Positions 1-64,000 of a stretch of DNA of 64,000 bases are shown piece after piece. The DNA lies in NCBI RefSeq assembly GCF_001425165.1, contig NZ_LMDU01000015.1, forward strand, positions 1-64,000, read 5' to 3'. Each line of letters begins with the position of its first letter. Position 1 is the stretch's first letter. The position numbers were made by a program, and so were the translations under genes. The DNA comes from Pelomonas sp. Root405 (GTDB lineage: Bacteria; Pseudomonadota; Gammaproteobacteria; Burkholderiales; Burkholderiaceae_C). The notes under the pieces were generated by a model. It made no database searches, had not been told where the DNA came from, and saw only the letters and a program-made list of their open reading frames with translations.

Positions 1-230
1 CGCCGCAGAGCTTTTCAGCTCCGCCCCACCTCTCACCCCTTGCTCGTCCCGTGTCCAGAACCGGCGCCTTGTGATCAGCGAAGCCCACGACTGTAGCACC
101 GAAAATTCAAGCCGTGCAAGCGGTTCACGAAGAATTTCGCTGTCCCGCATCCGAGCCCGAATTCTTCATCTACCGGCACGACTGAGCATGAGTTGCATCA
201 CCACCAAATTGTTGGCCCAGCCCAAGCCAA
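1..230. other. Non-coding left edge, no gene seen
   Basis: This stretch lies downstream of tctA. The short open frames here have no recognisable domain and no ribosome-binding site. I see nothing in it beyond the terminator that follows. Confidence 0.5.
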
Positions 231-257
231 AGAAAGGGCGCCGCAGCGCCCCTTTCT
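231..257 (-). terminator. Intrinsic terminator of tctBA
   Basis: An imperfect hairpin pairs AGAAAGGGCGC with GCGCCCCTTTCT around a 4-base loop, with one bulged base. It lies 25 bases past the tctA stop. Read on the minus strand, the stem ends in a T-rich run (TTTCTTT), as expected of a rho-independent terminator. Confidence 0.65.
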
Positions 258-282
258 GAACCAAGATGACCTCTGAAAGAGA

Positions 283-1794
283 TCAGGTCTCCTCCTGGAA
301 AGCCTCTTGGCGCTTGCTCTTGATCGACGGCAGCATGACGACCACGATCATCAGCGCAGCAGCAACCAGCAAGCCAGCCGACAAGGGGCGCGTCACAAAG
401 GTGCTCCAGTCCCCGCGCGCCAGTAGCAGCGCTCGACGCAGGTTCTCTTCCATCATCGGACCCAGGATGAATCCAAGCAGAAGCGGCGCTGGCTCACAAC
501 TCAACTTGTAGAACACGTAGCCGAGCAACGCGAAGCCTGCCGTCATGAAGACGTCGAAGCTGTTGTTGTTCAGCGAGTAGGTGCCGATACAGCAAAAGAC
601 AACGATCGCGGGGAAGAGGAAGCGGTAAGGCACCGTCAGCAGCTTGATCCAGATGCCGATCAGCGGCAGGTTCAGGATGATGAGCATCAAGTTGCCCAGC
701 CACATCGATGCAATCAGACCCCAGAAGAGTTCAGGGTTGCTCGTCATGACCTGCGGGCCGGGCTGGATGCCCTTGATCGTCATCGCACCGACCATCAGAG
801 CCATCACGGCATTGGGCGGGATGCCCAACGTCAGCATGGGAATGAAACTGGTCTGCGCTCCGGCGTTATTGGCGCTCTCCGGGCCTGCCACCCCCTGGAT
901 GGCGCCCTTGCCGAATGGCACGCGTGGGTTGCGGTTGATCTTCTTTTCCAATGTATAGGCCGCGAATGACGCCAGCAGCGCACCGCCACCTGGAAGCACG
1001 CCGAGGATCGAGCCCAGTGCGGTACCACGCAACACCGACGGCCAAGCGTCCTGGAAGTCCTCGCGCGTTGGCCACAGACCTTTCACCTCTTTGGTGAAGA
1101 CCTCGCGGTTCTCTTCCGGCTGGCCCAGATTGGCAATGATCTCGCCAAAACCAAACACGCCCATGGCGATGATGACGAAGCCGATGCCGTCAGTCAGTTC
1201 GGGGATGTCGAAGGAAAACCGCGCGGTGCCAGTGATGACGTCAGTGTTGATCTGACCGATCAACAACCCCAACACAATCATCGCGATGGCCTTGATCAAC
1301 GACCCTGACGCCAGCACCACAGCGCCGACCAGGCCCAGCACCATGAGCGAGAAGTATTCGGCCGAGCCGAACTTGAAAGCCAGCTCCGTGAGCGGTGGCG
1401 CAAAAGCGGCAATGATGATCGTGCCCACACAGCCGGCAAAGAAACTGCCCAGGCCAGCGGCGGCGAGAGCCGCGCCCGCGCGGCCGCGGCGGGCCATCTG
1501 GTAGCCGTCAATGGCGGTCACGACCGAGCTCGATTCGCCCGGCACATTGATCAGGATGGCCGTCGTCGAACCGCCGTACTGCGCACCGTAATAGATGCCG
1601 GCCAGCATGATGAGGGCAGGTGTGGCGTCCAGCGCATAGATGGACGGCAGCAGCATCGCGATGGTCGCGACCGGCCCGAGGCCAGGAAGCACGCCGATCA
1701 GCGTACCCAGCACCGTGCCGAAGAAGGCGTAAAGCAGGTTCTGCAGCGTCAACGCTGTCTGGAACCCGAGACCGAGGTTATTCAACAGATCCAT
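283..1794 (-). CDS. tctA: Tripartite tricarboxylate transporter large permease TctA
   Basis: The product is a 503-residue, highly hydrophobic protein of the TctA family, the large membrane subunit (about 12 helices) of a three-part secondary carboxylate importer. The N-terminal region has the glycine/proline-rich stretch GVLPGLGPVATIAMLLP, repeated in related form near the middle (GVLPGGGALLASFAAYTLEKK), typical of the family's internal duplication. Length is normal. The gene lies 7 bases after tctB on the same strand, so the two are surely co-transcribed. Family substrates are citrate and other di- and tricarboxylates; the substrate here cannot be read from sequence because the binding protein is not adjacent. 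Confidence 0.95.
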   Translation of the reverse strand: MDLLNNLGLGFQTALTLQNLLYAFFGTVLGTLIGVLPGLGPVATIAMLLPSIYALDATPALIMLAGIYYGAQYGGSTTAILINVPGESSSVVTAIDGYQMARRGRAGAALAAAGLGSFFAGCVGTIIIAAFAPPLTELAFKFGSAEYFSLMVLGLVGAVVLASGSLIKAIAMIVLGLLIGQINTDVITGTARFSFDIPELTDGIGFVIIAMGVFGFGEIIANLGQPEENREVFTKEVKGLWPTREDFQDAWPSVLRGTALGSILGVLPGGGALLASFAAYTLEKKINRNPRVPFGKGAIQGVAGPESANNAGAQTSFIPMLTLGIPPNAVMALMVGAMTIKGIQPGPQVMTSNPELFWGLIASMWLGNLMLIILNLPLIGIWIKLLTVPYRFLFPAIVVFCCIGTYSLNNNSFDVFMTAGFALLGYVFYKLSCEPAPLLLGFILGPMMEENLRRALLLARGDWSTFVTRPLSAGLLVAAALMIVVVMLPSIKSKRQEAFQEET

Positions 1795-1801
1795 GGCAGC
1801 C

Positions 1802-2266
1802 TCAGCCGTTGAAGTAGATGGGCCAGAGCGGGATGGTCAGCTTGAGGCCCACGATGAAGAGTGCCCAGCTGCCGAACGTCAAGATGACGCAGCTGATCAA
1901 CACATCTCGCCAATGGAACTCCTTGCCCGCCAGAGATGCCAATGTGATCAGCAACGGCAGCGTACAAGCCAGGCCCAGACGCGGTAGCGCAAGACCGAAG
2001 AACGTGATCGAGCCAATGATGACCAGCAATGGCCGCCAGGCAATGTCGCCGACGGGGTCGCCGCCTTCCGCCTCCACGGTCAGCGCCGTGAACAGCACAG
2101 CGCCGCCAAACACGGCCAAAAGAATGCCGAGGCCAAAAGGAAAATAACCGGGCCCTGGTCGCGCGGACGTGCCGAAGGAGTACTCAGTCGCACCCCACGC
2201 AAAGCCCACACCGACCACCAGGAACATCAGCCCGGACCAGAAGTCCCGCTGGCTCTTGATCTTCAT
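1802..2266 (-). CDS. tctB: Tripartite tricarboxylate transporter small subunit TctB
   Basis: This 154-residue protein has four predicted hydrophobic helices and an early polar segment (KSQRDFWSGLMFL), the usual form of TctB. It partners TctA in the inner membrane. A GGAG motif lies about 10 bases before the ATG. In most clusters a periplasmic TctC (Bug-type) protein is encoded just upstream; here the upstream neighbour is gspE, so the binding protein must be elsewhere or shared. Confidence 0.93.
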   Translation of the reverse strand: MKIKSQRDFWSGLMFLVVGVGFAWGATEYSFGTSARPGPGYFPFGLGILLAVFGGAVLFTALTVEAEGGDPVGDIAWRPLLVIIGSITFFGLALPRLGLACTLPLLITLASLAGKEFHWRDVLISCVILTFGSWALFIVGLKLTIPLWPIYFNG

Positions 2267-2361
2267 CGCTTTTTGTCTCCAGCACGCCGCGGGAAGGCGC
2301 GCAATATCGTGGCGGCGATTCTGTCAGCGGGGACCTAGCTCAGGCCTGTGGATTACACGTA

Positions 2362-4146
2362 TCAGCCTTCCCAAGCCGGCGTGCTGCGCAGCACCTCTTC
2401 CACCGTGGTCACCCCTTCCGCCACCTTCATGGCACCAGCCAGGCGCAGTGGGCGCAGACCCTCTTGCATGGCCTGGCGGCGCAGCGCCGTCAGATCACCC
2501 AAGGCGCCCTTGACGCCCTCACTGACTGTCAACAGCTCGTACAGACCAGCGCGGCCGCGGAAGCCGGTGTTGCGACACTCCAGGCAGCCAACGGGCTTGT
2601 AGGGTTTGACGCCGCCACCTAAGCGCCAGTGGCGCACCAGATCGTTGAGGCTTTCGCGCGTGACGAGCGGGTCCGGCTGCTTGCAATGTGGGCAGAGCGT
2701 TCGCACCAAGCGCTGCGCCAGCACGCCAATGACGGTCGCGCTGATCAGGTAGCTCGGCACACCCAGGTCCATCAACCGTGTGATGGCCGACATCGAATCA
2801 TTGGTGTGCAGTGTGCTGAAGACGAGGTGACCCGTCAGCGCAGCCTGGATGGCCATCTCGGCCGTCTCCAGATCGCGGATCTCGCCGACCATGATGATGT
2901 CCGGATCCTGCCGCATCAACGCGCGCAAGCCTTCGGCAAAGCCAAAGTCGAGCACGTTCTGCACCTGGGTCTGGTTGAAGGACGGCTCGATCATCTCGAT
3001 CGGGTCTTCGATGGTCGTCACGTTGACTTCGTCCGTCGCCAGGCGCTTGAGCGTCGAGTACAGCGTCGTCGTCTTGCCGCTGCCCGTCGGGCCGGTGACA
3101 AGGATGATGCCGTGGGGCTGCTTGACCAGTTGCTCCCAACGGTCCGAATCATGCTGGCCAAAGCCCAGCGACGACAGGTCCTTGACCGCCGTGTCGGGGT
3201 CGAAGATGCGCATGACCATCTTCTCGCCGAAGGCCGTGGGCAGCGTCGACAGGCGCATCTCTACTTCGTCTCCGCCCGGGTTCCGCGTCTTGATGCGACC
3301 GTCCAGCGGGCGGCGCTTCTCGACGACGTCCATGCGTCCCAGCAGCTTGATGCGCGACGTCATCGCTGCCATCACCGTGGGCGGCAGTTGGTAGACCGTG
3401 TGCAGCACGCCGTCGATGCGAAAGCGGATGACGCCCATCTCGCGGCGCGGCTCCAGGTGGATGTCACTCGCGCGCTGGTCGAAGGCGTATTGCCACAGCC
3501 AGTCGACCACCTGCACGACGCCTTGGTCGTTGGCGTCCAGCTGCTTGTTCGTCTTGCCCAACTCGACCAGTTGCTCGAAGCTCGCCACCTGGCTTTGCTC
3601 GCCCGCCTTCGCCGCCGCGCGGACCGAACGCGCCAGCGTGAAGAACTCGGTCGTGTAGCGCGCGATGTCCAGCGGGTTGGCGACGACGAGCTTGATGGGC
3701 TTGCGCACATGCGACTCGATCTGCGCGACCCAGCCCGTGTCGAAAGGCTCGGACGTTGCGATGGTCACGTCGTTCAGGCCGAACTGCACCGGCAGGCAGC
3801 GCTTCGCCTCCGCATAGCCGATGGACATCACGTCGCCCACGCGGCCGACATCGACTTTCAGCGGGTCGATGCGCAAATAGGGCAGGCGGGCGCGCACGGC
3901 CAGCCACTCGGACAGCGCATCGACATCCAGCGGCTTGCCCGTCGACAAGCGCACCAGGCTGGCATGGCCCAGGCGCACCAGCGGGTGCAGGGCACTGTCG
4001 CCAGCCGCAAAACGCTGCTCGGTGCGCTGCACCTGCGGCTCATCGATGAGGCCATCCTCCAGCAGCCAGTGCAGCATCTGACGCCACTCCAAGCGGCCAT
4101 CGGACTTGGAGGCGGGGGCCGCAGAGGGCTTGGGCTTGGTCGTCAT
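2362..4146 (-). CDS. GspE/PilB-family secretion ATPase
   Basis: This 594-residue protein is a cytoplasmic traffic ATPase of the type II secretion / type IV pilus family. It has an N-terminal GspE domain (about 20-170), Walker A GPTGSGKT (352-359), the Asp box at TIEDPIE (about 378-384), Walker B RQDPDIIMVGEIRD (about 412-425) and a four-cysteine zinc knuckle (Cys485, Cys488, Cys521, Cys524), as in GspE and PilB. It follows the spermidine-synthase-like gene by 12 bases. No other gsp or pil gene is nearby, so GspE versus PilB cannot be settled by context; the short N-terminus and overall form favour GspE. Confidence 0.88.
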   Translation of the reverse strand: MTTKPKPSAAPASKSDGRLEWRQMLHWLLEDGLIDEPQVQRTEQRFAAGDSALHPLVRLGHASLVRLSTGKPLDVDALSEWLAVRARLPYLRIDPLKVDVGRVGDVMSIGYAEAKRCLPVQFGLNDVTIATSEPFDTGWVAQIESHVRKPIKLVVANPLDIARYTTEFFTLARSVRAAAKAGEQSQVASFEQLVELGKTNKQLDANDQGVVQVVDWLWQYAFDQRASDIHLEPRREMGVIRFRIDGVLHTVYQLPPTVMAAMTSRIKLLGRMDVVEKRRPLDGRIKTRNPGGDEVEMRLSTLPTAFGEKMVMRIFDPDTAVKDLSSLGFGQHDSDRWEQLVKQPHGIILVTGPTGSGKTTTLYSTLKRLATDEVNVTTIEDPIEMIEPSFNQTQVQNVLDFGFAEGLRALMRQDPDIIMVGEIRDLETAEMAIQAALTGHLVFSTLHTNDSMSAITRLMDLGVPSYLISATVIGVLAQRLVRTLCPHCKQPDPLVTRESLNDLVRHWRLGGGVKPYKPVGCLECRNTGFRGRAGLYELLTVSEGVKGALGDLTALRRQAMQEGLRPLRLAGAMKVAEGVTTVEEVLRSTPAWEG

Positions 4147-4158
4147 CGAAGGCTGGTT

Positions 4159-4944
4159 TCAAAGTGCGTTGAGGATGCTCATCGGCAGCGGCCTGACAAG
4201 CCTGAGCCATTTGCCGGCCGGCAGCTTGAAGCGCGATTCGATATTAGCCGCGCGCTGTTCCAGCACGTCGCGGTGCGGCACCTGGATGCCGCGCGCCGCC
4301 ACGACGATGGTGTTGCCTTCCTTGGTGGGCGCGAGGCTCCAGACCTGGTCCGAGCCAAAAGCCCTGGCGATGCGCAGGGCGCTGCGCGCAAAGCTGGCGC
4401 TGCGGCCGAAGAGGTTGACCGTCATCAGCCCGCCCTCCGCAAGCACGCCGCGGCAGGCGACGTAGAAGGCCTCGTCGTCCAGCACCGGCGCGGCGGCATC
4501 GTGGTCATAGAGATCGACATTCAACACATCGACGGTCTGCAGATTGGCGTCGTCATTGACCCAGGCCGCAGCGTCGCCGTTGACCACATTCAGCCGCGCA
4601 TCATTGACCGGCAGGCGGAACCACTGCCGGCAAGCAGCGATGACCTCCGGGTTGATCTCGACCGCCGTGGTGCGCATCTTCAGCTGGCCATGGCTAAAGC
4701 GCGTCAGTGCAGCCGCGCCCAGCCCCAGCTGCACGGCGTGGCCCTCACCCAGCAAAGCCGGGTCTCGCCACAGCATCCATGCACACATGCGCTGGATGTA
4801 TTCCAGCTCCAGCTGATCCGGCTTGCGGATGCGCATGGCGCCCTGCACCCAGATGGAATCCAGGTGCAGAAAGCGCACGCCATCAAATTCGCTCAGCGTG
4901 GCCGGGCCCCAGGTCTGCGGCTGTGTTCTTTTCATGGGCGGCAT
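4159..4944 (-). CDS. Spermidine synthase-like methyltransferase-fold protein
   Basis: A 261-residue protein with a Rossmann core of the polyamine synthase type: a glycine motif QLGLGAAALTRF, an acidic strand end TTAVEINPEVI and the later acidic segment DVLNVDLYDHDAAAP. It lacks the N-terminal beta-hairpin domain of bona fide SpeE, and I do not see the GGGDG motif of true aminopropyltransferases. It is best called spermidine synthase-like with unknown substrate. It sits in a tight set with the upstream glycosylase (6-base gap) and downstream gspE (12-base gap). Confidence 0.75.
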   Translation of the reverse strand: MPPMKRTQPQTWGPATLSEFDGVRFLHLDSIWVQGAMRIRKPDQLELEYIQRMCAWMLWRDPALLGEGHAVQLGLGAAALTRFSHGQLKMRTTAVEINPEVIAACRQWFRLPVNDARLNVVNGDAAAWVNDDANLQTVDVLNVDLYDHDAAAPVLDDEAFYVACRGVLAEGGLMTVNLFGRSASFARSALRIARAFGSDQVWSLAPTKEGNTIVVAARGIQVPHRDVLEQRAANIESRFKLPAGKWLRLVRPLPMSILNAL

Positions 4945-4950
4945 CCTAGG

Positions 4951-5577
4951 TCAGGCCAGATACCGCGCAAGGGCGCCGCGCCAGGCTTCGATCTTGTCCG
5001 CGAGCCTCATGCCCGCATGCGCCGGGCTTGTCGACGGCAGGCGCAGCACCGGCAGGCCGGGCTCGCCAAGCGCCGCCAGCGCCTGGTGGTGGGCCAGCGC
5101 ACCGTTGCAGCCGATCACACGCAGCCCGGGCAGGCGGGCTACAAGCTCCTTCAGATCGCTAGGCTCGACATCCTCGATGGCCGTGTCCAGGCTGCCCTCT
5201 CTCCGGCAGGCCGCCACGGCATCCCACAGTGCGACGCGGTGCTGGCGCAGCGCCTGCAGACGTTCGGCATAGGGCCGGGTCGCCAGGTCCACCTCGCCGA
5301 TCAGGGCGGCCATGAGCGGCCAGAAGGCATTGCGTGGGTGGGCGTAATACTGCGCCGCCTGTAGCGAGGCGGCACCGGGGAAGCTGCCCAGGACCAGCAG
5401 CCGCGCGCGGCTATCGAAGACCGGCGCCAGGCCGACCAGACGCCGCTCGGACTCGGGGTTTGCAGGATTGGCGGGGCAGGCCGGTGACTGGGACGATGTG
5501 GGGAGGTTCAAGGAAAGGATGCGAAATGAACGCTCTTGTGGTACTCCGGACATCATGGCCGATCTGATCGCCCGCAT
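4951..5577 (-). CDS. DNA-deoxyinosine (hypoxanthine) glycosylase, UDG superfamily
   Basis: The protein matches family 6 of the uracil-DNA glycosylase superfamily, which removes deaminated adenine from DNA. Visible motifs are LGSFPGAASLQAAQYYAHPRNAFW, shown here as LGSFPG and YYAHPRNAFW, near residues 43-65, and the C-terminal LPSTSPAHAG loop. The start is uncertain: the longest frame begins at 5577 inside the divergent MOSC gene, with further ATGs at 5556 and 5553 and a TTG at 5511. The conserved part begins only around SERRLVGLAPVFDSRARLLVLGSF, so a shorter start is likely. It probably begins the operon that continues through the spermidine-synthase-like gene to gspE. Confidence 0.82.
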   Translation of the reverse strand: MRAIRSAMMSGVPQERSFRILSLNLPTSSQSPACPANPANPESERRLVGLAPVFDSRARLLVLGSFPGAASLQAAQYYAHPRNAFWPLMAALIGEVDLATRPYAERLQALRQHRVALWDAVAACRREGSLDTAIEDVEPSDLKELVARLPGLRVIGCNGALAHHQALAALGEPGLPVLRLPSTSPAHAGMRLADKIEAWRGALARYLA

Positions 5578-6376
5578 TGCCGGGCTGTGGCGCTACCCGG
5601 TCAAGTCCTGCGCCGGCGAGGCGATCGAGACCCTGACGCTCGGCGCCGATGGCTGGCCCGAAGGCGACCGCGGCTGGGGCATCGCGGATGCGGGCGGCGA
5701 GCTGACCTGGATGGGTGCCCACCCCCGCCTGGCGCTCGTCAGCGCGCGCAGCATGCCGGCCGGTCTGGCGCTGGAGGTCGACGGCCGCCTGCTGGAGGTC
5801 GGCGCGGACAGCAGCAGCGCTGTGACCGTGCGCGCCTGGAACGGCGAACGCCAGGACTTCGACCCGCTCGCCGCCTGGGATGCCGGCGACGATGCGGCGG
5901 CACTGCTGCGGGCAACCACCGGCGAGCGACTGCGTCTGGTGCGCCTGAGCAGCGAAGCCCAGCGTCGGCCGGGGCTGAATGCACTGCACATCGTCGGCGA
6001 CGGCTCCATGCAGGCCTGGGCAGACGAACTCACCCAGCCGCTGACCGGCCTGCCTCAGCGCGTGCGGCCGAATCTGCTGCTGAGCGCCGAAGACGGCGGC
6101 ACCCTGCCCGCTTTCATCGAGGACATCTTGACCGAGGCCCGCATCGGCGACCTGAGCATGACGCGGACCACCCCCTGCGTGCGCTGCATCATGCCAACCA
6201 TCGACCCGTCGACCGCCATACCCCAGCCACCTGCGTTGGAGTCGCTGACCCGGCTCAGCGCCGAACGGGCGCCCGGCGCACCGGTGCAGTTCGGCATCTA
6301 TGCGCGGGGCAGCGGCGCGGGGGTGCTGCGCTTGGGTGACCGGGTCGCGCTGACGCTCGACTTTGACGACGCCTAA
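5555..6376 (+). CDS. MOSC domain protein (YcbX-like)
   Basis: A 273-residue protein with an N-terminal MOSC beta-barrel domain (IAGLWRYPVKSCAGE at the start) and a C-terminal MOSC domain containing TPCVRCIMPTIDP, whose conserved cysteine is thought to carry a sulfur or bind molybdenum cofactor. Related proteins (YcbX, mARC) reduce N-hydroxylated compounds such as base analogues. The ATG at 5555 is chosen because family similarity begins right after it. The start overlaps the longest reading of the divergent glycosylase. The stop overlaps tatD tail to tail by 4 bases. Confidence 0.85.
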   Translation: MADLIARIAGLWRYPVKSCAGEAIETLTLGADGWPEGDRGWGIADAGGELTWMGAHPRLALVSARSMPAGLALEVDGRLLEVGADSSSAVTVRAWNGERQDFDPLAAWDAGDDAAALLRATTGERLRLVRLSSEAQRRPGLNALHIVGDGSMQAWADELTQPLTGLPQRVRPNLLLSAEDGGTLPAFIEDILTEARIGDLSMTRTTPCVRCIMPTIDPSTAIPQPPALESLTRLSAERAPGAPVQFGIYARGSGAGVLRLGDRVALTLDFDDA

Positions 6377-7182
6377 GTCAGCCGCGGCAAGGCGGCGCGG
6401 GCATTGGCGCTCGTGATCGTCGCCGTGTGCTCCACCGTCCAGCCACGCAGCTCAGCCAGGCTTTCGGCAATGCGCGGCAGCTCGGCCGACTCGTTGCGCG
6501 CCTGGCCCGGGTGGGCCTCGCGCTCTTCGGCCGTCTTGTAGAGCCAGTGCGGAGGGATGTCCGGCGCGTCGGTCTCCATGACCAGTGCCGTCTCGGGCAC
6601 TTGTGCCGCGATGCGACGGATCTGCAGCGAGCGCTCGAAGGTCAGCGTGCCGCCGAAGCCGAGCTTGAAACCGAGGTCAATGAAGGCCTGCGCCTGCTGC
6701 TCGCTGCCGTTGAATGCATGCGCGATGCCGCCGTGCGGGAAGCCGACGCGGCGCAAGCCCGCCAGCAGCTTGTCGGCGCTGCGTCGCACGTGCAGCAGCA
6801 CCGGCAGGCCGGCGCGCTTGGCGATCTTCAGCTGCTCGACGTAGAAATGCTGCTGGGTGTCGGGGTCGATGCCTTCAACAAAATAGTCGAGCCCGATCTC
6901 GCCGACGGCCACGAGGCGCTGGTCGTCAGCATGCCTTTCGAGCACCTCGGCGACACGGTTCAGGTCGCCGGGCGCGGCGCCCATCACGCACAGGGGATGA
7001 ATGCCCAGCGCATAGCTCAGGCCGCGCGCGTGGGCGAGCTCGCGCACCCGCTCGAGGTTGTGCACGTTGACCGCCGGGATGACGATCTGCAAGACGCCAG
7101 CTGCTCTGGCCCGGGCGACAACGGCGTCACGGTCGGCATCGAACTCGGCCGCGTCGAGATGGCAGTGGGTATCGATCCACAT
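6373..7182 (-). CDS. TatD-family metal-dependent hydrolase
   Basis: This 269-residue TIM-barrel protein has the metal-binding DTHCHLD (residues 4-10), GEIGLDY (near 97), the histidines in LLHVRRS and IAHAFNG, and the catalytic METDAPD near 198-204. TatD/YcfH proteins are Mg-dependent DNases that trim 3' ends during repair; the exact substrate is not defined by sequence. It lies 15 bases downstream of purU and may end the lolC-lolD-purU transcript. Confidence 0.88.
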   Translation of the reverse strand: MWIDTHCHLDAAEFDADRDAVVARARAAGVLQIVIPAVNVHNLERVRELAHARGLSYALGIHPLCVMGAAPGDLNRVAEVLERHADDQRLVAVGEIGLDYFVEGIDPDTQQHFYVEQLKIAKRAGLPVLLHVRRSADKLLAGLRRVGFPHGGIAHAFNGSEQQAQAFIDLGFKLGFGGTLTFERSLQIRRIAAQVPETALVMETDAPDIPPHWLYKTAEEREAHPGQARNESAELPRIAESLAELRGWTVEHTATITSANARAALPRLT

Positions 7183-7197
7183 GCCTGACGTTCTATC

Positions 7198-8055
7198 TCA
7201 GCGGAAGACGACCGTGCGGTTGCCGTTGAGCAACACCCTGTGCTCGGCGTGCCACTGGATGGCCCGCGCCAGCGCCACACATTCCATGTCGCGGCCGATG
7301 CCGACGAGCTGCTCGGGCGGCATGCTGTGGTCGATCCGGGCGACCTCTTGCTCAATGATCGGACCTTCGTCGAGGTCGCTGGTCACGTAGTGGGCCGTCG
7401 CACCGATCAGCTTGACACCGCGCTCATAAGCCTGGTGATAGGGCTTGGCGCCCTTGAAGCTCGGCAGGAAGCTGTGGTGGATATTGATGGCCCGGCCACT
7501 CAGGTCTTGGCACAGCTCCGGCGACAGGATCTGCATGTAGCGGGCCAGCACGACCAGGTCGATCTGGTTGTCGGCGATCACTTCACGGATCTTGGCTTCC
7601 TGCGCGGCCTTCTGCGCGTCGGTGGCGCCGAGCAGCGGGAAGTGATGGAAGGGAATGTTGTGCGACGCCGCGAGCTGATAGAAGTCGCGGTGGTTGGACA
7701 CGATGGCCGGGATCTCCACGTTCAGGTGCCCGGTCTGCACCCGGAACAGCAGGTCGTTCAGGCAGTGGCCCAGCTTGGACACCAGCAGCAGCACACGCGT
7801 CTTGCGGGCGCGGGCCACCAGCTCCCAGTCCATGCCGAACTCATCAGCCAGCGGCATGAAGACGGCCTGCAGCGCGCTCTCGTCGGCCGCCGCCTCGAAC
7901 TCGATGCGCATGAAGAAGCGAGCATGGTCAGCGTCGCCGTGCTGGTGCGAGGTCAGGATGTTGCCGCCCTGCTGCAGCAGTACGCCGGTGACGGCATGGA
8001 CGATGCCGGCCCGATCCGGGCAGGAGAGTTTGAGTACGAAACGTGGGTGTTTCAT
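7198..8055 (-). CDS. purU: Formyltetrahydrofolate deformylase PurU
   Basis: A 285-residue enzyme that hydrolyses 10-formyl-THF to THF and formate, balancing one-carbon pools and supplying formate for purine synthesis. It has an N-terminal ACT domain (about 1-80, beginning [19 protein letters not shown]) and a formyltransferase-fold domain with [36 protein letters not shown] and a conserved catalytic Asn-His-Asp set. Length and domain order are normal. It overlaps the lolD stop by 4 bases (ATGA), indicating translational coupling. Confidence 0.95.
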
Positions 8056-8732
8056 GGGGTTTGAAATTGCCCCGCAACCAGCTGCAGCTGCCGGTCGCAG
8101 CGCGCCGCCAGGTCGCGGTCGTGGGTGACGAGGACGAATGCGGTGCCCAGCTCGCGTGCGCGCTCCAGCATCAGTGCGAACACGGCGTTGGCGGTGTCGC
8201 GGTCGAGATTGCCGGTGGGCTCGTCGGCCAGAACGCAGGCCGGCCGCGTGACCAGCGCGCGCGCGATGGCGACGCGCTGGCGCTCGCCGCCGGAAAGTTC
8301 CGACGGGCGGTGCATCACGCGGTCCTTCAGGCCGACCCGGGCGAGCATCTCGGCCGCCGTGGCGCGCGCATCGGTAGGCGCCTGGCGGCGGATACGCAGC
8401 GGCATCGCCACGTTGTCGAGCGCGCTGAACTCGGGCAGCAGATGGTGGAACTGGTAGACGAAGCCCAGGTGCTGGTTGCGCCAGCGGCCTCGCTCGGCCT
8501 CGTCCATGTCCGCCAACGCACGGCCCATCAGCGTGACCTTGCCCGAGGTCGGCGCGTCCAGTCCACCGAGCAGGTGCAGCAGCGTGGACTTGCCCGATCC
8601 CGAAGCGCCGACGATGGCCAGCGTCTCGCCGCGCGAGACATGCAGGTCGACACCCTTGAGCACCGTCACATCGAGGCCGCCTTCGCTGAAGCGGCGGGTC
8701 AAACCAGTCGCTTGAACAATCAACTCACTCAT
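8052..8732 (-). CDS. lolD: Lipoprotein-releasing ABC ATPase LolD
   Basis: This 226-residue ABC ATPase energises extraction of outer-membrane lipoproteins from the inner membrane to LolA. It has Walker [10 protein letters not shown] (42-50), the Q-loop [10 protein letters not shown] (about 93-102, characteristic of LolD/MacB-type ATPases), signature LSGGE (146-150) and Walker B VLADEP (167-172). It overlaps the upstream lolC/E gene by 8 bases and the downstream purU by 4. Confidence 0.95.
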
Positions 8733-9981
8733 AGCGCAGCGCCTCCGCCGGTTGTACGCGGCTGGCGCGCCAGCTCGGGTAGAGCGTGGCGAGGAAGGAC
8801 AGCACCAGCGACACCAGCGCGATCGGCACGATGTCGGCGCGCTGCGGGTCGCTGGGCATCTGGCTGATGACGTAGATGCTGCCCGGCAGGAAGCTGACGT
8901 TCAGCAGGCCCTCGATGGCCGGCACGATGACGTCGACATTGAAGGCCACCAGCAGCCCCAGCCCCACGCCGGACAGCGTGCCGATGACGCCCGACACGGC
9001 GCCCTGCACGATGAAGATGCCCATGATGGAGCGCGGGCTGGCGCCGAGCGTGCGCAAGATGGCGATGTCGCTCTGCTTGTCGGTCACCGTCATCACCAGC
9101 GTGGACACGAGGTTGAAAGCGGCCACGGCGACGATCAGCGTCAGGATGATGCTCATCAGGCGCTTCTCGATCTGCACGGCGTCGAACCAGTTGGCATTGG
9201 CGCGCGTCCAGTCGCGCACCATAATGCCCGGGCCCATGGTGCTTGCCAGCTCACCGGCCACGCGGCGCGCCTGGTGCACGTCCCGCAGCTTGAGCTGCAC
9301 GCCCGTCGGACCCTGGGTGCGGAAGAGTCGGGCCGCATCGTCGACATGGACCAGCGCCAGGCCCGAGTCGTACTCATAGTGGCCGGCGCTGAAGGTGCCC
9401 ACGACATTGAAGCTTTTCAACCGCGGCAGCACGCCGGCCGGCGTGACCTGGCCACCAGGCGCCACGACGGTGATCTTGTCGCCCTCGCCGACACCCAGCT
9501 GGCGCGCCAGTTCGGCACCCAGCACGATGTTCCACGCACCCGGCTGAAGCTTGGCAAAGGCGCCATCCTTGAGCTGCGCGCCCAGGGTCGTCACGCTGGC
9601 TTCCTCGGCTGGTGAGATGCCGCGCAGCACGGCGCCGCGCATGTCTTCGCCGCGGGCGATCAGCCCCTGGCTGGCGATGAAGGGCGCCGCGCCGATGACC
9701 TCCGGGTTCTCGCGCGCCTTGGCCGCCGTCGCCTGCCAGTCCGGCAGCGCCTGGCCGCTGTAGTCCAGCAGCTCGACGTGGGCGATGACGTTGAGCATGC
9801 GGTCTCGCACCTCCTGCTGGAAGCCATTCATGACCGACAACACGATGATCAGCGCCGCCACCCCCAGCGCGATGCCCAGGATGGACACGCCCGAGATGAA
9901 GCTGATGAAGCGGTTGCGCCGCCCGCCGCGGCCGGCGCGCGTGTAGCGCCAGCCGACCTGGAGTTCAAACGGCAGATGCAT
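8725..9981 (-). CDS. Lipoprotein-releasing system permease LolC/LolE
   Basis: A 418-residue inner-membrane protein with one N-terminal helix ([29 protein letters not shown] region), a long periplasmic MacB-like domain and three C-terminal helices, as in LolC and LolE. Only one such permease gene is present, so this may be the single hybrid LolF type, though a second copy elsewhere cannot be excluded. The ATG at 9981 ([17 protein letters not shown]) matches the family start better than the upstream ATG at 10017. It begins the lolCD-purU-tatD cluster. Confidence 0.92.
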
Positions 9982-10069
9982 GGGGCGGTGGGCGGGGGTG
10001 CAGCATGGGGCCGGCATGGTAACTGGCGCGCCCTGGCGAGAATGGGCCGAACCTCCTTCTGGAATCGCG

Positions 10070-10603
10070 ATGAAGCCCTTGTCTGTCCTGCTGCCGGCGT
10101 GTCTGCTGACATTTGCTCTGGCCGCCCCCGCCGCGGCCCTGCCCGATCTGGTCGTGCTGGTGCGTCACGCTGAACGCGCCGCCGAGCCCGCGGGCGACCC
10201 GGGCCTGACGCTGGCTGGCGAGCAACGGGCCGAGGCGCTCGCGCAGGCGCTGGCCGGCCTGCGCGTGAACGCCATCCTGACGACGCAGTTCCGGCGGACG
10301 CGCGACACCGCCGCGCCGCTGGCCAAGGCGGCGAGGCTTCAACCGCAAGTGGTGGACGCCAAGGGTGCTGCCCATGTGCAGACTGTGACGGACGCGGTGC
10401 GCGCGCAGACGGGTGTCGTGCTCGTTGTCGGCCACAGCAACACCGTCACCGCCGTGCTGCATGCGCTGGGCGGCCCCAAGCTGGCCGACCTGTGCGAGAC
10501 GAGTTTCCACAACGCCTTCGTCCTGCAGCCCGGCGTTGAGCCGCGCTGGGCTCGGTTCAGCTACGGCGAACCCAGCGCCGCAGCGGCGGCGGGCTGCCTC
10601 TAG
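10070..10603 (+). CDS. Exported histidine phosphatase family protein
   Basis: A 177-residue protein with a clear signal peptide (MKPLSVLLPACLLTFALA, cleavage after AAPAAA), followed by the phosphohistidine motif LVRHAE with the nucleophile His33 and Arg32. The second catalytic histidine is in VVGHSNTV near residue 122. It is shorter than cofactor-dependent phosphoglycerate mutases and resembles exported SixA-like or phytase-like phosphatases; the substrate is unknown. It is divergent from lolC/E and overlaps the stop of the HDOD gene tail to tail by 4 bases. Confidence 0.82.
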   Translation: MKPLSVLLPACLLTFALAAPAAALPDLVVLVRHAERAAEPAGDPGLTLAGEQRAEALAQALAGLRVNAILTTQFRRTRDTAAPLAKAARLQPQVVDAKGAAHVQTVTDAVRAQTGVVLVVGHSNTVTAVLHALGGPKLADLCETSFHNAFVLQPGVEPRWARFSYGEPSAAAAAGCL

Positions 10604-11439
10604 TGCAGCATCTGCTCCACCTCGACCGCCGGGTCGCCGATGGCGGCGATGCGCGCGGCCAGCAGGTCCAGGTCGAGGTGCAGATGCTCGATCAGCTCCG
10701 GCACGGCCACCTTCAAGGCCTGCACCGGGTCGTCGTGATGCTCGGCCGCGTCGGCCAGCACCTCGGCCACATGCAGCACTGCAGCGATCAGTGAGAACGG
10801 GCGGATCTCGAGCGGCGCGTTGGCATCCTTGAAGGCCTCGACCAAGGCACGCGGAAACTGCCAGTGCGCCGCCAGCGATGCCGTCACGTCGGCATGGGTG
10901 CAGCCAAAGCGATGCTCCTCCAGCGAGAAGCGGCTGCCCGGCTCGGCCGCATGCGCCTCAACGTCGGCCACCAGCTGCGGCTGGTCGATGGCCATCAGCA
11001 GTTGGCCAGTGCGCAGCATCAGGCCGGCGAGATAGGCGGTGTCGCTCGTCGTCGCGTCGGCGCCCAGCATGCGGGCGAGGATGCGCGCGTAGTTGGCGGT
11101 GGCCACGCTGTGACGCCAGAAGGTTTCACGCTCCAGCCCCTGCACCTTGGGGAAGGCGCCGCTCAGACAGGCCGCCATGGCGAGGTTGCGCAGCGTCTCC
11201 AGGCCGAGTGCGTGGGCGGCGTCGACAACCGTGGCGATCTGGTGCGAAGGGCTGTAGTGCGCCGTGTTGGCCAGCCGAAGCACCTTGGCGCTCAATGCGC
11301 CGTCCTTCTCGATCAGCGCGGCCAGATGGCTCAAGCCGACCTTGTCGTCATCGAAGCTCTTGAGCAGCCGCGCCGCCACCTCGGGCATGGTCGGCAGGGC
11401 GTTGTGCTTGACGAAGAAGCGTTCCGCAGCAGCAGTCAT
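10600..11439 (-). CDS. HDOD domain signalling protein
   Basis: A 279-residue soluble protein made almost wholly of an HDOD domain. It starts with the characteristic LPTMPEVAARLLKSFDDDKVG, shown here in part as LPTMPEVAARLL, and IEKDGALSAKVLRLANTAHY. HDOD proteins are catalytically dead relatives of HD phosphohydrolases and act in regulatory circuits for motility, nucleotide signalling or secretion. No partner domain is attached and the neighbours do not suggest a pathway. The upstream gap to the ttuD stop is 76 bases. Confidence 0.85.
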   Translation of the reverse strand: MTAAAERFFVKHNALPTMPEVAARLLKSFDDDKVGLSHLAALIEKDGALSAKVLRLANTAHYSPSHQIATVVDAAHALGLETLRNLAMAACLSGAFPKVQGLERETFWRHSVATANYARILARMLGADATTSDTAYLAGLMLRTGQLLMAIDQPQLVADVEAHAAEPGSRFSLEEHRFGCTHADVTASLAAHWQFPRALVEAFKDANAPLEIRPFSLIAAVLHVAEVLADAAEHHDDPVQALKVAVPELIEHLHLDLDLLAARIAAIGDPAVEVEQMLH

Positions 11440-11515
11440 CTGGACCTCCGCAAGGCAATGACGACCGAACCAGTCTAGGACGAAGGCAGGGGCGGCGCCA
11501 TCGTCTTCACCGCGC

Positions 11516-12811
11516 CTAAACGATCAGCAACGCGCGGAAGTCATTGACGTTGGTGAAGCTGGGGCCGGGCGTGAGCAGATCGCCAAGCGGCGCGAAGAAC
11601 GATGCGCTGTCATGCGCATCCAGCAGCGCCTGCGGGTTCAGGCCCAGGGCCCGTGCACGCGCCAGGCTGGTGGGCGTCAGCAGCGCGCCGGCATGGGGGC
11701 CGACACCGTCGATGCCATCGGTATCGGCGGCCAGTCCATAGATGCCCGGCTCGCATTGCAGCGCCAGCGCGCAGCCGAGCAGGAACTCGGTGGCGCGGCC
11801 GCCTTTGCCCATGCCGGATCCTGGCTTCGCAGGGCCGACGGTCACCGTCGTCTCGCCGCCGGACAGGATGACGCAGGACTTGGCGAAGGGCTCGCCGCGC
11901 CGGGCCACCGCGCGGGCCAGGGCCGCATGCATGCCGCCGATGACGCGCGACTCGCCCTCGATCTCGTCGCTGAGGATGTGGGCCGCGATGCCCTGCTGCC
12001 GCGCGAAGGCCGCCGCGGCGTCCAGGCTCATCTGCGGCGTGGACAGCATGACGAGTTCGTGGCCCGCCAGCGCCGGGTCGCCGGGCTTGGGCGTCTCGAA
12101 GGCGCCCGATGTCAGGCCGGCACGGGCGGCGTCCGGCAGGTCCAGCCGATAGCGTTTGCAGATGGCCAGCGCATCGGCGCAGGTCGTCGCATCGGCCACC
12201 GTCGGGCCGGAGGCGATGACGGCGGGGTCGTCGCCGGGCACGTCGCTGATGGCCAGCGTCAGCACGCGCGCCGGCGCACAGGCCGCGGCCAGTCTCCCGC
12301 CCTTGATGGCGGACAGGTGCTTGCGCACGCAGTTCATCTCGCCGATGGCAGCGCCGCTGTTCAGCAGCGCGCGGTTGACGGCCTGCTTGTCGGCCAGGGT
12401 CAGGCCGGCCGCCGGCAGGCTCAGCAGCGCCGAGCCGCCGCCGGAGATCAGGCAAATGACGAGGTCGTCCGCCGTCAGGCCGCGGGTCAACGCCAGCAGT
12501 TTCTCGGTGGCGGCCTGGCCGGCGGCGTCGGGCACGGGGTGGGCGGCCTCCACGACCGCCAGTCGACGCGGCTTGTAGCCGGGCGGCACATGGCCGTAGC
12601 GCGTGATGACGAGGCCCGACAGCGGCGCATCGGCCGGCCACGCGGCCTCCAGCGCCTGGGCCATCGCGCCACCGGCCTTGCCCGCGCCCAGCACCAGCGT
12701 GCGGCCTTTGGGCGGGGGTGGCAGCTGCGCCGCCAGCATCCGGCCCGGCAATGCGCTCGCCACCGCGACGTCGTAGAGCTGCCGCAGCAGCGCACGCGGG
12801 TCCAGCGTCAT
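11516..12811 (-). CDS. ttuD: Glycerate 2-kinase / MOFRL-family protein TtuD
   Basis: A 431-residue protein of the MOFRL glycerate kinase family, often annotated as hydroxypyruvate reductase TtuD. It has an N-terminal DUF4147 Rossmann domain (LVLGAGKAGGAMAQALEA near 37-55, GHPVPDA-like AAHPVPDAAG, LISGGGSALLSLP) and a C-terminal MOFRL domain (ILSGGETTVT, ATEFLLG, ADTDGIDG). In purine catabolism glyoxylate is condensed and reduced to glycerate, and this enzyme phosphorylates it into central metabolism. The ATG overlaps the puuD stop by 4 bases, so the pair is translationally coupled. The longer open frame running on to 14527 is chance coding in another gene. Confidence 0.9.
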   Translation of the reverse strand: MTLDPRALLRQLYDVAVASALPGRMLAAQLPPPPKGRTLVLGAGKAGGAMAQALEAAWPADAPLSGLVITRYGHVPPGYKPRRLAVVEAAHPVPDAAGQAATEKLLALTRGLTADDLVICLISGGGSALLSLPAAGLTLADKQAVNRALLNSGAAIGEMNCVRKHLSAIKGGRLAAACAPARVLTLAISDVPGDDPAVIASGPTVADATTCADALAICKRYRLDLPDAARAGLTSGAFETPKPGDPALAGHELVMLSTPQMSLDAAAAFARQQGIAAHILSDEIEGESRVIGGMHAALARAVARRGEPFAKSCVILSGGETTVTVGPAKPGSGMGKGGRATEFLLGCALALQCEPGIYGLAADTDGIDGVGPHAGALLTPTSLARARALGLNPQALLDAHDSASFFAPLGDLLTPGPSFTNVNDFRALLIV

Positions 12812-14013
12812 GGCTGCAGCGCCCAGCGGCCCATCAGTGCGCGTTCTTCGTCGGTCATGGCGGTCGCATTGTTCAACGGCATCGCGCGTTGCACGACAAC
12901 CTGCTGGTAGATGGACGCCTTTTGGCTGGTCAGCGCCTCGGCGGAGTCCAGCCGCACACCCTTCTGCGCCACTTCGCCGGTGTGGCAGGCCAGACAGCGC
13001 TGGCCGGCGATGGCCTGGACCTGCGCCAGCGACACCGGCGCGATGGCCGCGGCTGCCGGCTGCGGCTTGGGCGACATCCACACGACCAGCCCGGCCAGCA
13101 GAGCCAACGCCAGCACCACCGCGCCCCAGCTGTTGACGCCCTTGTGCCGCTTGACGAAGAACACGCGGATGGCCACGCCCGCCGCCATCAGCACGCTCAG
13201 CACGACCCAGTTGTGCGGGTGCTGGTAGAGCATGCCGTAGTGGTTGCTCAACATGGCGATGAGCACCGGCATGCCGAACCATGTGTTGTGCACGCTGCGC
13301 TGCTTGCCGCGCTGGCCGTGGATGGGGTCGGGCTTCTGGCCGGCGCGCATCTGCGCGATGACCTTCTTCTGGCCCGGGATGATCCAGTGCGCCACGTTGG
13401 CCGTCATCATGGTCGCCAGCGTCGCGCCGACGATCAGGAAGGCCGCCCGGCCGGCGAACAGCTGGCAGGCCAGCCAGCTCTCCAGCACGACGAAGGCCGC
13501 CACGACCGCGAGCACGCGGCCGTCGTTGCCGATCTGCCCATCCTTGGTGCGGCCGAGCGCCTGGCAGGTGATGTCGTACACCGCCGAGCCCACGACCAGA
13601 AAGCCGAGCGCCGCCGCCACCGCCTGCCAAGGCGCGCCCCAGGCATGCACGCGCGGGTCGATCAGCATCTGGCTGGCGTTGCACAGGTAGAGCACGACGA
13701 ACAGCGCCATGCCGCTCATCCACGTCCAGTAGCTCTCCCAGTAGAACCAGTGCAAATCCTTGGGCAGGTTGCCGGGCGCCACCAGGTACTTTTGCGGGTT
13801 GTAGAAGCCGCCGCCATGCACGGCCCAAAGCTCGCCATCCACGCCCTTGGCCTTGAGGTCGTCGGCGGTCGGCTTGACGAGGTGGTTGTCCAGCCAGACG
13901 AAGTAGAAGGACGCGCCGATCCAGGCGATGACGGTGATGACGTGCAGCCAGCGCAGCAGCAGGCTGGCCCAGTCGAGCAGATAGATGTCCATGAAGCGGT
14001 GGTGTTCTGGCAT
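12808..14013 (-). CDS. puuD: Urate hydroxylase PuuD (membrane, cytochrome c-fused)
   Basis: A 401-residue integral membrane protein with eight predicted helices (N-terminal LLRWLHVITVIAWIGASFYF) and a C-terminal cytochrome c domain with a single haem motif CLACH (Cys340-His344). PuuD oxidises urate to 5-hydroxyisourate and passes electrons to the respiratory chain instead of making hydrogen peroxide. The ATG at 14013 is preferred because GGTGGGG lies just before it; the internal ATG at 13992 lacks a ribosome-binding site. The gene is divergent from the solute-binding gene at 14150 and leads the puuD-ttuD operon. Confidence 0.93.
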   Translation of the reverse strand: MPEHHRFMDIYLLDWASLLLRWLHVITVIAWIGASFYFVWLDNHLVKPTADDLKAKGVDGELWAVHGGGFYNPQKYLVAPGNLPKDLHWFYWESYWTWMSGMALFVVLYLCNASQMLIDPRVHAWGAPWQAVAAALGFLVVGSAVYDITCQALGRTKDGQIGNDGRVLAVVAAFVVLESWLACQLFAGRAAFLIVGATLATMMTANVAHWIIPGQKKVIAQMRAGQKPDPIHGQRGKQRSVHNTWFGMPVLIAMLSNHYGMLYQHPHNWVVLSVLMAAGVAIRVFFVKRHKGVNSWGAVVLALALLAGLVVWMSPKPQPAAAAIAPVSLAQVQAIAGQRCLACHTGEVAQKGVRLDSAEALTSQKASIYQQVVVQRAMPLNNATAMTDEERALMGRWALQP

Positions 14014-14149
14014 GGCCCCACCACGGCGGGTGCTGTGGGGCCCGAGGTCGCGTCCGCGAGCCCTGGACCGGGCCCGACACCGCTGCGACTGGCGGCGAGT
14101 GTATGCAGCCGACCGTCGCCCGGAAGCGACGCGCCCCCACAATCAGGCC

Positions 14150-14965
14150 ATGACCGCCCGCCCCGCCCTGAGCCTCCTGCTCGGCCTTGCCATCGCGCTG
14201 CCGTCTTCGGTCGCCAGTGCCGACGAGCCGGGCGTGGTGCGCATCGCCACCAATGTGGAGCGCAGCTATTTCCCGCCAGCGGAGGCGCTGTTGCGCAAGG
14301 CCTATGCCAGCCTGGGCCTGCAGGTGGAGTTCCTGCCCTGGCCGCTGCCACGCACCCAGCAGGCGCTGCGCGCCGGCCAGATCGACGGCGTGGCGATGCG
14401 GGTGGAGGCCTTCTTCGAGCAGACGCCGCAGGTACGCAAGGTGGATGTGGCGCTGCTGCAGCTGCATGTCTACGCGTTTGCCCGGCCACCCTGCCCCCAG
14501 TCGCTGCCGGCCGGCGATCTCGACCACCGCCGCGCCAGCTACCAGCGCGGCATGGTGGCGGTGGAGACGCTGCTACCGGAGGGCTCGCGCCTGCCGGCCA
14601 ACACGCCCAGCGACGCCTTCCTCAACCTCAGCACCGGCGCAGCCGACTACGCACTGATGCTGACGACGCCGTGGATGGCCGGCATGCCGGTGGACACGCG
14701 CCAGGGCACCCTGTGCCGCATCGCCACGCCGCTGAGCCGCGCGACCCTCTTCCACGGCGTGCACGAGTCGCGGGCCGAGCTCGTCGCGCCGCTGGAGCAG
14801 GCCCTGCGCGCCATGAACGACCGCGGGGAAATCGAGCAGGCCTGGCTGGCCTACGAACGCGAGATCGCCGCGCAGAACAAGCGGCTGCAGGCCCAGCCCG
14901 GCCGCAGCCTCACGTTGACGCCAGCGGCAACGCCAGGATCTGCGCCAACACAGCCACCGCGATGA
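14150..14965 (+). CDS. Periplasmic solute-binding (family 3-like) protein
   Basis: A 271-residue protein with a signal peptide (LSLLLGLAIALPSSVASADE) and a type 3 amino-acid-binding-like fold: VVRIATNVERSYFPPAEALLRKAY, then a domain crossover at RAGQIDGVAMRVE. No permease or ATPase is adjacent, so it may be a sensor-like or orphan binding protein rather than part of an importer. The C-terminal tail (about 245-271) is Pro/Thr/Ala-rich and its last 56 bases overlap the convergent xdhC gene. Position inside the purine island hints at a purine-related or nitrogenous ligand, but this is inference. Confidence 0.7.
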   Translation: MTARPALSLLLGLAIALPSSVASADEPGVVRIATNVERSYFPPAEALLRKAYASLGLQVEFLPWPLPRTQQALRAGQIDGVAMRVEAFFEQTPQVRKVDVALLQLHVYAFARPPCPQSLPAGDLDHRRASYQRGMVAVETLLPEGSRLPANTPSDAFLNLSTGAADYALMLTTPWMAGMPVDTRQGTLCRIATPLSRATLFHGVHESRAELVAPLEQALRAMNDRGEIEQAWLAYEREIAAQNKRLQAQPGRSLTLTPAATPGSAPTQPPR

Positions 14966-15689
14966 CGGCGGGCTGCTTGCCCGCCACGCCCGGCACGCCG
15001 ATGGGGCAGACGACCTGGGCCTGCTCGGCCTCGCTGAAGCCGCGCGCCAGCAGGCGCTGACGAAAGCTCGCCCACTTGGTGTGGCTGCCGATCAGGCCGA
15101 TGAACGGCAGGTCGGCCCGCTCGCGCTGACGCTTGAGACAGGCCGCGACGGTGTCGAAGTCCTCGGCGTGGCTGTGGCTCATGATGAGGAGGGCCGATCC
15201 TGGCGCGACGTCGTCGACCGCATCGGCCGGCGGGTCGGACACCTCCTGTCGCCAGCCGGCCGGCAGGCCCCCGGCCGGGAACTGGCCGTCGCGGCTGTCG
15301 ACCCAATGCAGGGCCAGCGGCAAATCGCGGGCGATCCGGGCGATGGCCAAGCCGACGTGGCCGGCGCCGAACAGCGCCAGCGGCCGCTGCGGCGCTTGCG
15401 GAAGATTCGCAGCCAGGTCTTCTCCCGCTGCGATGCGCTTGAAACGCAACCAGACCACACCGCCACAGCACTGCCCGAGGCTGGGGCCGAGCGGGTAGCG
15501 CACTTCCTCGGCCAGGTCGCCGCCCGCCAGCGCCGTGCGCGCACGGGCAATGGCGTCGAACTCCAGGTGACCGCCGCCGACGGTGCCGGTGATGCCGTCG
15601 AGCGCCACGCTCATCCAGGCGCCGGCCTCACGCGGCACGCTGCCTGACGTGCGGGCCACAGTGACGAGGATCAGCGGTTCAGCTGCCAC
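14910..15689 (-). CDS. xdhC: Xanthine dehydrogenase accessory protein XdhC
   Basis: A 259-residue protein that sulfurates and inserts molybdenum cofactor into xanthine dehydrogenase. Motifs are the N-terminal [24 protein letters not shown], the CoxI/XdhC CCGG (74-77) and a C-terminal Rossmann domain [11 protein letters not shown] (GAGHVG at 108-113). The start is a GTG at 15689 that overlaps the uraH stop by 11 bases; the frame upstream of it has no XdhC similarity. The C-terminal end overlaps the convergent solute-binding gene by 56 bases. XdhA and XdhB are not in this window. Confidence 0.9.
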
Positions 15690-16032
15690 GGTAGGTGGAG
15701 TAGCTCCACGGCGACGCCAGCAGCGGCACGTGATAGTGCGAGCTCTCGTCCGCGATGCCGAAGTCCAGCGGCACCTCGTCCAGGAAGACCGGTTCCGGCA
15801 ACTTCTCGCCACGACCGCGGAAATAGGCCGCCACCTCGAAGACCAGGCGGTAGCGCCCGGCCGTGAAAGTTGCGCCGTCCAGCAGCGGGCCGTCGGCGCG
15901 GCCATCGGCGTTCAGGTGCAGGCTGCGCAGCCACTTCGGGCCCTCGGCGTCGAAGCGGTAGAGGCGCACGGCCATGCCGGCGGCCGGGCAGCCGTTGGCG
16001 GTGTCCAGCACATGTGTTGTGAGCTTGCCCAT
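15679..16032 (-). CDS. uraH: 5-Hydroxyisourate hydrolase (transthyretin-like)
   Basis: A 117-residue protein of the transthyretin-related family. It hydrolyses 5-hydroxyisourate, the PuuD product, to OHCU. Diagnostic features are the N-terminal [15 protein letters not shown], the central FEVAAYF and the C-terminal tetrapeptide YRGS that separates HIU hydrolases from transthyretins. A CGGAGAC ribosome-binding site precedes the ATG by 9 bases. It is divergent from puuE with only about 32 bases between start codons, and is followed by xdhC with an overlap. Confidence 0.96.
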
Positions 16033-16064
16033 GAAGTCTCCGTTGATTGATGCAAAGTGTAGGG

Positions 16065-17030
16065 ATGAGCACAGCGCAACAGCCCCGGTATCCCCGTGAC
16101 CTCGTCGGCTACGGCGAGCACCCGCCGCATGCGCAGTGGCCCGGCGGTGCCCGCATCGCGGTGCAGTTCGTTCTCAACTACGAAGAGGGCGGCGAGAACT
16201 CCGTGCTGCATGGCGACGCCGGCAGCGAGCAGTTCCTGTCTGAGATGGCCAACCCGCCGAGCTTTGCGGCGCGTCATCTCAGCATGGAAGGCATCTATGA
16301 GTACGGCTCACGCGTCGGCGTATGGCGGCTGTTGAAGGAGTTCGAGCAGCGCGCGCTGCCGCTGACCGTTTTCGGCGTCGGCATGGCGCTAGAGCGGCAC
16401 CCGGACGTCACCCAGGCCTTCGTCGAACTCGACCACGAGATCGCCTCGCACGGCTGGCGCTGGGTGCACTACCAGAACGTCGACGAGGACACCGAGCGCG
16501 CCCACATAGCGCAGGCCATGGCCTCGCTGAAACGCCTGACGCTGGGCCGGGAGCCGCACGGCCTGGGCTGGTACACCGGCCGCGACAGCCCGAACACCCG
16601 CCGCCTGGCGGCGGACTTCGGCGGCTTCGAGTACGACAGCGACTACTACGGCGACGACCTGCCCTTCTGGCTGCAGGTCAGGAAGACCAACGGCGAGTTG
16701 GCACCTCATCTCGTCGTGCCCTACACGCTCGACTGCAACGACATGCGCTTCGCGCTGCCGCAGGGTTTCAGCCATGGCGAGCCGTTCTTCGAATATTTGA
16801 AGGATTCCTTCGACGTGCTCTATGCCGAGGGGGGAGACAGCCCGAAGATGATGAGCATCGGCATGCACTGCCGGCTGCTCGGCCGCCCGGGGCGTCTGCG
16901 CGCGCTGCAGAAGTTCCTGGACCACATCGAGGCGCATGACCGCGTCTGGGTGTGCCGGCGGCTCGACATTGCGCGGCACTGGAAAGCCGTTCACCCCTTT
17001 GACGCCCGCACGGCCTTTGTCTGGGAATGA
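16065..17030 (+). CDS. puuE: Allantoinase PuuE (NodB-like)
   Basis: A 321-residue metal-independent allantoinase of the polysaccharide-deacetylase (NodB) fold, unrelated to classical AllB. The N-terminus [20 protein letters not shown] and [12 protein letters not shown] are near-invariant in PuuE. It opens allantoin to allantoate. The start at 16065 gives the usual length; an ATG at 16050 in frame would add five residues. The ribosome-binding site is unclear for either. It overlaps the next gene by 4 bases (ATGA), so the UraD-AllC fusion is translationally coupled. Confidence 0.95.
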
Positions 17031-19282
17031 TGAAACTCGAAGAACTGAACAGCGCCAGCGCCAGCGACTTCGTCGCGCTGCTGGACGGCACCTATGAACA
17101 TTCGCCCTGGATCGCCGAACGCGCCGCGGCGGCGCGGCCGTTCGCATCGCTGGCCGCACTGAAGGTCGCGCTGGCCCGCGTCGTGCGCGAGGCCAGCGTC
17201 GACGAACAGCTGTGGCTGATCCGCGCCCACCCGGAGCTGGCCGGCAAGGCCGCCATCGCCGGCACGCTGACCGCCGAATCGACGAATGAGCAACAGAAGG
17301 CCGGGCTGACCGCCTGCACGGCCGAGGAGTTCGCCAAGCTGCAAAAGCTGAATGCCGACTACAACGCGCGCTTCGGCTGGCCCTTCATCCTGGCCGTGCG
17401 CGGCCCGCGCGGCACCGGCTTCACCCGTGCCGAGATCATCGCCACCTTCGAGCGCCGGCTGCGCGCCCACCCAGACGTGGAACGCGCCGAGTGCCTGCGC
17501 CAGATCCACCGCATCGCCGAGATCCGGCTCAATGACAAGTTCGGCGTGCGGCCCGAGCTGGGCGAACAGCTGTGGGACTGGGCCGCCGCACTGGCCGTGC
17601 ACAGCGACACCGAAGAGTTCCTGACCTGCACCTACGCCACGCCCGCACACACAGCGGTCGCCGAGCAGTTGATGGACTGGATGCGCGATTGCGGCTGCGA
17701 CGAAGTCAGCCGCGACGCCGTCGGCAATGTCGTCGGCGTCTACAAGGGCACCGGAGACAAGCGCTTGCTGACCGGCAGCCACTACGACACCGTGCGCCGC
17801 GCCGGCCGCTTCGACGGGCGGCTGGGCATCTTTGTGCCGATGCTCTCCGTGCGCGAACTGCACCGCGCCGGCCAGCGCCTGCCGTTCGACCTCGAAGTCG
17901 TCGGCTTCTCCGAGGAAGAGGGCCAGCGCTTCCCCGCCGACTTCCTCGGCTCCACCGCACTGATCGGCGCCTTCCAGCCGGGCTGGTTGGACCAAACCGA
18001 TGCGGCCGGCATCACGCTGCGCGACGCGATGCAGGCGACCGGCCTGCCTGGCACGATGGAGGCCATCTCGGGCTGCAAGCGCGACCCGTCGCGCTACCTC
18101 GGCTTCGTCGAAGTGCACATCGAGCAAGGCCCGGTGCTCGACAGCCTGGACCTGCCACTGGGCATCGTCACGTCCATCAACGGCAGTCGCCGCTACACCG
18201 GCGAGATCGTCGGCCTGGCGAGCCACGCCGGCACCACGCCCATGGGCCAGCGCCGCGACGCGGCGGCCGGCGTCGCCGAGCTGATCCTGTTCTGCGAGGA
18301 ACGCGCCGCCCAGGTGCCCGACGTCGTCGGCACCGTCGGCATGTTGGAGGTGCCCTCGGGTTCCATCAACGTCATCCCCGGCCGTTGCCGCTTCAGCCTG
18401 GACCTGCGCGCAACGGCTGACGCAGCCCGCGACGCGTTGGATGCTGATGTGCGCGCCCGGCTCGACGAGATCTGCCAGCGCCGTGGGCTGAGCTTCACGC
18501 TGCAGCCAACGCTCGCTGCGAATGCCGCGCCGAGCGATGCGGCCTGGCAGTCGCGCTGGGAAGCTGCGGTGACTGAACTCGGCCTGCCAATCCACCGCCT
18601 GCCCTCGGGTGCCGGCCATGACGCGATGAAACTGCACGAGCTGCTGCCCCAGGCCATGCTCTTCGTGCGCGGCGGCAATGGCGGCATCAGCCACAACCCG
18701 CTGGAGTCGGTGACGGTGGATGACGCAGAGCTGGCCGTGCAGGCCTTTCAGCAGCTGCTGGAAACATGCGCCGCCGCAGCCCGAACGACCGTAGAGCTGG
18801 TCGCCATGCTGCCCGCGCATCGCGAGGCCTTCCACGCTGGGCGCGAACTGCTCGCGGCACTGCTTCAGGCGCGCCTGCCAGACGGCTGGCCGCAGTTTCC
18901 TGAGGCCTTCGATCCGTCCCTGCCCGACATGGGTGCCGAGTGGCCAGCCTGCTTCTTCATCGACCGCGCGGTGGGCTGCGTAGTCGGCAACGGCGGTTTC
19001 ACCGGGCCACCGGATGCCGAAGGCCGCGTCGAGATCGGCTACGAAATCGCGCCAGCCTACCGTGGCCGTGGCTATGCGACGAAAGCTGCTCAAGCCCTGG
19101 TCGCCTTGGCTCGTGCACGGCCGGTTGTCCGCGCTGTCCAGGCGCACACGCTGGCCGAGACAAACGCCTCGAATGGCGTGCTGCGCAAGCTCGGCATGCA
19201 GTTCATCGCCGAGCTGCCGAACGAGGAAGTCGGCAAGGTATGGCTGTGGCGCCTGGACCTTCCAACACCGACATCGACATGA
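17027..19282 (+). CDS. UraD-AllC-GNAT trifunctional fusion
   Basis: A single 751-residue frame with three domains. Residues 1-170 are OHCU decarboxylase (UraD): RAHPEL (66-71, catalytic His68) and STNEQQKAGL (85-94). Residues 175-580 are allantoate amidohydrolase (AllC, M20): GSHYDTV (250-256), FDG (262-264), EEEGQRF (296-302), HIEQGP (364-369), ASHAGTTPM (398-406), GAGHDA (528-533) and ISHNPLE (554-560); metal ligands appear intact. Residues about 590-751 are a GNAT acetyltransferase with acetyl-CoA loop YRGRGYAT (678-685). UraD makes S-allantoin and AllC deamidates allantoate, with PuuE acting between them. UraD-AllC fusions are, as I recall, known in this order; the GNAT tail is the unusual part and its substrate is unknown. 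No stop or frameshift is seen at the junctions. Confidence 0.92.
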   Translation: MMKLEELNSASASDFVALLDGTYEHSPWIAERAAAARPFASLAALKVALARVVREASVDEQLWLIRAHPELAGKAAIAGTLTAESTNEQQKAGLTACTAEEFAKLQKLNADYNARFGWPFILAVRGPRGTGFTRAEIIATFERRLRAHPDVERAECLRQIHRIAEIRLNDKFGVRPELGEQLWDWAAALAVHSDTEEFLTCTYATPAHTAVAEQLMDWMRDCGCDEVSRDAVGNVVGVYKGTGDKRLLTGSHYDTVRRAGRFDGRLGIFVPMLSVRELHRAGQRLPFDLEVVGFSEEEGQRFPADFLGSTALIGAFQPGWLDQTDAAGITLRDAMQATGLPGTMEAISGCKRDPSRYLGFVEVHIEQGPVLDSLDLPLGIVTSINGSRRYTGEIVGLASHAGTTPMGQRRDAAAGVAELILFCEERAAQVPDVVGTVGMLEVPSGSINVIPGRCRFSLDLRATADAARDALDADVRARLDEICQRRGLSFTLQPTLAANAAPSDAAWQSRWEAAVTELGLPIHRLPSGAGHDAMKLHELLPQAMLFVRGGNGGISHNPLESVTVDDAELAVQAFQQLLETCAAAARTTVELVAMLPAHREAFHAGRELLAALLQARLPDGWPQFPEAFDPSLPDMGAEWPACFFIDRAVGCVVGNGGFTGPPDAEGRVEIGYEIAPAYRGRGYATKAAQALVALARARPVVRAVQAHTLAETNASNGVLRKLGMQFIAELPNEEVGKVWLWRLDLPTPTST

Positions 19283-20505
19283 CCACCTCTTCTCCAGACC
19301 GTTGGATTGCAGCCAACTTCGACGACGAAGTTCGTTTCCTACAGCAACTCGTCCGCATCCCCACCGACACACCGCCCGGCAACAACGCGCCGCATGCCGA
19401 GTGCACGGCTGAGCTGCTGGCCGAACTTGGCTTCACGGTGGAGATGCACGTCGTTCCCGCCGCCGACGTGCAGGCCGCCGGCATGCAGTCCATCACCAAC
19501 CTCATCGTCCGCCACCGCTTCAGTGAAGGCGGCCCGACGATTGCGCTGAATGCGCATGGCGACGTGGTGCCGCCCGGTGAAGGCTGGACCTATGGCCCAT
19601 ACTCGGCCGACGTCGTCGACGGCAAGCTGTATGGCCGTGCGTCGGCCGTCAGCAAGAGCGACTTCGCGACCTACGCGTTTGCGCTGCTGGCGCTGAAGAA
19701 CTCCGGGTTGCCGCTGAAGGGCGCCGTCGAGCTGCATTTCACTTACGACGAGGAGTTCGGCGGTGAACTTGGCCCCGGCTGGCTGCTGAAGCAAGGTCTG
19801 ACGAAACCCGACTACCTGATCGCAGCCGGTTTCAGCTACCAGGTCGTCACGGCCCACAACGGCTGCCTGCAAATGGAAGTGACGCTGCACGGCCTGGCCT
19901 CGCATGCGGCATACCCGAGCACGGGCATCGATGCGCTGCAGGCGGCAACGAAGCTGCTGACGGCGCTTTACGCCCACAACGACGTGCTGAAGACGCGCCG
20001 TTCCGAGGTGGCCGGCATCACCCACCCCTACCTGAATGTCGGCCGCATCGAGGGCGGATCCAACACCAATGTCGTGCCGGGCAAGGTGGTCATCAAGCTC
20101 GACCGCCGCATGATTCCCGAGGAGGACCCGGCGGCTGTCGAGGCCGAGGTGCGCGCGCTGATCGAGCGCACGGTCGCGCAGAGCGCGGGCATCAAGCTCG
20201 ACATCAAGCGCCTGCTGCTGGCCGATTCGATGAAGCCGCTGCCGGGCGCCGCGCCGCTGGTGGCCGCGCTGCAAAAGCATGGCCAGGCCATCTTTGGCGA
20301 AGAGATCCCGACCTCCGGCACGCCGCTCTACACCGACGTGCGCCTGTACACGGCGCATGGCATCCCGGCCGCCATCTACGGCGCCGGGCCGCGCACCGTG
20401 CTGGAGAGCAATGCCAAGCGCGCCGACGAGCACCTGGTGCTGGACGACCTGAAGCGGGCGACCCAGGTCGTGGCGCGCACGCTTGCCGAGATGCTTGCGA
20501 TCTAG
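19279..20505 (+). CDS. M20 family metallohydrolase (ArgE/DapE-like)
   Basis: A 408-residue M20 peptidase/deacylase with metal-site motifs NAHGDVVPPGEGW (near 93-105), YGRASAVSKSDFA, TYDEEFGGELGP and a dimerisation domain containing GLASHAAYPSTGIDA. The ATG overlaps the fusion gene's stop by 4 bases, tying it to the ureide operon. It is distinct from AllC and closer to ArgE/DapE deacylases. A role on a ureide breakdown product such as ureidoglycolate or an acylated intermediate made by the GNAT domain is possible, but is inference from position only. Confidence 0.82.
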   Translation: MTTSSPDRWIAANFDDEVRFLQQLVRIPTDTPPGNNAPHAECTAELLAELGFTVEMHVVPAADVQAAGMQSITNLIVRHRFSEGGPTIALNAHGDVVPPGEGWTYGPYSADVVDGKLYGRASAVSKSDFATYAFALLALKNSGLPLKGAVELHFTYDEEFGGELGPGWLLKQGLTKPDYLIAAGFSYQVVTAHNGCLQMEVTLHGLASHAAYPSTGIDALQAATKLLTALYAHNDVLKTRRSEVAGITHPYLNVGRIEGGSNTNVVPGKVVIKLDRRMIPEEDPAAVEAEVRALIERTVAQSAGIKLDIKRLLLADSMKPLPGAAPLVAALQKHGQAIFGEEIPTSGTPLYTDVRLYTAHGIPAAIYGAGPRTVLESNAKRADEHLVLDDLKRATQVVARTLAEMLAI

Positions 20506-20525
20506 GAGACTGCCCGAAAGCCTCT

Positions 20526-20550
20526 TATAATCTATTCAGAATCTATTCAC
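20526..20550 (+). promoter_or_regulatory. -10 hexamer with tandem 11-bp repeat before yjjJ
   Basis: A consensus TATAAT (20526-20531) is followed at once by two abutting copies of AATCTATTCAG/C (20529-20539 and 20540-20550). The first copy shares three bases with the -10. No good -35 is visible at 17 bases. An 11-base direct repeat puts two sites on one face of the helix, which suits cooperative binding. The HTH domain of the encoded YjjJ protein is the obvious candidate (inference). Confidence 0.5.
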
Positions 20551-20566
20551 GAACAGCAGGGTCGTG

Positions 20567-21895
20567 ATGGCTGAACTGACGACGGAACACCATCTCGTAC
20601 TTGGCGCACTGGCGGCACGCGGCTTGCTGTCGTCGCCACAGATGCAAGCCATCACTGGCAAAAGCCAGCCCACGCTGTCGCGCATCCTGGCCGACCTGGG
20701 CAGCCGGGTGGTGGCGTTGGGTCAGGCGCGTTCCGCTCGGTACGGCCTGTCTCAATCCATTCACGGCACACCTTCGCAGCAACCCGTTCTGCTGACACTT
20801 CAAAGCGGTGAGACCCGCCGCATCGGCCAGCTCACGCTGCTGGTGAGCGACACCCTGCACCTGGGCGGCCCGGGCGTCAGCGTTGCCACCCAGGGCGAGT
20901 TGCCCTGGCTGCTGTCGCCGCTGGTGGCACAGGGTTTTCTCGGCCGGCTGCTGGCACAGCGGCTGGCCGCACCGGGCATTTCGACCGACCCGGCGGCCTG
21001 GACGCTGGAGACGCAGTTGTTTGCCGCACTCCACCTGCACGATGGCAGCGGTGCATTGAGCTTGGGCGAGCCGCAGCCCGGCACCGCGCTGCCGGCACTG
21101 CCCGCATCGCCCACAGCACTGGCGGCGGCGCTGGATGCGCTGGCAGACGACGTGGCGGGCACGCTGCCGGCGGGCTCGTCAGCAGGCGGCGAGCAGCCCA
21201 AGCTGCTGGCGCGGCAGGAGGGTGGCGGGCCGCTGCTGGTGAAGTTCACCCCGCCACGCGGCACGCCCTTCGGCGAGCGTTGGCACGACCTGCTGCACGC
21301 CGAGCACCTGGCACTGCGCACGTTGGCCGCGCACGGCGTGGCGGTGGCGGCCAGCCGCATCGTGGCGAGCCCGCGTCGCACGTATCTGCTCAGCGAGCGC
21401 TTCGACCGTCTGGGCGACCACGGCCGGCGCCATGCCGTGGCCATCGCAGCAGCACATGCCGGCTTTCTGCCAGGCGGCTACTGGAACTGGCCACGCAGCG
21501 CGCAAGGCCTGGCCGGGCAGCGCCGGCTGTCGTCGCTGGACGCCGCCCGCGCGCAAGCGCTGTGGGACTTTGGCCGGCTCATCGGCAACACCGACATGCA
21601 CGGCGGCAATCTCGCGCTGTGGGTCGACGGTGAAGACCTGACCGGGCTGCTGAAAGGCCGCTTCACGCTGGCCCCGGTGTACGACATGCTGCCGATGCGC
21701 TGGCGGCCGGATGCCACGCTGGGCTGTGCGGCGGACTACAGCGCCTTCGAGCCCGACGCGCTGGCCCGCAGTGGCGGCGCCCGCGAGCCGGCCCAGGCGT
21801 TCTGGCATGCGCTGGCCGGCAGTGCCGATGTCAGCACCACACTGCGCGAGGTGGCCTCGGAGATGGCCGGCCGCCTGGCCAGTTCAGCGCGCTGA
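20567..21895 (+). CDS. yjjJ: HipA-family kinase, YjjJ type, with N-terminal HTH
   Basis: A 442-residue protein with an N-terminal winged-helix-like segment (residues 5-60, SSPQMQAITGKSQPTLSRIL) joined to a HipA kinase domain. Kinase features are SSAGGEQPK (204-212, the loop with the autophosphorylated serine region), VKF with Lys226, the catalytic GNTDMHGGN (340-348) and YDMLPMRW (372-379). HipA kinases phosphorylate aminoacyl-tRNA synthetases and arrest growth; YjjJ-type proteins lack a separate HipB and carry their own HTH. The ATG at 20567 is favoured by GCAGGG upstream; a GTG lies directly before it. The end overlaps the convergent neighbour by 12 bases. Confidence 0.88.
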   Translation: MAELTTEHHLVLGALAARGLLSSPQMQAITGKSQPTLSRILADLGSRVVALGQARSARYGLSQSIHGTPSQQPVLLTLQSGETRRIGQLTLLVSDTLHLGGPGVSVATQGELPWLLSPLVAQGFLGRLLAQRLAAPGISTDPAAWTLETQLFAALHLHDGSGALSLGEPQPGTALPALPASPTALAAALDALADDVAGTLPAGSSAGGEQPKLLARQEGGGPLLVKFTPPRGTPFGERWHDLLHAEHLALRTLAAHGVAVAASRIVASPRRTYLLSERFDRLGDHGRRHAVAIAAAHAGFLPGGYWNWPRSAQGLAGQRRLSSLDAARAQALWDFGRLIGNTDMHGGNLALWVDGEDLTGLLKGRFTLAPVYDMLPMRWRPDATLGCAADYSAFEPDALARSGGAREPAQAFWHALAGSADVSTTLREVASEMAGRLASSAR

Positions 21896-23155
21896 ACGCA
21901 GCAGCGCCTGGCGCTCGGCCAGCTCGGCCGGCGGCCACGGGCTCCAGTCGGGCCGCTGGGCATAGACGCCATACAGCGCCTGCAGGTTGCCCAGCACCTG
22001 CGGGTCGCGCGGCGACAGGGCCAGCGCGGCCAGCAGGCGTTGCGACAACTGCGCCGCGGCGGCGGCATCGGGTGTGACGCCTGACAGCGCGGACACCGCA
22101 GCCAGGTTGGTACCCGCGGCGCTGGCCGGCAGGCGCTGCAGGGCTTCGCTGAAGCGCTCGGCCGCGTCGGCGCGGCGGCCCTGCGTCCACGCGATCTGGC
22201 CGCGCAGCGCCGCGCCCAGGCCCCAGGCGCTGGGCGCCAGGTCGGCCGGCACCGCCTTTTCGTAGCGCGTCAGGCCCGCCTCGACGGCGCGCACCACGCG
22301 CTCGCGCTCGGCGGGTTGCAGGCCGCCGACCTGCAGGCGCAGCCAGCCGGCCATCGCATCGGCAAAGTCCAGCTCGGGCAGCCAGCGGGCCAATTGCCAT
22401 TCCGCCACATCGCCGGCCGCGCGAGCGCGCATCCAGCCCGCGGGCAGGCCCGGGCGCATGGGTACCACGCGCATCCAGTCGCCGCGCGCCTCGACGATGG
22501 CATACGGGAAGCTCTGGTGGACCGAGCGCCCGATCTCCACGCCGGGCGCGGCGTCGCTGGGCTGCTGGCGCACCTGCAGCGCGGCGCGCGAGGCCTTGTC
22601 GATGCTGGCCAGCTCGTCGAGCCGGATGCGCCGCGGCGCAAAGGACAACGCCTGGGCCGGCAGCGCGGCCTCGAACTTCGCACCGGCCCAGTCCAGCGTG
22701 ATCGTCTCGGGTGTCAGCCCCTGCGCGCCCTGGCGCGCGAAGCGCAGATAGGTCTGCAGGAACAGCTCGCCGTCCTGCTCGAACAGCCGCCCCCAGATGG
22801 CCAGCACGGCCTTGCCGCGCTCCAGCTTGCCGGTGCCGGTGCCCGTCTGGCTGACGGTGGCGAGCACGCGGTCGACATCGCATTGCCGGCCCCCGTCGGC
22901 CACCAGGTCCACGGCCCCCACGGAGCTGTACTTCAGCATCGCCATCAGCAGCTGCAGGTGAGCCAGCGACGAGATCTGCCGGCTGGCCGCCCCCACCGCG
23001 GCGTCGCGCGCGCCATCCGCGCGCCAGGGCAATACCAGTGCATTCACCGCGGCGCCGCGGAAGACAACCGGGTCGGAACAGGCGCGGATGTCCATGCCGT
23101 GCGCCGGCAGCGCGCAGGCCAGAGCCAGCGACAGGAGTGCAAGGGCGCGGCGCAT
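21884..23155 (-). CDS. Exported protein of unknown function, TPR-like C-terminus
   Basis: I do not recognise this 423-residue protein. It has a signal peptide (MRRALALLSLALACALPAHG), a middle domain with the segment AVLAIWGRLFEQDGELFLQTYLRFA (cited in part as AIWGRLFEQDG), and an alpha-helical C-terminal third with TPR-like spacing (RADAAERFSEALQRLP). The middle segment resembles the corresponding part of the upstream exported protein (LMEVWGVVERDG then INYLLVPLRF), so the two may share a domain. It is the last gene of a three-gene unit and starts one base into the stop of the preceding gene (TGATG). Confidence 0.7.
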   Translation of the reverse strand: MRRALALLSLALACALPAHGMDIRACSDPVVFRGAAVNALVLPWRADGARDAAVGAASRQISSLAHLQLLMAMLKYSSVGAVDLVADGGRQCDVDRVLATVSQTGTGTGKLERGKAVLAIWGRLFEQDGELFLQTYLRFARQGAQGLTPETITLDWAGAKFEAALPAQALSFAPRRIRLDELASIDKASRAALQVRQQPSDAAPGVEIGRSVHQSFPYAIVEARGDWMRVVPMRPGLPAGWMRARAAGDVAEWQLARWLPELDFADAMAGWLRLQVGGLQPAERERVVRAVEAGLTRYEKAVPADLAPSAWGLGAALRGQIAWTQGRRADAAERFSEALQRLPASAAGTNLAAVSALSGVTPDAAAAAQLSQRLLAALALSPRDPQVLGNLQALYGVYAQRPDWSPWPPAELAERQALLRSAR

Positions 23156-23949
23156 CACTGGCCCTCCGCGCAGGGCTGCGCCGGTTTTTGTAGACGAAGC
23201 AGGCCGGTGCGTGGGTAGGCCGCGTCGGCCAGCGCCTCGCGCAGCGTGCGCCCGGCGCTCTCCTGCACGAAGCCGTGCAACGCCGTCAGCTCGGTCTTGC
23301 TGCGGCCGGTGATGGGGCGCTTGAGCATGGCGCCGAGCAGGCTGTGCGCGCGGCACAGGTTGGCATGGGCCGGCTCGTAGGCGCGTTCACGCAGCAGCTT
23401 CAGGCCCAGCGCGCTGGCGATGAAGGCGTCCAGGTCGAGCGGCTTGGAGATCAGCTGCACCGCGTCGGTCGTGGGCGCCGCACCGGCCTCGGGGTAGCGC
23501 AGGCGCTGCAACCCGGCCGGCACGGTCTCGCGCTGGTCGGCCGCAAACCGCAGCGGCACCAGCAGGTAGTTGATCTGCGCCGACAGCGCCGGCGGCGTGC
23601 CGTCGCGCTCGACGACGCCCCAGACCTCCATCAGCACGCGCTGGTCGTTGAGCTGCTCGACGACCTCGGCGCTGAACTCGCTGCCGTCCAGTGCCGGCGC
23701 ACGCTTGGGGCAGGCGCGAAAGGCCACCGGCGTGGCGCCGGGATTGATCCAGCGCTCATCGCGCTCCTGGTCCAGCTCGAACTGCAGCTTGTTCAGGAAG
23801 CGCTCGACGGCCACGCGGTCGGCCAGCGCGCCGCCGCTGGGCTCGCTGAGCAGCACCGTGAAGCGGCCGGCAGCCGGCGCGCAGTTGACGACGGCCCCCT
23901 GCGTGCTGGCGACACAGCCCAGCAGCAAGGCAAGCAAGACAGCTCTCAT
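23155..23949 (-). CDS. Exported protein of unknown function
   Basis: A 264-residue protein with a short signal peptide (MRAVLLALLLGCVASTQGA). It has a region with ACPKRAPALDG, LMEVWGVVERDG and QINYLLVPLRF that looks related to the next gene's product, then a helical C-terminus (LLRERAYEPAHANLCRAHSLL). No catalytic motif is evident. The true start is the ATG at 23949; the open frame continuing upstream is chance. It follows the membrane protein gene by 8 bases. Confidence 0.7.
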   Translation of the reverse strand: MRAVLLALLLGCVASTQGAVVNCAPAAGRFTVLLSEPSGGALADRVAVERFLNKLQFELDQERDERWINPGATPVAFRACPKRAPALDGSEFSAEVVEQLNDQRVLMEVWGVVERDGTPPALSAQINYLLVPLRFAADQRETVPAGLQRLRYPEAGAAPTTDAVQLISKPLDLDAFIASALGLKLLRERAYEPAHANLCRAHSLLGAMLKRPITGRSKTELTALHGFVQESAGRTLREALADAAYPRTGLLRLQKPAQPCAEGQ

Positions 23950-23957
23950 GGCGATCA

Positions 23958-24590
23958 CTACAGGTTGGCGATGGCTTCGTCCACCGTCTGCTTCAGCCGC
24001 GGATAGGCCTCGGCCGGCGCGGCAATCTCGCCGCCGATGCGCTGGCGCAGTGCTTCGGGCTTGCCGGCCACGGCCGCGTTGACGAGGTCGCGGTAGCGGC
24101 GCAGCTGCGGCAGGGCCTTGCGGCAGCCGTTGTCGCCGATGAGGCTGAGCAGCGTGCGGTGGGCGCCGATGGCGTAGTGCTGGTTGCGCTTGAGCAGCAG
24201 CGGCGGCAAGACCCGGCACAGCGTCTCGGGCTCGCGCACGGCCATGGCCTCCAGCCCGAGGGTGGCGGCCACCGCGTGCAGGTCGGGGCGGCGCAGCTCC
24301 ATCAGCAGCGCCGGCAGCGCCGGCTCGCCGAAGGAGGCCAGCACGACGGCGCCGTTCTTCAGCTTGTTGAGGTCTTCCTCCTCGGTGAGCTTCTGCAGCA
24401 GGCCCATCATCTCCTTGGTGTAGGAGAGGTCGAGCTGGCGCTGCTTGATGGCCAGGTCCACCGAGTCCTTGATCCAGAAGCCCAGCACCAGAATGACGAT
24501 GCTGGCGATCAGCTTGGGCGCCTCGGCGCCCATCCAGCCGAGCATGCGGGCAGGCCAGGGCTTGGGGGGCGGCACGGGGGTGGCATCCAT
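23958..24590 (-). CDS. Single-helix membrane protein with HEAT-like repeats
   Basis: A 210-residue protein with one transmembrane helix near residues 25-41 (APKLIASIVILVLGFWI), then a largely helical domain with HEAT-like pairs (LNKLKNGAVVLASFGEPALPAL; LPPLLLKRNQHYAIGAHRTLL, each quoted in part). Orientation and function are unknown. The ATG at 24590 is chosen because residues upstream of it are compositionally unlike a protein. It heads an operon with two exported proteins. Confidence 0.65.
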   Translation of the reverse strand: MDATPVPPPKPWPARMLGWMGAEAPKLIASIVILVLGFWIKDSVDLAIKQRQLDLSYTKEMMGLLQKLTEEEDLNKLKNGAVVLASFGEPALPALLMELRRPDLHAVAATLGLEAMAVREPETLCRVLPPLLLKRNQHYAIGAHRTLLSLIGDNGCRKALPQLRRYRDLVNAAVAGKPEALRQRIGGEIAAPAEAYPRLKQTVDEAIANL

Positions 24591-24772
24591 CGCCGCAGTG
24601 TGTGCCGCGCGGGCCACCAAGCACAACCCCAGGATGACGGACGCGCCGGCGCGGTGCGGCCGTGCACCGCGCACGCGCGGCCGGCGCGCTGGAACAGGCC
24701 CTGCGCGTGGCATGGAGATTGCGTTCTCTCATTCGACGGGCGCACCGGCGCGCCCTGGTAAACGGAGCCCCC

Positions 24773-25816
24773 ATGTCCTTGCAAGGTCTCGCACGTCGCC
24801 GCTGGCTGGCCAGCGTCGTGGTCGCCCTCAAGCTGTGCGTTGCCGGCACCGCCAGCGCGCAGACGACCTCCATCAAGTTCCAGCTCGACTGGCGCTTTGA
24901 AGGCCCGGCGGCCCTGTTCCTGCTGCCCGCAGCCAAGGGTTATTTCAAGGACGAGAAGCTGGACGTCAGCATCGACGCCGGCAACGGCTCGGGCGGCGCC
25001 GTCACGCGGGTCGCCTCGGGCGCCTACGACATCGGCTTCGCGGACCTGGCGGCGCTGATGGAGTTCCACGCCAACAACCCCGACGCGCCGAACAAGCCGG
25101 TGGCCGTCATGGTGGTCTACAACAACACGCCGGCCGCGGTGCTGGCGCTGAAGAAGTCGGGCATCAAGAGCCTGGCCGACCTGACCGGCAAGAAGCTCGG
25201 CGCGCCGGTGTTCGACGCCGGGCGGCGCGGCTTCCCCATCCTGGCCAAGGCCAACAAGCTGGGCGCCGTCACGTGGATCAGCATGGACCCCCCGCTGCGC
25301 GAGACGATGCTGATGCGCGGTAACGTCGACGCCATCACCGGCTTCTCGTTCACGTCGCTGCTGAACCTGGAGGCGCGCGGCGCCAAGGCGGCGGACGTGC
25401 TGGTGCTGCCCTACGCCGACAACGGCGTGAAGCTCTACGGCAACGTCATCATCGCCACGCCGAAGTTCATCAAGGAGAAGCCCGAGGCGCTGAAGTCCTT
25501 CTTGCGCGCCTTCGCCAAGGGCGCCAAGGAGGTGCTGGCCAAGCCCGACGACGCTATCGCGTTCGTCAAGGAGCGCGACGGCATCATCAATGTCGAGCTG
25601 GAGAAGCGCCGCCTGCGCATGGCCATTGCCGACGTCATCGCCAGCGCGGATGCACGCGCTGAAGGCTTCGGCCAGTTGAAGCTGCCACGCCTGACGCTGA
25701 TGGCCAGCCAAGTGTCCGACGCCTATGCCACGAAGACGCGCGTGGACGCGGGCGCGGTATGGAACGGGGGCTTCCTGCCGAGCGCGGCGGAGCTGGACAT
25801 CCTGCCGAAGAAGTGA
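24773..25816 (+). CDS. ABC transporter substrate-binding protein (NMT1/THI5-like)
   Basis: A 347-residue periplasmic binding protein with a signal peptide ending TASAQ and the family segment IKFQLDWRFEGPAALFLLPAAKGYF. The later GSGGAVTRVASGAYDIGFADLAAL is typical of NMT1/THI5-like and SsuA/TauA-like proteins. GGAG precedes the ATG by 6 bases. The stop overlaps the ATPase start (GTGA). Family ligands include pyrimidine precursors, sulfonates, nitrate and phthalate-type aromatics. The neighbouring ureide island suggests a nitrogenous ligand, but the sequence does not fix it. Confidence 0.88.
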   Translation: MSLQGLARRRWLASVVVALKLCVAGTASAQTTSIKFQLDWRFEGPAALFLLPAAKGYFKDEKLDVSIDAGNGSGGAVTRVASGAYDIGFADLAALMEFHANNPDAPNKPVAVMVVYNNTPAAVLALKKSGIKSLADLTGKKLGAPVFDAGRRGFPILAKANKLGAVTWISMDPPLRETMLMRGNVDAITGFSFTSLLNLEARGAKAADVLVLPYADNGVKLYGNVIIATPKFIKEKPEALKSFLRAFAKGAKEVLAKPDDAIAFVKERDGIINVELEKRRLRMAIADVIASADARAEGFGQLKLPRLTLMASQVSDAYATKTRVDAGAVWNGGFLPSAAELDILPKK

Positions 25817-26631
25817 CCGTGGAAGCCTTTGTCGACTTCCGCGATGTCTGGCTGGCCTACAACGACGAGCTGCTGGCGCAGGACAAGTTCGCCGTCGAAG
25901 CCATCGACCTGAAGGTCGCACGCGGCGAGTTCATCGCCATCGTCGGCCCCTCTGGCTGCGGCAAGTCCACCTTCATGAAGCTGGCCACCGGCCTGAAGCC
26001 GCCGTCCCGCGGCGAGATCCGCGTCGACGGCCGCACCGTACACGGCCCGCTGAAGATCAGCGGCATGGCCTTCCAGTCGGCCTCGCTGCTGCCCTGGCGC
26101 ACGACGCTGGCCAACGTCATGCTGCCGCTGGAGATCGTCGAGCCCTTCCGCTCTGAGCTGAAGCACAAGCGCCCGGAGTTCGAGGCCCGCGCCCGCGCAC
26201 TGCTGGCCCGCGTCGGCCTGGCCGGCTACGAGGACAAGTTCCCCTGGCAGCTGTCGGGCGGCATGCAGCAGCGCGCCAGCATTTGCCGCGCGCTGATTCA
26301 CGAGCCGCAACTGCTGCTGCTCGACGAGCCCTTTGGTGCGCTGGACGCGTTCACGCGCGAGGAGCTGTGGTGCATCCTGCGCGACTTGCAGGCGGCGCAG
26401 GGCTTCAACGTCATCCTCGTCACGCATGACTTGCGCGAGTCGGTCTTCCTGGCCGACACCATCTATGTGATGAGCCGCAGCCCCGGCCGCATCGTGCTGC
26501 GGCGCGAGGTACCGCTGCCGCACCCGCGCGAGCTGGATGTGACCTACACGCCCGAGTTCGGCGAGATCGTCCACGAGCTGCGTGGCCACATTGGCGCGCT
26601 GAAGAAGGCCGGCATGGAGATCGCGCGATGA
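25813..26631 (+). CDS. ABC transporter ATPase (NitT/TauT family)
   Basis: A 272-residue nucleotide-binding subunit with Walker A GPSGCGKST (45-53), signature LSGG (147-150), Walker B LLLLDEP (167-173) and switch His205. The Q-loop is FQSASLLPWRTTLANV, the usual form for NitT/TauT importers. Translation probably starts at GTG 25813, overlapping the preceding stop by 4 bases; a second GTG lies at 25819. It overlaps the permease start by 4 bases (ATGA). Confidence 0.92.
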   Translation: MTVEAFVDFRDVWLAYNDELLAQDKFAVEAIDLKVARGEFIAIVGPSGCGKSTFMKLATGLKPPSRGEIRVDGRTVHGPLKISGMAFQSASLLPWRTTLANVMLPLEIVEPFRSELKHKRPEFEARARALLARVGLAGYEDKFPWQLSGGMQQRASICRALIHEPQLLLLDEPFGALDAFTREELWCILRDLQAAQGFNVILVTHDLRESVFLADTIYVMSRSPGRIVLRREVPLPHPRELDVTYTPEFGEIVHELRGHIGALKKAGMEIAR

Positions 26632-27389
26632 AGGCCCGCCGCCTGCAGCAGAACGCGCACTGGCTGCTGCTCGCCCTCATCCTGGCGCTGTGGCAGAGCA
26701 TTTGCGGCCTGTTCGACGTGTCGGAGTTCCTCTTCCCCAGCCCGTCGCGCATCGCGCAGCAGTTCTGGGAGCACCACGCCACCATCCTCGGCCACGCCTG
26801 GCGCACCTGGTGGGTGACGATGCTGGGCTTTGCGATTTCCATCGTCGTCGGCGTGCTGCTGGGCTGTCTGATGGGCAGCTCGCGGCTGGCCTATTCAGCC
26901 ATGTACCCGCTGATGACGGCCTTCAACGCGCTGCCCAAGGCGGCGTTCGTGCCCATCCTGGTCGTGTGGTTCGGCATCGGCGTGGGGCCGGCGGTGCTGA
27001 CGGCCTTCCTGATCAGCTTCTTCCCCATCATGGTCAACATCGCCACCGGTCTGGCCACGCTGGAGCCCGAGCTGGAGGACGTGCTGCGCGTGCTTGGCGC
27101 CCGGCGCACCGATGTGCTGCTCAAGGTGGGCTTGCCACGCTCCATGCCGTACTTTTTCGGCGCGCTGAAGGTGTCCATCACGCTCGCCTTCGTCGGCACC
27201 ACCGTGTCGGAGATGACGGCCTCCAACGAGGGCATCGGCTACCTGCTGATCTCGGCCGGCTCGTCCATGCAGATGGGCCTGGCCTTCGCCGGACTGGTCG
27301 TTGTCGGCGCGATGGCCATGGCGATGTACGAACTCTTCGCCCGCCTGGAGCGCCGCCTGACCGGCTGGGCGCACCGCGGGCAGTCCTGA
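26628..27389 (+). CDS. ABC transporter permease (NitT/TauT family)
   Basis: A 253-residue inner-membrane protein with about six helices and the EAA loop EDVLRVLGARRTDVLLKVGLP (quoted in part as VLRVLGARRTDVLLKVGLP) that docks to the ATPase. The N-terminal region includes FLFPSPSRIAQQFWEH, as in SsuC/TauC relatives. It completes a standard one-of-each importer and is followed after 19 bases by a porin gene. Confidence 0.92.
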   Translation: MKARRLQQNAHWLLLALILALWQSICGLFDVSEFLFPSPSRIAQQFWEHHATILGHAWRTWWVTMLGFAISIVVGVLLGCLMGSSRLAYSAMYPLMTAFNALPKAAFVPILVVWFGIGVGPAVLTAFLISFFPIMVNIATGLATLEPELEDVLRVLGARRTDVLLKVGLPRSMPYFFGALKVSITLAFVGTTVSEMTASNEGIGYLLISAGSSMQMGLAFAGLVVVGAMAMAMYELFARLERRLTGWAHRGQS

Positions 27390-27408
27390 CTACAACCAGA
27401 GGAGCCCC

Positions 27409-28389
27409 ATGAAGAAGACCATCCCCGTGCTGACGCTGCTGGCGCTGGCCGCAACTAGCGCCCAGGCCCAGAGCAGCGTCACCGCCTTCGGCCTGATCGA
27501 CCTGAGCGTCGGCACCAGCAAGGCAGCCGGCAGCGCGGCCAGCCTCAAGAGCGCCGACAGCGGCAAGATGACGACGAGCTTCATCGGCTTTCGCGGCAGC
27601 GAAGACCTGGGCGGCGGCTTGACTGCCACCTTCCAGCTCGAAAGCTTTCTGCGTGCCGACGCCGGCCAGAGCGGGCGCTCGGCGACCGACCCTTTCTGGG
27701 CCCGCAACGCCAACGTCGGCCTGGCCAGCAAAACGTGGGGAAGCGTCAAGGTCGGGCGCAACACCAACTTGATGTTCATCGCGACGCTGAACTTCAACGC
27801 CATCGGCGATTCCTTCGGCTATTCGCCGGCCATCCGCCACATCTTCACCAGCAACACCGTCACCGGCGACTCGGGCTGGGGCGACTCGGTCGTCTACACC
27901 TCGCCCAACTTCAGCGGCTTCACCGCGGCCGCGGCCGTCGCGGCGGGCGAGGGGGCCGGTGGCCGCAACGTTGCCGCCAGCGGCACCTACACCCGCGGCC
28001 CGCTGGCGGGTGCGCTGACCTACCAGAAGGTCCAGAAGGACGGCGGCCCCACCCCCGTCGACGACACCACCGTCCTGATGGGTCATGGCTCCTATGACTT
28101 CGGCATCGTCAAGCTGTTCGGCCAGTACGCCGACGCCAGCAACGACACGCGCCGCATCGACTTCAAGATCTACCAGGCCGGCGCCAGCGTGCCCATCGGC
28201 GCAGGCAAGCTGCTGGCGCAGTACGGTCGCATCAGCCCCAGCTCGGGCGCCGGCCGCAAGACCTGGACCGTGGGCTACGACTACTGGCTGTCCAAGCGCA
28301 CCGACGTCTACCTCATGGGCATGAGCGACAAGGTCGCCGGGCAGTCGGCCGGCAACAGCGTCTCGTTGGGGATGCGGCACCGCTTCTGA
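27409..28389 (+). CDS. Gram-negative porin (Burkholderiales type)
   Basis: A 326-residue outer-membrane porin with signal peptide MKKTIPVLTLLALAATSAQA, opening strand SSVTAFGLIDLSVG and a C-terminal aromatic strand ending MRHRF with the obligatory terminal Phe. Loop-3-like segment follows GRNTNLMF. It lies 19 bases after the permease and has an AGGAG site, so a dedicated outer-membrane entry for the ABC importer's substrate is likely. Confidence 0.93.
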   Translation: MKKTIPVLTLLALAATSAQAQSSVTAFGLIDLSVGTSKAAGSAASLKSADSGKMTTSFIGFRGSEDLGGGLTATFQLESFLRADAGQSGRSATDPFWARNANVGLASKTWGSVKVGRNTNLMFIATLNFNAIGDSFGYSPAIRHIFTSNTVTGDSGWGDSVVYTSPNFSGFTAAAAVAAGEGAGGRNVAASGTYTRGPLAGALTYQKVQKDGGPTPVDDTTVLMGHGSYDFGIVKLFGQYADASNDTRRIDFKIYQAGASVPIGAGKLLAQYGRISPSSGAGRKTWTVGYDYWLSKRTDVYLMGMSDKVAGQSAGNSVSLGMRHRF

Positions 28390-28397
28390 GCGGCCCT

Positions 28398-28412
28398 GCC
28401 CGGGGTCCGGGC
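28398..28412. terminator. Short hairpin between convergent porin and thioredoxin genes
   Basis: A 6-bp stem, GCCCGG with CCGGGC, closes a 3-base loop in the 27-base gap between two convergent genes. There is no U-tract on either side, so termination is only suggested by position. Confidence 0.3.
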
Positions 28413-28416
28413 TGGC

Positions 28417-28965
28417 TCACCTGTCGCCCGTCTTGGCATCGGCCAGCACGGTGTTGACGTGCTTGACGATGAAATCCACGCTCCCCTCGCCCCAACCCTT
28501 CTGCGTCGCCGCGACCGAGCGGTCAGCGCGCAGGACCACCGTGTACGGCAGCGAGCTCGGCTTGGCAAAGGCCTTGGCGCTGGCCGTGTCAGGGTCGTAG
28601 GTGTGCACCAGTTGCGTGGTGTCGGCCAGCACGCGCTGCAGCTTCTTGAAGACGGCGCGCTCTTCGACGTTGACGGCGACGATGGTCATGCGGTCACGTG
28701 TTTTGGCCTGCAGCCGTTCCAGCACCGGCAGCTCGTTGCGGCAGTACGGGCACCAGGACGCCCAGAAGAACACGATGACCGGTCTGCCCTCGTAGTCGCT
28801 GAGTCGCAGGGCCTTGCCGTCCAGCGCCTGGCCCAAGGACGCATCGGGCGCCACGCGGTCCGGCGAGGCAAGGGGTGCCTCGTCCGCCAACACGCCGGCG
28901 CTGCTGCCCAGCGCCGCCAACCCGGCCCAGGCCAGCAGGCCGCGTCGGTGCAGTTCGTCGTTCAT
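28417..28965 (-). CDS. TlpA-like thioredoxin-fold protein
   Basis: A 182-residue protein with an N-terminal export signal (RRGLLAWAGLAALGSSAGVLA) and a TlpA/ResA-type redoxin domain: FFWASWCPYC with active cysteines 72 and 75 (WCPYC at 71-75) and the cis-proline region SSLPYTVVLRADR. Such proteins reduce apocytochrome c or periplasmic copper sites. The ATG at 28965 has a GGGAGGATCC site before it. The divergent neighbours are copper-linked, which fits a role in Cu-site or haem-protein maturation, though this is inference. Confidence 0.85.
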   Translation of the reverse strand: MNDELHRRGLLAWAGLAALGSSAGVLADEAPLASPDRVAPDASLGQALDGKALRLSDYEGRPVIVFFWASWCPYCRNELPVLERLQAKTRDRMTIVAVNVEERAVFKKLQRVLADTTQLVHTYDPDTASAKAFAKPSSLPYTVVLRADRSVAATQKGWGEGSVDFIVKHVNTVLADAKTGDR

Positions 28966-29073
28966 GGATCCTCCCTGGGCCGGCGCATTGCGCGCCAGCA
29001 CGAGGGCATCTTAAGCAGCGCTGTCCAGCGGTATGGCGGGGCCGGCACGCGCAACGCCGCTCAGACGCGCGCC

Positions 29074-29079
29074 TAGAAT
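29074..29079 (+). promoter_or_regulatory. TAGAAT -10-like hexamer upstream of DUF2946 gene
   Basis: TAGAAT ends 9 bases before the ATG at 29089. If used, transcription would begin within a few bases of the start codon and the message would be almost leaderless. No clear -35 box was found. Confidence 0.3.
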
Positions 29080-29088
29080 CCGCACCCC

Positions 29089-29481
29089 ATGACCGCCCAG
29101 TTCCGCGCCCGCGCTCGCCGCCACACCTGGTGGCTGGCGGCCGTGCTTCTGCTGGCCATGCTGGCGCCGGGCATCGGCACGGCGCTGGCGCATGCGCGCG
29201 GGGACTTCTCCACCTGGCAGGACGTCTGCCGCGCACCGTCCGCAACGGCACAGCCGGGCCAGGCCGCAGAGCCCGGCGGTACGGCACTCAAGCTGCTGAC
29301 CGAAGGACATTGCCCGGCCTGCCATCTGGGCACGACCGACCTTGCGGCACCGCCCGTGCCGCCGCAGCTGCCATTGAACAGCGCGCTGACGCTGGAGGCG
29401 CCCGAACGCTTCTGGACCGCGCCCGTCACCGCCCACGCCTGGCGTCCTGCCAGCGCGCGCGCGCCACCCGGTCTGATCTGA
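29089..29481 (+). CDS. DUF2946 family protein
   Basis: A 130-residue protein with an N-terminal hydrophobic segment (WWLAAVLLLAMLAPGIGTALA) and a CPACH motif near residues 75-79 (GHCPACHLG), the signature of DUF2946. Family members are commonly found beside copper-related TonB receptors. CPACH has the CxxCH form, but in this family it is more likely a metal site than haem attachment (inference). An intergenic hairpin separates it from the receptor gene. Confidence 0.75.
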   Translation: MTAQFRARARRHTWWLAAVLLLAMLAPGIGTALAHARGDFSTWQDVCRAPSATAQPGQAAEPGGTALKLLTEGHCPACHLGTTDLAAPPVPPQLPLNSALTLEAPERFWTAPVTAHAWRPASARAPPGLI

Positions 29482-29493
29482 GTCCACCGCCCT

Positions 29494-29520
29494 GCCAAGG
29501 CCCGCACGGCCTTGGCGTTT
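29494..29520 (+). terminator. Hairpin between DUF2946 and TonB receptor genes
   Basis: A perfect 9-bp stem, GCCAAGGCC with GGCCTTGGC, encloses a 5-base loop and is followed by GTTTG. The weak U-tract suggests a partial terminator or an attenuator that lowers receptor expression relative to the first gene. Confidence 0.5.
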
Positions 29521-29565
29521 GCCGTCGCCCGAACGGGCGCCGGCGCGACTCCGATCACGATTTCC

Positions 29566-31869
29566 ATGAACAAGACTGTCCTTGCGCGCGCGGCCGCCAT
29601 CTGCACGCTGGCCGTGGCTGCTCATCAGGCCCGCGCCTGTGATGACTGCGGTGGCCCAGAGCCGCGCACCGCTCCACCGCAAACCCGCACCGCCCTCGGC
29701 CTTGTCACCGTCAGTGCTGCCGCTTCCACATCGCTGCCCACCGTCATCCCGACGACGCTGGAGGGCGTCACCGCGACCGACATCGCGCGCAGCATCAATG
29801 CCACCGACGCCGAGGACGCGCTCAAGTACCTGCCCAGCCTGCTGGTGCGCAAGCGCTACCCCGGCGACTACAACCACGCCGTGCTGTCCACCCGCGCCTC
29901 GGGCACGGGCAACAGCGCGCGGGCGCTGGTCTTCGTCGACGGCATTCCGCTCGCCAACCTGCTGGGCAACGGCGCCGCCTTCACGCCGCGCTGGGGCCTC
30001 ATCGGTGCCGAGGAGATCGCACGCGTGGACGTTCTGTACGGACCGTTCTCGGCAGCCTACAGCGGAAACTCGGTCGGCGCCGTTGTCGACTACCAGACGC
30101 GGCGGCCGCAGGCCTTCGAGGCCCATGCCGAGGTCGGCATGTATTCGCAGCGCTGGCGCCATGGCGGCGATGACACGAGCTACCAGGGCCGCCAAGCCAG
30201 TGCGTCGCTGGGCAACAAGACCGGCAACTGGAGCTGGTGGCTCAGCCTCTCGCGCCACGACAACGAAGGCCAGCCGCTGACCTTCCCGACCCGCGCCGTC
30301 GCCACCACGGCGCCGGCTTCCAACGCCGCGCCGGTGACCGGCGCCGTGGCCGGCCAGGACCGCTTCGGCCAGCCGTGGTGGCTGCTGGGCTCAGCCACAC
30401 AGATGCACACCGTGCAAGACCAAGGGAAGCTGCGCCTGGCTTGGCAGCCCACTTCTGAATTGCGCGCGCAGGCCTTGCTGGGCCTGTGGCGTAACACCGG
30501 CAACGCCATCAGCCGCAGCTGGCTGCGCGACGCGGCTGGCAATGCCGTCACCAGCGGCCCCGTCAGCATCGACGGCCATGGCTACATGCTGGCTGCCAAC
30601 GAGTTCGGGCTGACCCACGACGAGGCAGAGCACCGCATCGTCGGCGCCACGCTTAAGCGCAGCGCCGCCGATGGCGTGGACTGGGAACTCGCTGCCAGCC
30701 ACCTCGACTACGCCAAGGACCGCAGCGCCCAGCCGCTTGCGCGCACCGGGGGCCGGGGCCGCATCACGCGGCTGGACGGCAGCGGCTGGACGACGCTGGC
30801 CGCCAAGGCCTCGGCGCGCGGCTGGGAGGGCGGCCTGCAGCGTGATCACCATGTCTGGCGCCAGCGCGTGGACAACGCCAGCGACTGGCTGAACGAGGGC
30901 ACGCTGACGCCTTTCACCGCCTTCGAGGGCGAGACGACGCTGACGAGCGCCTTCGCCCAGCGCGTGCTGGACCTGGCCCCTGAGCTGCGCGCGGTGCTGG
31001 GCCTGCGGCATGAAACCTGGCAGGCGCAGAACGGCAGCAAGACGGCGGCCACCAGCCAGACGGTGAGCTACGCCAACCGCCGCGAGACCGCCCTGTCGCC
31101 CAAGGCCGCGCTCGGCTGGGCCATCAGCGACGCGCTGGACCTGCGCGTCAGTTTCGGCCGCGCCGTGCGCTGGCCCACCGTGGGTGAGTTGTTCCAGGGC
31201 GGCGTCAGCAGCACCGGCGCCTACGTCGAGGGCGACCCCGTCACCAACCCTGACCTCAAGGCCGAGCGCGGCTGGACCCGCGAGCTGTCGGCGCTGTGGC
31301 ATGCCGAAGCGGCCGAGCTGCGCGCCACCGTCTTCCACGAGGACACGCGCGATGCGCTCTACAGCCAGGCCAGCATCATCAACGGCCGGGCGGTGTCCAG
31401 CGTGCAGAACATCCGCCGCATCGAGACGCTGGGGCTGGAGCTGGCCGGCCGCGGCGACGTGGGCAAGGCCTGGCGCTGGCAGGCCAGCCTCACCTATGCC
31501 GACTCGACGATCAAGGCCAACGCCGGCTTCGTCGCCACGGCGGGCGACACGTTGGGCAAACAGCAACCGCGCGTGCCGCGCTGGCGGGCCAGCGCGCTGG
31601 TCAGCTACGCGATCACGCCGGCACTCGACGCCAGCCTGGGCGCCCGCTACGGAAGCCGGCAATACGGCAATCTCAACAATGCCGACTTCAACGGCATGGC
31701 CTACCAGGGTTTCAGCCGCTACTTCATGGCCGACATCAAAGTCGCCTGGCGCATCAACCGCCAGTGGAGCGCCAGCCTCGGCGTGGACAACCTGAACGGC
31801 GCCGAGTACTGGAACTTCCACCCCTACCCAGGCCGCACGGTGCTGGCCAACCTGAGGTTCGACCTGTGA
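29566..31869 (+). CDS. TonB-dependent outer-membrane receptor (probable copper receptor)
   Basis: A 767-residue receptor with a signal peptide, a plug domain (LKYLPSLLVRKRY; ALVFVDGIPLANLLG; RVDVLYGPFSAAYSGNSVGAVVDY) and a 22-strand-type barrel ending NLRFDL. Just after the signal peptide is CDDCGG (25-30), a cysteine pair that could bind a soft metal. The start at ATG 29566 gives a proper signal sequence. Neighbours DUF2946 and YcnI-like protein both point to copper. A siderophore or other chelate cannot be excluded by sequence alone. Confidence 0.85.
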   Translation: MNKTVLARAAAICTLAVAAHQARACDDCGGPEPRTAPPQTRTALGLVTVSAAASTSLPTVIPTTLEGVTATDIARSINATDAEDALKYLPSLLVRKRYPGDYNHAVLSTRASGTGNSARALVFVDGIPLANLLGNGAAFTPRWGLIGAEEIARVDVLYGPFSAAYSGNSVGAVVDYQTRRPQAFEAHAEVGMYSQRWRHGGDDTSYQGRQASASLGNKTGNWSWWLSLSRHDNEGQPLTFPTRAVATTAPASNAAPVTGAVAGQDRFGQPWWLLGSATQMHTVQDQGKLRLAWQPTSELRAQALLGLWRNTGNAISRSWLRDAAGNAVTSGPVSIDGHGYMLAANEFGLTHDEAEHRIVGATLKRSAADGVDWELAASHLDYAKDRSAQPLARTGGRGRITRLDGSGWTTLAAKASARGWEGGLQRDHHVWRQRVDNASDWLNEGTLTPFTAFEGETTLTSAFAQRVLDLAPELRAVLGLRHETWQAQNGSKTAATSQTVSYANRRETALSPKAALGWAISDALDLRVSFGRAVRWPTVGELFQGGVSSTGAYVEGDPVTNPDLKAERGWTRELSALWHAEAAELRATVFHEDTRDALYSQASIINGRAVSSVQNIRRIETLGLELAGRGDVGKAWRWQASLTYADSTIKANAGFVATAGDTLGKQQPRVPRWRASALVSYAITPALDASLGARYGSRQYGNLNNADFNGMAYQGFSRYFMADIKVAWRINRQWSASLGVDNLNGAEYWNFHPYPGRTVLANLRFDL

Positions 31870-32390
31870 AACAGACCGCTCTCATGATGCTGCTCGCCGC
31901 CGCGAGCGCCCACGCCCACGTGGCGCTAGATCAGCCCGAAGCCCCGGCCGGCACCAGCTACCGCGCCGCCTTCAAGGTTGGCCACGGCTGTGACGGCGCG
32001 GCGACGAAGGAGATCGTCGTCACGCTGCCCGAAGCCGCGCTGCGCGGCGCCAAGCCCATGCCGAAAGCCGGCTGGACGCTGACGACAAAGCGCCGGCCGC
32101 TGAAGACGCCACACGACAGCCATGGCAAGACCGTCACCGACGAACTGGCCGAGGTGCGCTGGACGGCGAATAGCGAGACCGACCACCTTCCGGACGGCTG
32201 GTACGACGAGTTCGTGCTTCGCGCCTCGCTGCCGGCCGAAGCCGGCGAGCTGTGGTTCCAAGTGCGGCAGGTATGCACGCAGGGCGAGTGGAACTGGGCG
32301 GAGCGGCCCAGTGTTGCCAGCCCCAAGCCACGCGCGCCGGCAGTGCGGTTGCAGGTGGTACCGGCACGGATGGAGTCTCACGTTCACTGA
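31866..32390 (+). CDS. YcnI-like DUF1775 periplasmic copper-binding protein
   Basis: A 174-residue exported protein. After the signal peptide the mature chain begins HAHVALDQPEAPAGTSYRAAF, with the N-terminal histidine that in YcnI chelates Cu(II) together with a tryptophan. VGHGCDGAATKEI and WYDEFVLRASLP are also family features. It starts at a GTG that overlaps the receptor's stop by 4 bases, so it is translationally coupled; an ATG eight codons in would truncate the signal peptide. Confidence 0.85.
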   Translation: MKQTALMMLLAAASAHAHVALDQPEAPAGTSYRAAFKVGHGCDGAATKEIVVTLPEAALRGAKPMPKAGWTLTTKRRPLKTPHDSHGKTVTDELAEVRWTANSETDHLPDGWYDEFVLRASLPAEAGELWFQVRQVCTQGEWNWAERPSVASPKPRAPAVRLQVVPARMESHVH

Positions 32391-32706
32391 CCTGAAAAAG
32401 CCGGGCCGGCACCGGCTGATCACCGCTTCATCCGTGGGCTGTGCGCCGATGATTCAGCCCGTCACCAGTGCATGGCCCCCGGCAACGTTGCGGCCCCTGG
32501 CGAGACGGCACCGCGAGCCGTCCGCGACCATGAAAAGCACGAGTTCCGGCCCGCAACGCGCCACCCCCGGGTGACGCTCGTGGAAGCCAAATGCGCTGTG
32601 ATGAACGCCGCAGCCCCACGCACCTTTGCCGGTGCGTCCCCGGCGGCGTGAAGCGCTTTTTTGCCCCGACCGGGTCACGCCGGGAGGGGCTTTTCCTTGT
32701 GGCAGG
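32391..32706. other. Convergent spacer, no gene recognised
   Basis: This 316-base stretch lies between convergent genes. I find no credible coding frame, no riboswitch consensus and no tRNA. It holds the terminator at 32663-32694 and, before it, a smaller GC-rich dyad (GCACC...GGTGC near 32617-32636). Confidence 0.5.
32663..32694 (+). terminator. Terminator after the copper gene cluster
   Basis: Arms GCCCCGACCGG and CCGGGAGGGGC pair over 9 of 11 positions around a 6-base loop and are followed by TTTTCCTT. It probably ends the DUF2946-TonB-YcnI transcript. Confidence 0.55.
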
Positions 32707-33150
32707 TCAGCGCATCGCAACGATGCCGCCGTCGCGGTTGTGCGCCAGCAAGAACAGCCCCGCCTCCTGACGCTCGCCGCTGCGCACCATCACGTCCACC
32801 AGGCAGGCCTGGCCCACATTCGAGGCGCGCAGCACGCGCGTCTGGCGCGGCTGCTGCGAACGCCCCAGGCGCTCGATCAGCTGGCGGTACACCGCCTGGC
32901 GCCCCACCTCACCGGAAGCGCCCAGGCTGCCGTCCATCGCGAACTGCGCCGTCAGGCCCCAGGCGTCGCTGGCGTTCCAGCGCGCGTCGAAGTCGTCCAG
33001 CCGTTGCTGCAGCGCCGGCCTGTCGTCGCAGGGCGACGCCGCTGCGAAGGCCTCCGACGGCAGGCTCAACGTGCCCGCGGCGACCAGGCCAACGGCGGTG
33101 ACGAGGGCGGAAAACAGGCCCAGCGGGGCCGAAGAGATGAAGCGCTTCAT
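32707..33150 (-). CDS. Exported NTF2-like (SnoaL/DUF4440-like) protein
   Basis: A 147-residue protein with signal peptide ending EAFAAA, then a small alpha-beta domain (ALQQRLDDFDARWNASDAWGL... typical NTF2-like opening, ...LIERLGRSQQPRQTRVL). Such domains bind small ligands or act as simple enzymes; no active site is evident. It follows the cytochrome gene by 29 bases and is likely in the same transcript. The fold assignment is from pattern only. Confidence 0.6.
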   Translation of the reverse strand: MKRFISSAPLGLFSALVTAVGLVAAGTLSLPSEAFAAASPCDDRPALQQRLDDFDARWNASDAWGLTAQFAMDGSLGASGEVGRQAVYRQLIERLGRSQQPRQTRVLRASNVGQACLVDVMVRSGERQEAGLFLLAHNRDGGIVAMR

Positions 33151-33179
33151 GAGGAACTCCTTGCGTTGGATGGATTGAG

Positions 33180-33704
33180 TCAGCGTTGGGCCGGTGCCAC
33201 GGGCTCGGGCACCTGGTTGCGGATGGGCGGCAGCGATTTCAGGTAGGCGAACACGGCCTTCAGGTCGTCGTCCGTCATCTGGCTGTAGACGGGGATGGGC
33301 ATGGGCGGCAGCACCGGCCGGCCGCGGCCGAGGTGGCGGCCGGTGCGGATGGTCTGCAGGAAGTCGGCCTCGCTCCAGCGGCCCAGGCCGGTCTCGTCGT
33401 CCGGCGTCAGGTTGGCCGCGAAGCTCAGGCCCCAGGGCCCGGCATAGGCGGTGCCGGTGGCGGCGATGGCGACCATCCACGGCCCCGGCGGCAACGCCGC
33501 GGGTGCGCTGACCACGAAGGCTTGCGGGTGGCCCGACAGCCGCCGCGCCTGATCGGGCTCGGGGCCGTGGGCGCCCATCTTCATCGGCGTATGGCAGTCG
33601 GTGCAGCCGCTGGTGGCGACGAGGTAGCGGCCGCGCTCAATGCGGTCGGCGGCCTGGGCAGCGCCGGCCAGCACCAGGAGCAGCACGGGGATCAGAATTT
33701 TCAT
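33180..33704 (-). CDS. Monohaem c-type cytochrome
   Basis: A 174-residue periplasmic cytochrome c with a cleavable signal peptide (MKILIPVLLLVLAGAAQA), haem motif CTDCH (34-38) and a C-terminal helix with methionine-bearing loop (PMPIPVYSQMTDDDLKAVFAYL, in part) typical of class I. Its ATG overlaps the stop of the upstream cytochrome gene by 4 bases, so the two are made together and may pass electrons between them. Confidence 0.88.
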   Translation of the reverse strand: MKILIPVLLLVLAGAAQAADRIERGRYLVATSGCTDCHTPMKMGAHGPEPDQARRLSGHPQAFVVSAPAALPPGPWMVAIAATGTAYAGPWGLSFAANLTPDDETGLGRWSEADFLQTIRTGRHLGRGRPVLPPMPIPVYSQMTDDDLKAVFAYLKSLPPIRNQVPEPVAPAQR

Positions 33705-34525
33705 GGGCGGTTCTCCGGTTTGTTGAAGTGATGGGCCAGCAGCGCCAGGCCCGTGGCGTCGACCTCGCGGGTGCCCAGGGGCGGCATCTGCTGGTAGGGG
33801 TTGCGGGTGCCGGCGCGCCTCAGCACCGCGGCGGCATCGACGGCCGCCGGCGGCTGGCCGACGTCCAGCGCCAGCCGCAACGGCACCGGCACGCCGCCTT
33901 GGAAATGGCAGTGGCCGCAGTTGGCGTGCAGGTAGCCGCGTGCCGCCTGTTCCGGCGCGCCGGCGGCGATGAAATCGGGCGCTTGTGTCGCCCAGGCGCC
34001 GGGTGCGTTTTTCAGCAGGCCATCGCGCAGCAACGCCGGCACGGCCGGACCGAGCTGCAGTGCCGCAAAGCCCAGCACCGGGCTGCGCGCGCCGGCGTGG
34101 CAGGCCATGCAGTCGCCCACCGAGGGCACGTCATAGCGCCGGCCACCCGGCAGCGTCAGCACCTGGCCACGTGCAGGCGCCTTGACCGCGTCGGCACCGT
34201 TCCAGACATAGCTGGCGAACTCCCAGCGGCCGTCGGCGACCAGTACGAAGTGGCGTGTCTCGACCGGCTGGCCGTCGACGCTGAACTCTTTCCACAGCCG
34301 CGTGCCGACGGGAAAGCGCCAGGCGTCGGGCTGGCTCGCGTCGACCTGAGCGCCCGGCGGCAGCGCGATCCAGCGCCGCTTCGTCGCACCGTCGGACCAC
34401 AGCGCAAAGCGCGGCTCGAACGCGCGCACCTGGGCCTCACCCAGGCCGGTCTGGCTCAGGCGCTCGGGCAGCGTCGCCCAGACGGGGGCGGCGGCGCAGA
34501 GCAGAAGAAGGGCGAGGCGTTGCAT
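33701..34525 (-). CDS. Dihaem c-type cytochrome-like protein (SO2930-like)
   Basis: A 274-residue exported protein. The N-terminal half (AFEPRFALWSDGATKRRW; FPVGTRLWKEFSVDG; SYVWNGADAV) is a beta-rich domain like that of SO2930-type cytochromes, and the second half has two haem motifs, CMACH (139-143) and CGHCH (203-207). The function of this family is not established. The ATG at 34525 gives a good signal peptide. The gene is divergent from a hemerythrin gene across the inverted-repeat element. Confidence 0.8.
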   Translation of the reverse strand: MQRLALLLLCAAAPVWATLPERLSQTGLGEAQVRAFEPRFALWSDGATKRRWIALPPGAQVDASQPDAWRFPVGTRLWKEFSVDGQPVETRHFVLVADGRWEFASYVWNGADAVKAPARGQVLTLPGGRRYDVPSVGDCMACHAGARSPVLGFAALQLGPAVPALLRDGLLKNAPGAWATQAPDFIAAGAPEQAARGYLHANCGHCHFQGGVPVPLRLALDVGQPPAAVDAAAVLRRAGTRNPYQQMPPLGTREVDATGLALLAHHFNKPENRP

Positions 34526-34557
34526 GGCTGCGCACTGTGCCGAGCGGCACCGGAGCG

Positions 34558-34652
34558 GCCATCGCCCCAACGGGCCAATGTGAGGAATACCAAAGAGCCA
34601 TGACGAAGGCCATCGCGATGGCTCTCCGGCGCTGGCCCGTCAGGGCGATGGC
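34558..34652. repeat. Nested inverted repeat element between divergent genes
   Basis: Outer arms 34558-34577 (GCCATCGCCCCAACGGGCCA) and 34633-34652 (TGGCCCGTCAGGGCGATGGC) are complementary at 18 of 20 positions. Inside, AGAGCCAT (34594-34601) pairs with ATGGCTCT (34618-34625), and a perfect 14-base palindrome GCCATCGCGATGGC sits at 34609-34622. The core GCCATCGC therefore occurs four times in alternating orientation. It lies in the 179-base gap between the cytochrome and hemerythrin starts. It may be an operator array, a structured leader of the hemerythrin mRNA or a REP-like element. Confidence 0.7.
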
Positions 34653-34704
34653 AGCTGAGGTGCGCGTCGGAACACTGGCGTCCATCACTTCAACGGAGTT
34701 ACCG

Positions 34705-35382
34705 ATGACCGCCCTGCCCCGCCTCGACCTCTACGCCCACATCCACAAGGCGCTGCGCCTGTTCATGACGGACACGCTGCAGCAGCTGAGCCGCATTGAC
34801 ATCGACGACCCGCTGGACTTGGCCGGCACGCTGGGCCAGCTCGACGCGCTGCTGGACGCCGCCCAGCACCACGTCGACAAGGAGAACGCGTTCGTCCACC
34901 CCGCCATCGAGGCCCGCCGCGCTGGCGCCAGCGCGGCCATCGATGCCGAGCACGAGGAGCATCTCGACACCATCGCCACGCTGCGCGCCGAATCGGCCGC
35001 GCTGCGCGCGATGCCGTCAGCCGCCGCGGCGCAGCGCCTGTACCGGCGCCTCGCGGCCTTCGTCGCGCACAACTTCGAGCACATGGCCGTGGAGGAAAGC
35101 CGCCACAACCAGGCGCTGTGGGCGGCCTACAGCGACGCCGAATTGACGGAGATCCACGGCCGCATCATGGCCAGCATCGGCCCGCGCGAGATGAGCGAGA
35201 CGCTGCGCTGGATGATCCCGGCGCTGACGCCGGCCGAGCGCGCCCTGGTCATCGGCAGCCTGCCCCCGGCGGTGCAGGCGCCGGTGCTGGCGTCGGCGCG
35301 TTCGCTGCTGAACGACACGGCCTGGGCCAAGCTGTGCCGGACGCTGGATCAGGCCAGCGTGCCCGGCCTGGTGGAAGCCTGA
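34705..35382 (+). CDS. Hemerythrin HHE domain protein
   Basis: A 225-residue helical protein with spaced His/Glu positions of a hemerythrin-like di-iron site: LDLYAHIHKALR, AAQHHVDKENAFVHP, AEHEEHLDTI and HNFEHMAVEE. The second half (about 140-225) is an extra helical domain rich in Ala. Hemerythrin proteins sense or bind oxygen, NO or iron. GGAG lies 9 bases before the ATG at 34705; upstream in-frame ATGs fall inside the inverted repeat. Its end overlaps the convergent regulator gene by 34 bases. Confidence 0.85.
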   Translation: MTALPRLDLYAHIHKALRLFMTDTLQQLSRIDIDDPLDLAGTLGQLDALLDAAQHHVDKENAFVHPAIEARRAGASAAIDAEHEEHLDTIATLRAESAALRAMPSAAAAQRLYRRLAAFVAHNFEHMAVEESRHNQALWAAYSDAELTEIHGRIMASIGPREMSETLRWMIPALTPAERALVIGSLPPAVQAPVLASARSLLNDTAWAKLCRTLDQASVPGLVEA

Positions 35383-37973
35383 CGGTCGCGCCACCATGCA
35401 GCGGCCTCGCCGCGTGAGTTGAGGCCGAGCTTGTCGAGGATGTTGGCCACATGCCGCTTGACGGTGTGGGGGCTGAGGTCGAGCGCGCGAGCGATGTGCT
35501 TGTTGCTGGCGCCGGCGGCGATCTGCGCGATGACTTCGGCCTCGCGCTGCGACAGGCGCTCGTCCACCGGCGCCGCGGCGGCTTCGACCATGGCCACGGT
35601 GGCGGGTCGCACCCCCTCGGCCCAGCTGCGCAGGCGCGCGACGTCCGCGGCGTCGAGCAAGCCGCTCCAGTCCTCGGCCGCCATCTGCAGCAGCAGCGGC
35701 ACGGCCCACATCAGGCCGCCGGGCTCGCGCCGCGCCAGGGCCGGTGCCAGGGCTTGCGCGGCGCCGGCGCGGTCGCCGCCCGCCAGCAGCGCCGCGGCCA
35801 GGCGCAGGCGGGCTTCGTTCAACTGGCCGAGCAGGTCGCCGCTTTCGCCGTCGGCCAGCAGCCCGCGCCAGGCGGCGATGGCCTCGCCGCGCCGGCCGTC
35901 CAGCGCCGCGAGCTGGGCCTGCAGGCCGAGCAGCGGCCGCGGCCGGTAGGGCATTGCCAGGTCGCTGAGGTTGGCACCGACACGCGCCAGGCGCTCCAGG
36001 CCGTCGGACAGCGCCGCGCGGTCACCGCAGGCGGCAGCCATGCGGCTCATGAAGAAGGTGGCGTGCCATTCGCCCCAGGCGCCATAGCCCGGCACATGTT
36101 CGGCTAGGCGCAGCCGCATCAGGTGCAGGGCCGACTCGTGCCGGCCGGCGATCAAGTCCAGCAGCGCATGAAGCGCCTGGCCATGGTTTCGCGCAATGAT
36201 GAGGCGCCCGAACCAGGCCGCGTCGGCCTCGGCGCGGGCCAGCAGCTGCTGCGACTCGACCAGCCGCCCCTGCCAGAACAGGTTCCAGGCCTGCGCCATG
36301 TGGGCGTTGACGCCGAAGGGCAGCGGCCGGTCGCCCAACACCTGCATCGCGCCGCGGTACCAGCGATCCATGGCGGGCGCCATGCCGTGGCAGCTGATCT
36401 GGCGCGGCGCCGGCGAGCCCGTGTACCAGGCTTCCAGCGACGACTGCTGCAGCAGCTCCGCAACGAGGGCATCGAACAGCGGCGCCACGGCGTCGAAGCG
36501 GCAGCTCTCCAGCGCATGCCAGGTGCGGCCCAGCAGCGTCAACCGGCGCAGCTCGCCACTGAGCGCGAAGGGGTCGAGGTCGCGCAGCAGGGCCTCGGCC
36601 TCGTGCAGGCGACCCTGCGCGATGAGCAGGATGCTGCGGTGCGCGCGCGAGGAGCGCAGCCCGGCCTCGTCGCCGCGCGCCGTGAACAGCGACTCGGCGC
36701 GGCTCAAGTGCCACTCCGCCTGCTGCGCCTCCCACAGCACCCACAGCGACAGTGCCTTCACGCGGTGCAACTCGGGATTGGACTCGGCAAAGGCCGTGTC
36801 GAAGCGGCGCGTCAGGTCCAGCAGGCCTTGCGCGCCGAGCTGGTTCATCAGCAGAGCGCCGTCGGCCAGCAGCAGCTCGGCCGCGCGTTCGGGGCGGCCG
36901 GCAGCCAGCAACAGGCCCTGGCGGCGCAGCGCGTCGGTCTCCAGCAGGGCCGCACGTTCCAGCAGCTGGCGGTGCAGGTCGGGCTGCTCCTGGCGCAGGC
37001 GCTGCTGCAGCATGTCGCGGAACAGTTGGTGCAGGCGCAGCGTGTGCGGCGCCAGGTCGACGACGGTGACAAACAGGGCCAGCCGCTCCATCTCAGCCAG
37101 CCATTGCGCCGCGTGCGCGTCCTCGCCCAGCGCCTGGCAGCGCGCAGCGTCGAGCTCGTGCAGCACGCTGGTGCGCAGCAGGAAGGCGCGCAGGCCGGGC
37201 TCCAGCCGGTCCAGCACTTCGGCAGCGAGGTAGTCGAAGGTGGCGCGGTCGATGGCGGCCGGCAGGCGCTGGCCAGCCCCCAATGCGAGGCGCAAGCCAG
37301 CGGGCCAGCCCTGGCAGCGCTCGTACAGGCCGGCGGCGGCGCTGTCGTCCAGGCCCGCGGCCTGGGCCAGCTGCGCAACCTCGCTGCGCGCCAGCGCCAG
37401 TTCGGCCGGCCCGAGGTCGGCCAGTTCGCCCGTGGCGCGCAACCGCGCCAGGCGCAACGCCGGCTCGTGGCGGGCGCTCAGCACCAGGCGCCAGCGCTCG
37501 CCCATTCGGGCCAGCCAGCGGTCCAGGAACTGCAACGAGGCGGGGTCGACGAGGTGATGCACGTCGTCCAGCACGATGAGACCGCGGTCTACCTCGCAGG
37601 CCTCCAGCGCGTTCAGCATGGCGTCGGCGGCGGTGACGATCTCGGGGCCTCCGCGCAGCGCGGTGTCACGCAGACCCTCGGGCGCCGTGCGCCAGGGCGG
37701 ATCGAACGGCTCCAGCGCGGCGAACAGGCAGTCCAGCAGGCGGCCCAGGTCATCGCCCTCGTCCAATGCGACCCAGGCGACGGCCCAGTCGCCGGGCACA
37801 TCGGCCAGCGCCTGGGTCAGCAGCGCCGTCTTGCCGTAACCGGCCGGCGCACACAGCAGGAGCACCCGATGGGCGTCGAGCGCCTGCTGCACCGCCGCCA
37901 GCAGGGCCGGCCGCGGCAGCAGCAGGCCGGCACGCGGGCGCGGTGCGCGGGTCTTGGTGTGGGCGAGGGCCAT
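35349..37973 (-). CDS. MalT-like LuxR-family ATP-dependent transcriptional regulator
   Basis: An 874-residue regulator of the LAL/MalT class. It has an N-terminal STAND NTPase (Walker A APAGYGKT at 42-49; LIVLDDVHHL as Walker B), a long helical sensor region with TPR-like repeats and a C-terminal LuxR HTH (LSQREAEVIAQIAAGASNKHIARALDLSPHTVKRHV, quoted in parts). The ligand is unknown. The ATG at 37973 is preferred to 38015 because MALAHTKTRAPRPR resembles MalT-type starts. It is divergent from phoD and overlaps hemerythrin tail to tail. Confidence 0.9.
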   Translation of the reverse strand: MALAHTKTRAPRPRAGLLLPRPALLAAVQQALDAHRVLLLCAPAGYGKTALLTQALADVPGDWAVAWVALDEGDDLGRLLDCLFAALEPFDPPWRTAPEGLRDTALRGGPEIVTAADAMLNALEACEVDRGLIVLDDVHHLVDPASLQFLDRWLARMGERWRLVLSARHEPALRLARLRATGELADLGPAELALARSEVAQLAQAAGLDDSAAAGLYERCQGWPAGLRLALGAGQRLPAAIDRATFDYLAAEVLDRLEPGLRAFLLRTSVLHELDAARCQALGEDAHAAQWLAEMERLALFVTVVDLAPHTLRLHQLFRDMLQQRLRQEQPDLHRQLLERAALLETDALRRQGLLLAAGRPERAAELLLADGALLMNQLGAQGLLDLTRRFDTAFAESNPELHRVKALSLWVLWEAQQAEWHLSRAESLFTARGDEAGLRSSRAHRSILLIAQGRLHEAEALLRDLDPFALSGELRRLTLLGRTWHALESCRFDAVAPLFDALVAELLQQSSLEAWYTGSPAPRQISCHGMAPAMDRWYRGAMQVLGDRPLPFGVNAHMAQAWNLFWQGRLVESQQLLARAEADAAWFGRLIIARNHGQALHALLDLIAGRHESALHLMRLRLAEHVPGYGAWGEWHATFFMSRMAAACGDRAALSDGLERLARVGANLSDLAMPYRPRPLLGLQAQLAALDGRRGEAIAAWRGLLADGESGDLLGQLNEARLRLAAALLAGGDRAGAAQALAPALARREPGGLMWAVPLLLQMAAEDWSGLLDAADVARLRSWAEGVRPATVAMVEAAAAPVDERLSQREAEVIAQIAAGASNKHIARALDLSPHTVKRHVANILDKLGLNSRGEAAAWWRDRQASTRPGTLA

Positions 37974-38082
37974 GGCTGCAAATGATAAGGACGCACTCCC
38001 GCAGCGCCGGCCCATGGTTGCCCTGTCTCAAGGCGGTCACATGCCGTCGCGATAGTCGCGACCACTTTCAGCGAGGTCATCC

Positions 38083-39762
38083 ATGGGTCGTCCCATCAAA
38101 GTCCAGCCCGTCCGCCCCGGCAGCAGCCGTCGCGAGTTCTTCAAGCGCTCCGGCGCCGGCACGATGGCGCTTGCGGCCGCGCCCGCGCTGCTGCCGCTGG
38201 GCGCGCAAGCCGCCACCAACACGGTCTTCCAGCATGGCGTGGCCAGCGGCGACCCGCTGAGCGACCGCGTCATCCTGTGGACGCGCGTGACGCCGGCGGC
38301 GCCCAAGCCCGCCGTCACGGTGACCTATGTCATTGCCACCGACCCGACGCTGACCCAGGTCGTGCGGCGCGGCAGTGCCAAGACCAATCCTGGCCGCGAC
38401 TACACCGTCAAGGTCGACCCCGCCGGCCTCAAGCCTGCGACGACCTACTACTACCAGTTCAGCGCCGAGGGCGCGACCAGCCCCGTCGGCCGCACCAAGA
38501 CCCTGCCGACCACCGGCGCGCAAAGCCTGCGCATGGCCGTTGTGAGCTGCTCCAACCATGCCTACGGCTACTTCAACGCCTATGGCCGCATCGCGGCCCG
38601 CGCAGACCTCGACCTGGTCATGCACCTGGGCGACTACCTCTACGAATACGGCCCCGGCCAGTACGGCAATGTGCGCACGCCCGAGCCGGCCCACGAGATG
38701 GTGACGCTGGCCGACTACCGCATGCGCCACGCCCAGTACAAGCGCGACGCCGACTCCCAGGCCATGCACCGCCAGCATCCGCTGGTCGCCATCTGGGACG
38801 ACCACGAGATCACCAACGACGCCTGGAAGAGCGGCGCGCAGAACCACCAGCCCGGCACCGAGGGCGACTGGAACGCCCGCGTCGCCGCCGGCTTGCAGGC
38901 CTACTACGAATGGATGCCGGTGCGGCCCGTCAATGTGGCCAACCTGCGCGAGAACCAGCGTGGTTTCGCCTACGGCGACCTGGCCGAGCTGCTGATGCTG
39001 GAGCAGCGCCTCAGCGCCCGCTCGCAGCAGCTGACGGCCGCCACGCATGTCACCGCCTTCGGCCCCGGCTTTGCCATCACCGACCCCGGCTATGGCGACG
39101 CCAGCCGCACGCTGCTGGGCGAGGCGCAGCAAGCCTGGCTCATCAACCGCCTGCGCACCACGCCCGCGCGCTGGAAGCTGCTGGGCCAGGGCGTCATGTT
39201 TGCGCAGCTCAAAGCGCCCGGCGCCAACCAGGCGACCGACCCGGGCCTGTACTTCATCAACGGCGACCAGTGGGACGGCTACGAGCCTGCGCGCAACCGC
39301 CTGTACGCCGCCATCCAGGGCGACATGGCCCACTCGAAGGTCGACAACCTCGTCGTGCTGACCGGCGACATCCACAGCAGCTGGGCCGCCGACCTGCACC
39401 CCAACCCCTACAACCCGGCGGCCTACGACAAGACGACCGGCGCTGGCTCGCTGGGCGTGGAATTCGTTGGCACCTCGGTCTCGTCACCCGGCATCGACAC
39501 CGACACGACGGGCGCCATCGCGGGCGCCATCCGCTTCTACAACCCGCACTTCAAGTACGTGCAGCTGACCCGCCGCGGCTACATGCTGATGGACGTCAAC
39601 CGCGACCGCGTCGTCGGCGAGTGGTGGTACGTGGACACGGTGGCCAGCCCCAGCAACATCGAGACCTTTGCCACCGCCTTTGAAGTGCGCACCGGCGAGA
39701 ACCATCTGCGCCCCTCGGCGCAGACGACGCCCCGCGCCAACCCGCCCGCCCTGGCACCCTGA
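38083..39762 (+). CDS. phoD: PhoD-family alkaline phosphatase, Tat-exported
   Basis: A 559-residue phosphatase/phosphodiesterase with a twin-arginine signal SRREFF (15-20) and hydrophobic stretch to AQA near 43. The mature part opens FQHGVASGDPLSDRVILWTR, the PhoD N-terminal domain, and has catalytic segments HLGDYLYEYG, WDDHEITND and LTGDIHSSW that bind Fe/Ca. Expression would be expected under phosphate limitation, but I did not find a convincing Pho box in the 109-base upstream gap. A PEP-CTERM gene follows after 18 bases. Confidence 0.93.
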   Translation: MGRPIKVQPVRPGSSRREFFKRSGAGTMALAAAPALLPLGAQAATNTVFQHGVASGDPLSDRVILWTRVTPAAPKPAVTVTYVIATDPTLTQVVRRGSAKTNPGRDYTVKVDPAGLKPATTYYYQFSAEGATSPVGRTKTLPTTGAQSLRMAVVSCSNHAYGYFNAYGRIAARADLDLVMHLGDYLYEYGPGQYGNVRTPEPAHEMVTLADYRMRHAQYKRDADSQAMHRQHPLVAIWDDHEITNDAWKSGAQNHQPGTEGDWNARVAAGLQAYYEWMPVRPVNVANLRENQRGFAYGDLAELLMLEQRLSARSQQLTAATHVTAFGPGFAITDPGYGDASRTLLGEAQQAWLINRLRTTPARWKLLGQGVMFAQLKAPGANQATDPGLYFINGDQWDGYEPARNRLYAAIQGDMAHSKVDNLVVLTGDIHSSWAADLHPNPYNPAAYDKTTGAGSLGVEFVGTSVSSPGIDTDTTGAIAGAIRFYNPHFKYVQLTRRGYMLMDVNRDRVVGEWWYVDTVASPSNIETFATAFEVRTGENHLRPSAQTTPRANPPALAP

Positions 39763-39780
39763 TCGACGAGAACAACGACC

Positions 39781-40362
39781 ATGAAGAACACCCTCACCCT
39801 GCTCGCCGCCGCCCTGTCAGTGGGCGCCCAAGCCGCCGACCTGAGCTTCTCGGGCCAGGCTGTCAACCACAACGACAAGATCGTCATCGACTTCCAGGTC
39901 GCCGCCGGCAGCACCGTCAACCTGTGGACGGACTCCTGGCAGTCGGGCCTGAACTTCGACCCGCAGCTCTTCCTGACCAGCGGCGGCAACATCGTTCTCG
40001 AAGACGACGACGGCGGCAGCGCCATCAATGCCGGCGCCGGCTACTACGACGCCGGCCTGCAGTTCACGGCCGCCGGAGCCGGCAGCTATCGACTGGTACT
40101 GAACGCGGCGTCCAACACGTCGCTGGGCGCCTCGCTCGGCGACGGCTTCGCCTATGACGCCGATGCACCCATCGCGCTGGTGGACTGGAACCAGCCCAGC
40201 TACGACGTCAATGCCAACGACCAGAAGGGCGGCTTCTGGCGTCTCAACCTGAGCGGCGTCGAGCAGGCCGCCTTGGTGCCCGAGCCCGGCCGCATCGGCC
40301 TGATGCTGGCTGGCCTGCTGAGCATGACCCTGGTTCTGCGCCAGCGCCAACGCAAGCAGTAA
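39781..40362 (+). CDS. PEP-CTERM protein, DVUA0089-like
   Basis: A 193-residue secreted protein with signal peptide ending GAQAA, a beta-rich domain (FSGQAVNHNDKIVIDFQV; SGLNFDPQLFLTSGG) of the DVUA0089 type, and a C-terminal sorting signal: VPEPGRIG, a hydrophobic helix and a basic tail RQRQRKQ. Exosortase recognises PEP and cleaves or anchors the protein. Its closeness to phoD implies co-transcription. Confidence 0.85.
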   Translation: MKNTLTLLAAALSVGAQAADLSFSGQAVNHNDKIVIDFQVAAGSTVNLWTDSWQSGLNFDPQLFLTSGGNIVLEDDDGGSAINAGAGYYDAGLQFTAAGAGSYRLVLNAASNTSLGASLGDGFAYDADAPIALVDWNQPSYDVNANDQKGGFWRLNLSGVEQAALVPEPGRIGLMLAGLLSMTLVLRQRQRKQ

Positions 40363-40393
40363 GCCGGCAAGCCGCAGGCGGCGCCGCAGGGCG

Positions 40394-40951
40394 TCAGCGC
40401 CCGCGCCGGTAGTGCATGGCGACCGCACCGTTGCGCAGCGGCTTGGCCGCGATCAACTCGAGCCGCCGGGTGCTGGGCAGCCCGCTCTCAAACAGGGTCG
40501 GGCCATGGCCGGCGATCCGGGGGTGGACCAGCAACTTGTACTCGTCGATCAGGTTCAGTCGGTCCAGCTCGGCCGCGAGCTTGCCGCTGCCGAGGATCAC
40601 GCCGTCCGGCGTGGCGCCCTTGAGCTGCTGCACGCCCATGCGCAGGTCGCCGGCGATGTGGTGGCTGTGGGTCCACGGGAAGTCCGTTCGCGTCGAGGAC
40701 ACCACGTACTTCGGCTTGGCCTCCAGCTTGGCGGACCACTCGCGCATCGCAGGCGCTGCTTGCACCTCGCCACGGGCGACCGCCGGCCAGTAGCTCTCCA
40801 TCATTTCGTAAGTGACGCGGCCCCAGAGCATCGCGCCGGCCTCGTCCATCAGACGGGTGAAGAAGGCATGCGTCTCGTCGTCGGCGATGCCTTCCTGGTG
40901 GTCGATGCAGCCGTCCAGGGTGACATTGATGCTGAAGGTCAACAGTCCCAT
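40394..40951 (-). CDS. Dihydrofolate reductase-like (RibD C-terminal fold) protein
   Basis: A 185-residue protein of the RibD_C/YwjB-type reductase family, beginning LLTFSINVTLDGCIDH and including AMLWGRVTYEMMESYWP and GVILGSGKLAAELDR. These are NADPH-binding reductases of unknown substrate and not folate DHFR. The start codon directly follows the stop of the DUF3052 gene (TGAATG). Confidence 0.85.
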   Translation of the reverse strand: MGLLTFSINVTLDGCIDHQEGIADDETHAFFTRLMDEAGAMLWGRVTYEMMESYWPAVARGEVQAAPAMREWSAKLEAKPKYVVSSTRTDFPWTHSHHIAGDLRMGVQQLKGATPDGVILGSGKLAAELDRLNLIDEYKLLVHPRIAGHGPTLFESGLPSTRRLELIAAKPLRNGAVAMHYRRGR

Positions 40952-41374
40952 TCAAGAGTCCTCGGGCAGCTTGCCGTAGCTGTTGTTGTATCGCTTCCCC
41001 TTCTTCGGGAAAGTGAACTTGATGGCCGACCACTTGGTGTCGACAGCGATCGTTTTGCTTTCTACCAAGCCGTGGGTGTAGCCGATCTCGATGACCTTTT
41101 TCAACGAAAGATCGGTGTCGTCTGCATCGCCCTTTGGCCAGGAAACCCAAAGGCTGCCCTCGTTGGCCAGATGAGCTTTCAGCTTGGGGAACTTCGAATC
41201 CATCGCCTTCTGGCGCATCACGAACAGGTGGATGTACTGGAACTCACCCGTCAGCGATTTGACGAACTTTGCATCAGCGCTGGAAAGGACTTCGCTGACG
41301 TCTTGCGGGGCGCCAATGAGAATGGACCGTGAGCCGGCTTTGATGCCGAGCTTGGCTGTCAACGGGGTGGGCAT
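40952..41374 (-). CDS. DUF3052 family protein
   Basis: A 140-residue protein with the DUF3052 pattern: TAKLGIKAGSRSILIGAP at the start, then EFQYIHLFVMRQKAMDSKFP and WVSWPKGDADDTDL. Function is unknown. Base composition is slightly more AT-rich than its neighbours. It overlaps the GNAT gene upstream by 16 bases and abuts the reductase gene downstream, so the three form one unit. Confidence 0.85.
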   Translation of the reverse strand: MPTPLTAKLGIKAGSRSILIGAPQDVSEVLSSADAKFVKSLTGEFQYIHLFVMRQKAMDSKFPKLKAHLANEGSLWVSWPKGDADDTDLSLKKVIEIGYTHGLVESKTIAVDTKWSAIKFTFPKKGKRYNNSYGKLPEDS

Positions 41375-41862
41375 ATCGCGGTGCGGGCTTCAGCGCGCGT
41401 GGCCAGCCTGAGTTGAGGGCGGATGCGGTGCGGTTGTCCGGCCAGTGGCGCAGCCAGCTCACCGACCCGCCTGGCGCCGCAGCGGAGGTAAAAGCCCTCG
41501 GCGTTGGGGTCAGCGTCGATGGCCACCTCGGATCGCCCAGCCTGGCGTGCAACCAGAAGTGCCTGGCCAAGGAGCGCTCGCCCGACGCCGAGCCCGACCG
41601 CGCCGGGGTGAACCCAAAGCGCATCGAGCTCCCAAGGCTCGACGGACGGGTTGAGCTGGACGACGCCGACAAGCGCGCCGGCCTCGCCTTCGGCGACGAA
41701 CGTGGGCCGCGCCGAAATGGTGTCGGGCGTGAACGTGAGGTCGCTTCTCCAGGCCCGAAGCTGCTCGCTCGCGTAACCCCAATGCGCCTTGGACGCGAAG
41801 GCGAGTGCCGAGAGCGCTTCGTGTTCGCCGGGAAGTGCGCTGCGGACGTTCACGGGGGCCAT
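41359..41862 (-). CDS. GNAT family N-acetyltransferase
   Basis: A 167-residue acetyltransferase with the acetyl-CoA-binding loop region LDALWVHPGAVGLGVGRALL and C-terminal EGFYLRCGARRVGE. Substrate unknown. Start: ATG at 41862 is chosen; an in-frame GTG at 41880 would add six residues, and neither has a strong ribosome-binding site. First gene of a short unit with DUF3052 and the DHFR-like reductase. Confidence 0.8.
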   Translation of the reverse strand: MAPVNVRSALPGEHEALSALAFASKAHWGYASEQLRAWRSDLTFTPDTISARPTFVAEGEAGALVGVVQLNPSVEPWELDALWVHPGAVGLGVGRALLGQALLVARQAGRSEVAIDADPNAEGFYLRCGARRVGELAAPLAGQPHRIRPQLRLATRAEARTAICPPR

Positions 41863-41900
41863 GCTGTGGTCACTGTTCACCAAGCCAGGCTCAGCGCCGG

Positions 41901-43127
41901 TCACGCGGCGAGCAGCTGCTCCAGCCGCTGCTCGCGCAGCCCATAAAAGCGCTTGATCTCGGCGATCTGCGCCAACAGCTCGGGCCGGCGCGCGGCCAGG
42001 GCCTCGGCGGCCAGGCCTTGTGCCTTGACCGCCAGGATCATCTTGTTCTTGCTGGTGTGCTCCAGCGCGATGAACTCGAACACCTGGGTGCGGTAGCCCT
42101 GGCTTTCCAGCAGCAGCGCCCGCACCGAGTCGGTCACCATCTCGGCCTCCTGGCCGAGGTGGATGCCGTGCTGGAGCATGGGGCGCAGCACGGCCGGCAT
42201 GGTCATCTGCGGGCGCAGCTCCTTGTGGCAGCAGGGCGAACTCATGATGACGCGGGCGCCGGATTGCAGGCCGACGTGCAGCGCATGGTCGGTGGCGATG
42301 TCGCAGGCATGCAGGGCGATCATCACGTCCAGCGGCTGCACGGCTTGCGTGCGCACGTCGCCCTGGTCGAAGCGCAGGCCGGTCAGGCCTTCGCTGCCGA
42401 TGATGGCCGTGCAGAGCTTGACCATGTCGTCGCGCAGCTCGATGCCGGTCACGCGCGGCTGCAGGCCCCGGGATTGCAGCCAGTCGTGCACCGCAAAGGT
42501 CAGGTAGCCCTTGCCGGAACCAAAGTCGGCCACGCGAACCGGCCCTTGCAGACCGGCTTCGTCGATGGCCGACGACAGGATTTCCACGAAGCGGTTGATC
42601 TGCTTCCACTTGCGTGCCATGGCAGGCACGAGGGCGGGTTCGCCCTTGACGAGGTGGGTCAGGCCCAGGGCGGACCAGACCGGATGGGCCATGTCCAGCG
42701 GGCGCTGCTTGGCCTTGTCATGTGCGGCCGGCGCGGCCGCTTCCGTGCCTTCAATTCGCGTCACGCGCAGCGTCTCGCGGCCCTTGCGACTGACGGCGAA
42801 CTGCACCTCCTCGGTCGACGTGTGCAGGTGGGCATTGCGAAAGTGCGCGCCCAGCAGGGTGGCGATCTGGGCCAAGCCGGCCGCCGGCGCGTGGTTTTTG
42901 GTGACGTCGCGGGTCGTGTGGCGCCACAGGAAGCTGAGGCAGGGCTCGCCGCGCAACTCGACCAGTCGCACCGTCAGACGCTCGACATCCTCGTCCCCGC
43001 CGACTGGCCCGGACAGCAGCAGCTTGCCGAACTGGCCGCCAGCCAGGGCAAGTCGCACGAGGTGCAGGAAGCGTTCGGACGCAGACGCTGTAGCGGCGGG
43101 CGGTGGGGTGATCAGGTCGGTGAACAT
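41901..43127 (-). CDS. SAM-dependent methyltransferase (METTL25/Methyltransf_32-like)
   Basis: A 408-residue protein. The C-terminal half has SAM motif I ADFGSGKGYLTF (DFGSGKG at 201-207), an acidic GIELRDD, and IALHACDIATDHAL followed by SSPCCHKEL, a pattern of the Methyltransf_32 family. The N-terminal 150 residues form a separate domain of unknown role (LSFLWRHTTRDVTKNH). The substrate, RNA or protein, is not known. The ATG at 43127 starts the conserved part. Confidence 0.8.
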   Translation of the reverse strand: MFTDLITPPPAATASASERFLHLVRLALAGGQFGKLLLSGPVGGDEDVERLTVRLVELRGEPCLSFLWRHTTRDVTKNHAPAAGLAQIATLLGAHFRNAHLHTSTEEVQFAVSRKGRETLRVTRIEGTEAAAPAAHDKAKQRPLDMAHPVWSALGLTHLVKGEPALVPAMARKWKQINRFVEILSSAIDEAGLQGPVRVADFGSGKGYLTFAVHDWLQSRGLQPRVTGIELRDDMVKLCTAIIGSEGLTGLRFDQGDVRTQAVQPLDVMIALHACDIATDHALHVGLQSGARVIMSSPCCHKELRPQMTMPAVLRPMLQHGIHLGQEAEMVTDSVRALLLESQGYRTQVFEFIALEHTSKNKMILAVKAQGLAAEALAARRPELLAQIAEIKRFYGLREQRLEQLLAA

Positions 43128-43312
43128 CGCCAGCGATTGTCCGCGGTGGCCCCGGAGCCCGTGCAGCAAGGCTGCCAAACCTTCAGAAAGCTGGCCCCCG
43201 CCCCCGCACCCCCGCAGCGCGGGGATGCCCGGGCCGGCCTCGCCATCTAGAGTCGCCCCCTAGTTAATAGTCCCACTTTCAAGGGACAAACGCTCAACAG
43301 GGGGCCCCAACC

Positions 43313-43957
43313 ATGTCCAAGTTCATTCGCCTGATCGCCGCCACGCTGCTGACCGCCGCAGCTGCCAGCTCGCACGCCGGCTACACCCACACGACGCAGG
43401 GCGTCAGCTTCACCTATGAAGGCGTTGACGCCAACACCTTCACGCTGCGCATCCAGAACGCGTTGGACGCCACCGGCAACTGGGCCACGGCCACTCACCT
43501 GGGCTACCTAGGCTTCAAGGGCCTGGGCAACCTGAACGCCGTGACGGCCGTGAACGTCAACGTGACGCCGGCGCCCGGCAGCAGCATCCTGTGGACGTAT
43601 GTGCACGGCGAGCTGACCGGTGCCGGTTGCAACAGCAACGCCAACTCCAATTCCATCTGCCTGGACGCGACGCCCGACCTGCTGCTGACGAACGACCTGC
43701 TCTTCACGATCGACCTGCTGGGCAATGGCGTGGACATCAGCAACGCCACGGCGCCCCTGCTGAAGGCCAGCTTCACCGTCTGGCAGGACGCGACCCGCAA
43801 CAAGCCCGCGGGCTACACGACCGCCGGCAGCCTGCTGGAACAGACGCTGGCGCCCACGGCCGTGGACAACGGCCGCCTGCCTGAGCCTGCCTCGCTGGCA
43901 CTGGCTTGCCTCGCGCTGGCAGGTGCAACTGCGGCGCGTCGCCGCATCCGCGGCTGA
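43313..43957 (+). CDS. PEP-CTERM sorting domain protein
   Basis: A 214-residue secreted protein with signal peptide ending SSHAG and a beta-rich body with many Asn and Thr. C-terminal LPEPASLA, a hydrophobic stretch and tail RRRIRG make the PEP-CTERM signal. Two cysteines (CNSNANSNSIC) could form a disulfide. AGGGGGC-like purine run precedes the ATG. No enzymatic motif seen. Confidence 0.8.
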   Translation: MSKFIRLIAATLLTAAAASSHAGYTHTTQGVSFTYEGVDANTFTLRIQNALDATGNWATATHLGYLGFKGLGNLNAVTAVNVNVTPAPGSSILWTYVHGELTGAGCNSNANSNSICLDATPDLLLTNDLLFTIDLLGNGVDISNATAPLLKASFTVWQDATRNKPAGYTTAGSLLEQTLAPTAVDNGRLPEPASLALACLALAGATAARRRIRG

Positions 43958-43966
43958 GTGCCATCC

Positions 43967-43990
43967 GCCAGCGCTTCGGCGCTGGCTTCC
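43967..43990 (+). terminator. UUCG-tetraloop terminator
   Basis: A perfect 8-bp stem GCCAGCGC/GCGCTGGC with a TTCG loop starts 10 bases after the stop of the preceding PEP-CTERM gene and is followed by TTCCC. Confidence 0.55.
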
Positions 43991-44019
43991 CGCTGCAGGG
44001 CCGTGACGGCACTGCAGCG
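43991..44019. repeat. Second inverted repeat in convergent spacer
   Basis: CGCTGCAG (43991-43998) pairs with CTGCAGCG (44012-44019), with a further GCC/GGC inside after a single mismatch. It abuts the UUCG hairpin and may terminate the opposite-strand gene, although no U-tract is visible. Confidence 0.45.
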
Positions 44020-44064
44020 GTTGCCAAGCCCGGCAGTGCCCCATCTGGGCATCTGGGCGGCACT

Positions 44065-44583
44065 TCACGCCTGCCGGCGCCAGAGGCCGATAAGGCCGAG
44101 ACCTGCAAGCAGCAGCGCCAGGCTCTGCGGCTCGGGCACAGCGGCGGTCACCTGCATCTGCTCCCAGCTCATCGAGGCCAGGCCCAGGCGCTCGTCGGTG
44201 ACGGTGCCGGGCGTGTGGAAGGTCGGCCAGCCCATGCTGTCGAAAGTGAACAGGCGCACGCCCTCGCCGTCCTGGCCGACGCTGGCCATGTGCCACAGCC
44301 GGCCGCTGGCCAGCTCGAACTCCAAGCCGGCGCGCTCGTCATAGCCATGGCTGAAGGCCTGGACGGCGCGGTTGCCGGACCAGTTCAACTCGAACGACGT
44401 CAGCTCGTAGCCATAGAGCCAGCCGTTGCCATCGAGGTCGCTGCCGCTGAAATGGCCGGTCAGCACGGCGCCGTCGGCATAGCCGCCCTGGTTGAACTGG
44501 AAGCTCTCGGCCTGGGCCGGCTGCGCGAGCGCGGCGGCCAGGGCCAGAACGACGGTGAGGGGGACAAGGCGCGGTGTGGACAT
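44065..44583 (-). CDS. PEP-CTERM sorting domain protein
   Basis: A 172-residue secreted protein: signal peptide ending QPAQAE, a body with FSGSDLDGNGWLYGYELTSFELNWSG (quoted here in part), and C-terminal VPEPQSLALLLAGLGLIGLWRRQA, a classical PEP-CTERM signal. The ATG at 44583 has a GGAGATCC site upstream. It is convergent with another PEP-CTERM gene. Function unknown. Confidence 0.82.
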   Translation of the reverse strand: MSTPRLVPLTVVLALAAALAQPAQAESFQFNQGGYADGAVLTGHFSGSDLDGNGWLYGYELTSFELNWSGNRAVQAFSHGYDERAGLEFELASGRLWHMASVGQDGEGVRLFTFDSMGWPTFHTPGTVTDERLGLASMSWEQMQVTAAVPEPQSLALLLAGLGLIGLWRRQA

Positions 44584-44697
44584 GACGGATCTCCAAGGGG
44601 TTGAGGAGCCGTCATGCTGCCGATCACGTTGCGTGGCCGCTTCGCCCAGGAGAGCCATCGGCCTTGTCATGTGGGGTGGCCCGTGGGGGAAAGAGCT

Positions 44698-45381
44698 TCA
44701 GGCGTGCGTCACATGGCCTCGCGTCTCGGCGGTGTCGAGATGGGGCAGCGTGTTGAAGGTGACGAGGTGGTGGCGCTTGGGATTGAAGGCGAACTCGGTG
44801 ACGGCCGAGTTGCGGATGCGCAGGTTCAGCTCGACGAACGTCTCAGGCGGGGCGCCCAGCACCTGGGCCACGGCCGTGGCGATGGGACCGCCGCTGGAAA
44901 CGATGAGCACCTGCTTGCCCACGCCCAGCGCCAGCACGCGGGTCAGCGCGTCGGCCACGCCGGCGGCGAAGTCGGCGTGCAGCGGCATGCCAACCGGCGC
45001 CGTCTCCGCGCGCATCCACGCGAGCAGGCCCTGGCGCAGCAGGCGGAAGTGCTGCTTGACGGTCTCCGGATCGGTCGGCGCTGCCAGCGGCCCCGGATGG
45101 ATCGCTCGCACGACGGCCTCGCTGTCGTACTCGTTCAGGCCCGGCAGCGCCACGGCCGGCAGGTCCTCGCCATACCCCTCATTGATGGCAGCGAGGGACT
45201 GCGCATGACGCCGCAGCGTGCCAGTGAAGACGGCGTCGAAGTGCTGGCCGCGCTCGCGCCAGTAGGCGCCAAGGTGACGGCATTGCGCGTGGCCCCGGGC
45301 GCTGAGCTGGTCGTAGTCAGCCGCGCCGAAGCTAGCCTGGCCGTGGCGGACGAGGTAGAGGCTTCCCATGGGTTGAATCAT
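44698..45381 (-). CDS. Histidine phosphatase family protein (cytoplasmic)
   Basis: A 227-residue phosphoglycerate-mutase-like enzyme with LYLVRHGQASFG near the start (catalytic RHG), FTGTLRRHAQSL, and the second histidine position occupied by VSSGGPI rather than the usual VSHGG. The loss of that His, seen directly, may reduce or alter activity. Start 45381 or 45369 are both possible. Confidence 0.8.
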   Translation of the reverse strand: MIQPMGSLYLVRHGQASFGAADYDQLSARGHAQCRHLGAYWRERGQHFDAVFTGTLRRHAQSLAAINEGYGEDLPAVALPGLNEYDSEAVVRAIHPGPLAAPTDPETVKQHFRLLRQGLLAWMRAETAPVGMPLHADFAAGVADALTRVLALGVGKQVLIVSSGGPIATAVAQVLGAPPETFVELNLRIRNSAVTEFAFNPKRHHLVTFNTLPHLDTAETRGHVTHA

Positions 45382-45421
45382 CAGGGGCGGGCGCGCCGCG
45401 GACTGTCGCGACAATGACGCC

Positions 45422-45877
45422 ATGACGCTCAGACTTGCCACCCTCGACGACACCGCCGAACTCTGGCGCGTGCGCTATGCCGTCACCGAAAACAAGCTGA
45501 CGCCCGGTCGCATCGGCGACGACGAGCTGCATGCCTATCTGCAGCACTACGGTCGCGGCTGGGTCATCGAGCAGGCACCCGCCCCGCAGCTGCGCATTGC
45601 CGGCTTTGCCATTGGCGACGCGCGTGACGGCAACATCTGGGCAATGTTTGTCGACCCCGCCGTCCATGGCCAGGGCCACGGACGCGCGCTGCACGACGTG
45701 ATGGTGGACTGGCTGTTTGCGCAAGGCCTGACCCGCCTGCACCTGGGCACCCAGCCGGCTTCGCGCGCCGAGGCCTTCTACCGCCGCGCGGGCTGGACGC
45801 CCACGGACGAGGGCCTGGACGCCCATGGCGACAAGCGCTTCGAACTGACCCTTGAAAACTGGAACCGCCATGCTTGA
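45422..45877 (+). CDS. GNAT family N-acetyltransferase
   Basis: A 151-residue acetyltransferase with acetyl-CoA motif VDPAVHGQGHGRAL (about 77-90) and C-terminal EAFYRRAGW. Substrate unknown. The last 8 bases overlap the esterase gene, so the two are coupled. It is divergent from the phosphatase gene with a 40-base gap. Confidence 0.85.
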   Translation: MTLRLATLDDTAELWRVRYAVTENKLTPGRIGDDELHAYLQHYGRGWVIEQAPAPQLRIAGFAIGDARDGNIWAMFVDPAVHGQGHGRALHDVMVDWLFAQGLTRLHLGTQPASRAEAFYRRAGWTPTDEGLDAHGDKRFELTLENWNRHA

Positions 45878-46544
45878 AACCCATGTGATCGAAACCGGCC
45901 CCAACCCCGGCACAACGCTCATCGTGCTGCACGGGCTGGGCGCCGATGGCTTTGACTTCGTGCCCATTTGCGGCGAGCTGGACCTCAAGGCCCTCGGCGC
46001 GGTGCGCTATGTCTTCCCGCATGCGCCCGAGCGGCCGGTGACGATCAACAACGGCCATGTCATGCGGGCCTGGTACGACATCCTCGGCGCCGACCTCGTC
46101 AGGCGCGAGGACGAGGTCGGGCTGCGCGAATCGCAGCAGCAGCTCGCCGCCCTCATCGACCGCGAGCGCGAGCACGGCATGGCGGCGGAACGCATCGTCG
46201 TGATGGGCTTCTCGCAGGGCTGCGCCATGGCGCTGATGACGGCGCTGCGCTACCCGCAGCGCCTGGGCGGCGCGGTCGGCCTGTCGGGCTATGTGCCGCT
46301 GGCCGCCAACACGGCCGCAGAGCGCACGACGGCGAATGCCGATCTGCCCATCTTCATGGCCCACGGCCGGCAGGACGGCATCGTGCCCCTGGCGCGCGGC
46401 ACCGCCAGCCGCGACGCGCTGCGCGCGCTCGGCCACGATGTGCAATGGCATGATTACGCGATGCCGCACTCCGTCTGCATGGAAGAGATCCAGGACCTCA
46501 ACGCCTGGCTGCTGAAGGTGCTGGGGACGCCACCGGCCCTGTGA
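45870..46544 (+). CDS. Carboxylesterase/phospholipase family alpha/beta hydrolase
   Basis: A 224-residue cytoplasmic hydrolase close to the acyl-protein-thioesterase/EstB group. Catalytic triad: Ser115 in GFSQG, Asp169 in HGRQDGIVP and His200 in MPHSV. HGLGADGFDF near residues 21-30 forms the oxyanion region. It overlaps the GNAT gene and the next gene (TGATG). Confidence 0.9.
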   Translation: MLETHVIETGPNPGTTLIVLHGLGADGFDFVPICGELDLKALGAVRYVFPHAPERPVTINNGHVMRAWYDILGADLVRREDEVGLRESQQQLAALIDREREHGMAAERIVVMGFSQGCAMALMTALRYPQRLGGAVGLSGYVPLAANTAAERTTANADLPIFMAHGRQDGIVPLARGTASRDALRALGHDVQWHDYAMPHSVCMEEIQDLNAWLLKVLGTPPAL

Positions 46545-47383
46545 TGAACGCCGCCGCCCTGGCCTTTGCCATCCGGCGCTTGCGCCGCCCGCTGGCGGCG
46601 CTGTTCGGCGCGATGCTGGGCAGCGTGGCGGTGGCCGACGGCGCCGGCATGTGCCTGAAGCGTCCCATCCGCTTTACCCACTATGAGTTCGGGCTGATCT
46701 ATTCGGCCGGCCAGGGTGGCATTGATGACGACCTGCAAAAGGAGCTGGCACGGCGCAGCGGCTGCCGCTTCGAGACCATGCTGTGGCCGCGCGCGCGCAC
46801 CTGGCAGGCCCTGCGCACCGGTGAGATCGACATGGCGGGGTCGGGCATCCCGACGCCGGAGCGCGACGCCTTCGCCTGGTTCTACCCCTACATCGTCGAA
46901 GACAACGTCGTGGTGCTGGGCACCCGCGTACCTGCCGACGTGCACAGCTTCGAGCAGTTCATTCGGCGGCCTGATCTGACCTTCGGCGGCGTCCGCTCCT
47001 ACCGCTACAGCCCCTACTACGACCGCCATGTGGATGAGCTGATCGCCGCCAGGCGCCTGAAGGAGGCGACCGACCCCGGCGCGCTGTTCCGCATGTTCAC
47101 GGTGCCGCGCTTCGACGCCTTCATCACCAGCCCCATCCTCTATCTCCACTACGTCAAGAAGCGCAATCTGCCCGCGCCTGCCCGCATCGAGGACTGGGAC
47201 CCGGCTGGCGCGACGCCCAGCGGGCTGGTGCTGTCGAAGGCCTCCTTCACACCGGCGCAGGCACGCAAGTGGGGCGACCTGATGAACCAGATGCTCGCCG
47301 ACGGCACCGTCGAGCGCATCGTGGTCAAGCACATGGGCGCCGAGCACGGCCCGGCCACGGTCTACCGCCCGAACGGGCACTGA
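46544..47383 (+). CDS. Periplasmic solute-binding-like protein
   Basis: A 279-residue exported protein. After a basic N-terminus and hydrophobic helix (LAALFGAMLGSVAVADG) it shows a type 3 solute-binding-like fold: RPIRFTHYEFGLIYSAG, LRTGEIDMAGSGIPTPERDAFAWFYPYI and a later FDAFITSPIL. No transporter genes are adjacent. It is similar in kind to the binding protein at 14150; such orphan proteins often lack a transporter and may be sensors. ATG at 46544 overlaps the esterase stop by one base. Confidence 0.72.
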   Translation: MNAAALAFAIRRLRRPLAALFGAMLGSVAVADGAGMCLKRPIRFTHYEFGLIYSAGQGGIDDDLQKELARRSGCRFETMLWPRARTWQALRTGEIDMAGSGIPTPERDAFAWFYPYIVEDNVVVLGTRVPADVHSFEQFIRRPDLTFGGVRSYRYSPYYDRHVDELIAARRLKEATDPGALFRMFTVPRFDAFITSPILYLHYVKKRNLPAPARIEDWDPAGATPSGLVLSKASFTPAQARKWGDLMNQMLADGTVERIVVKHMGAEHGPATVYRPNGH

Positions 47384-47471
47384 CAGCTGGGCGGCAGCGC
47401 GGAACTGGCCGCTTTTCCCGCGGCTTGTCGCACGTATCCGCCGGCTGCCAACGGGCATCATCGCCACGCGC

Positions 47472-48752
47472 ATGGACCGTCTACCCGAACAAATCGTTGC
47501 CTGGCACAACCGCCACCCGCTGGCGCGGCGCATTGCCGTGGGCGACGTGCACACCATCGGCGTGGTGGCGCTGCCCTTCGTGCGCGCGTCGGCCGAGGCC
47601 GGCGGCCTGGTCGAGCCGGTACTGACCGATGCCGTAACCTTCGACGAGCTGGCCGCTGCGCCGCGCCAGTCGCGCCTGGCCGCCTGGCGGCAGCGCCTGC
47701 TCGGCATCGCCCGGCTGCTGGGGCGCAGGCCGCGCACGCAGTGGCGCGCCTTCAACGAGAAATTTTTGCCGGGCCTGAGCCCCGCTGGCGTCGAGCGCTT
47801 TGCGCTTGCCCATGGCTTTGTCGAGCCGCCCGCCACACCCGACACCCGGCCCTGGCGCGTCATCGTCATCGACGAAAGCATGGCCAGCGCCCACAGCGGC
47901 TGGCCGTTCGAGCTCTATCTGATGACAGCCGGCATCGACGTCGGCAGCGGCCGCACGCGCGTGCTGGCCGGACGCGGCATCCCGTCGGAAATCGCCGGGC
48001 GCCGGCTCTGGGATGCGCGCCGCGTGGGCGCCGCTGCCGCGGTAGTCGTGTTGTTGACGGCGGCCGGCGCCTGGGCGCTGTGGCCGCAACGAGCGGCGGC
48101 GCCATTGCCAGCACCGCCCTTGGCAGCTTCTGCAGCTTCGGCGGCTTCACCCATTGCGTCGGCGCCGCCCGGGCTTGCTTCCGCAATGCCCGCATCCGCG
48201 CCCGAACCCGCCCTCGCGGCCAGCGCGGCATCCGCCACCGTGGCCGGGGCGTCCGGCCCTGGCTCGGCCGCCAGCGAAACGGCGGCGGACGAGGCGCAGC
48301 CCGACATCCGCCCGCGCCTTGTGGAGCGCACGGACGGCATCAAGCGCCCTCCCCTGCGCTCAAGCAAGCCGGTCGACGCCGCAACGGAGAAGCCGGTCGA
48401 CGCGTCTGCCCCAACGCCCGCCGCACCGCCTGCCGACAAGCCGGTGCCGGCAGCGAGCAAGCCCGAGCCGGTAGACCCGCGCCTGAGCGGCCTGGCGCAG
48501 TCCCCTGACAAGATCGTCGTGGCCCTTGTCGGCCCGCCTGTCAGCAAGGCCGACGCCGAAGCGCTGCTGAAGAAGATGCAGGCTGGCCTGGTGGGTGTGC
48601 ACAGCAACCCGAGCGCCCTGCAGGCCGATGTCATCCAGACGCCCGAGGGCTGGCGCGCGACGGTATGGCCCTTCTCAAGCCGTGAGCAGGCACAGCTGAT
48701 CAACGCGACGCTGGTGGCGCGCGGCCTCAGGACCAAGGCAGTCAACTTCTAA
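47472..48752 (+). CDS. Membrane protein with Ala/Pro-rich linker and SPOR-like C-terminus
   Basis: A 426-residue protein not recognised as a known family. It has a cytoplasmic-looking domain (1-180), one transmembrane helix (about 185-204), a low-complexity Ala/Ser/Pro linker (about 206-340) and a C-terminal domain (346-426) whose pattern, IVVALVGPPVSKADAEALLKKM then REQAQLINATLVARGL, resembles a SPOR peptidoglycan-binding domain. This would place the C-terminus in the periplasm, near denuded septal glycan if SPOR is right. The gene overlaps lysR tail to tail by 4 bases. Confidence 0.7.
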   Translation: MDRLPEQIVAWHNRHPLARRIAVGDVHTIGVVALPFVRASAEAGGLVEPVLTDAVTFDELAAAPRQSRLAAWRQRLLGIARLLGRRPRTQWRAFNEKFLPGLSPAGVERFALAHGFVEPPATPDTRPWRVIVIDESMASAHSGWPFELYLMTAGIDVGSGRTRVLAGRGIPSEIAGRRLWDARRVGAAAAVVVLLTAAGAWALWPQRAAAPLPAPPLAASAASAASPIASAPPGLASAMPASAPEPALAASAASATVAGASGPGSAASETAADEAQPDIRPRLVERTDGIKRPPLRSSKPVDAATEKPVDASAPTPAAPPADKPVPAASKPEPVDPRLSGLAQSPDKIVVALVGPPVSKADAEALLKKMQAGLVGVHSNPSALQADVIQTPEGWRATVWPFSSREQAQLINATLVARGLRTKAVNF

Positions 48753-49636
48753 AGCTCAGCGCCGAAACGCTCGGCCAGGAAGTCCAGCAGCAGGCGCAGC
48801 GCCAGCGGCTGGTACTGACGCGACAGGTAGACGCCGTGGATGGCGTGCGTCTCGGGCTCGTAGCCGGGCAGCAGGCGCTGCAGGCGGCCCACACCCAGGT
48901 CCTCGTCAACCAGGTAGCTGGGCAGGATGGCCACCCCCGCGCCCGCCAGCACCGCGCGGTGCATGACACCAGCATCATTGCTTTGCAGCACCGACCGCAC
49001 CGGCACACGCAGCCATTGGCCCGCATGCTGCAACGCGTAGTCGTTGCGGTTGACGTAGGCATGGGTGACACAGCGGTGCTGGCGCAGGTCGTCGGCATTG
49101 CGCAGTGGCGCTGCCTGGGCGAGATAGCCGGGCGCGGCGCACAGCACCGAACGGAAGTGCCCGAGCGGCCGGGCGACGAGGCTCGGGTCGAGCTGGTTGC
49201 TGATGCGCACGGCCAGGTCGATGCGCTCTTCGACGAGGTTGACGGCTCGCTCCAGCGCGACGAGTTCGACCTCGCAGTCAGGATGCAGCGCCAGGAACTC
49301 GGCCACCGCGGCTGCCAGCCGCGCCTGCGCAAGCGAGGCACTGGCCGTCACGCGCAGCCGGCCCCGTGGCGCCAGGCGCTGCTCCCCGGCGGCGGCTTCG
49401 GCCTCGCGGGCCAGCTCCAGCATCTGCTTGCAGCGCTGCAGCGCGCCGGCGCCCGCCTCGGTCAGGCTGACGCGCCGCGTCGTGCGCTGCAGCAGGCGCG
49501 CGCCCAGCCAGCGCTCCACGCTCTCCAGGTAGCGCGACACCATGGCGCGCGACATGTCGAGCACGTCGGCCGCCTGAGTCAGGCTGCCACGCTCGGCCAC
49601 CTCGACGAAGACCTGCATCGCGATCAGGCGGTCCAT
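48749..49636 (-). CDS. LysR-family transcriptional regulator
   Basis: A 295-residue regulator with N-terminal winged HTH (FVEVAERGSLTQAADVLDMSRAMVSRYLESVE, given in parts here as GSLTQAADVLDMSRAMVSRY) and a C-terminal effector domain. It is divergent from the exported beta-lactamase-fold gene across a 105-base gap and is the likely regulator of it. A TTGACA at 49653-49658 could be a -35 for the rightward gene but a matching -10 is poor. Confidence 0.92.
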   Translation of the reverse strand: MDRLIAMQVFVEVAERGSLTQAADVLDMSRAMVSRYLESVERWLGARLLQRTTRRVSLTEAGAGALQRCKQMLELAREAEAAAGEQRLAPRGRLRVTASASLAQARLAAAVAEFLALHPDCEVELVALERAVNLVEERIDLAVRISNQLDPSLVARPLGHFRSVLCAAPGYLAQAAPLRNADDLRQHRCVTHAYVNRNDYALQHAGQWLRVPVRSVLQSNDAGVMHRAVLAGAGVAILPSYLVDEDLGVGRLQRLLPGYEPETHAIHGVYLSRQYQPLALRLLLDFLAERFGAEL

Positions 49637-49741
49637 GATTTGCTCGATTTGGTTGACAAACCAGAGACTCTATCGGCGTTTATCGATTGGATCAGCGCAA
49701 ATAGAGTGCGTGCATTCCCACTCGATCTCCAAGGAATTGCC

Positions 49742-50635
49742 ATGAATACGATCAAGACCCTGCGTCGCTTTGCCTTCCCGCTGGCCGCGCTCACGCTGGG
49801 CATCACCGACGCCGGCGCCCAGGCTGCCGCCCCGGCGCCGCTGACGCTGCAGGTCTATAACGCCGACGCCGCCAGCTTCCACGTGAACGCCGTGCTGGTC
49901 AGTGGGAAGACCGACGCCGTGCTGCTGGACACCGGCTTCACCCGGGCGGATGCGCTGCGCATTGCCGGCATGGTGCTGGACAGCAAGAAGACGCTGAAGA
50001 CCATTTACATCAGCCAGGCCGACCCAGACTTCTATTTCGGCATCGGCCTGCTGAAGCAGTTCTTTCCGCAGGCACGCGTCGTCGCGACCGCGCCGACGCT
50101 GAAGAAGATCGAGGCCACGCTGCCGACCAAGCTGCAGGTCTGGGGCCCGCGCCTGGGCGCCAACGCGCCGCAAGCGGTGCCCCTGCCCGAGGCGCTGGCT
50201 GCGCCGGTCATCGAGCTGGAAGGCGAGAAGCTGGAGATCCGCGGCCTGGACGACAGCCAGCCGGGCCGCAGCTATGTGTGGATCCCGTCGCTGCGCACGA
50301 TTGCCGGCGGCGTGAACGTGTTCGCCGGCCTGCATGTGTGGACGGCGGACTCACAGACGGCCCAGGAGCGCGCTGACTGGCGCGCCAAGCTGGGCACGAT
50401 GGCCGCACTGCAGCCGCTGCGCGTCATCCCCGGCCACAGCCGCGCCGGTGCGCCGCAGGACGCGACGCAACTGCGCTGGACGCAGGACTACCTGGCCCGC
50501 TTCGAGACGGAGCTACCCAAGGCCGCCAACGCCGCCGGCCTGATCGGCGCCATGCAGCAGGCCTATCCGGATGCCGGTCTTGCCATCGCGCTGGACATCG
50601 GCGCCAAGGTCAACAAGGGCGAGATGAAGTGGTGA
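49742..50635 (+). CDS. Exported metallo-beta-lactamase-fold protein with degenerate metal site
   Basis: A 297-residue exported protein (signal peptide through DAGAQA) with a Vmh/beta-lactamase fold: NAVLVSGKTDAVLLDTGF and later VIPGHSRAG. Where active enzymes have HxHxDH, this has SQADPDF (91-97), so three of four zinc ligands in that motif are replaced. The later His in PGHS is retained. It may bind a single metal or none. A divergent LysR gene is the probable regulator. AAGGAATT precedes the ATG. Confidence 0.85.
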   Translation: MNTIKTLRRFAFPLAALTLGITDAGAQAAAPAPLTLQVYNADAASFHVNAVLVSGKTDAVLLDTGFTRADALRIAGMVLDSKKTLKTIYISQADPDFYFGIGLLKQFFPQARVVATAPTLKKIEATLPTKLQVWGPRLGANAPQAVPLPEALAAPVIELEGEKLEIRGLDDSQPGRSYVWIPSLRTIAGGVNVFAGLHVWTADSQTAQERADWRAKLGTMAALQPLRVIPGHSRAGAPQDATQLRWTQDYLARFETELPKAANAAGLIGAMQQAYPDAGLAIALDIGAKVNKGEMKW

Positions 50636-50641
50636 GCGGCG

Positions 50642-51079
50642 TCAACGCCTGATGACGAAAGCGCGCTTGTCGCCGCTGTCGAAGCCGCAGCGCTCGTAGA
50701 AGGCCCAGACCGCCGGGTCCTTGCGGCTGGTGGTCAGGACGACTTTGTAGGCGCTGGCCTCCCAGGCACTTTTGATGGCATGGCGTATGACAGCCTGGCC
50801 ATGACCCTGGCCGCGGTGGTCGGCGTGGGTGACGACGTTCTCGATGACGCCGTAGCTGCTGCCGCCACGCGTCAGGTTGGGGATGACGGCGAGGTTGCAG
50901 CTGGCGATCAGGGCGTCACCGATGAAAAGGCCGAAGTGCCGCAGCCCGGGGTAGGCGAAGACGGCGCGCACCGCCTCTTGCGAGGGCGCTGCATCGCCGG
51001 CGTTCAGGTGCTCATAGAGCCCGATGAGGGCGTCGACATCGCCGACGCCCAGGTCGCGGATCGCGACCGCCTGGCTCAC
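50642..51079 (-). CDS. GNAT family N-acetyltransferase
   Basis: A 145-residue acetyltransferase with IENVVTHADHRGQGHGQAVI (acetyl-CoA loop RGQGHG) and AFYERCGF near the C-terminus. Substrate unknown. It overlaps the stop of the prolyl oligopeptidase gene by 4 bases, so the two are co-translated. Confidence 0.88.
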   Translation of the reverse strand: MSQAVAIRDLGVGDVDALIGLYEHLNAGDAAPSQEAVRAVFAYPGLRHFGLFIGDALIASCNLAVIPNLTRGGSSYGVIENVVTHADHRGQGHGQAVIRHAIKSAWEASAYKVVLTTSRKDPAVWAFYERCGFDSGDKRAFVIRR

Positions 51080-53205
51080 TTCACGTCCAGCTTCATCGTG
51101 TTCGCAATGAAGGCCAGGATGTCGCTGCGCTCCTCGATGATCTTGGAGGTCGGCTTGCCCGCACCGTGGCCGGCATTGGTCTCGATGCGGATCAGCTTGG
51201 GCGCGGGTCCCGTGTCGGCGGCCTGCAGCGTGGCCGCGTATTTGAAGCTGTGCGCCGGCACGACGCGATCGTCATGGTCGCCGGTCGTGATCATCACGGC
51301 CGGGTACTTGGCCCCGCTCTTGATGTTGTGCATGGGCGAGTAGGCGTAAAGCGCCTTGAACATCTCCGGGCTGTCCGCGCTGGTGCCGTAGTCCGTCGCC
51401 CAGGCCCAGCCGATGGTGAAGTTCTGGTAGCGCAGCATGTCGAGCACGCCGACCTGGGGCACTGCTGCTGCGAACAGGTCCGGGCGCTGGTTGGCCACAG
51501 CACCGACGAGCAGGCCGCCGTTGCTGCCGCCGTTGATGGCCAGCGTCGCCGGGCTGGCGACCTTGTTCTTGACCAGCCATTCGCCGGCGGCGATGAAGTC
51601 GTCGAAGACGTTCTGCTTCTTCAGCTTGGTGCCAGCGTCGTGCCAGGCCGAGCCGTATTCGCCGCCTCCGCGGATGGAGGCAATGACGTAGACGCCGCCC
51701 ATCTTCAGCCAGCTGGCCGCCGTCACGCCGTAGGTCGGCGTGATGGAGATATCGAAGCCACCGTAGCCGTAGAGCAAGGTCGGGTTGCTGCCGTCCAGCT
51801 TCAGGCCCTTCTTGGCGGCAATGAAGATGGGGAAGCGCGTGCCGTCCTTGCTGGTGACAAACTCGCGGCGGGTCTCGAAGTCGTCGGCGTTGAAGGCGGT
51901 CTTGGGCTTCTTGAAGAGTTCGATCTTGCCGGTCTTCACGTCGTAGCGATGGATCTCGGACGGCGTGGTGAGGCTGGTGTAGGAGAAGAAGGTCTCCTTG
52001 TCGCCCCAACGGCCACCGAAGCCACTCGCCGTGCCGACGCCGGGCAGCTTGACCTCGGTCAGCTGCTTGCCGTCCGCGCCATGCACGCGCACCAGCGTCG
52101 CGGCGTCGTTCAGATAGCTCAGCAGGAAGCGGCCGCCCACGCCGGAGGCGCCGGTCATGGCGTCTGGCCCTTCGGCCACCAGCGTCTTCCAGCCGGCCGG
52201 CGCAGGGTTCTTCAGGTCGATGGCGACGAGCTTGCCGCGCGGTGCGCCCTTGTCGGTCTTGACGACCAGCTTGCCACCGGCCACGACGACGGGCGTGTAC
52301 TGGGCGTCGAAGTCCAGCGTGATGGGCTGCGGCTTGCCGCCCGCAAACGCGCCCTTGGGCAGCGGCAGCACCATCAGGCCGTTCTTGCTGCCGGCGCTTT
52401 TCCACACGTTGATGAGCAGCAGCTGGCCGTCGTCCGACACATCGGCGCCGAAGCCCCACTCCTTGTCGTCACGGTTCTCGGCCACCAGCACGTCCTCGCT
52501 CTGCGAGGTGCCCAGGCGGTGGTAGTAGAGCTTCTGGAAGTAGTTGGCGCCGGTCAGCTTGGTGCCTTCCGCCGGCGCGTCATACCGTGAATAGAAGAAG
52601 CCCTTGCCGTCGGCCGTCCACGCAGCGGTGCTGAACTTGACCCAGTCGATCTTGTCGGCGAGATCCTGGCCGGTGGCTAGGTCGCGCACCTTCCAGACCT
52701 GCCAGTCGGAGCCGGCGCCAGCCGTGCCGTAGGCCAGCAGCTTGCCGTCGCGCGAGGGCACCAGGCCGGTCAGCGCCACGGTACCGTCCTTGGACAGCAG
52801 GTTGGGGTCAAGGGCGACGACCGGCGTGTCCTTCAAGGACTTGGCGGTGTAGATGACGTTCTGCTGCTGCAGGCCGTCGTTGCGGCTCCAGAAGTAGCGG
52901 CCGCCTTCGGTGAACGGGATGCCGAAGCGCTCGAAGTTGTAGAGCTCGGTATAGATGCGGCGCGCCGGCAGACGCTGCGGCATGGCTTCGAGGAACTTGT
53001 CGGTGACCTGGTTCTGGGCGATGACCCAGGCCTTGGTCTCGGCGCTGTTGTCGTCCTCCAGCCAGCGGTAGGGGTCGGCAACGGCCGTGCCGTGGTAGGC
53101 GTCGACCTGGTCGGCCTTGCGGGTGACGGGGTAGCTGAGCCCTTGAGCGTGTGCGCTTGTGGCGACGACGGCTGCAAGGGTGATGGCAGACAGGGTGAGC
53201 TTCAT
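51076..53205 (-). CDS. Prolyl oligopeptidase (S9A), exported
   Basis: A 709-residue serine peptidase cutting after proline in short peptides. Signal peptide MKLTLSAITLAAVVATSAHA indicates a periplasmic location. An N-terminal seven-blade propeller (DPYRWLEDDNSAETKAWV at the front) gates the catalytic domain, with Ser561 in GGSNGG, the Asp in GDHDDRV (near 645) and His680 in NAGHG. ATG at 53205 is preferred; the longer frame upstream lacks a signal peptide. Confidence 0.93.
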   Translation of the reverse strand: MKLTLSAITLAAVVATSAHAQGLSYPVTRKADQVDAYHGTAVADPYRWLEDDNSAETKAWVIAQNQVTDKFLEAMPQRLPARRIYTELYNFERFGIPFTEGGRYFWSRNDGLQQQNVIYTAKSLKDTPVVALDPNLLSKDGTVALTGLVPSRDGKLLAYGTAGAGSDWQVWKVRDLATGQDLADKIDWVKFSTAAWTADGKGFFYSRYDAPAEGTKLTGANYFQKLYYHRLGTSQSEDVLVAENRDDKEWGFGADVSDDGQLLLINVWKSAGSKNGLMVLPLPKGAFAGGKPQPITLDFDAQYTPVVVAGGKLVVKTDKGAPRGKLVAIDLKNPAPAGWKTLVAEGPDAMTGASGVGGRFLLSYLNDAATLVRVHGADGKQLTEVKLPGVGTASGFGGRWGDKETFFSYTSLTTPSEIHRYDVKTGKIELFKKPKTAFNADDFETRREFVTSKDGTRFPIFIAAKKGLKLDGSNPTLLYGYGGFDISITPTYGVTAASWLKMGGVYVIASIRGGGEYGSAWHDAGTKLKKQNVFDDFIAAGEWLVKNKVASPATLAINGGSNGGLLVGAVANQRPDLFAAAVPQVGVLDMLRYQNFTIGWAWATDYGTSADSPEMFKALYAYSPMHNIKSGAKYPAVMITTGDHDDRVVPAHSFKYAATLQAADTGPAPKLIRIETNAGHGAGKPTSKIIEERSDILAFIANTMKLDVK

Positions 53206-53493
53206 CGAGCGGTGTCCGGGTTTCGTGAAGCGCCGGATTGTCGATGCCATCGGCGCTGGGCGCCGATGGTCATGCGATGAAACCCCTGACAGCAGTAACC
53301 CCAAGCTTAGCGGAATCCATTCGAGCCTCCATGGCCGTCGTGCATCCCTGCGGGCCGAGCGCCGGGCCGCTCCCAAGCCGGCGCGCTCTGCGATGTGCTT
53401 GCAGCTCAATGCCGCAAGCATCGCCGTCCCCAAGGGGGACCGACTGGACCTGCCGGCGTTCAGCCGGTGCAGGGCCGGGCGAGGGGCTCCACT

Positions 53494-54723
53494 TCAGCTT
53501 CTGTAGTCGGCATTGATGGTGACGTAATCGTGGCTGAGGTCACAGGTCCAGACCGTGGCGCTGGCCGCGCCGCGGTTCAGGCCGATGCGAATGGTGATCT
53601 CGCTCTGCTTCATGACACGCTGGCCGTCTTCCTCGCGGTAGCTGGGCAGGCGGCCACCCTGGCGGACCACGGCGACGTCATCCAGGTCCAGGTCGATCAG
53701 CGCCTGGTCCAGGTCGCCGATGCCGGCATAGCCGACGGCGGCCAGGATGCGGCCCAGGTTGGGGTCGCTGGCGAAGAACGCCGTCTTGACCAACGGCGAG
53801 TGGGCAATGGCGTAGGCCGCCAGCTTGCACTCCACCTCATCGCGCCCGCCGTCCACGGTGATGGTGATGAACTTGGTGGCGCCTTCGCCGTCGCGGACGA
53901 TGGCCTGGGCCAACTCCTGGGCCAGCGCGATCAGCGCCTCGCGCAGCGTGGACGCGTCGGCGCTGTCCAGCGAGGTGATCTCGGCATGCGTCGCCTTGCG
54001 GCTGGCGATGAGCATGAAGCAGTCGTTGGTCGACGTGTCGCCGTCGATGGTGATGCGGTTGAAGGAGGCGTCGGCGGCTTCCTTGACCAGCGGCTGCAAC
54101 AGCGCCGGCGAAATATTGGCGTCAGTGGCGACGAAGCCCAGCATGGTCGCCATGTTGGGCCGGATCATGCCGGCGCCCTTGGAAATGCCGGTCAGCGTGA
54201 CGGGCACGCCGCCGATGGCGATGCGGCGCGACGCGGCTTTGGGCAGGGTGTCCGTCGTCATGATGCCCGTGGCGGCGTCGCCCCAACCATCGTCACGCAG
54301 CGCAGCCAGGGCGCCCGGCAGGCCGGCGGCGATGCGATCGACGGGCAGCGTCTCCATGATGACGCCCGTTGAGAAGAGCAGCACCTGCTGAGGCGCGCAG
54401 CCGATGAGGCCGGCGAGCGCCTTGCAGGTCTCGCGCGCACGGGCCAGGCCGTCGGCACCGGTGCCGGCGTTGGCATTGCCGGTGTTGATCAGCAGCGCGC
54501 GGATGGCCGAGCCGCCGGCTAGGTGCTCACGGCAGACCTGCACGGGCGCGGCGCAGAAACGGTTGGTGGTGAAGACGCCGGCCACCGCCGCGCCCTCGTC
54601 GAGCGCGATGACGTTGAGGTCGCGCCGGTTGGCCTTGCGAACCCCTGCCATCGTCGAGCCGAGGCGCACCCCCGGCACGGGCAGAAGGGTGGCGGGATCG
54701 GGGGCGGAAAGATTGACAGGCAT
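53494..54723 (-). CDS. argJ: Bifunctional ornithine acetyltransferase / N-acetylglutamate synthase ArgJ
   Basis: A 409-residue enzyme of arginine synthesis that moves acetyl from N-acetylornithine to glutamate. It is made as a precursor that cleaves itself before Thr193 in [16 protein letters not shown] (Ala192/Thr193), giving alpha and beta chains. [13 protein letters not shown] and GDTSTNDCF are conserved. A TAGAAT hexamer at 54754-54759 on the minus strand is a plausible -10, giving a leader of about 25 bases. Confidence 0.96.
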
Positions 54724-54753
54724 GGCGCGCTCGGAAGTCAGGGAAGCGCGGCG

Positions 54754-54759
54754 ATTCTA
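54754..54759 (-). promoter_or_regulatory. TAGAAT -10-like hexamer for argJ
   Basis: On the minus strand TAGAAT lies 30 bases before the argJ ATG. The -35 region would fall inside the upstream gene's terminator stem and does not match consensus, so the call is tentative. Confidence 0.35.
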
Positions 54760-54766
54760 AGAAGCG

Positions 54767-54790
54767 AAAAAGGCTCCCGAAGGAGCCTTT
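54767..54790 (-). terminator. Intrinsic terminator of the PEP-CTERM gene upstream of argJ
   Basis: A perfect 9-bp stem AAAGGCTCC/GGAGCCTTT closes a CGAA (minus strand TTCG) loop and runs into TTTTTC on the minus strand. It lies 32 bases after the PEP-CTERM stop. Confidence 0.85.
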
Positions 54791-54821
54791 GCAAGGACGG
54801 GTGACGCGCGCGGTGCGCTGA

Positions 54822-55508
54822 TCAGCGCGGCAGGCGGCGGCGGGCCACCAAGCCGACGATGCCCAGACCGGCAAGCAGCAGCGCATAGGTCTCGGGTTCG
54901 GGCACGGCGTTGATGGCCGTGGCGGTGACCAGGTCCTGCAGATTGGCGCTCGACAGGCGGGTCAGCGAGTACAGCGCCGGGCCGTTGTAGCTGGCTGCCG
55001 CGGTCATGAAGCTGTTGGCCAACGCCGCCACTTGGCCGCTGGTGGCGTCATTGCCGAGGATGTGGAAGCTGCCGTTGGCGGCGTCCAGCGTGCCACCCGT
55101 CTCCCGCATGATTTCCCAGATGGCGATCTGGAAGGCGGCCTTCTCGGTGTACGTGTTGAGTTGGCCGTACTCGGTCGAGAACAGGGCCTGGAGGCGCTGG
55201 GACTGCGTGGCGCTGAAGCTGTCGACGAAGTAGTCGCGGCTGAAGCCGGCGCGACCATTGGACTGGCTGGGCTCGATGCAGTAGGCAATGAAGCTGTCAC
55301 CGCTGGCGACATAGCTGTAGTTGAGTGCGGTCGTGGCGTAGTTGCTGGTGACCGGTGTCGACGTCGACACGGTGGCGTCCTGCGTGCTGAGCTTGGTGCC
55401 AGCCATGTCGATGCCCTGCCACACGATTTGCACCGGCGTGGCCGCATGCGCCGGAGCCAGTGCCAGCGCGCCAAGGGCGATCAGGCTGGGAGCGAGAAAT
55501 TGCTTCAT
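54822..55508 (-). CDS. PEP-CTERM sorting domain protein
   Basis: A 228-residue secreted protein with signal peptide ending PAHAA, a body that resembles thioester-like or Cys-containing adhesion domains (DSFIAYCIEPSQS; KAAFQIAIWEIMRETGG), and C-terminal VPEPETYALLLAGLGIVGLVARRR, a full PEP-CTERM signal. The IAYCIEPSQ...AIWEI pattern recalls the Thioester/TQXA-like layout, an inference. Its own terminator lies downstream. Confidence 0.82.
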   Translation of the reverse strand: MKQFLAPSLIALGALALAPAHAATPVQIVWQGIDMAGTKLSTQDATVSTSTPVTSNYATTALNYSYVASGDSFIAYCIEPSQSNGRAGFSRDYFVDSFSATQSQRLQALFSTEYGQLNTYTEKAAFQIAIWEIMRETGGTLDAANGSFHILGNDATSGQVAALANSFMTAAASYNGPALYSLTRLSSANLQDLVTATAINAVPEPETYALLLAGLGIVGLVARRRLPR

Positions 55509-55543
55509 GAAGTTCTTTCGGAATCTGTGTGGAGGCCGAGCGC

Positions 55544-56053
55544 TCAGACGGCGCGACGGCGCAGGCGGGCGAGGCCGGCGCCTGCAAGAGCCAGCGCCGC
55601 CAGGGCCAGGCTTTGCGGCTCGGGCAGTTGCATGTCGGCGTCGTAGCCGTTGCCGGCCTTGTCGGCGTAGCTGACGCCGGAAACGATCAACTCCCACTGG
55701 CCGGCGGCCACCTGGGTCGGTGACAGGGCCCATTGCTCGACGCCGTTCTCAGCGACATCCCAGTTGATGGCGATGGTCTGCGACCAGCCGATGTCATTTC
55801 CGCCGCGGCGCAGCAGCACCGATTGCACGTCGATCACCGGAATGCCACCCAGGGCAGCGCTGGTGAATAGCTGCCCACCAAGCCAACCGGACGAGACCAG
55901 CGTGAACGAATAGGTGTCACTGAAGGCGGTACCGAAGCCAGTGGCGTCCTGCAGGCTGTGGTTGCCGAAGCTCAGCGGACCCGGCGCGGCAGAAGCGGTG
56001 CCCGCGGCAAAGGCCAGACTCAAGGCGACAAAGGCTGCAGACAACGATTTCAT
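55544..56053 (-). CDS. FxDxF-type PEP-CTERM protein
   Basis: A 169-residue secreted protein with signal peptide ending GTASA, the motif FSDTYSF shortly after (the FxDxF subfamily mark) and C-terminal LPEPQSLALAALALAGAGLARLRRR. The start is ATG 56053; a TTG at 56065 in frame adds four residues. It is 35 bases upstream of another PEP-CTERM gene and may be co-transcribed with it. Confidence 0.83.
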   Translation of the reverse strand: MKSLSAAFVALSLAFAAGTASAAPGPLSFGNHSLQDATGFGTAFSDTYSFTLVSSGWLGGQLFTSAALGGIPVIDVQSVLLRRGGNDIGWSQTIAINWDVAENGVEQWALSPTQVAAGQWELIVSGVSYADKAGNGYDADMQLPEPQSLALAALALAGAGLARLRRRAV

Positions 56054-56232
56054 ACGCACTTTCAAGTTCTCTATCAGGATCTACCCGGGTTATCGGGCGT
56101 TGACTGCACTCTAGGGGGGTGCGCGCGGGCCGAGCACCCCTCAGGTATGTGGCTCAGGTCCTGCGATGTGCTCAAACGCACGGTTTTCCCCCCACATGGG
56201 TGGGCTGGCAGAGGCACCCCCCTGAATGAGAA

Positions 56233-56254
56233 CGGGCCGGCAAAAGCCGGCCCG
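56233..56254 (-). terminator. secA terminator hairpin
   Basis: A 9-bp perfect stem CGGGCCGGC/GCCGGCCCG with an AAAA (minus: TTTT) loop lies 22 bases beyond the secA stop. The U-tract is weak (TTCTCATT). Confidence 0.6.
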
Positions 56255-56275
56255 CGAGGCGTTCAAAAGCGACGT

Positions 56276-59020
<2,745 letters not shown>

Positions 59021-59191
59021 GCTGCAAAGGGATAGGGCTGAGCGGGCACCGACGGGGCCGTCCCGGATCGGTGGAAGGCGCGAATCTTGGGTCGCGACGG
59101 GGCAATGCAAGAAGGGTTTGCCCGGCCGCGAAAAACGGAGCAGTTTAGCAGCGGGCCTTCGGCGGCCCGGTCGGCTGACTACACTGCGGCG

Positions 59192-59530
59192 ATGTCGCCC
59201 CTGCCCCGCTACCTCGCGCCAAAAAGTGTTCGCGCCAGCGTGCCGGACCCGATGCCGGTCGCGCAAGCGCTGCGTGCTCACGCAGGGTTGGTGCAGTTGG
59301 GCGAGCGACTGGAGGCCTCGCGGCGTCGGCTGCGCACCATTGCCCCAGCCCTGCCCGGTAACCTGATGGCCAGCCTGCAACCCGGCCCGCTGGATGAAGA
59401 GGGCTGGAGCCTGCTGGTCGCCAATGCGGCCGTCGCTGCCAAGTTGCGCCACCTGCTGCCGCGCCTGGAGGCGCTGCTGGCGCAAGCGGGTCTGCCCGGG
59501 CGCATCCGCATCAAGCTGATGCAGAAATGA
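59192..59530 (+). CDS. DciA-like DUF721 family protein
   Basis: A 112-residue basic protein with the DUF721 pattern ([35 protein letters not shown], in parts). DciA loads the replicative helicase in bacteria lacking DnaC. The gene is commonly next to secA in proteobacteria. No strong ribosome-binding site is visible before ATG 59192. It ends at the bidirectional terminator next to tRNA-Thr. Confidence 0.75.
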
Positions 59531-59531
59531 A

Positions 59532-59560
59532 AAATCCCACTGACTGAGGCAGTGGGATTT
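59532..59560. terminator. Bidirectional terminator between dciA-like gene and tRNA-Thr
   Basis: A perfect 11-bp stem AAATCCCACTG/CAGTGGGATTT surrounds a 7-base loop. The plus strand continues TTTCG; the minus strand continues TTTTTCATTTC, so it suits both the dciA-like gene and the convergent tRNA. Confidence 0.85.
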
Positions 59561-59563
59561 CGA

Positions 59564-59639
59564 TGGTGCCGGCTATCGGATTCGAACTGATGACCTACCG
59601 CTTACAAGGCGGTTGCTCTACCAACTGAGCTAAGCCGGC
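59564..59639 (-). tRNA. tRNA-Thr (UGU)
   Basis: A complete 76-base cloverleaf reads on the minus strand. The acceptor GCCGGCT pairs with AGCCGGC; discriminator A and CCA are encoded. The D arm is GCTCAGTTGGTAGAGC, the anticodon arm ACCGC-CTTGTAA-GCGGT gives anticodon TGT, and the T arm includes GTTCGAAT. Decodes ACA. Confidence 0.96.
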
Positions 59640-59654
59640 GAAAAACAGGACGTG

Positions 59655-59660
59655 ATTCTA
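59655..59660 (-). promoter_or_regulatory. TAGAAT -10-like hexamer for tRNA-Thr
   Basis: On the minus strand TAGAAT lies 15 bases before the mature tRNA 5' end, a suitable distance for a -10. The -35 (GTGAAG at 17 bases) is poor. It falls in the gap after sspB. Confidence 0.45.
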
Positions 59661-59674
59661 GACGCAGTGCGCGG

Positions 59675-60181
59675 CTACTTCACGCGCTTGAGCGTCGGGC
59701 GCGGCGCACCACCCGGCGCGTCGGGCGGTGGCGTGTCGTCGCCCTCGTCATCGCTGACTTCACTGGCCAAGCGCAGGCCGCTGCGGCGCGGCTCCTGCGG
59801 CGCCGGCACGGGCAGCGGCGCGCCCTCGGCCAAGGGTTCGGGCGCCGGAAATGCCATGCCCTGCCCGTTCTCGCGGGCGTAGATGGCGACCACGTGATCC
59901 ACCGGCACGAGGATCTCGCGCGCGACGCCACCGAAGCGCGCCTTGAACTGGATGAAGTCGTTACCGAGATCGAGTCCGCTGGTCGCATCGAAGCCGACGT
60001 TGAGCACGATCTCGTTGTTGGACACGTACTCCATCGGCACCTGCACCGAGCGGTCGACGTGGACCGCGATGTAGGGCGTGAAACCGTTGTCCGTGCACCA
60101 GTCGTGCAGCGCGCGGATTAGGTAAGGGCGGGTGGACGTGCCGTTGCCCGCACCGCCTTCGACTCCTTGCGATTTATCCAT
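59675..60181 (-). CDS. sspB: ClpXP specificity-enhancing factor SspB
   Basis: A 168-residue adaptor that delivers ssrA-tagged and other proteins to ClpXP. The folded domain (RPYLIRALHDWCTDNGFTPYIAV; NNEIVLNVGFDATSGL) is followed by a flexible acidic Pro-rich tail and the ClpX-binding C-terminus PTLKRVK. It lies 128 bases downstream of sspA and may be co-transcribed. Confidence 0.94.
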   Translation of the reverse strand: MDKSQGVEGGAGNGTSTRPYLIRALHDWCTDNGFTPYIAVHVDRSVQVPMEYVSNNEIVLNVGFDATSGLDLGNDFIQFKARFGGVAREILVPVDHVVAIYARENGQGMAFPAPEPLAEGAPLPVPAPQEPRRSGLRLASEVSDDEGDDTPPPDAPGGAPRPTLKRVK

Positions 60182-60309
60182 GTACGACAGTCAACCCGGT
60201 CAGGGCGCAATACGGTCAGTAGACCCAGCGGCCGCAAGCAGAACCGGCTTTGCCGGGCCACTGACGGCGCTCCCTTGAGAGGAAGCGCACAGCGCTTCGG
60301 GGTGGGCGT

Positions 60310-60927
60310 TCAGCGGCGCATCACCTTTTCCGAGGGCGTCAGCGCCTCGATGTAGGCCGGGCGGCTGAAGATGCGCTCGGCGTACTTCAAGAGCGGCAAC
60401 GCGTTCTTGGACATGTCGATGCCGTAGTAGTCCAGGCGCCACAGCAGCGGAGCGATGGCGACATCAAGCATCGAGAAGTCGTCGCCCAGCATGTACTTGT
60501 TCTTCAGGAAGATCGGCGCGAGCTGGGTCAGGCGGTCGCGGATCTGCGAGCGGGCCTTTTCGAGCTGCTTGTCGGTCGCCTTGCTCGTCGTGCCGCGACC
60601 TTCGAGGATGTTCACGTGGGCGAACAGTTCCTTCTCGAAGTTCAGCAGGAATAGGCGCACGCGGGCGCGAGCGACCGGGTCACCGGGCATCAGCTGCGGG
60701 TGCGGGAAGCGCTCGTCGATGTACTCGTTGATGATGTGCGACTCATACAGGATGAGGTCACGCTCGACGAGGATCGGCACCTCGTTGTACGGGTTCATCA
60801 GCGCGATGTCTTCGGGCTTGGCGAACAGGTCAACGTCACGGATCTCGAAGTCCATGCCTTTCTCGAACAGCACGAAGCGGCAGCGGTGCGAGTAGGGGTC
60901 GGTGGTACCGGAGTAAAGGACCATCAT
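60310..60927 (-). CDS. sspA: Stringent starvation protein A (GST-fold)
   Basis: A 205-residue GST-fold protein that binds RNA polymerase. It opens VLYSGTTDPYSHRCRFVLFEKGM and contains NPYNEVPILVERDLILYES, as in SspA. Its place directly after petC and before sspB is conserved in Burkholderiales. GGGAG lies 9-13 bases before the ATG at 60927; a second ATG follows directly. Confidence 0.94.
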   Translation of the reverse strand: MMVLYSGTTDPYSHRCRFVLFEKGMDFEIRDVDLFAKPEDIALMNPYNEVPILVERDLILYESHIINEYIDERFPHPQLMPGDPVARARVRLFLLNFEKELFAHVNILEGRGTTSKATDKQLEKARSQIRDRLTQLAPIFLKNKYMLGDDFSMLDVAIAPLLWRLDYYGIDMSKNALPLLKYAERIFSRPAYIEALTPSEKVMRR

Positions 60928-60961
60928 GGCTTGGGCTCCCGAGGGGTCAGTCAATCGAAAC

Positions 60962-61025
60962 GCGCGGCGGGCTGCCGCGCTTAAAAAGCAAACGCAGTGG
61001 GTGGCTGACGCTCGCCCCACTGCGT
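60962..61025 (-). terminator. petABC operon terminator (two hairpins)
   Basis: On the minus strand the first hairpin pairs ACGCAGTGGG with CCCACTGCGT (60992-61001 and 61016-61025) around a 14-base loop and is followed by TTTGCTTTTT. A second hairpin GCGCGGC/GCCGCGC (60962-60980) follows. It should separate petABC from sspA. Confidence 0.8.
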
Positions 61026-61066
61026 GGTTCGGCACCGCCCGCGGGGCAGCGCCGGGACTTGCAGGC

Positions 61067-61837
61067 TTACTTCACGTTCTTCCAGTAAGAGGCGTTCAGG
61101 CGCCAGGCGAACACGGTCAGGAAGCCGAGGAAGATCAGCACGATGACGCCGAGCCGGAAGCGCTGGCCCTGCGCGGGCTCGCCCATCCACTGCATGTAAG
61201 CGACAAGGTCAGCCACGGCTTCGTCGTACTGCCGCGAGGTCATGGTGCCGGGCGTCAGCTGCTCGTAGCCGGCGAAGGCATGGATCTTCTTGCTGGGATC
61301 GTGCGGGTCGGTGACGTCCTCGAACTTCGCGGCGCGCTGACCCTGCAATTCCCACATCACATGCGGCATGGCGACGCTCGGGAAGGCCAGGTTGTTCCAA
61401 CCCGTGGCCTTGGTGTCGTCGCGGTAGAAGTTCCGCATGTAGGTGTAGAGATAGTCCGCACCAGAGCCCTTGCTGCCGTCGGCGCGCGAGCGTGCGATGA
61501 CGGTCAGATCGGGCGGATTGGCACCGAACCAGTCCTTGGCGTCCTTGGGATCAAGGCTGACCTTCATGGTCTCGCCGACCTTGTCGGCGGCGAACAGCAG
61601 GTTGCTCTTGATGTCGGCCTCGGTCAGGCCGATATCGCGCATGCGGTTGTAGCGCATGAAGGCGGCCGAATGACAGTTCAGGCAGTAGTTGACGAACAGC
61701 TTGGCGCCGTTCTGCAGCGCTGCCATGTCCGACATCTTTTCCTTGGGGAACTTGTCCCACTCGATCCCGCCGCCGGCGGCTTGGGCATTGCCCATCAAGC
61801 CGAGGGTGGCCAACAGGATGGCGATCAGCTTTTTCAT
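61067..61837 (-). CDS. petC: Cytochrome bc1 complex cytochrome c1
   Basis: A 256-residue membrane-anchored cytochrome with signal peptide, haem motif CLNCH (52-56), PPDLTVIARSR, a methionine ligand region (FPSVAMPHVMWELQG) and a C-terminal anchor helix (GVIVLIFLGFLTVFAW). It passes electrons from the Rieske protein to soluble cytochromes. It follows petB by 20 bases. Confidence 0.97.
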   Translation of the reverse strand: MKKLIAILLATLGLMGNAQAAGGGIEWDKFPKEKMSDMAALQNGAKLFVNYCLNCHSAAFMRYNRMRDIGLTEADIKSNLLFAADKVGETMKVSLDPKDAKDWFGANPPDLTVIARSRADGSKGSGADYLYTYMRNFYRDDTKATGWNNLAFPSVAMPHVMWELQGQRAAKFEDVTDPHDPSKKIHAFAGYEQLTPGTMTSRQYDEAVADLVAYMQWMGEPAQGQRFRLGVIVLIFLGFLTVFAWRLNASYWKNVK

Positions 61838-61857
61838 TGGTGTTGTTGCTCCGCGGC

Positions 61858-63264
61858 TCAGTGGGCGTGGAAGGTCACACGGTCGGGCACCGGCTTGGGC
61901 GTCCCGAGGCGGCTCCACCAGGGCATCAGCAGGAAGAAGCCGAAGTAGAACAGCGTGCCGATCTGCGCCACCAGCGTGCCCATGTCGCTGGGCGGCTGGA
62001 TGCCGAGGTAGCCCAGAACCAGGAAGAACACGACGAAAACGGCATACAGGTACTTGTGCCATTCCGGGCGGTAGCGGATCGACTTGACCAAGCTGTGATC
62101 CAGCCAGGGCAGGAAGAACAGGATGACGACCGCACCGCCCATGACGACGACGCCCCAGAACTTCGCGTCAAAGACTTTCAGCAGGAAGATCAGCACGGCC
62201 GCAGCCACCAGCAGGGCGATCTTGGCCACGCCACCGAACTTGCCCTTGAGGAAGCTCACGATGGCCGCGAGGGCGATCACGCCGCACAGCACGTTGACCA
62301 TGGTGTCGGTCGTCGCGCGCAGCATCGAGTAGTAGGGCGTGAAGTACCAGACCGGCGCGATGTGCGCAGGCGTCTTCAGCGGATCGGCCGGAATGAAGTT
62401 GTTGTACTCCAGGAAGTAGCCGCCCATCTCCGGTGCGAAGAAGATGATGGCGGTGAAGGCCATCAGGAAGATGCAGACGCCGTAGATGTCATGCACCGAA
62501 TAGAACGGGTGGAACGGAATGCCGTCGAGCGGGATGCCGGTCTTCGGGTCCTTGTGCTTCTTGATCTCGACGCCATCGGGGTTGTTCGAGCCAACATCGT
62601 GCAGCGCCAGCAGGTGGGCAACCACCAGACCCAGCAGCACCAGCGGCACCGCGATGACGTGGAAGCTGAAGAAGCGGTTCAGCGTCGCATCGCCGACGAC
62701 GTAGTCGCCACGAATCATCAGCGCCAGGTCTTCGCCGACGAACGGCACGGCGGCGAACAGGTTGACGATGACCTGGGCGCCCCAGTAGGACATTTGACCC
62801 CAGGGCAGCAGATAGCCCATGAAGGCCTCGGCCATCAGGCACAGGAAGATCGCGCAACCGAAGATCCAGACCAGCTCACGCGGCTTGCGATAGCTGCCGT
62901 AGATCAGGCCACGGAACATGTGCAGGTAGACGACCACGAAGAAGGCCGAGGCGCCCGTGCTGTGCATATAGCGGATCAGCCAGCCCCAGGGCACGTCGCG
63001 CATGATGTACTCGACCGACGCGAAGGCCAGCGCCGCGTCGGGCTTGTAGTGCATCACCAGGAAGATGCCGGTGACGATCTGGATCACCAGCACCAGCAGC
63101 GACAGCGAGCCGAAGATGTACCACCAGTTGAAGTTCTTCGGCGCGTAGTACTCCGACATGTGGACCTTGTAGGCGTCGAACGCGGTCGGAAACCGGTTCT
63201 CCAGCCAGGTCATCGTCTTCACGCCAACCGAGGCGCCTGCGGGAGCTTCTTTGAATTCAGCCAT
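61858..63264 (-). CDS. petB: Cytochrome bc1 complex cytochrome b
   Basis: A 468-residue eight-helix protein binding two b haems and forming the quinol oxidation and quinone reduction sites. Visible are GWLIRYMHSTGASAFFVVVYLHMFRG (haem histidines; in part), the Qo loop PEWYF-equivalent PVWYFTPYYSMLRA, and PWGQMSYWGAQV. The sequence is about 50 residues longer than minimal forms, with insertions and a C-terminal extension usual in betaproteobacteria. Confidence 0.97.
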   Translation of the reverse strand: MAEFKEAPAGASVGVKTMTWLENRFPTAFDAYKVHMSEYYAPKNFNWWYIFGSLSLLVLVIQIVTGIFLVMHYKPDAALAFASVEYIMRDVPWGWLIRYMHSTGASAFFVVVYLHMFRGLIYGSYRKPRELVWIFGCAIFLCLMAEAFMGYLLPWGQMSYWGAQVIVNLFAAVPFVGEDLALMIRGDYVVGDATLNRFFSFHVIAVPLVLLGLVVAHLLALHDVGSNNPDGVEIKKHKDPKTGIPLDGIPFHPFYSVHDIYGVCIFLMAFTAIIFFAPEMGGYFLEYNNFIPADPLKTPAHIAPVWYFTPYYSMLRATTDTMVNVLCGVIALAAIVSFLKGKFGGVAKIALLVAAAVLIFLLKVFDAKFWGVVVMGGAVVILFFLPWLDHSLVKSIRYRPEWHKYLYAVFVVFFLVLGYLGIQPPSDMGTLVAQIGTLFYFGFFLLMPWWSRLGTPKPVPDRVTFHAH

Positions 63265-63282
63265 GTCTCGTCCCGTTTCCTG

Positions 63283-63879
63283 TTAGGCCTTCTTGTCCTC
63301 GCCGATCAGCAGCTTGGCGTCGGAGAGGTACATGTGGGGCGGCACTTCGAGGTTGTCGGGCGCGGGCTTGTTCTTGAAGACGCGGCCGGCCATGTCGAAA
63401 GTGGATCCATGGCAGGGGCACAAAAAGCCACCGTTCCAGTCATCCGGCAACGAGGGCTGGGCGCCGGTCGCAAACTTGTCGCTCGGTGAGCAACCCAGGT
63501 GCGAGCAAATGCCGACAGCGACGAAGTACTCCGGCTTGATCGACCGGTAGTCATTCTTGGCGTAATCCGGCGTCGGATAGGCCTTGCGGTCGGAGTTTGG
63601 ATCCGCCAGCTGACCATCGAGCTTCTTGAGGGCTTCGAGCTGTTCGGGCGTCCGGCGCACGATCCAGACGGGCTTGCCGCGCCATTCGACAGTCAGCTTC
63701 TCGCCGGGCTTGATGCTCGAAATGTCGACCTCGACGGGCGCGCCGGCGGCTTTGGCGCGTTCACTGGGCGCGAAAGTGCTGACGAAAGGCACAGCGGTCG
63801 CAACGCCACCAACGGCACCGGCACAGCCGGTCGCAATCAACCAGGTGCGTTTGCCTTGGTCCACTTGCTGGTCACTCAT
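63283..63879 (-). CDS. petA: Cytochrome bc1 complex Rieske iron-sulfur subunit
   Basis: A 198-residue protein with an N-terminal Tat-like anchor (GKRTWLIATGCAGAVGGVATAVPFV, in part) and [2Fe-2S] motifs CSHLGC (125-130) and CPCHGS (154-159). The first gene of petABC, with an 18-base gap to petB. It has a single-helix anchor and oxidises quinol. Confidence 0.97.
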   Translation of the reverse strand: MSDQQVDQGKRTWLIATGCAGAVGGVATAVPFVSTFAPSERAKAAGAPVEVDISSIKPGEKLTVEWRGKPVWIVRRTPEQLEALKKLDGQLADPNSDRKAYPTPDYAKNDYRSIKPEYFVAVGICSHLGCSPSDKFATGAQPSLPDDWNGGFLCPCHGSTFDMAGRVFKNKPAPDNLEVPPHMYLSDAKLLIGEDKKA

Positions 63880-63920
63880 GAGGGTCCTCTAAAGAGACTT
63901 CTGATCAGGGGCAGCCCAGG

Positions 63921-63926
63921 ATTCTA
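63921..63926 (-). promoter_or_regulatory. TAGAAT -10-like hexamer upstream of petA
   Basis: TAGAAT on the minus strand is 41 bases before the petA ATG and gives a plausible 30-base leader. The -35 is not convincing. The remaining bases to the window edge show no gene. Confidence 0.35.
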
Positions 63927-64000
63927 GCGGACGCTTGTCAGAGGACGGAGCGACGCGGGCCAGCCACCGCAGGTTTACCCGCTTCAAGCGTCACCGACTT

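Follow-up and report, generated by a model that had tools for sequence, protein, structure and literature searches.

An in-frame GNAT acetyltransferase domain behind a UraD–AllC fusion in Pelomonas sp. Root405, probably a horizontally acquired passenger

The closest described counterpart of the protein studied here is the family modelled as NF010373 (PRK13799), named "unknown domain/N-carbamoyl-L-amino acid hydrolase fusion protein", which has the same two-domain architecture as residues 2 to 581 of our protein. The match pairs these residues with positions 3 to 586 of the 591 in the model at 888.4 bits, misses the curated cut-off of 1087, and leaves the GNAT part outside. Because all three relatives tested (of the 80 kept) also fell short, with 892.7, 1017.4, and 1065 bits, the shortfall is no peculiarity of our protein. 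Two further models, TIGR03164 (OHCU decarboxylase) and TIGR01879 (hydantoinase/carbamoylase family amidase), were both passed, with 181.6 bits against 96.25 and 298.5 against 204, respectively. A literature search over titles and the starts of abstracts returned no description of a UraD–AllC–GNAT fusion.

The window, meaning the whole 64,000-nucleotide stretch that was analysed, lies on contig NZ_LMDU01000015.1 of Pelomonas sp. Root405, and the region of interest is laid out as follows.

16047-17030, + strand: PuuE-type allantoinase frame (our assignment), upstream, overlapping the start of the fusion
17027-19282, + strand: three-domain frame UraD–AllC–GNAT, 751 aa, a single open frame
17027-17536, + strand: UraD (OHCU decarboxylase) domain, residues 1-170 (PF09349, TIGR03164)
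17537-18778, + strand: AllC-like M20 amidohydrolase domain, residues 171-584 (PF01546, TIGR01879, and motifs)
18779-19282, + strand: GNAT acetyltransferase domain, residues 585-751 plus the stop codon (PF13302 / PF00583)
19279-20505, + strand: M20 ArgE/DapE-like hydrolase, its start overlapping the GNAT stop (ATGA); TIGR01910, 221.2 bits, cut-off 217.6

The three-domain frame is confirmed as present in the sequence as assembled and is no product of chance; its junction is known from one assembly, the window and genome G000 being the same. Pfam matches above their cut-offs run along the whole frame, with OHCU_decarbox at residues 8-169 (1.4e-46), Peptidase_M20 at 249-579 (9.9e-18), Acetyltransf_3 at 643-725 (2.3e-14), and Acetyltransf_1 at 621-724 (4.7e-12). 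These matches bear out the preliminary description, which had read three domains with intact motifs in one frame, except that we place the junction slightly earlier, at about residue 584/585 instead of 590.

In the UraD part, where the family model is passed, H68, P69, S85, E88, Q89, and R167, which we take to be the catalytic residues, are present and invariant in 80/80 relatives. The same holds in the M20 part for H252, D263, E297/E298, H364, and H531, presumably the metal site, an intact site as expected of AllC. The two equivalog models for AllC were missed (TIGR03176, 210.9 against 597.75; NF006775, 445.3 against 479), the latter also by the relatives L033, L082, and L100. Since TIGR03176 is not reached, the assignment of allantoate as the putative substrate rests on context, namely the UraD fusion and the neighboring genes. 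The 16047-17030 frame is, from its sequence and context, presumably a PuuE-type allantoinase, and we agree with the earlier view that UraD and AllC are the steps flanking allantoinase.

The UraD–AllC architecture itself is common. A scan of the collection gave at least 578 UraD–AllC relatives, and in the best 80, which were kept (L032–L111), the fusion was found in every one. Their frames all end 21 to 31 residues past SHNPLE, the last AllC motif, and that of the window runs 191 residues past it. The query P0001 matched 326 of 399 family genomes, and among the matches listed, only the window's own extends past residue 614. Judged by these comparisons, the first ~584 residues are a two-domain UraD–AllC fusion of an ordinary Burkholderiales kind, already covered by NF010373. 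The M20 hydrolase follows UraD–AllC in 78 of the 80 relatives. This hydrolase is a candidate for a late ureide step, and our genome gave no match to the ureidoglycolate lyase family PF04115.

The additional C-terminal segment is GNAT-like at the level of sequence. GNAT enzymes carry the motif Q/RxxGxG/A, and YRGRGYAT begins at residue 678; the Pfam scores are 54.7 bits against 25.4 and 46.6 against 20.7. The GC content at the three codon positions (0.743/0.521/0.754) is coding-like, with a GC3 of 0.754 that lies below those of AllC (0.879) and M20 (0.85). The nearest solved sequence, PA3944 (6edd), matches only part of the 166-residue segment (residues 81-140, E 3.9e-05), and a comparison with the NCBIfam models gave nothing at E<=0.001. 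Structure predictions for this part were of low confidence, with pLDDT below 50 over 591-751 in the full chain and a mean of 48.6 for the segment alone.

Searched on its own, as had been proposed earlier, the GNAT segment was carried by none of the 80 kept UraD–AllC relatives (tblastn, E<=1e-3, 111 loci). At E<=1e-6 none of the other 19 genomes of the genus gave a match, nor did a sample of 397 other genomes of the phylum at E<=1e-15, and in its own genome the segment matched only itself at E<=1e-3. Weak, generic matches appeared at 1e-3 in 18 of those 19 genomes, and matches at E<=0.001, mostly weak, in 65 of 199 relatives (own genome included). The best other match, 46% over residues 11–159, is a stand-alone 183-aa ORF in a genome of another family (G183). 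Plasmids gave matches in five records, the best at 40.6% in Tsukamurella, and the six pattern matches among viral contigs included no relative. Because it is missing from the 80 loci, has weak matches within the genus, and finds its best relative standing alone in another family, the GNAT gene looks horizontally acquired.

The place where the GNAT part lies is itself variable among close relatives, as the following feature records.

18738-19348, no strand: variable slot between AllC and M20; six close genomes, counting that of the window, show four unrelated inserts and two empty slots

AllC and M20 lie no more than 149 nt apart in 73 of 78 relatives, the exceptions being L033, L056, L073, L083, and L107; small ORFs were found in the slots of L033 and L056, and no clear ORF was seen in those of the other three. 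Five close relatives were compared (L033 and G008, whose contigs are equally long, being treated as one genome, and L032 and G018 likewise): three of them (L033/G008, L056, G006) each have a small ORF of their own in the slot, and in the other two (G012, G018) it is empty. In L033 the last AllC codons also differ, as if the insert had brought its own stop. Of the slot ORFs in these three relatives, the L056 one alone passes a Pfam cut-off, that of DUF7684, which occurs in 7 of 200 family genomes (5 over cut-off). The L033 slot protein has one weak match in 300 genomes of the order, and none of the four slot proteins matched a PADLOC defence model at E<=0.01.

Taken together, we consider it probable that a passenger GNAT, acquired horizontally, landed in this variable slot in frame with a normal Burkholderiales UraD–AllC bifunctional enzyme, that a three-domain polypeptide is made, and that the GNAT performs no ureide step. 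The acquired gene would have entered between AllC and the next operon gene, and the incoming DNA would have left no stop after AllC and put the GNAT in phase, giving a single chain. UraD and AllC would keep their ureide functions, as their motifs and context suggest, and the GNAT would act as an independent acetyltransferase with a putative amine substrate outside ureide breakdown. The "recent fusion" option of the preliminary description is thus the one the data favor, with the proviso that the join may be an accident or a one-letter reading error.

That proviso leads to the best-surviving rival, which concerns the junction.

18766-18794, + strand: junction; the ATG (18766) and the TAG (18792) both lie out of the fusion's frame

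Here AllC would end at the TAG and the GNAT would start at the ATG, as two genes overlapping by about 28 nt, and the join would come from a single-base error in sequencing or from a very recent indel of one base. Single-base changes were scanned from 18700 to 18829. When any one of the 23 positions 18769–18791, which include a CCC run, is taken out, two overlapping genes result, with the GNAT ATG at 18766 and an AllC tail of 28 residues, inside the 21-31 range of the 80 relatives. Because a single removal thus gives two ordinary genes and a normal AllC tail, this is a live rival. The earlier suspicion of a sequencing error near codon 580 gains substance to this extent, that one base would suffice. 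The other doubt raised there, that homologues might always have the GNAT gene separate, is nearly realized, for no second junction appeared in any other genome searched and the nearest GNAT relative is stand-alone. However, a start/stop pair of this kind may arise by chance in GC-rich DNA, and the two-gene pattern is not unique to those 23 positions. The same tail length results from removals at 18711–18736, 18755, and 18758, in some cases with GTG as the GNAT start; those in 18711–18736 would alter a larger share of the conserved AllC terminus. When a base was inserted instead, the AllC tail came to 5 or 65 residues, lengths that the 80 relatives do not show. The frame also has an internal ATG at 18806 (residue 594), which would lie in the first strand of the low-confidence GNAT model. 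Weighing these points, we regard the two-gene reading as possible but on balance unlikely. PMC3711429 notes that a frame transition observed a single time may stem from an error in sequencing or from a recent indel; the case there concerns frameshifts, whereas ours is an in-frame join, so it serves as an analogy only.

A functional three-domain enzyme, whose GNAT part would transfer acetyl groups to a ureide intermediate, such as ureidoglycine at its amine, or would regulate UraD/AllC, is very improbable: the in-frame join, the intact motifs in all three parts, the ArgE/DapE-like hydrolase coming next, and a genome without PF04115, which leaves room for a GNAT role in the late steps though it lends no support to one, speak for it, but the 80 relatives lack the GNAT, 78 of them with the M20 hydrolase conserved downstream, and the slots of three close relatives hold unrelated ORFs. 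No sign of a ureide acetyltransferase emerged in this analysis, and the earlier proposal of a three-domain architecture serving ureide breakdown is not supported: the two-domain fusion is common, and in the 80 kept relatives it goes without the GNAT. Taken at face value, the frame would imply an acetylation step in that pathway; the comparison makes such a step unlikely and so spares an annotation error.

Returning to the acquired passenger, the variable slot is perhaps the more interesting by-product. For an indel comparison, the 254-kb contig was set against L056, 206 kb of a 286-kb G006 contig, and a single complete contig from each of G008, G012, and G018. Among 36 gene-scale indel sites, the AllC–M20 slot has four unrelated insert families and every other site at most two. 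The rough Poisson chance of three further events is 0.0009–0.034, and 0.015–0.16 without L056 (230 to 60 assumed junctions). This excess is favored by the sampling, because G006 (aligned over 18 kb only) and L056 (which holds 15 kb only) align mainly around the slot; without both, on the widely aligned G008, G012, and G018, the number of insert families in the slot drops to two, a value shared by six other sites, and the chance is 0.16–0.49. The comparison suggests a hotspot but falls short of showing one. A more specific and rather doubtful version, which we offer tentatively, is that the AllC|M20 junction serves, in the Pelomonas/Roseateles cluster, as a micro-hotspot for the repeated uptake of single rare co-directional genes (insert stretches of ~490-600 bases), which may become welded onto the upstream enzyme; a mobile-element or attC signature was not found there. 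If so, the GNAT fusion would capture the birth of multidomain enzymes through such a site, and a real hotspot would offer a compact case of foreign single genes entering operons and becoming fused domains.

Integron cassettes were rejected as the direct slot mechanism, because no attC-like R''/R' box pair 40-160 nt apart was found in the four slots on either strand (strict box consensus). An integron-integrase model is passed in 9 of 20 same-genus genomes, G008 included (for instance L214, at G008:C29:210171-211115), and the match in the window's genome is partial and below the cut-off. The G012 contig carrying the slot has partial integron-integrase matches of its own (C2:37372-37790). Flanking repeats are short and imperfect; the one that spans the window's junction has 14 nt at 86% (18724–18737 and 18790–18803). 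No mechanism of insertion emerged from these comparisons.

Several side observations were made. The DUF7684 domain at L203:1504-1896 belongs to an open frame of 516 aa that runs on from a seemingly unrelated upstream protein, possibly another in-frame 3' join. At L004:1-1800, a related GNAT sits inside a 599-aa ORF behind a part that, from its look, we take to be a cupin, a possible second in-frame join. Downstream of the M20 hydrolase, a HipA_C-type gene (20564-21895; PF07804, 9e-21) is missing at the matching place in G008, G012, and L056. The frame 13985-14965 has a weak, sub-cut-off SBP_bac_3 match and lies mostly within a stretch of ~815 bases that is lacking in G008, G018, G006, and L056 and is replaced by other DNA in G012.
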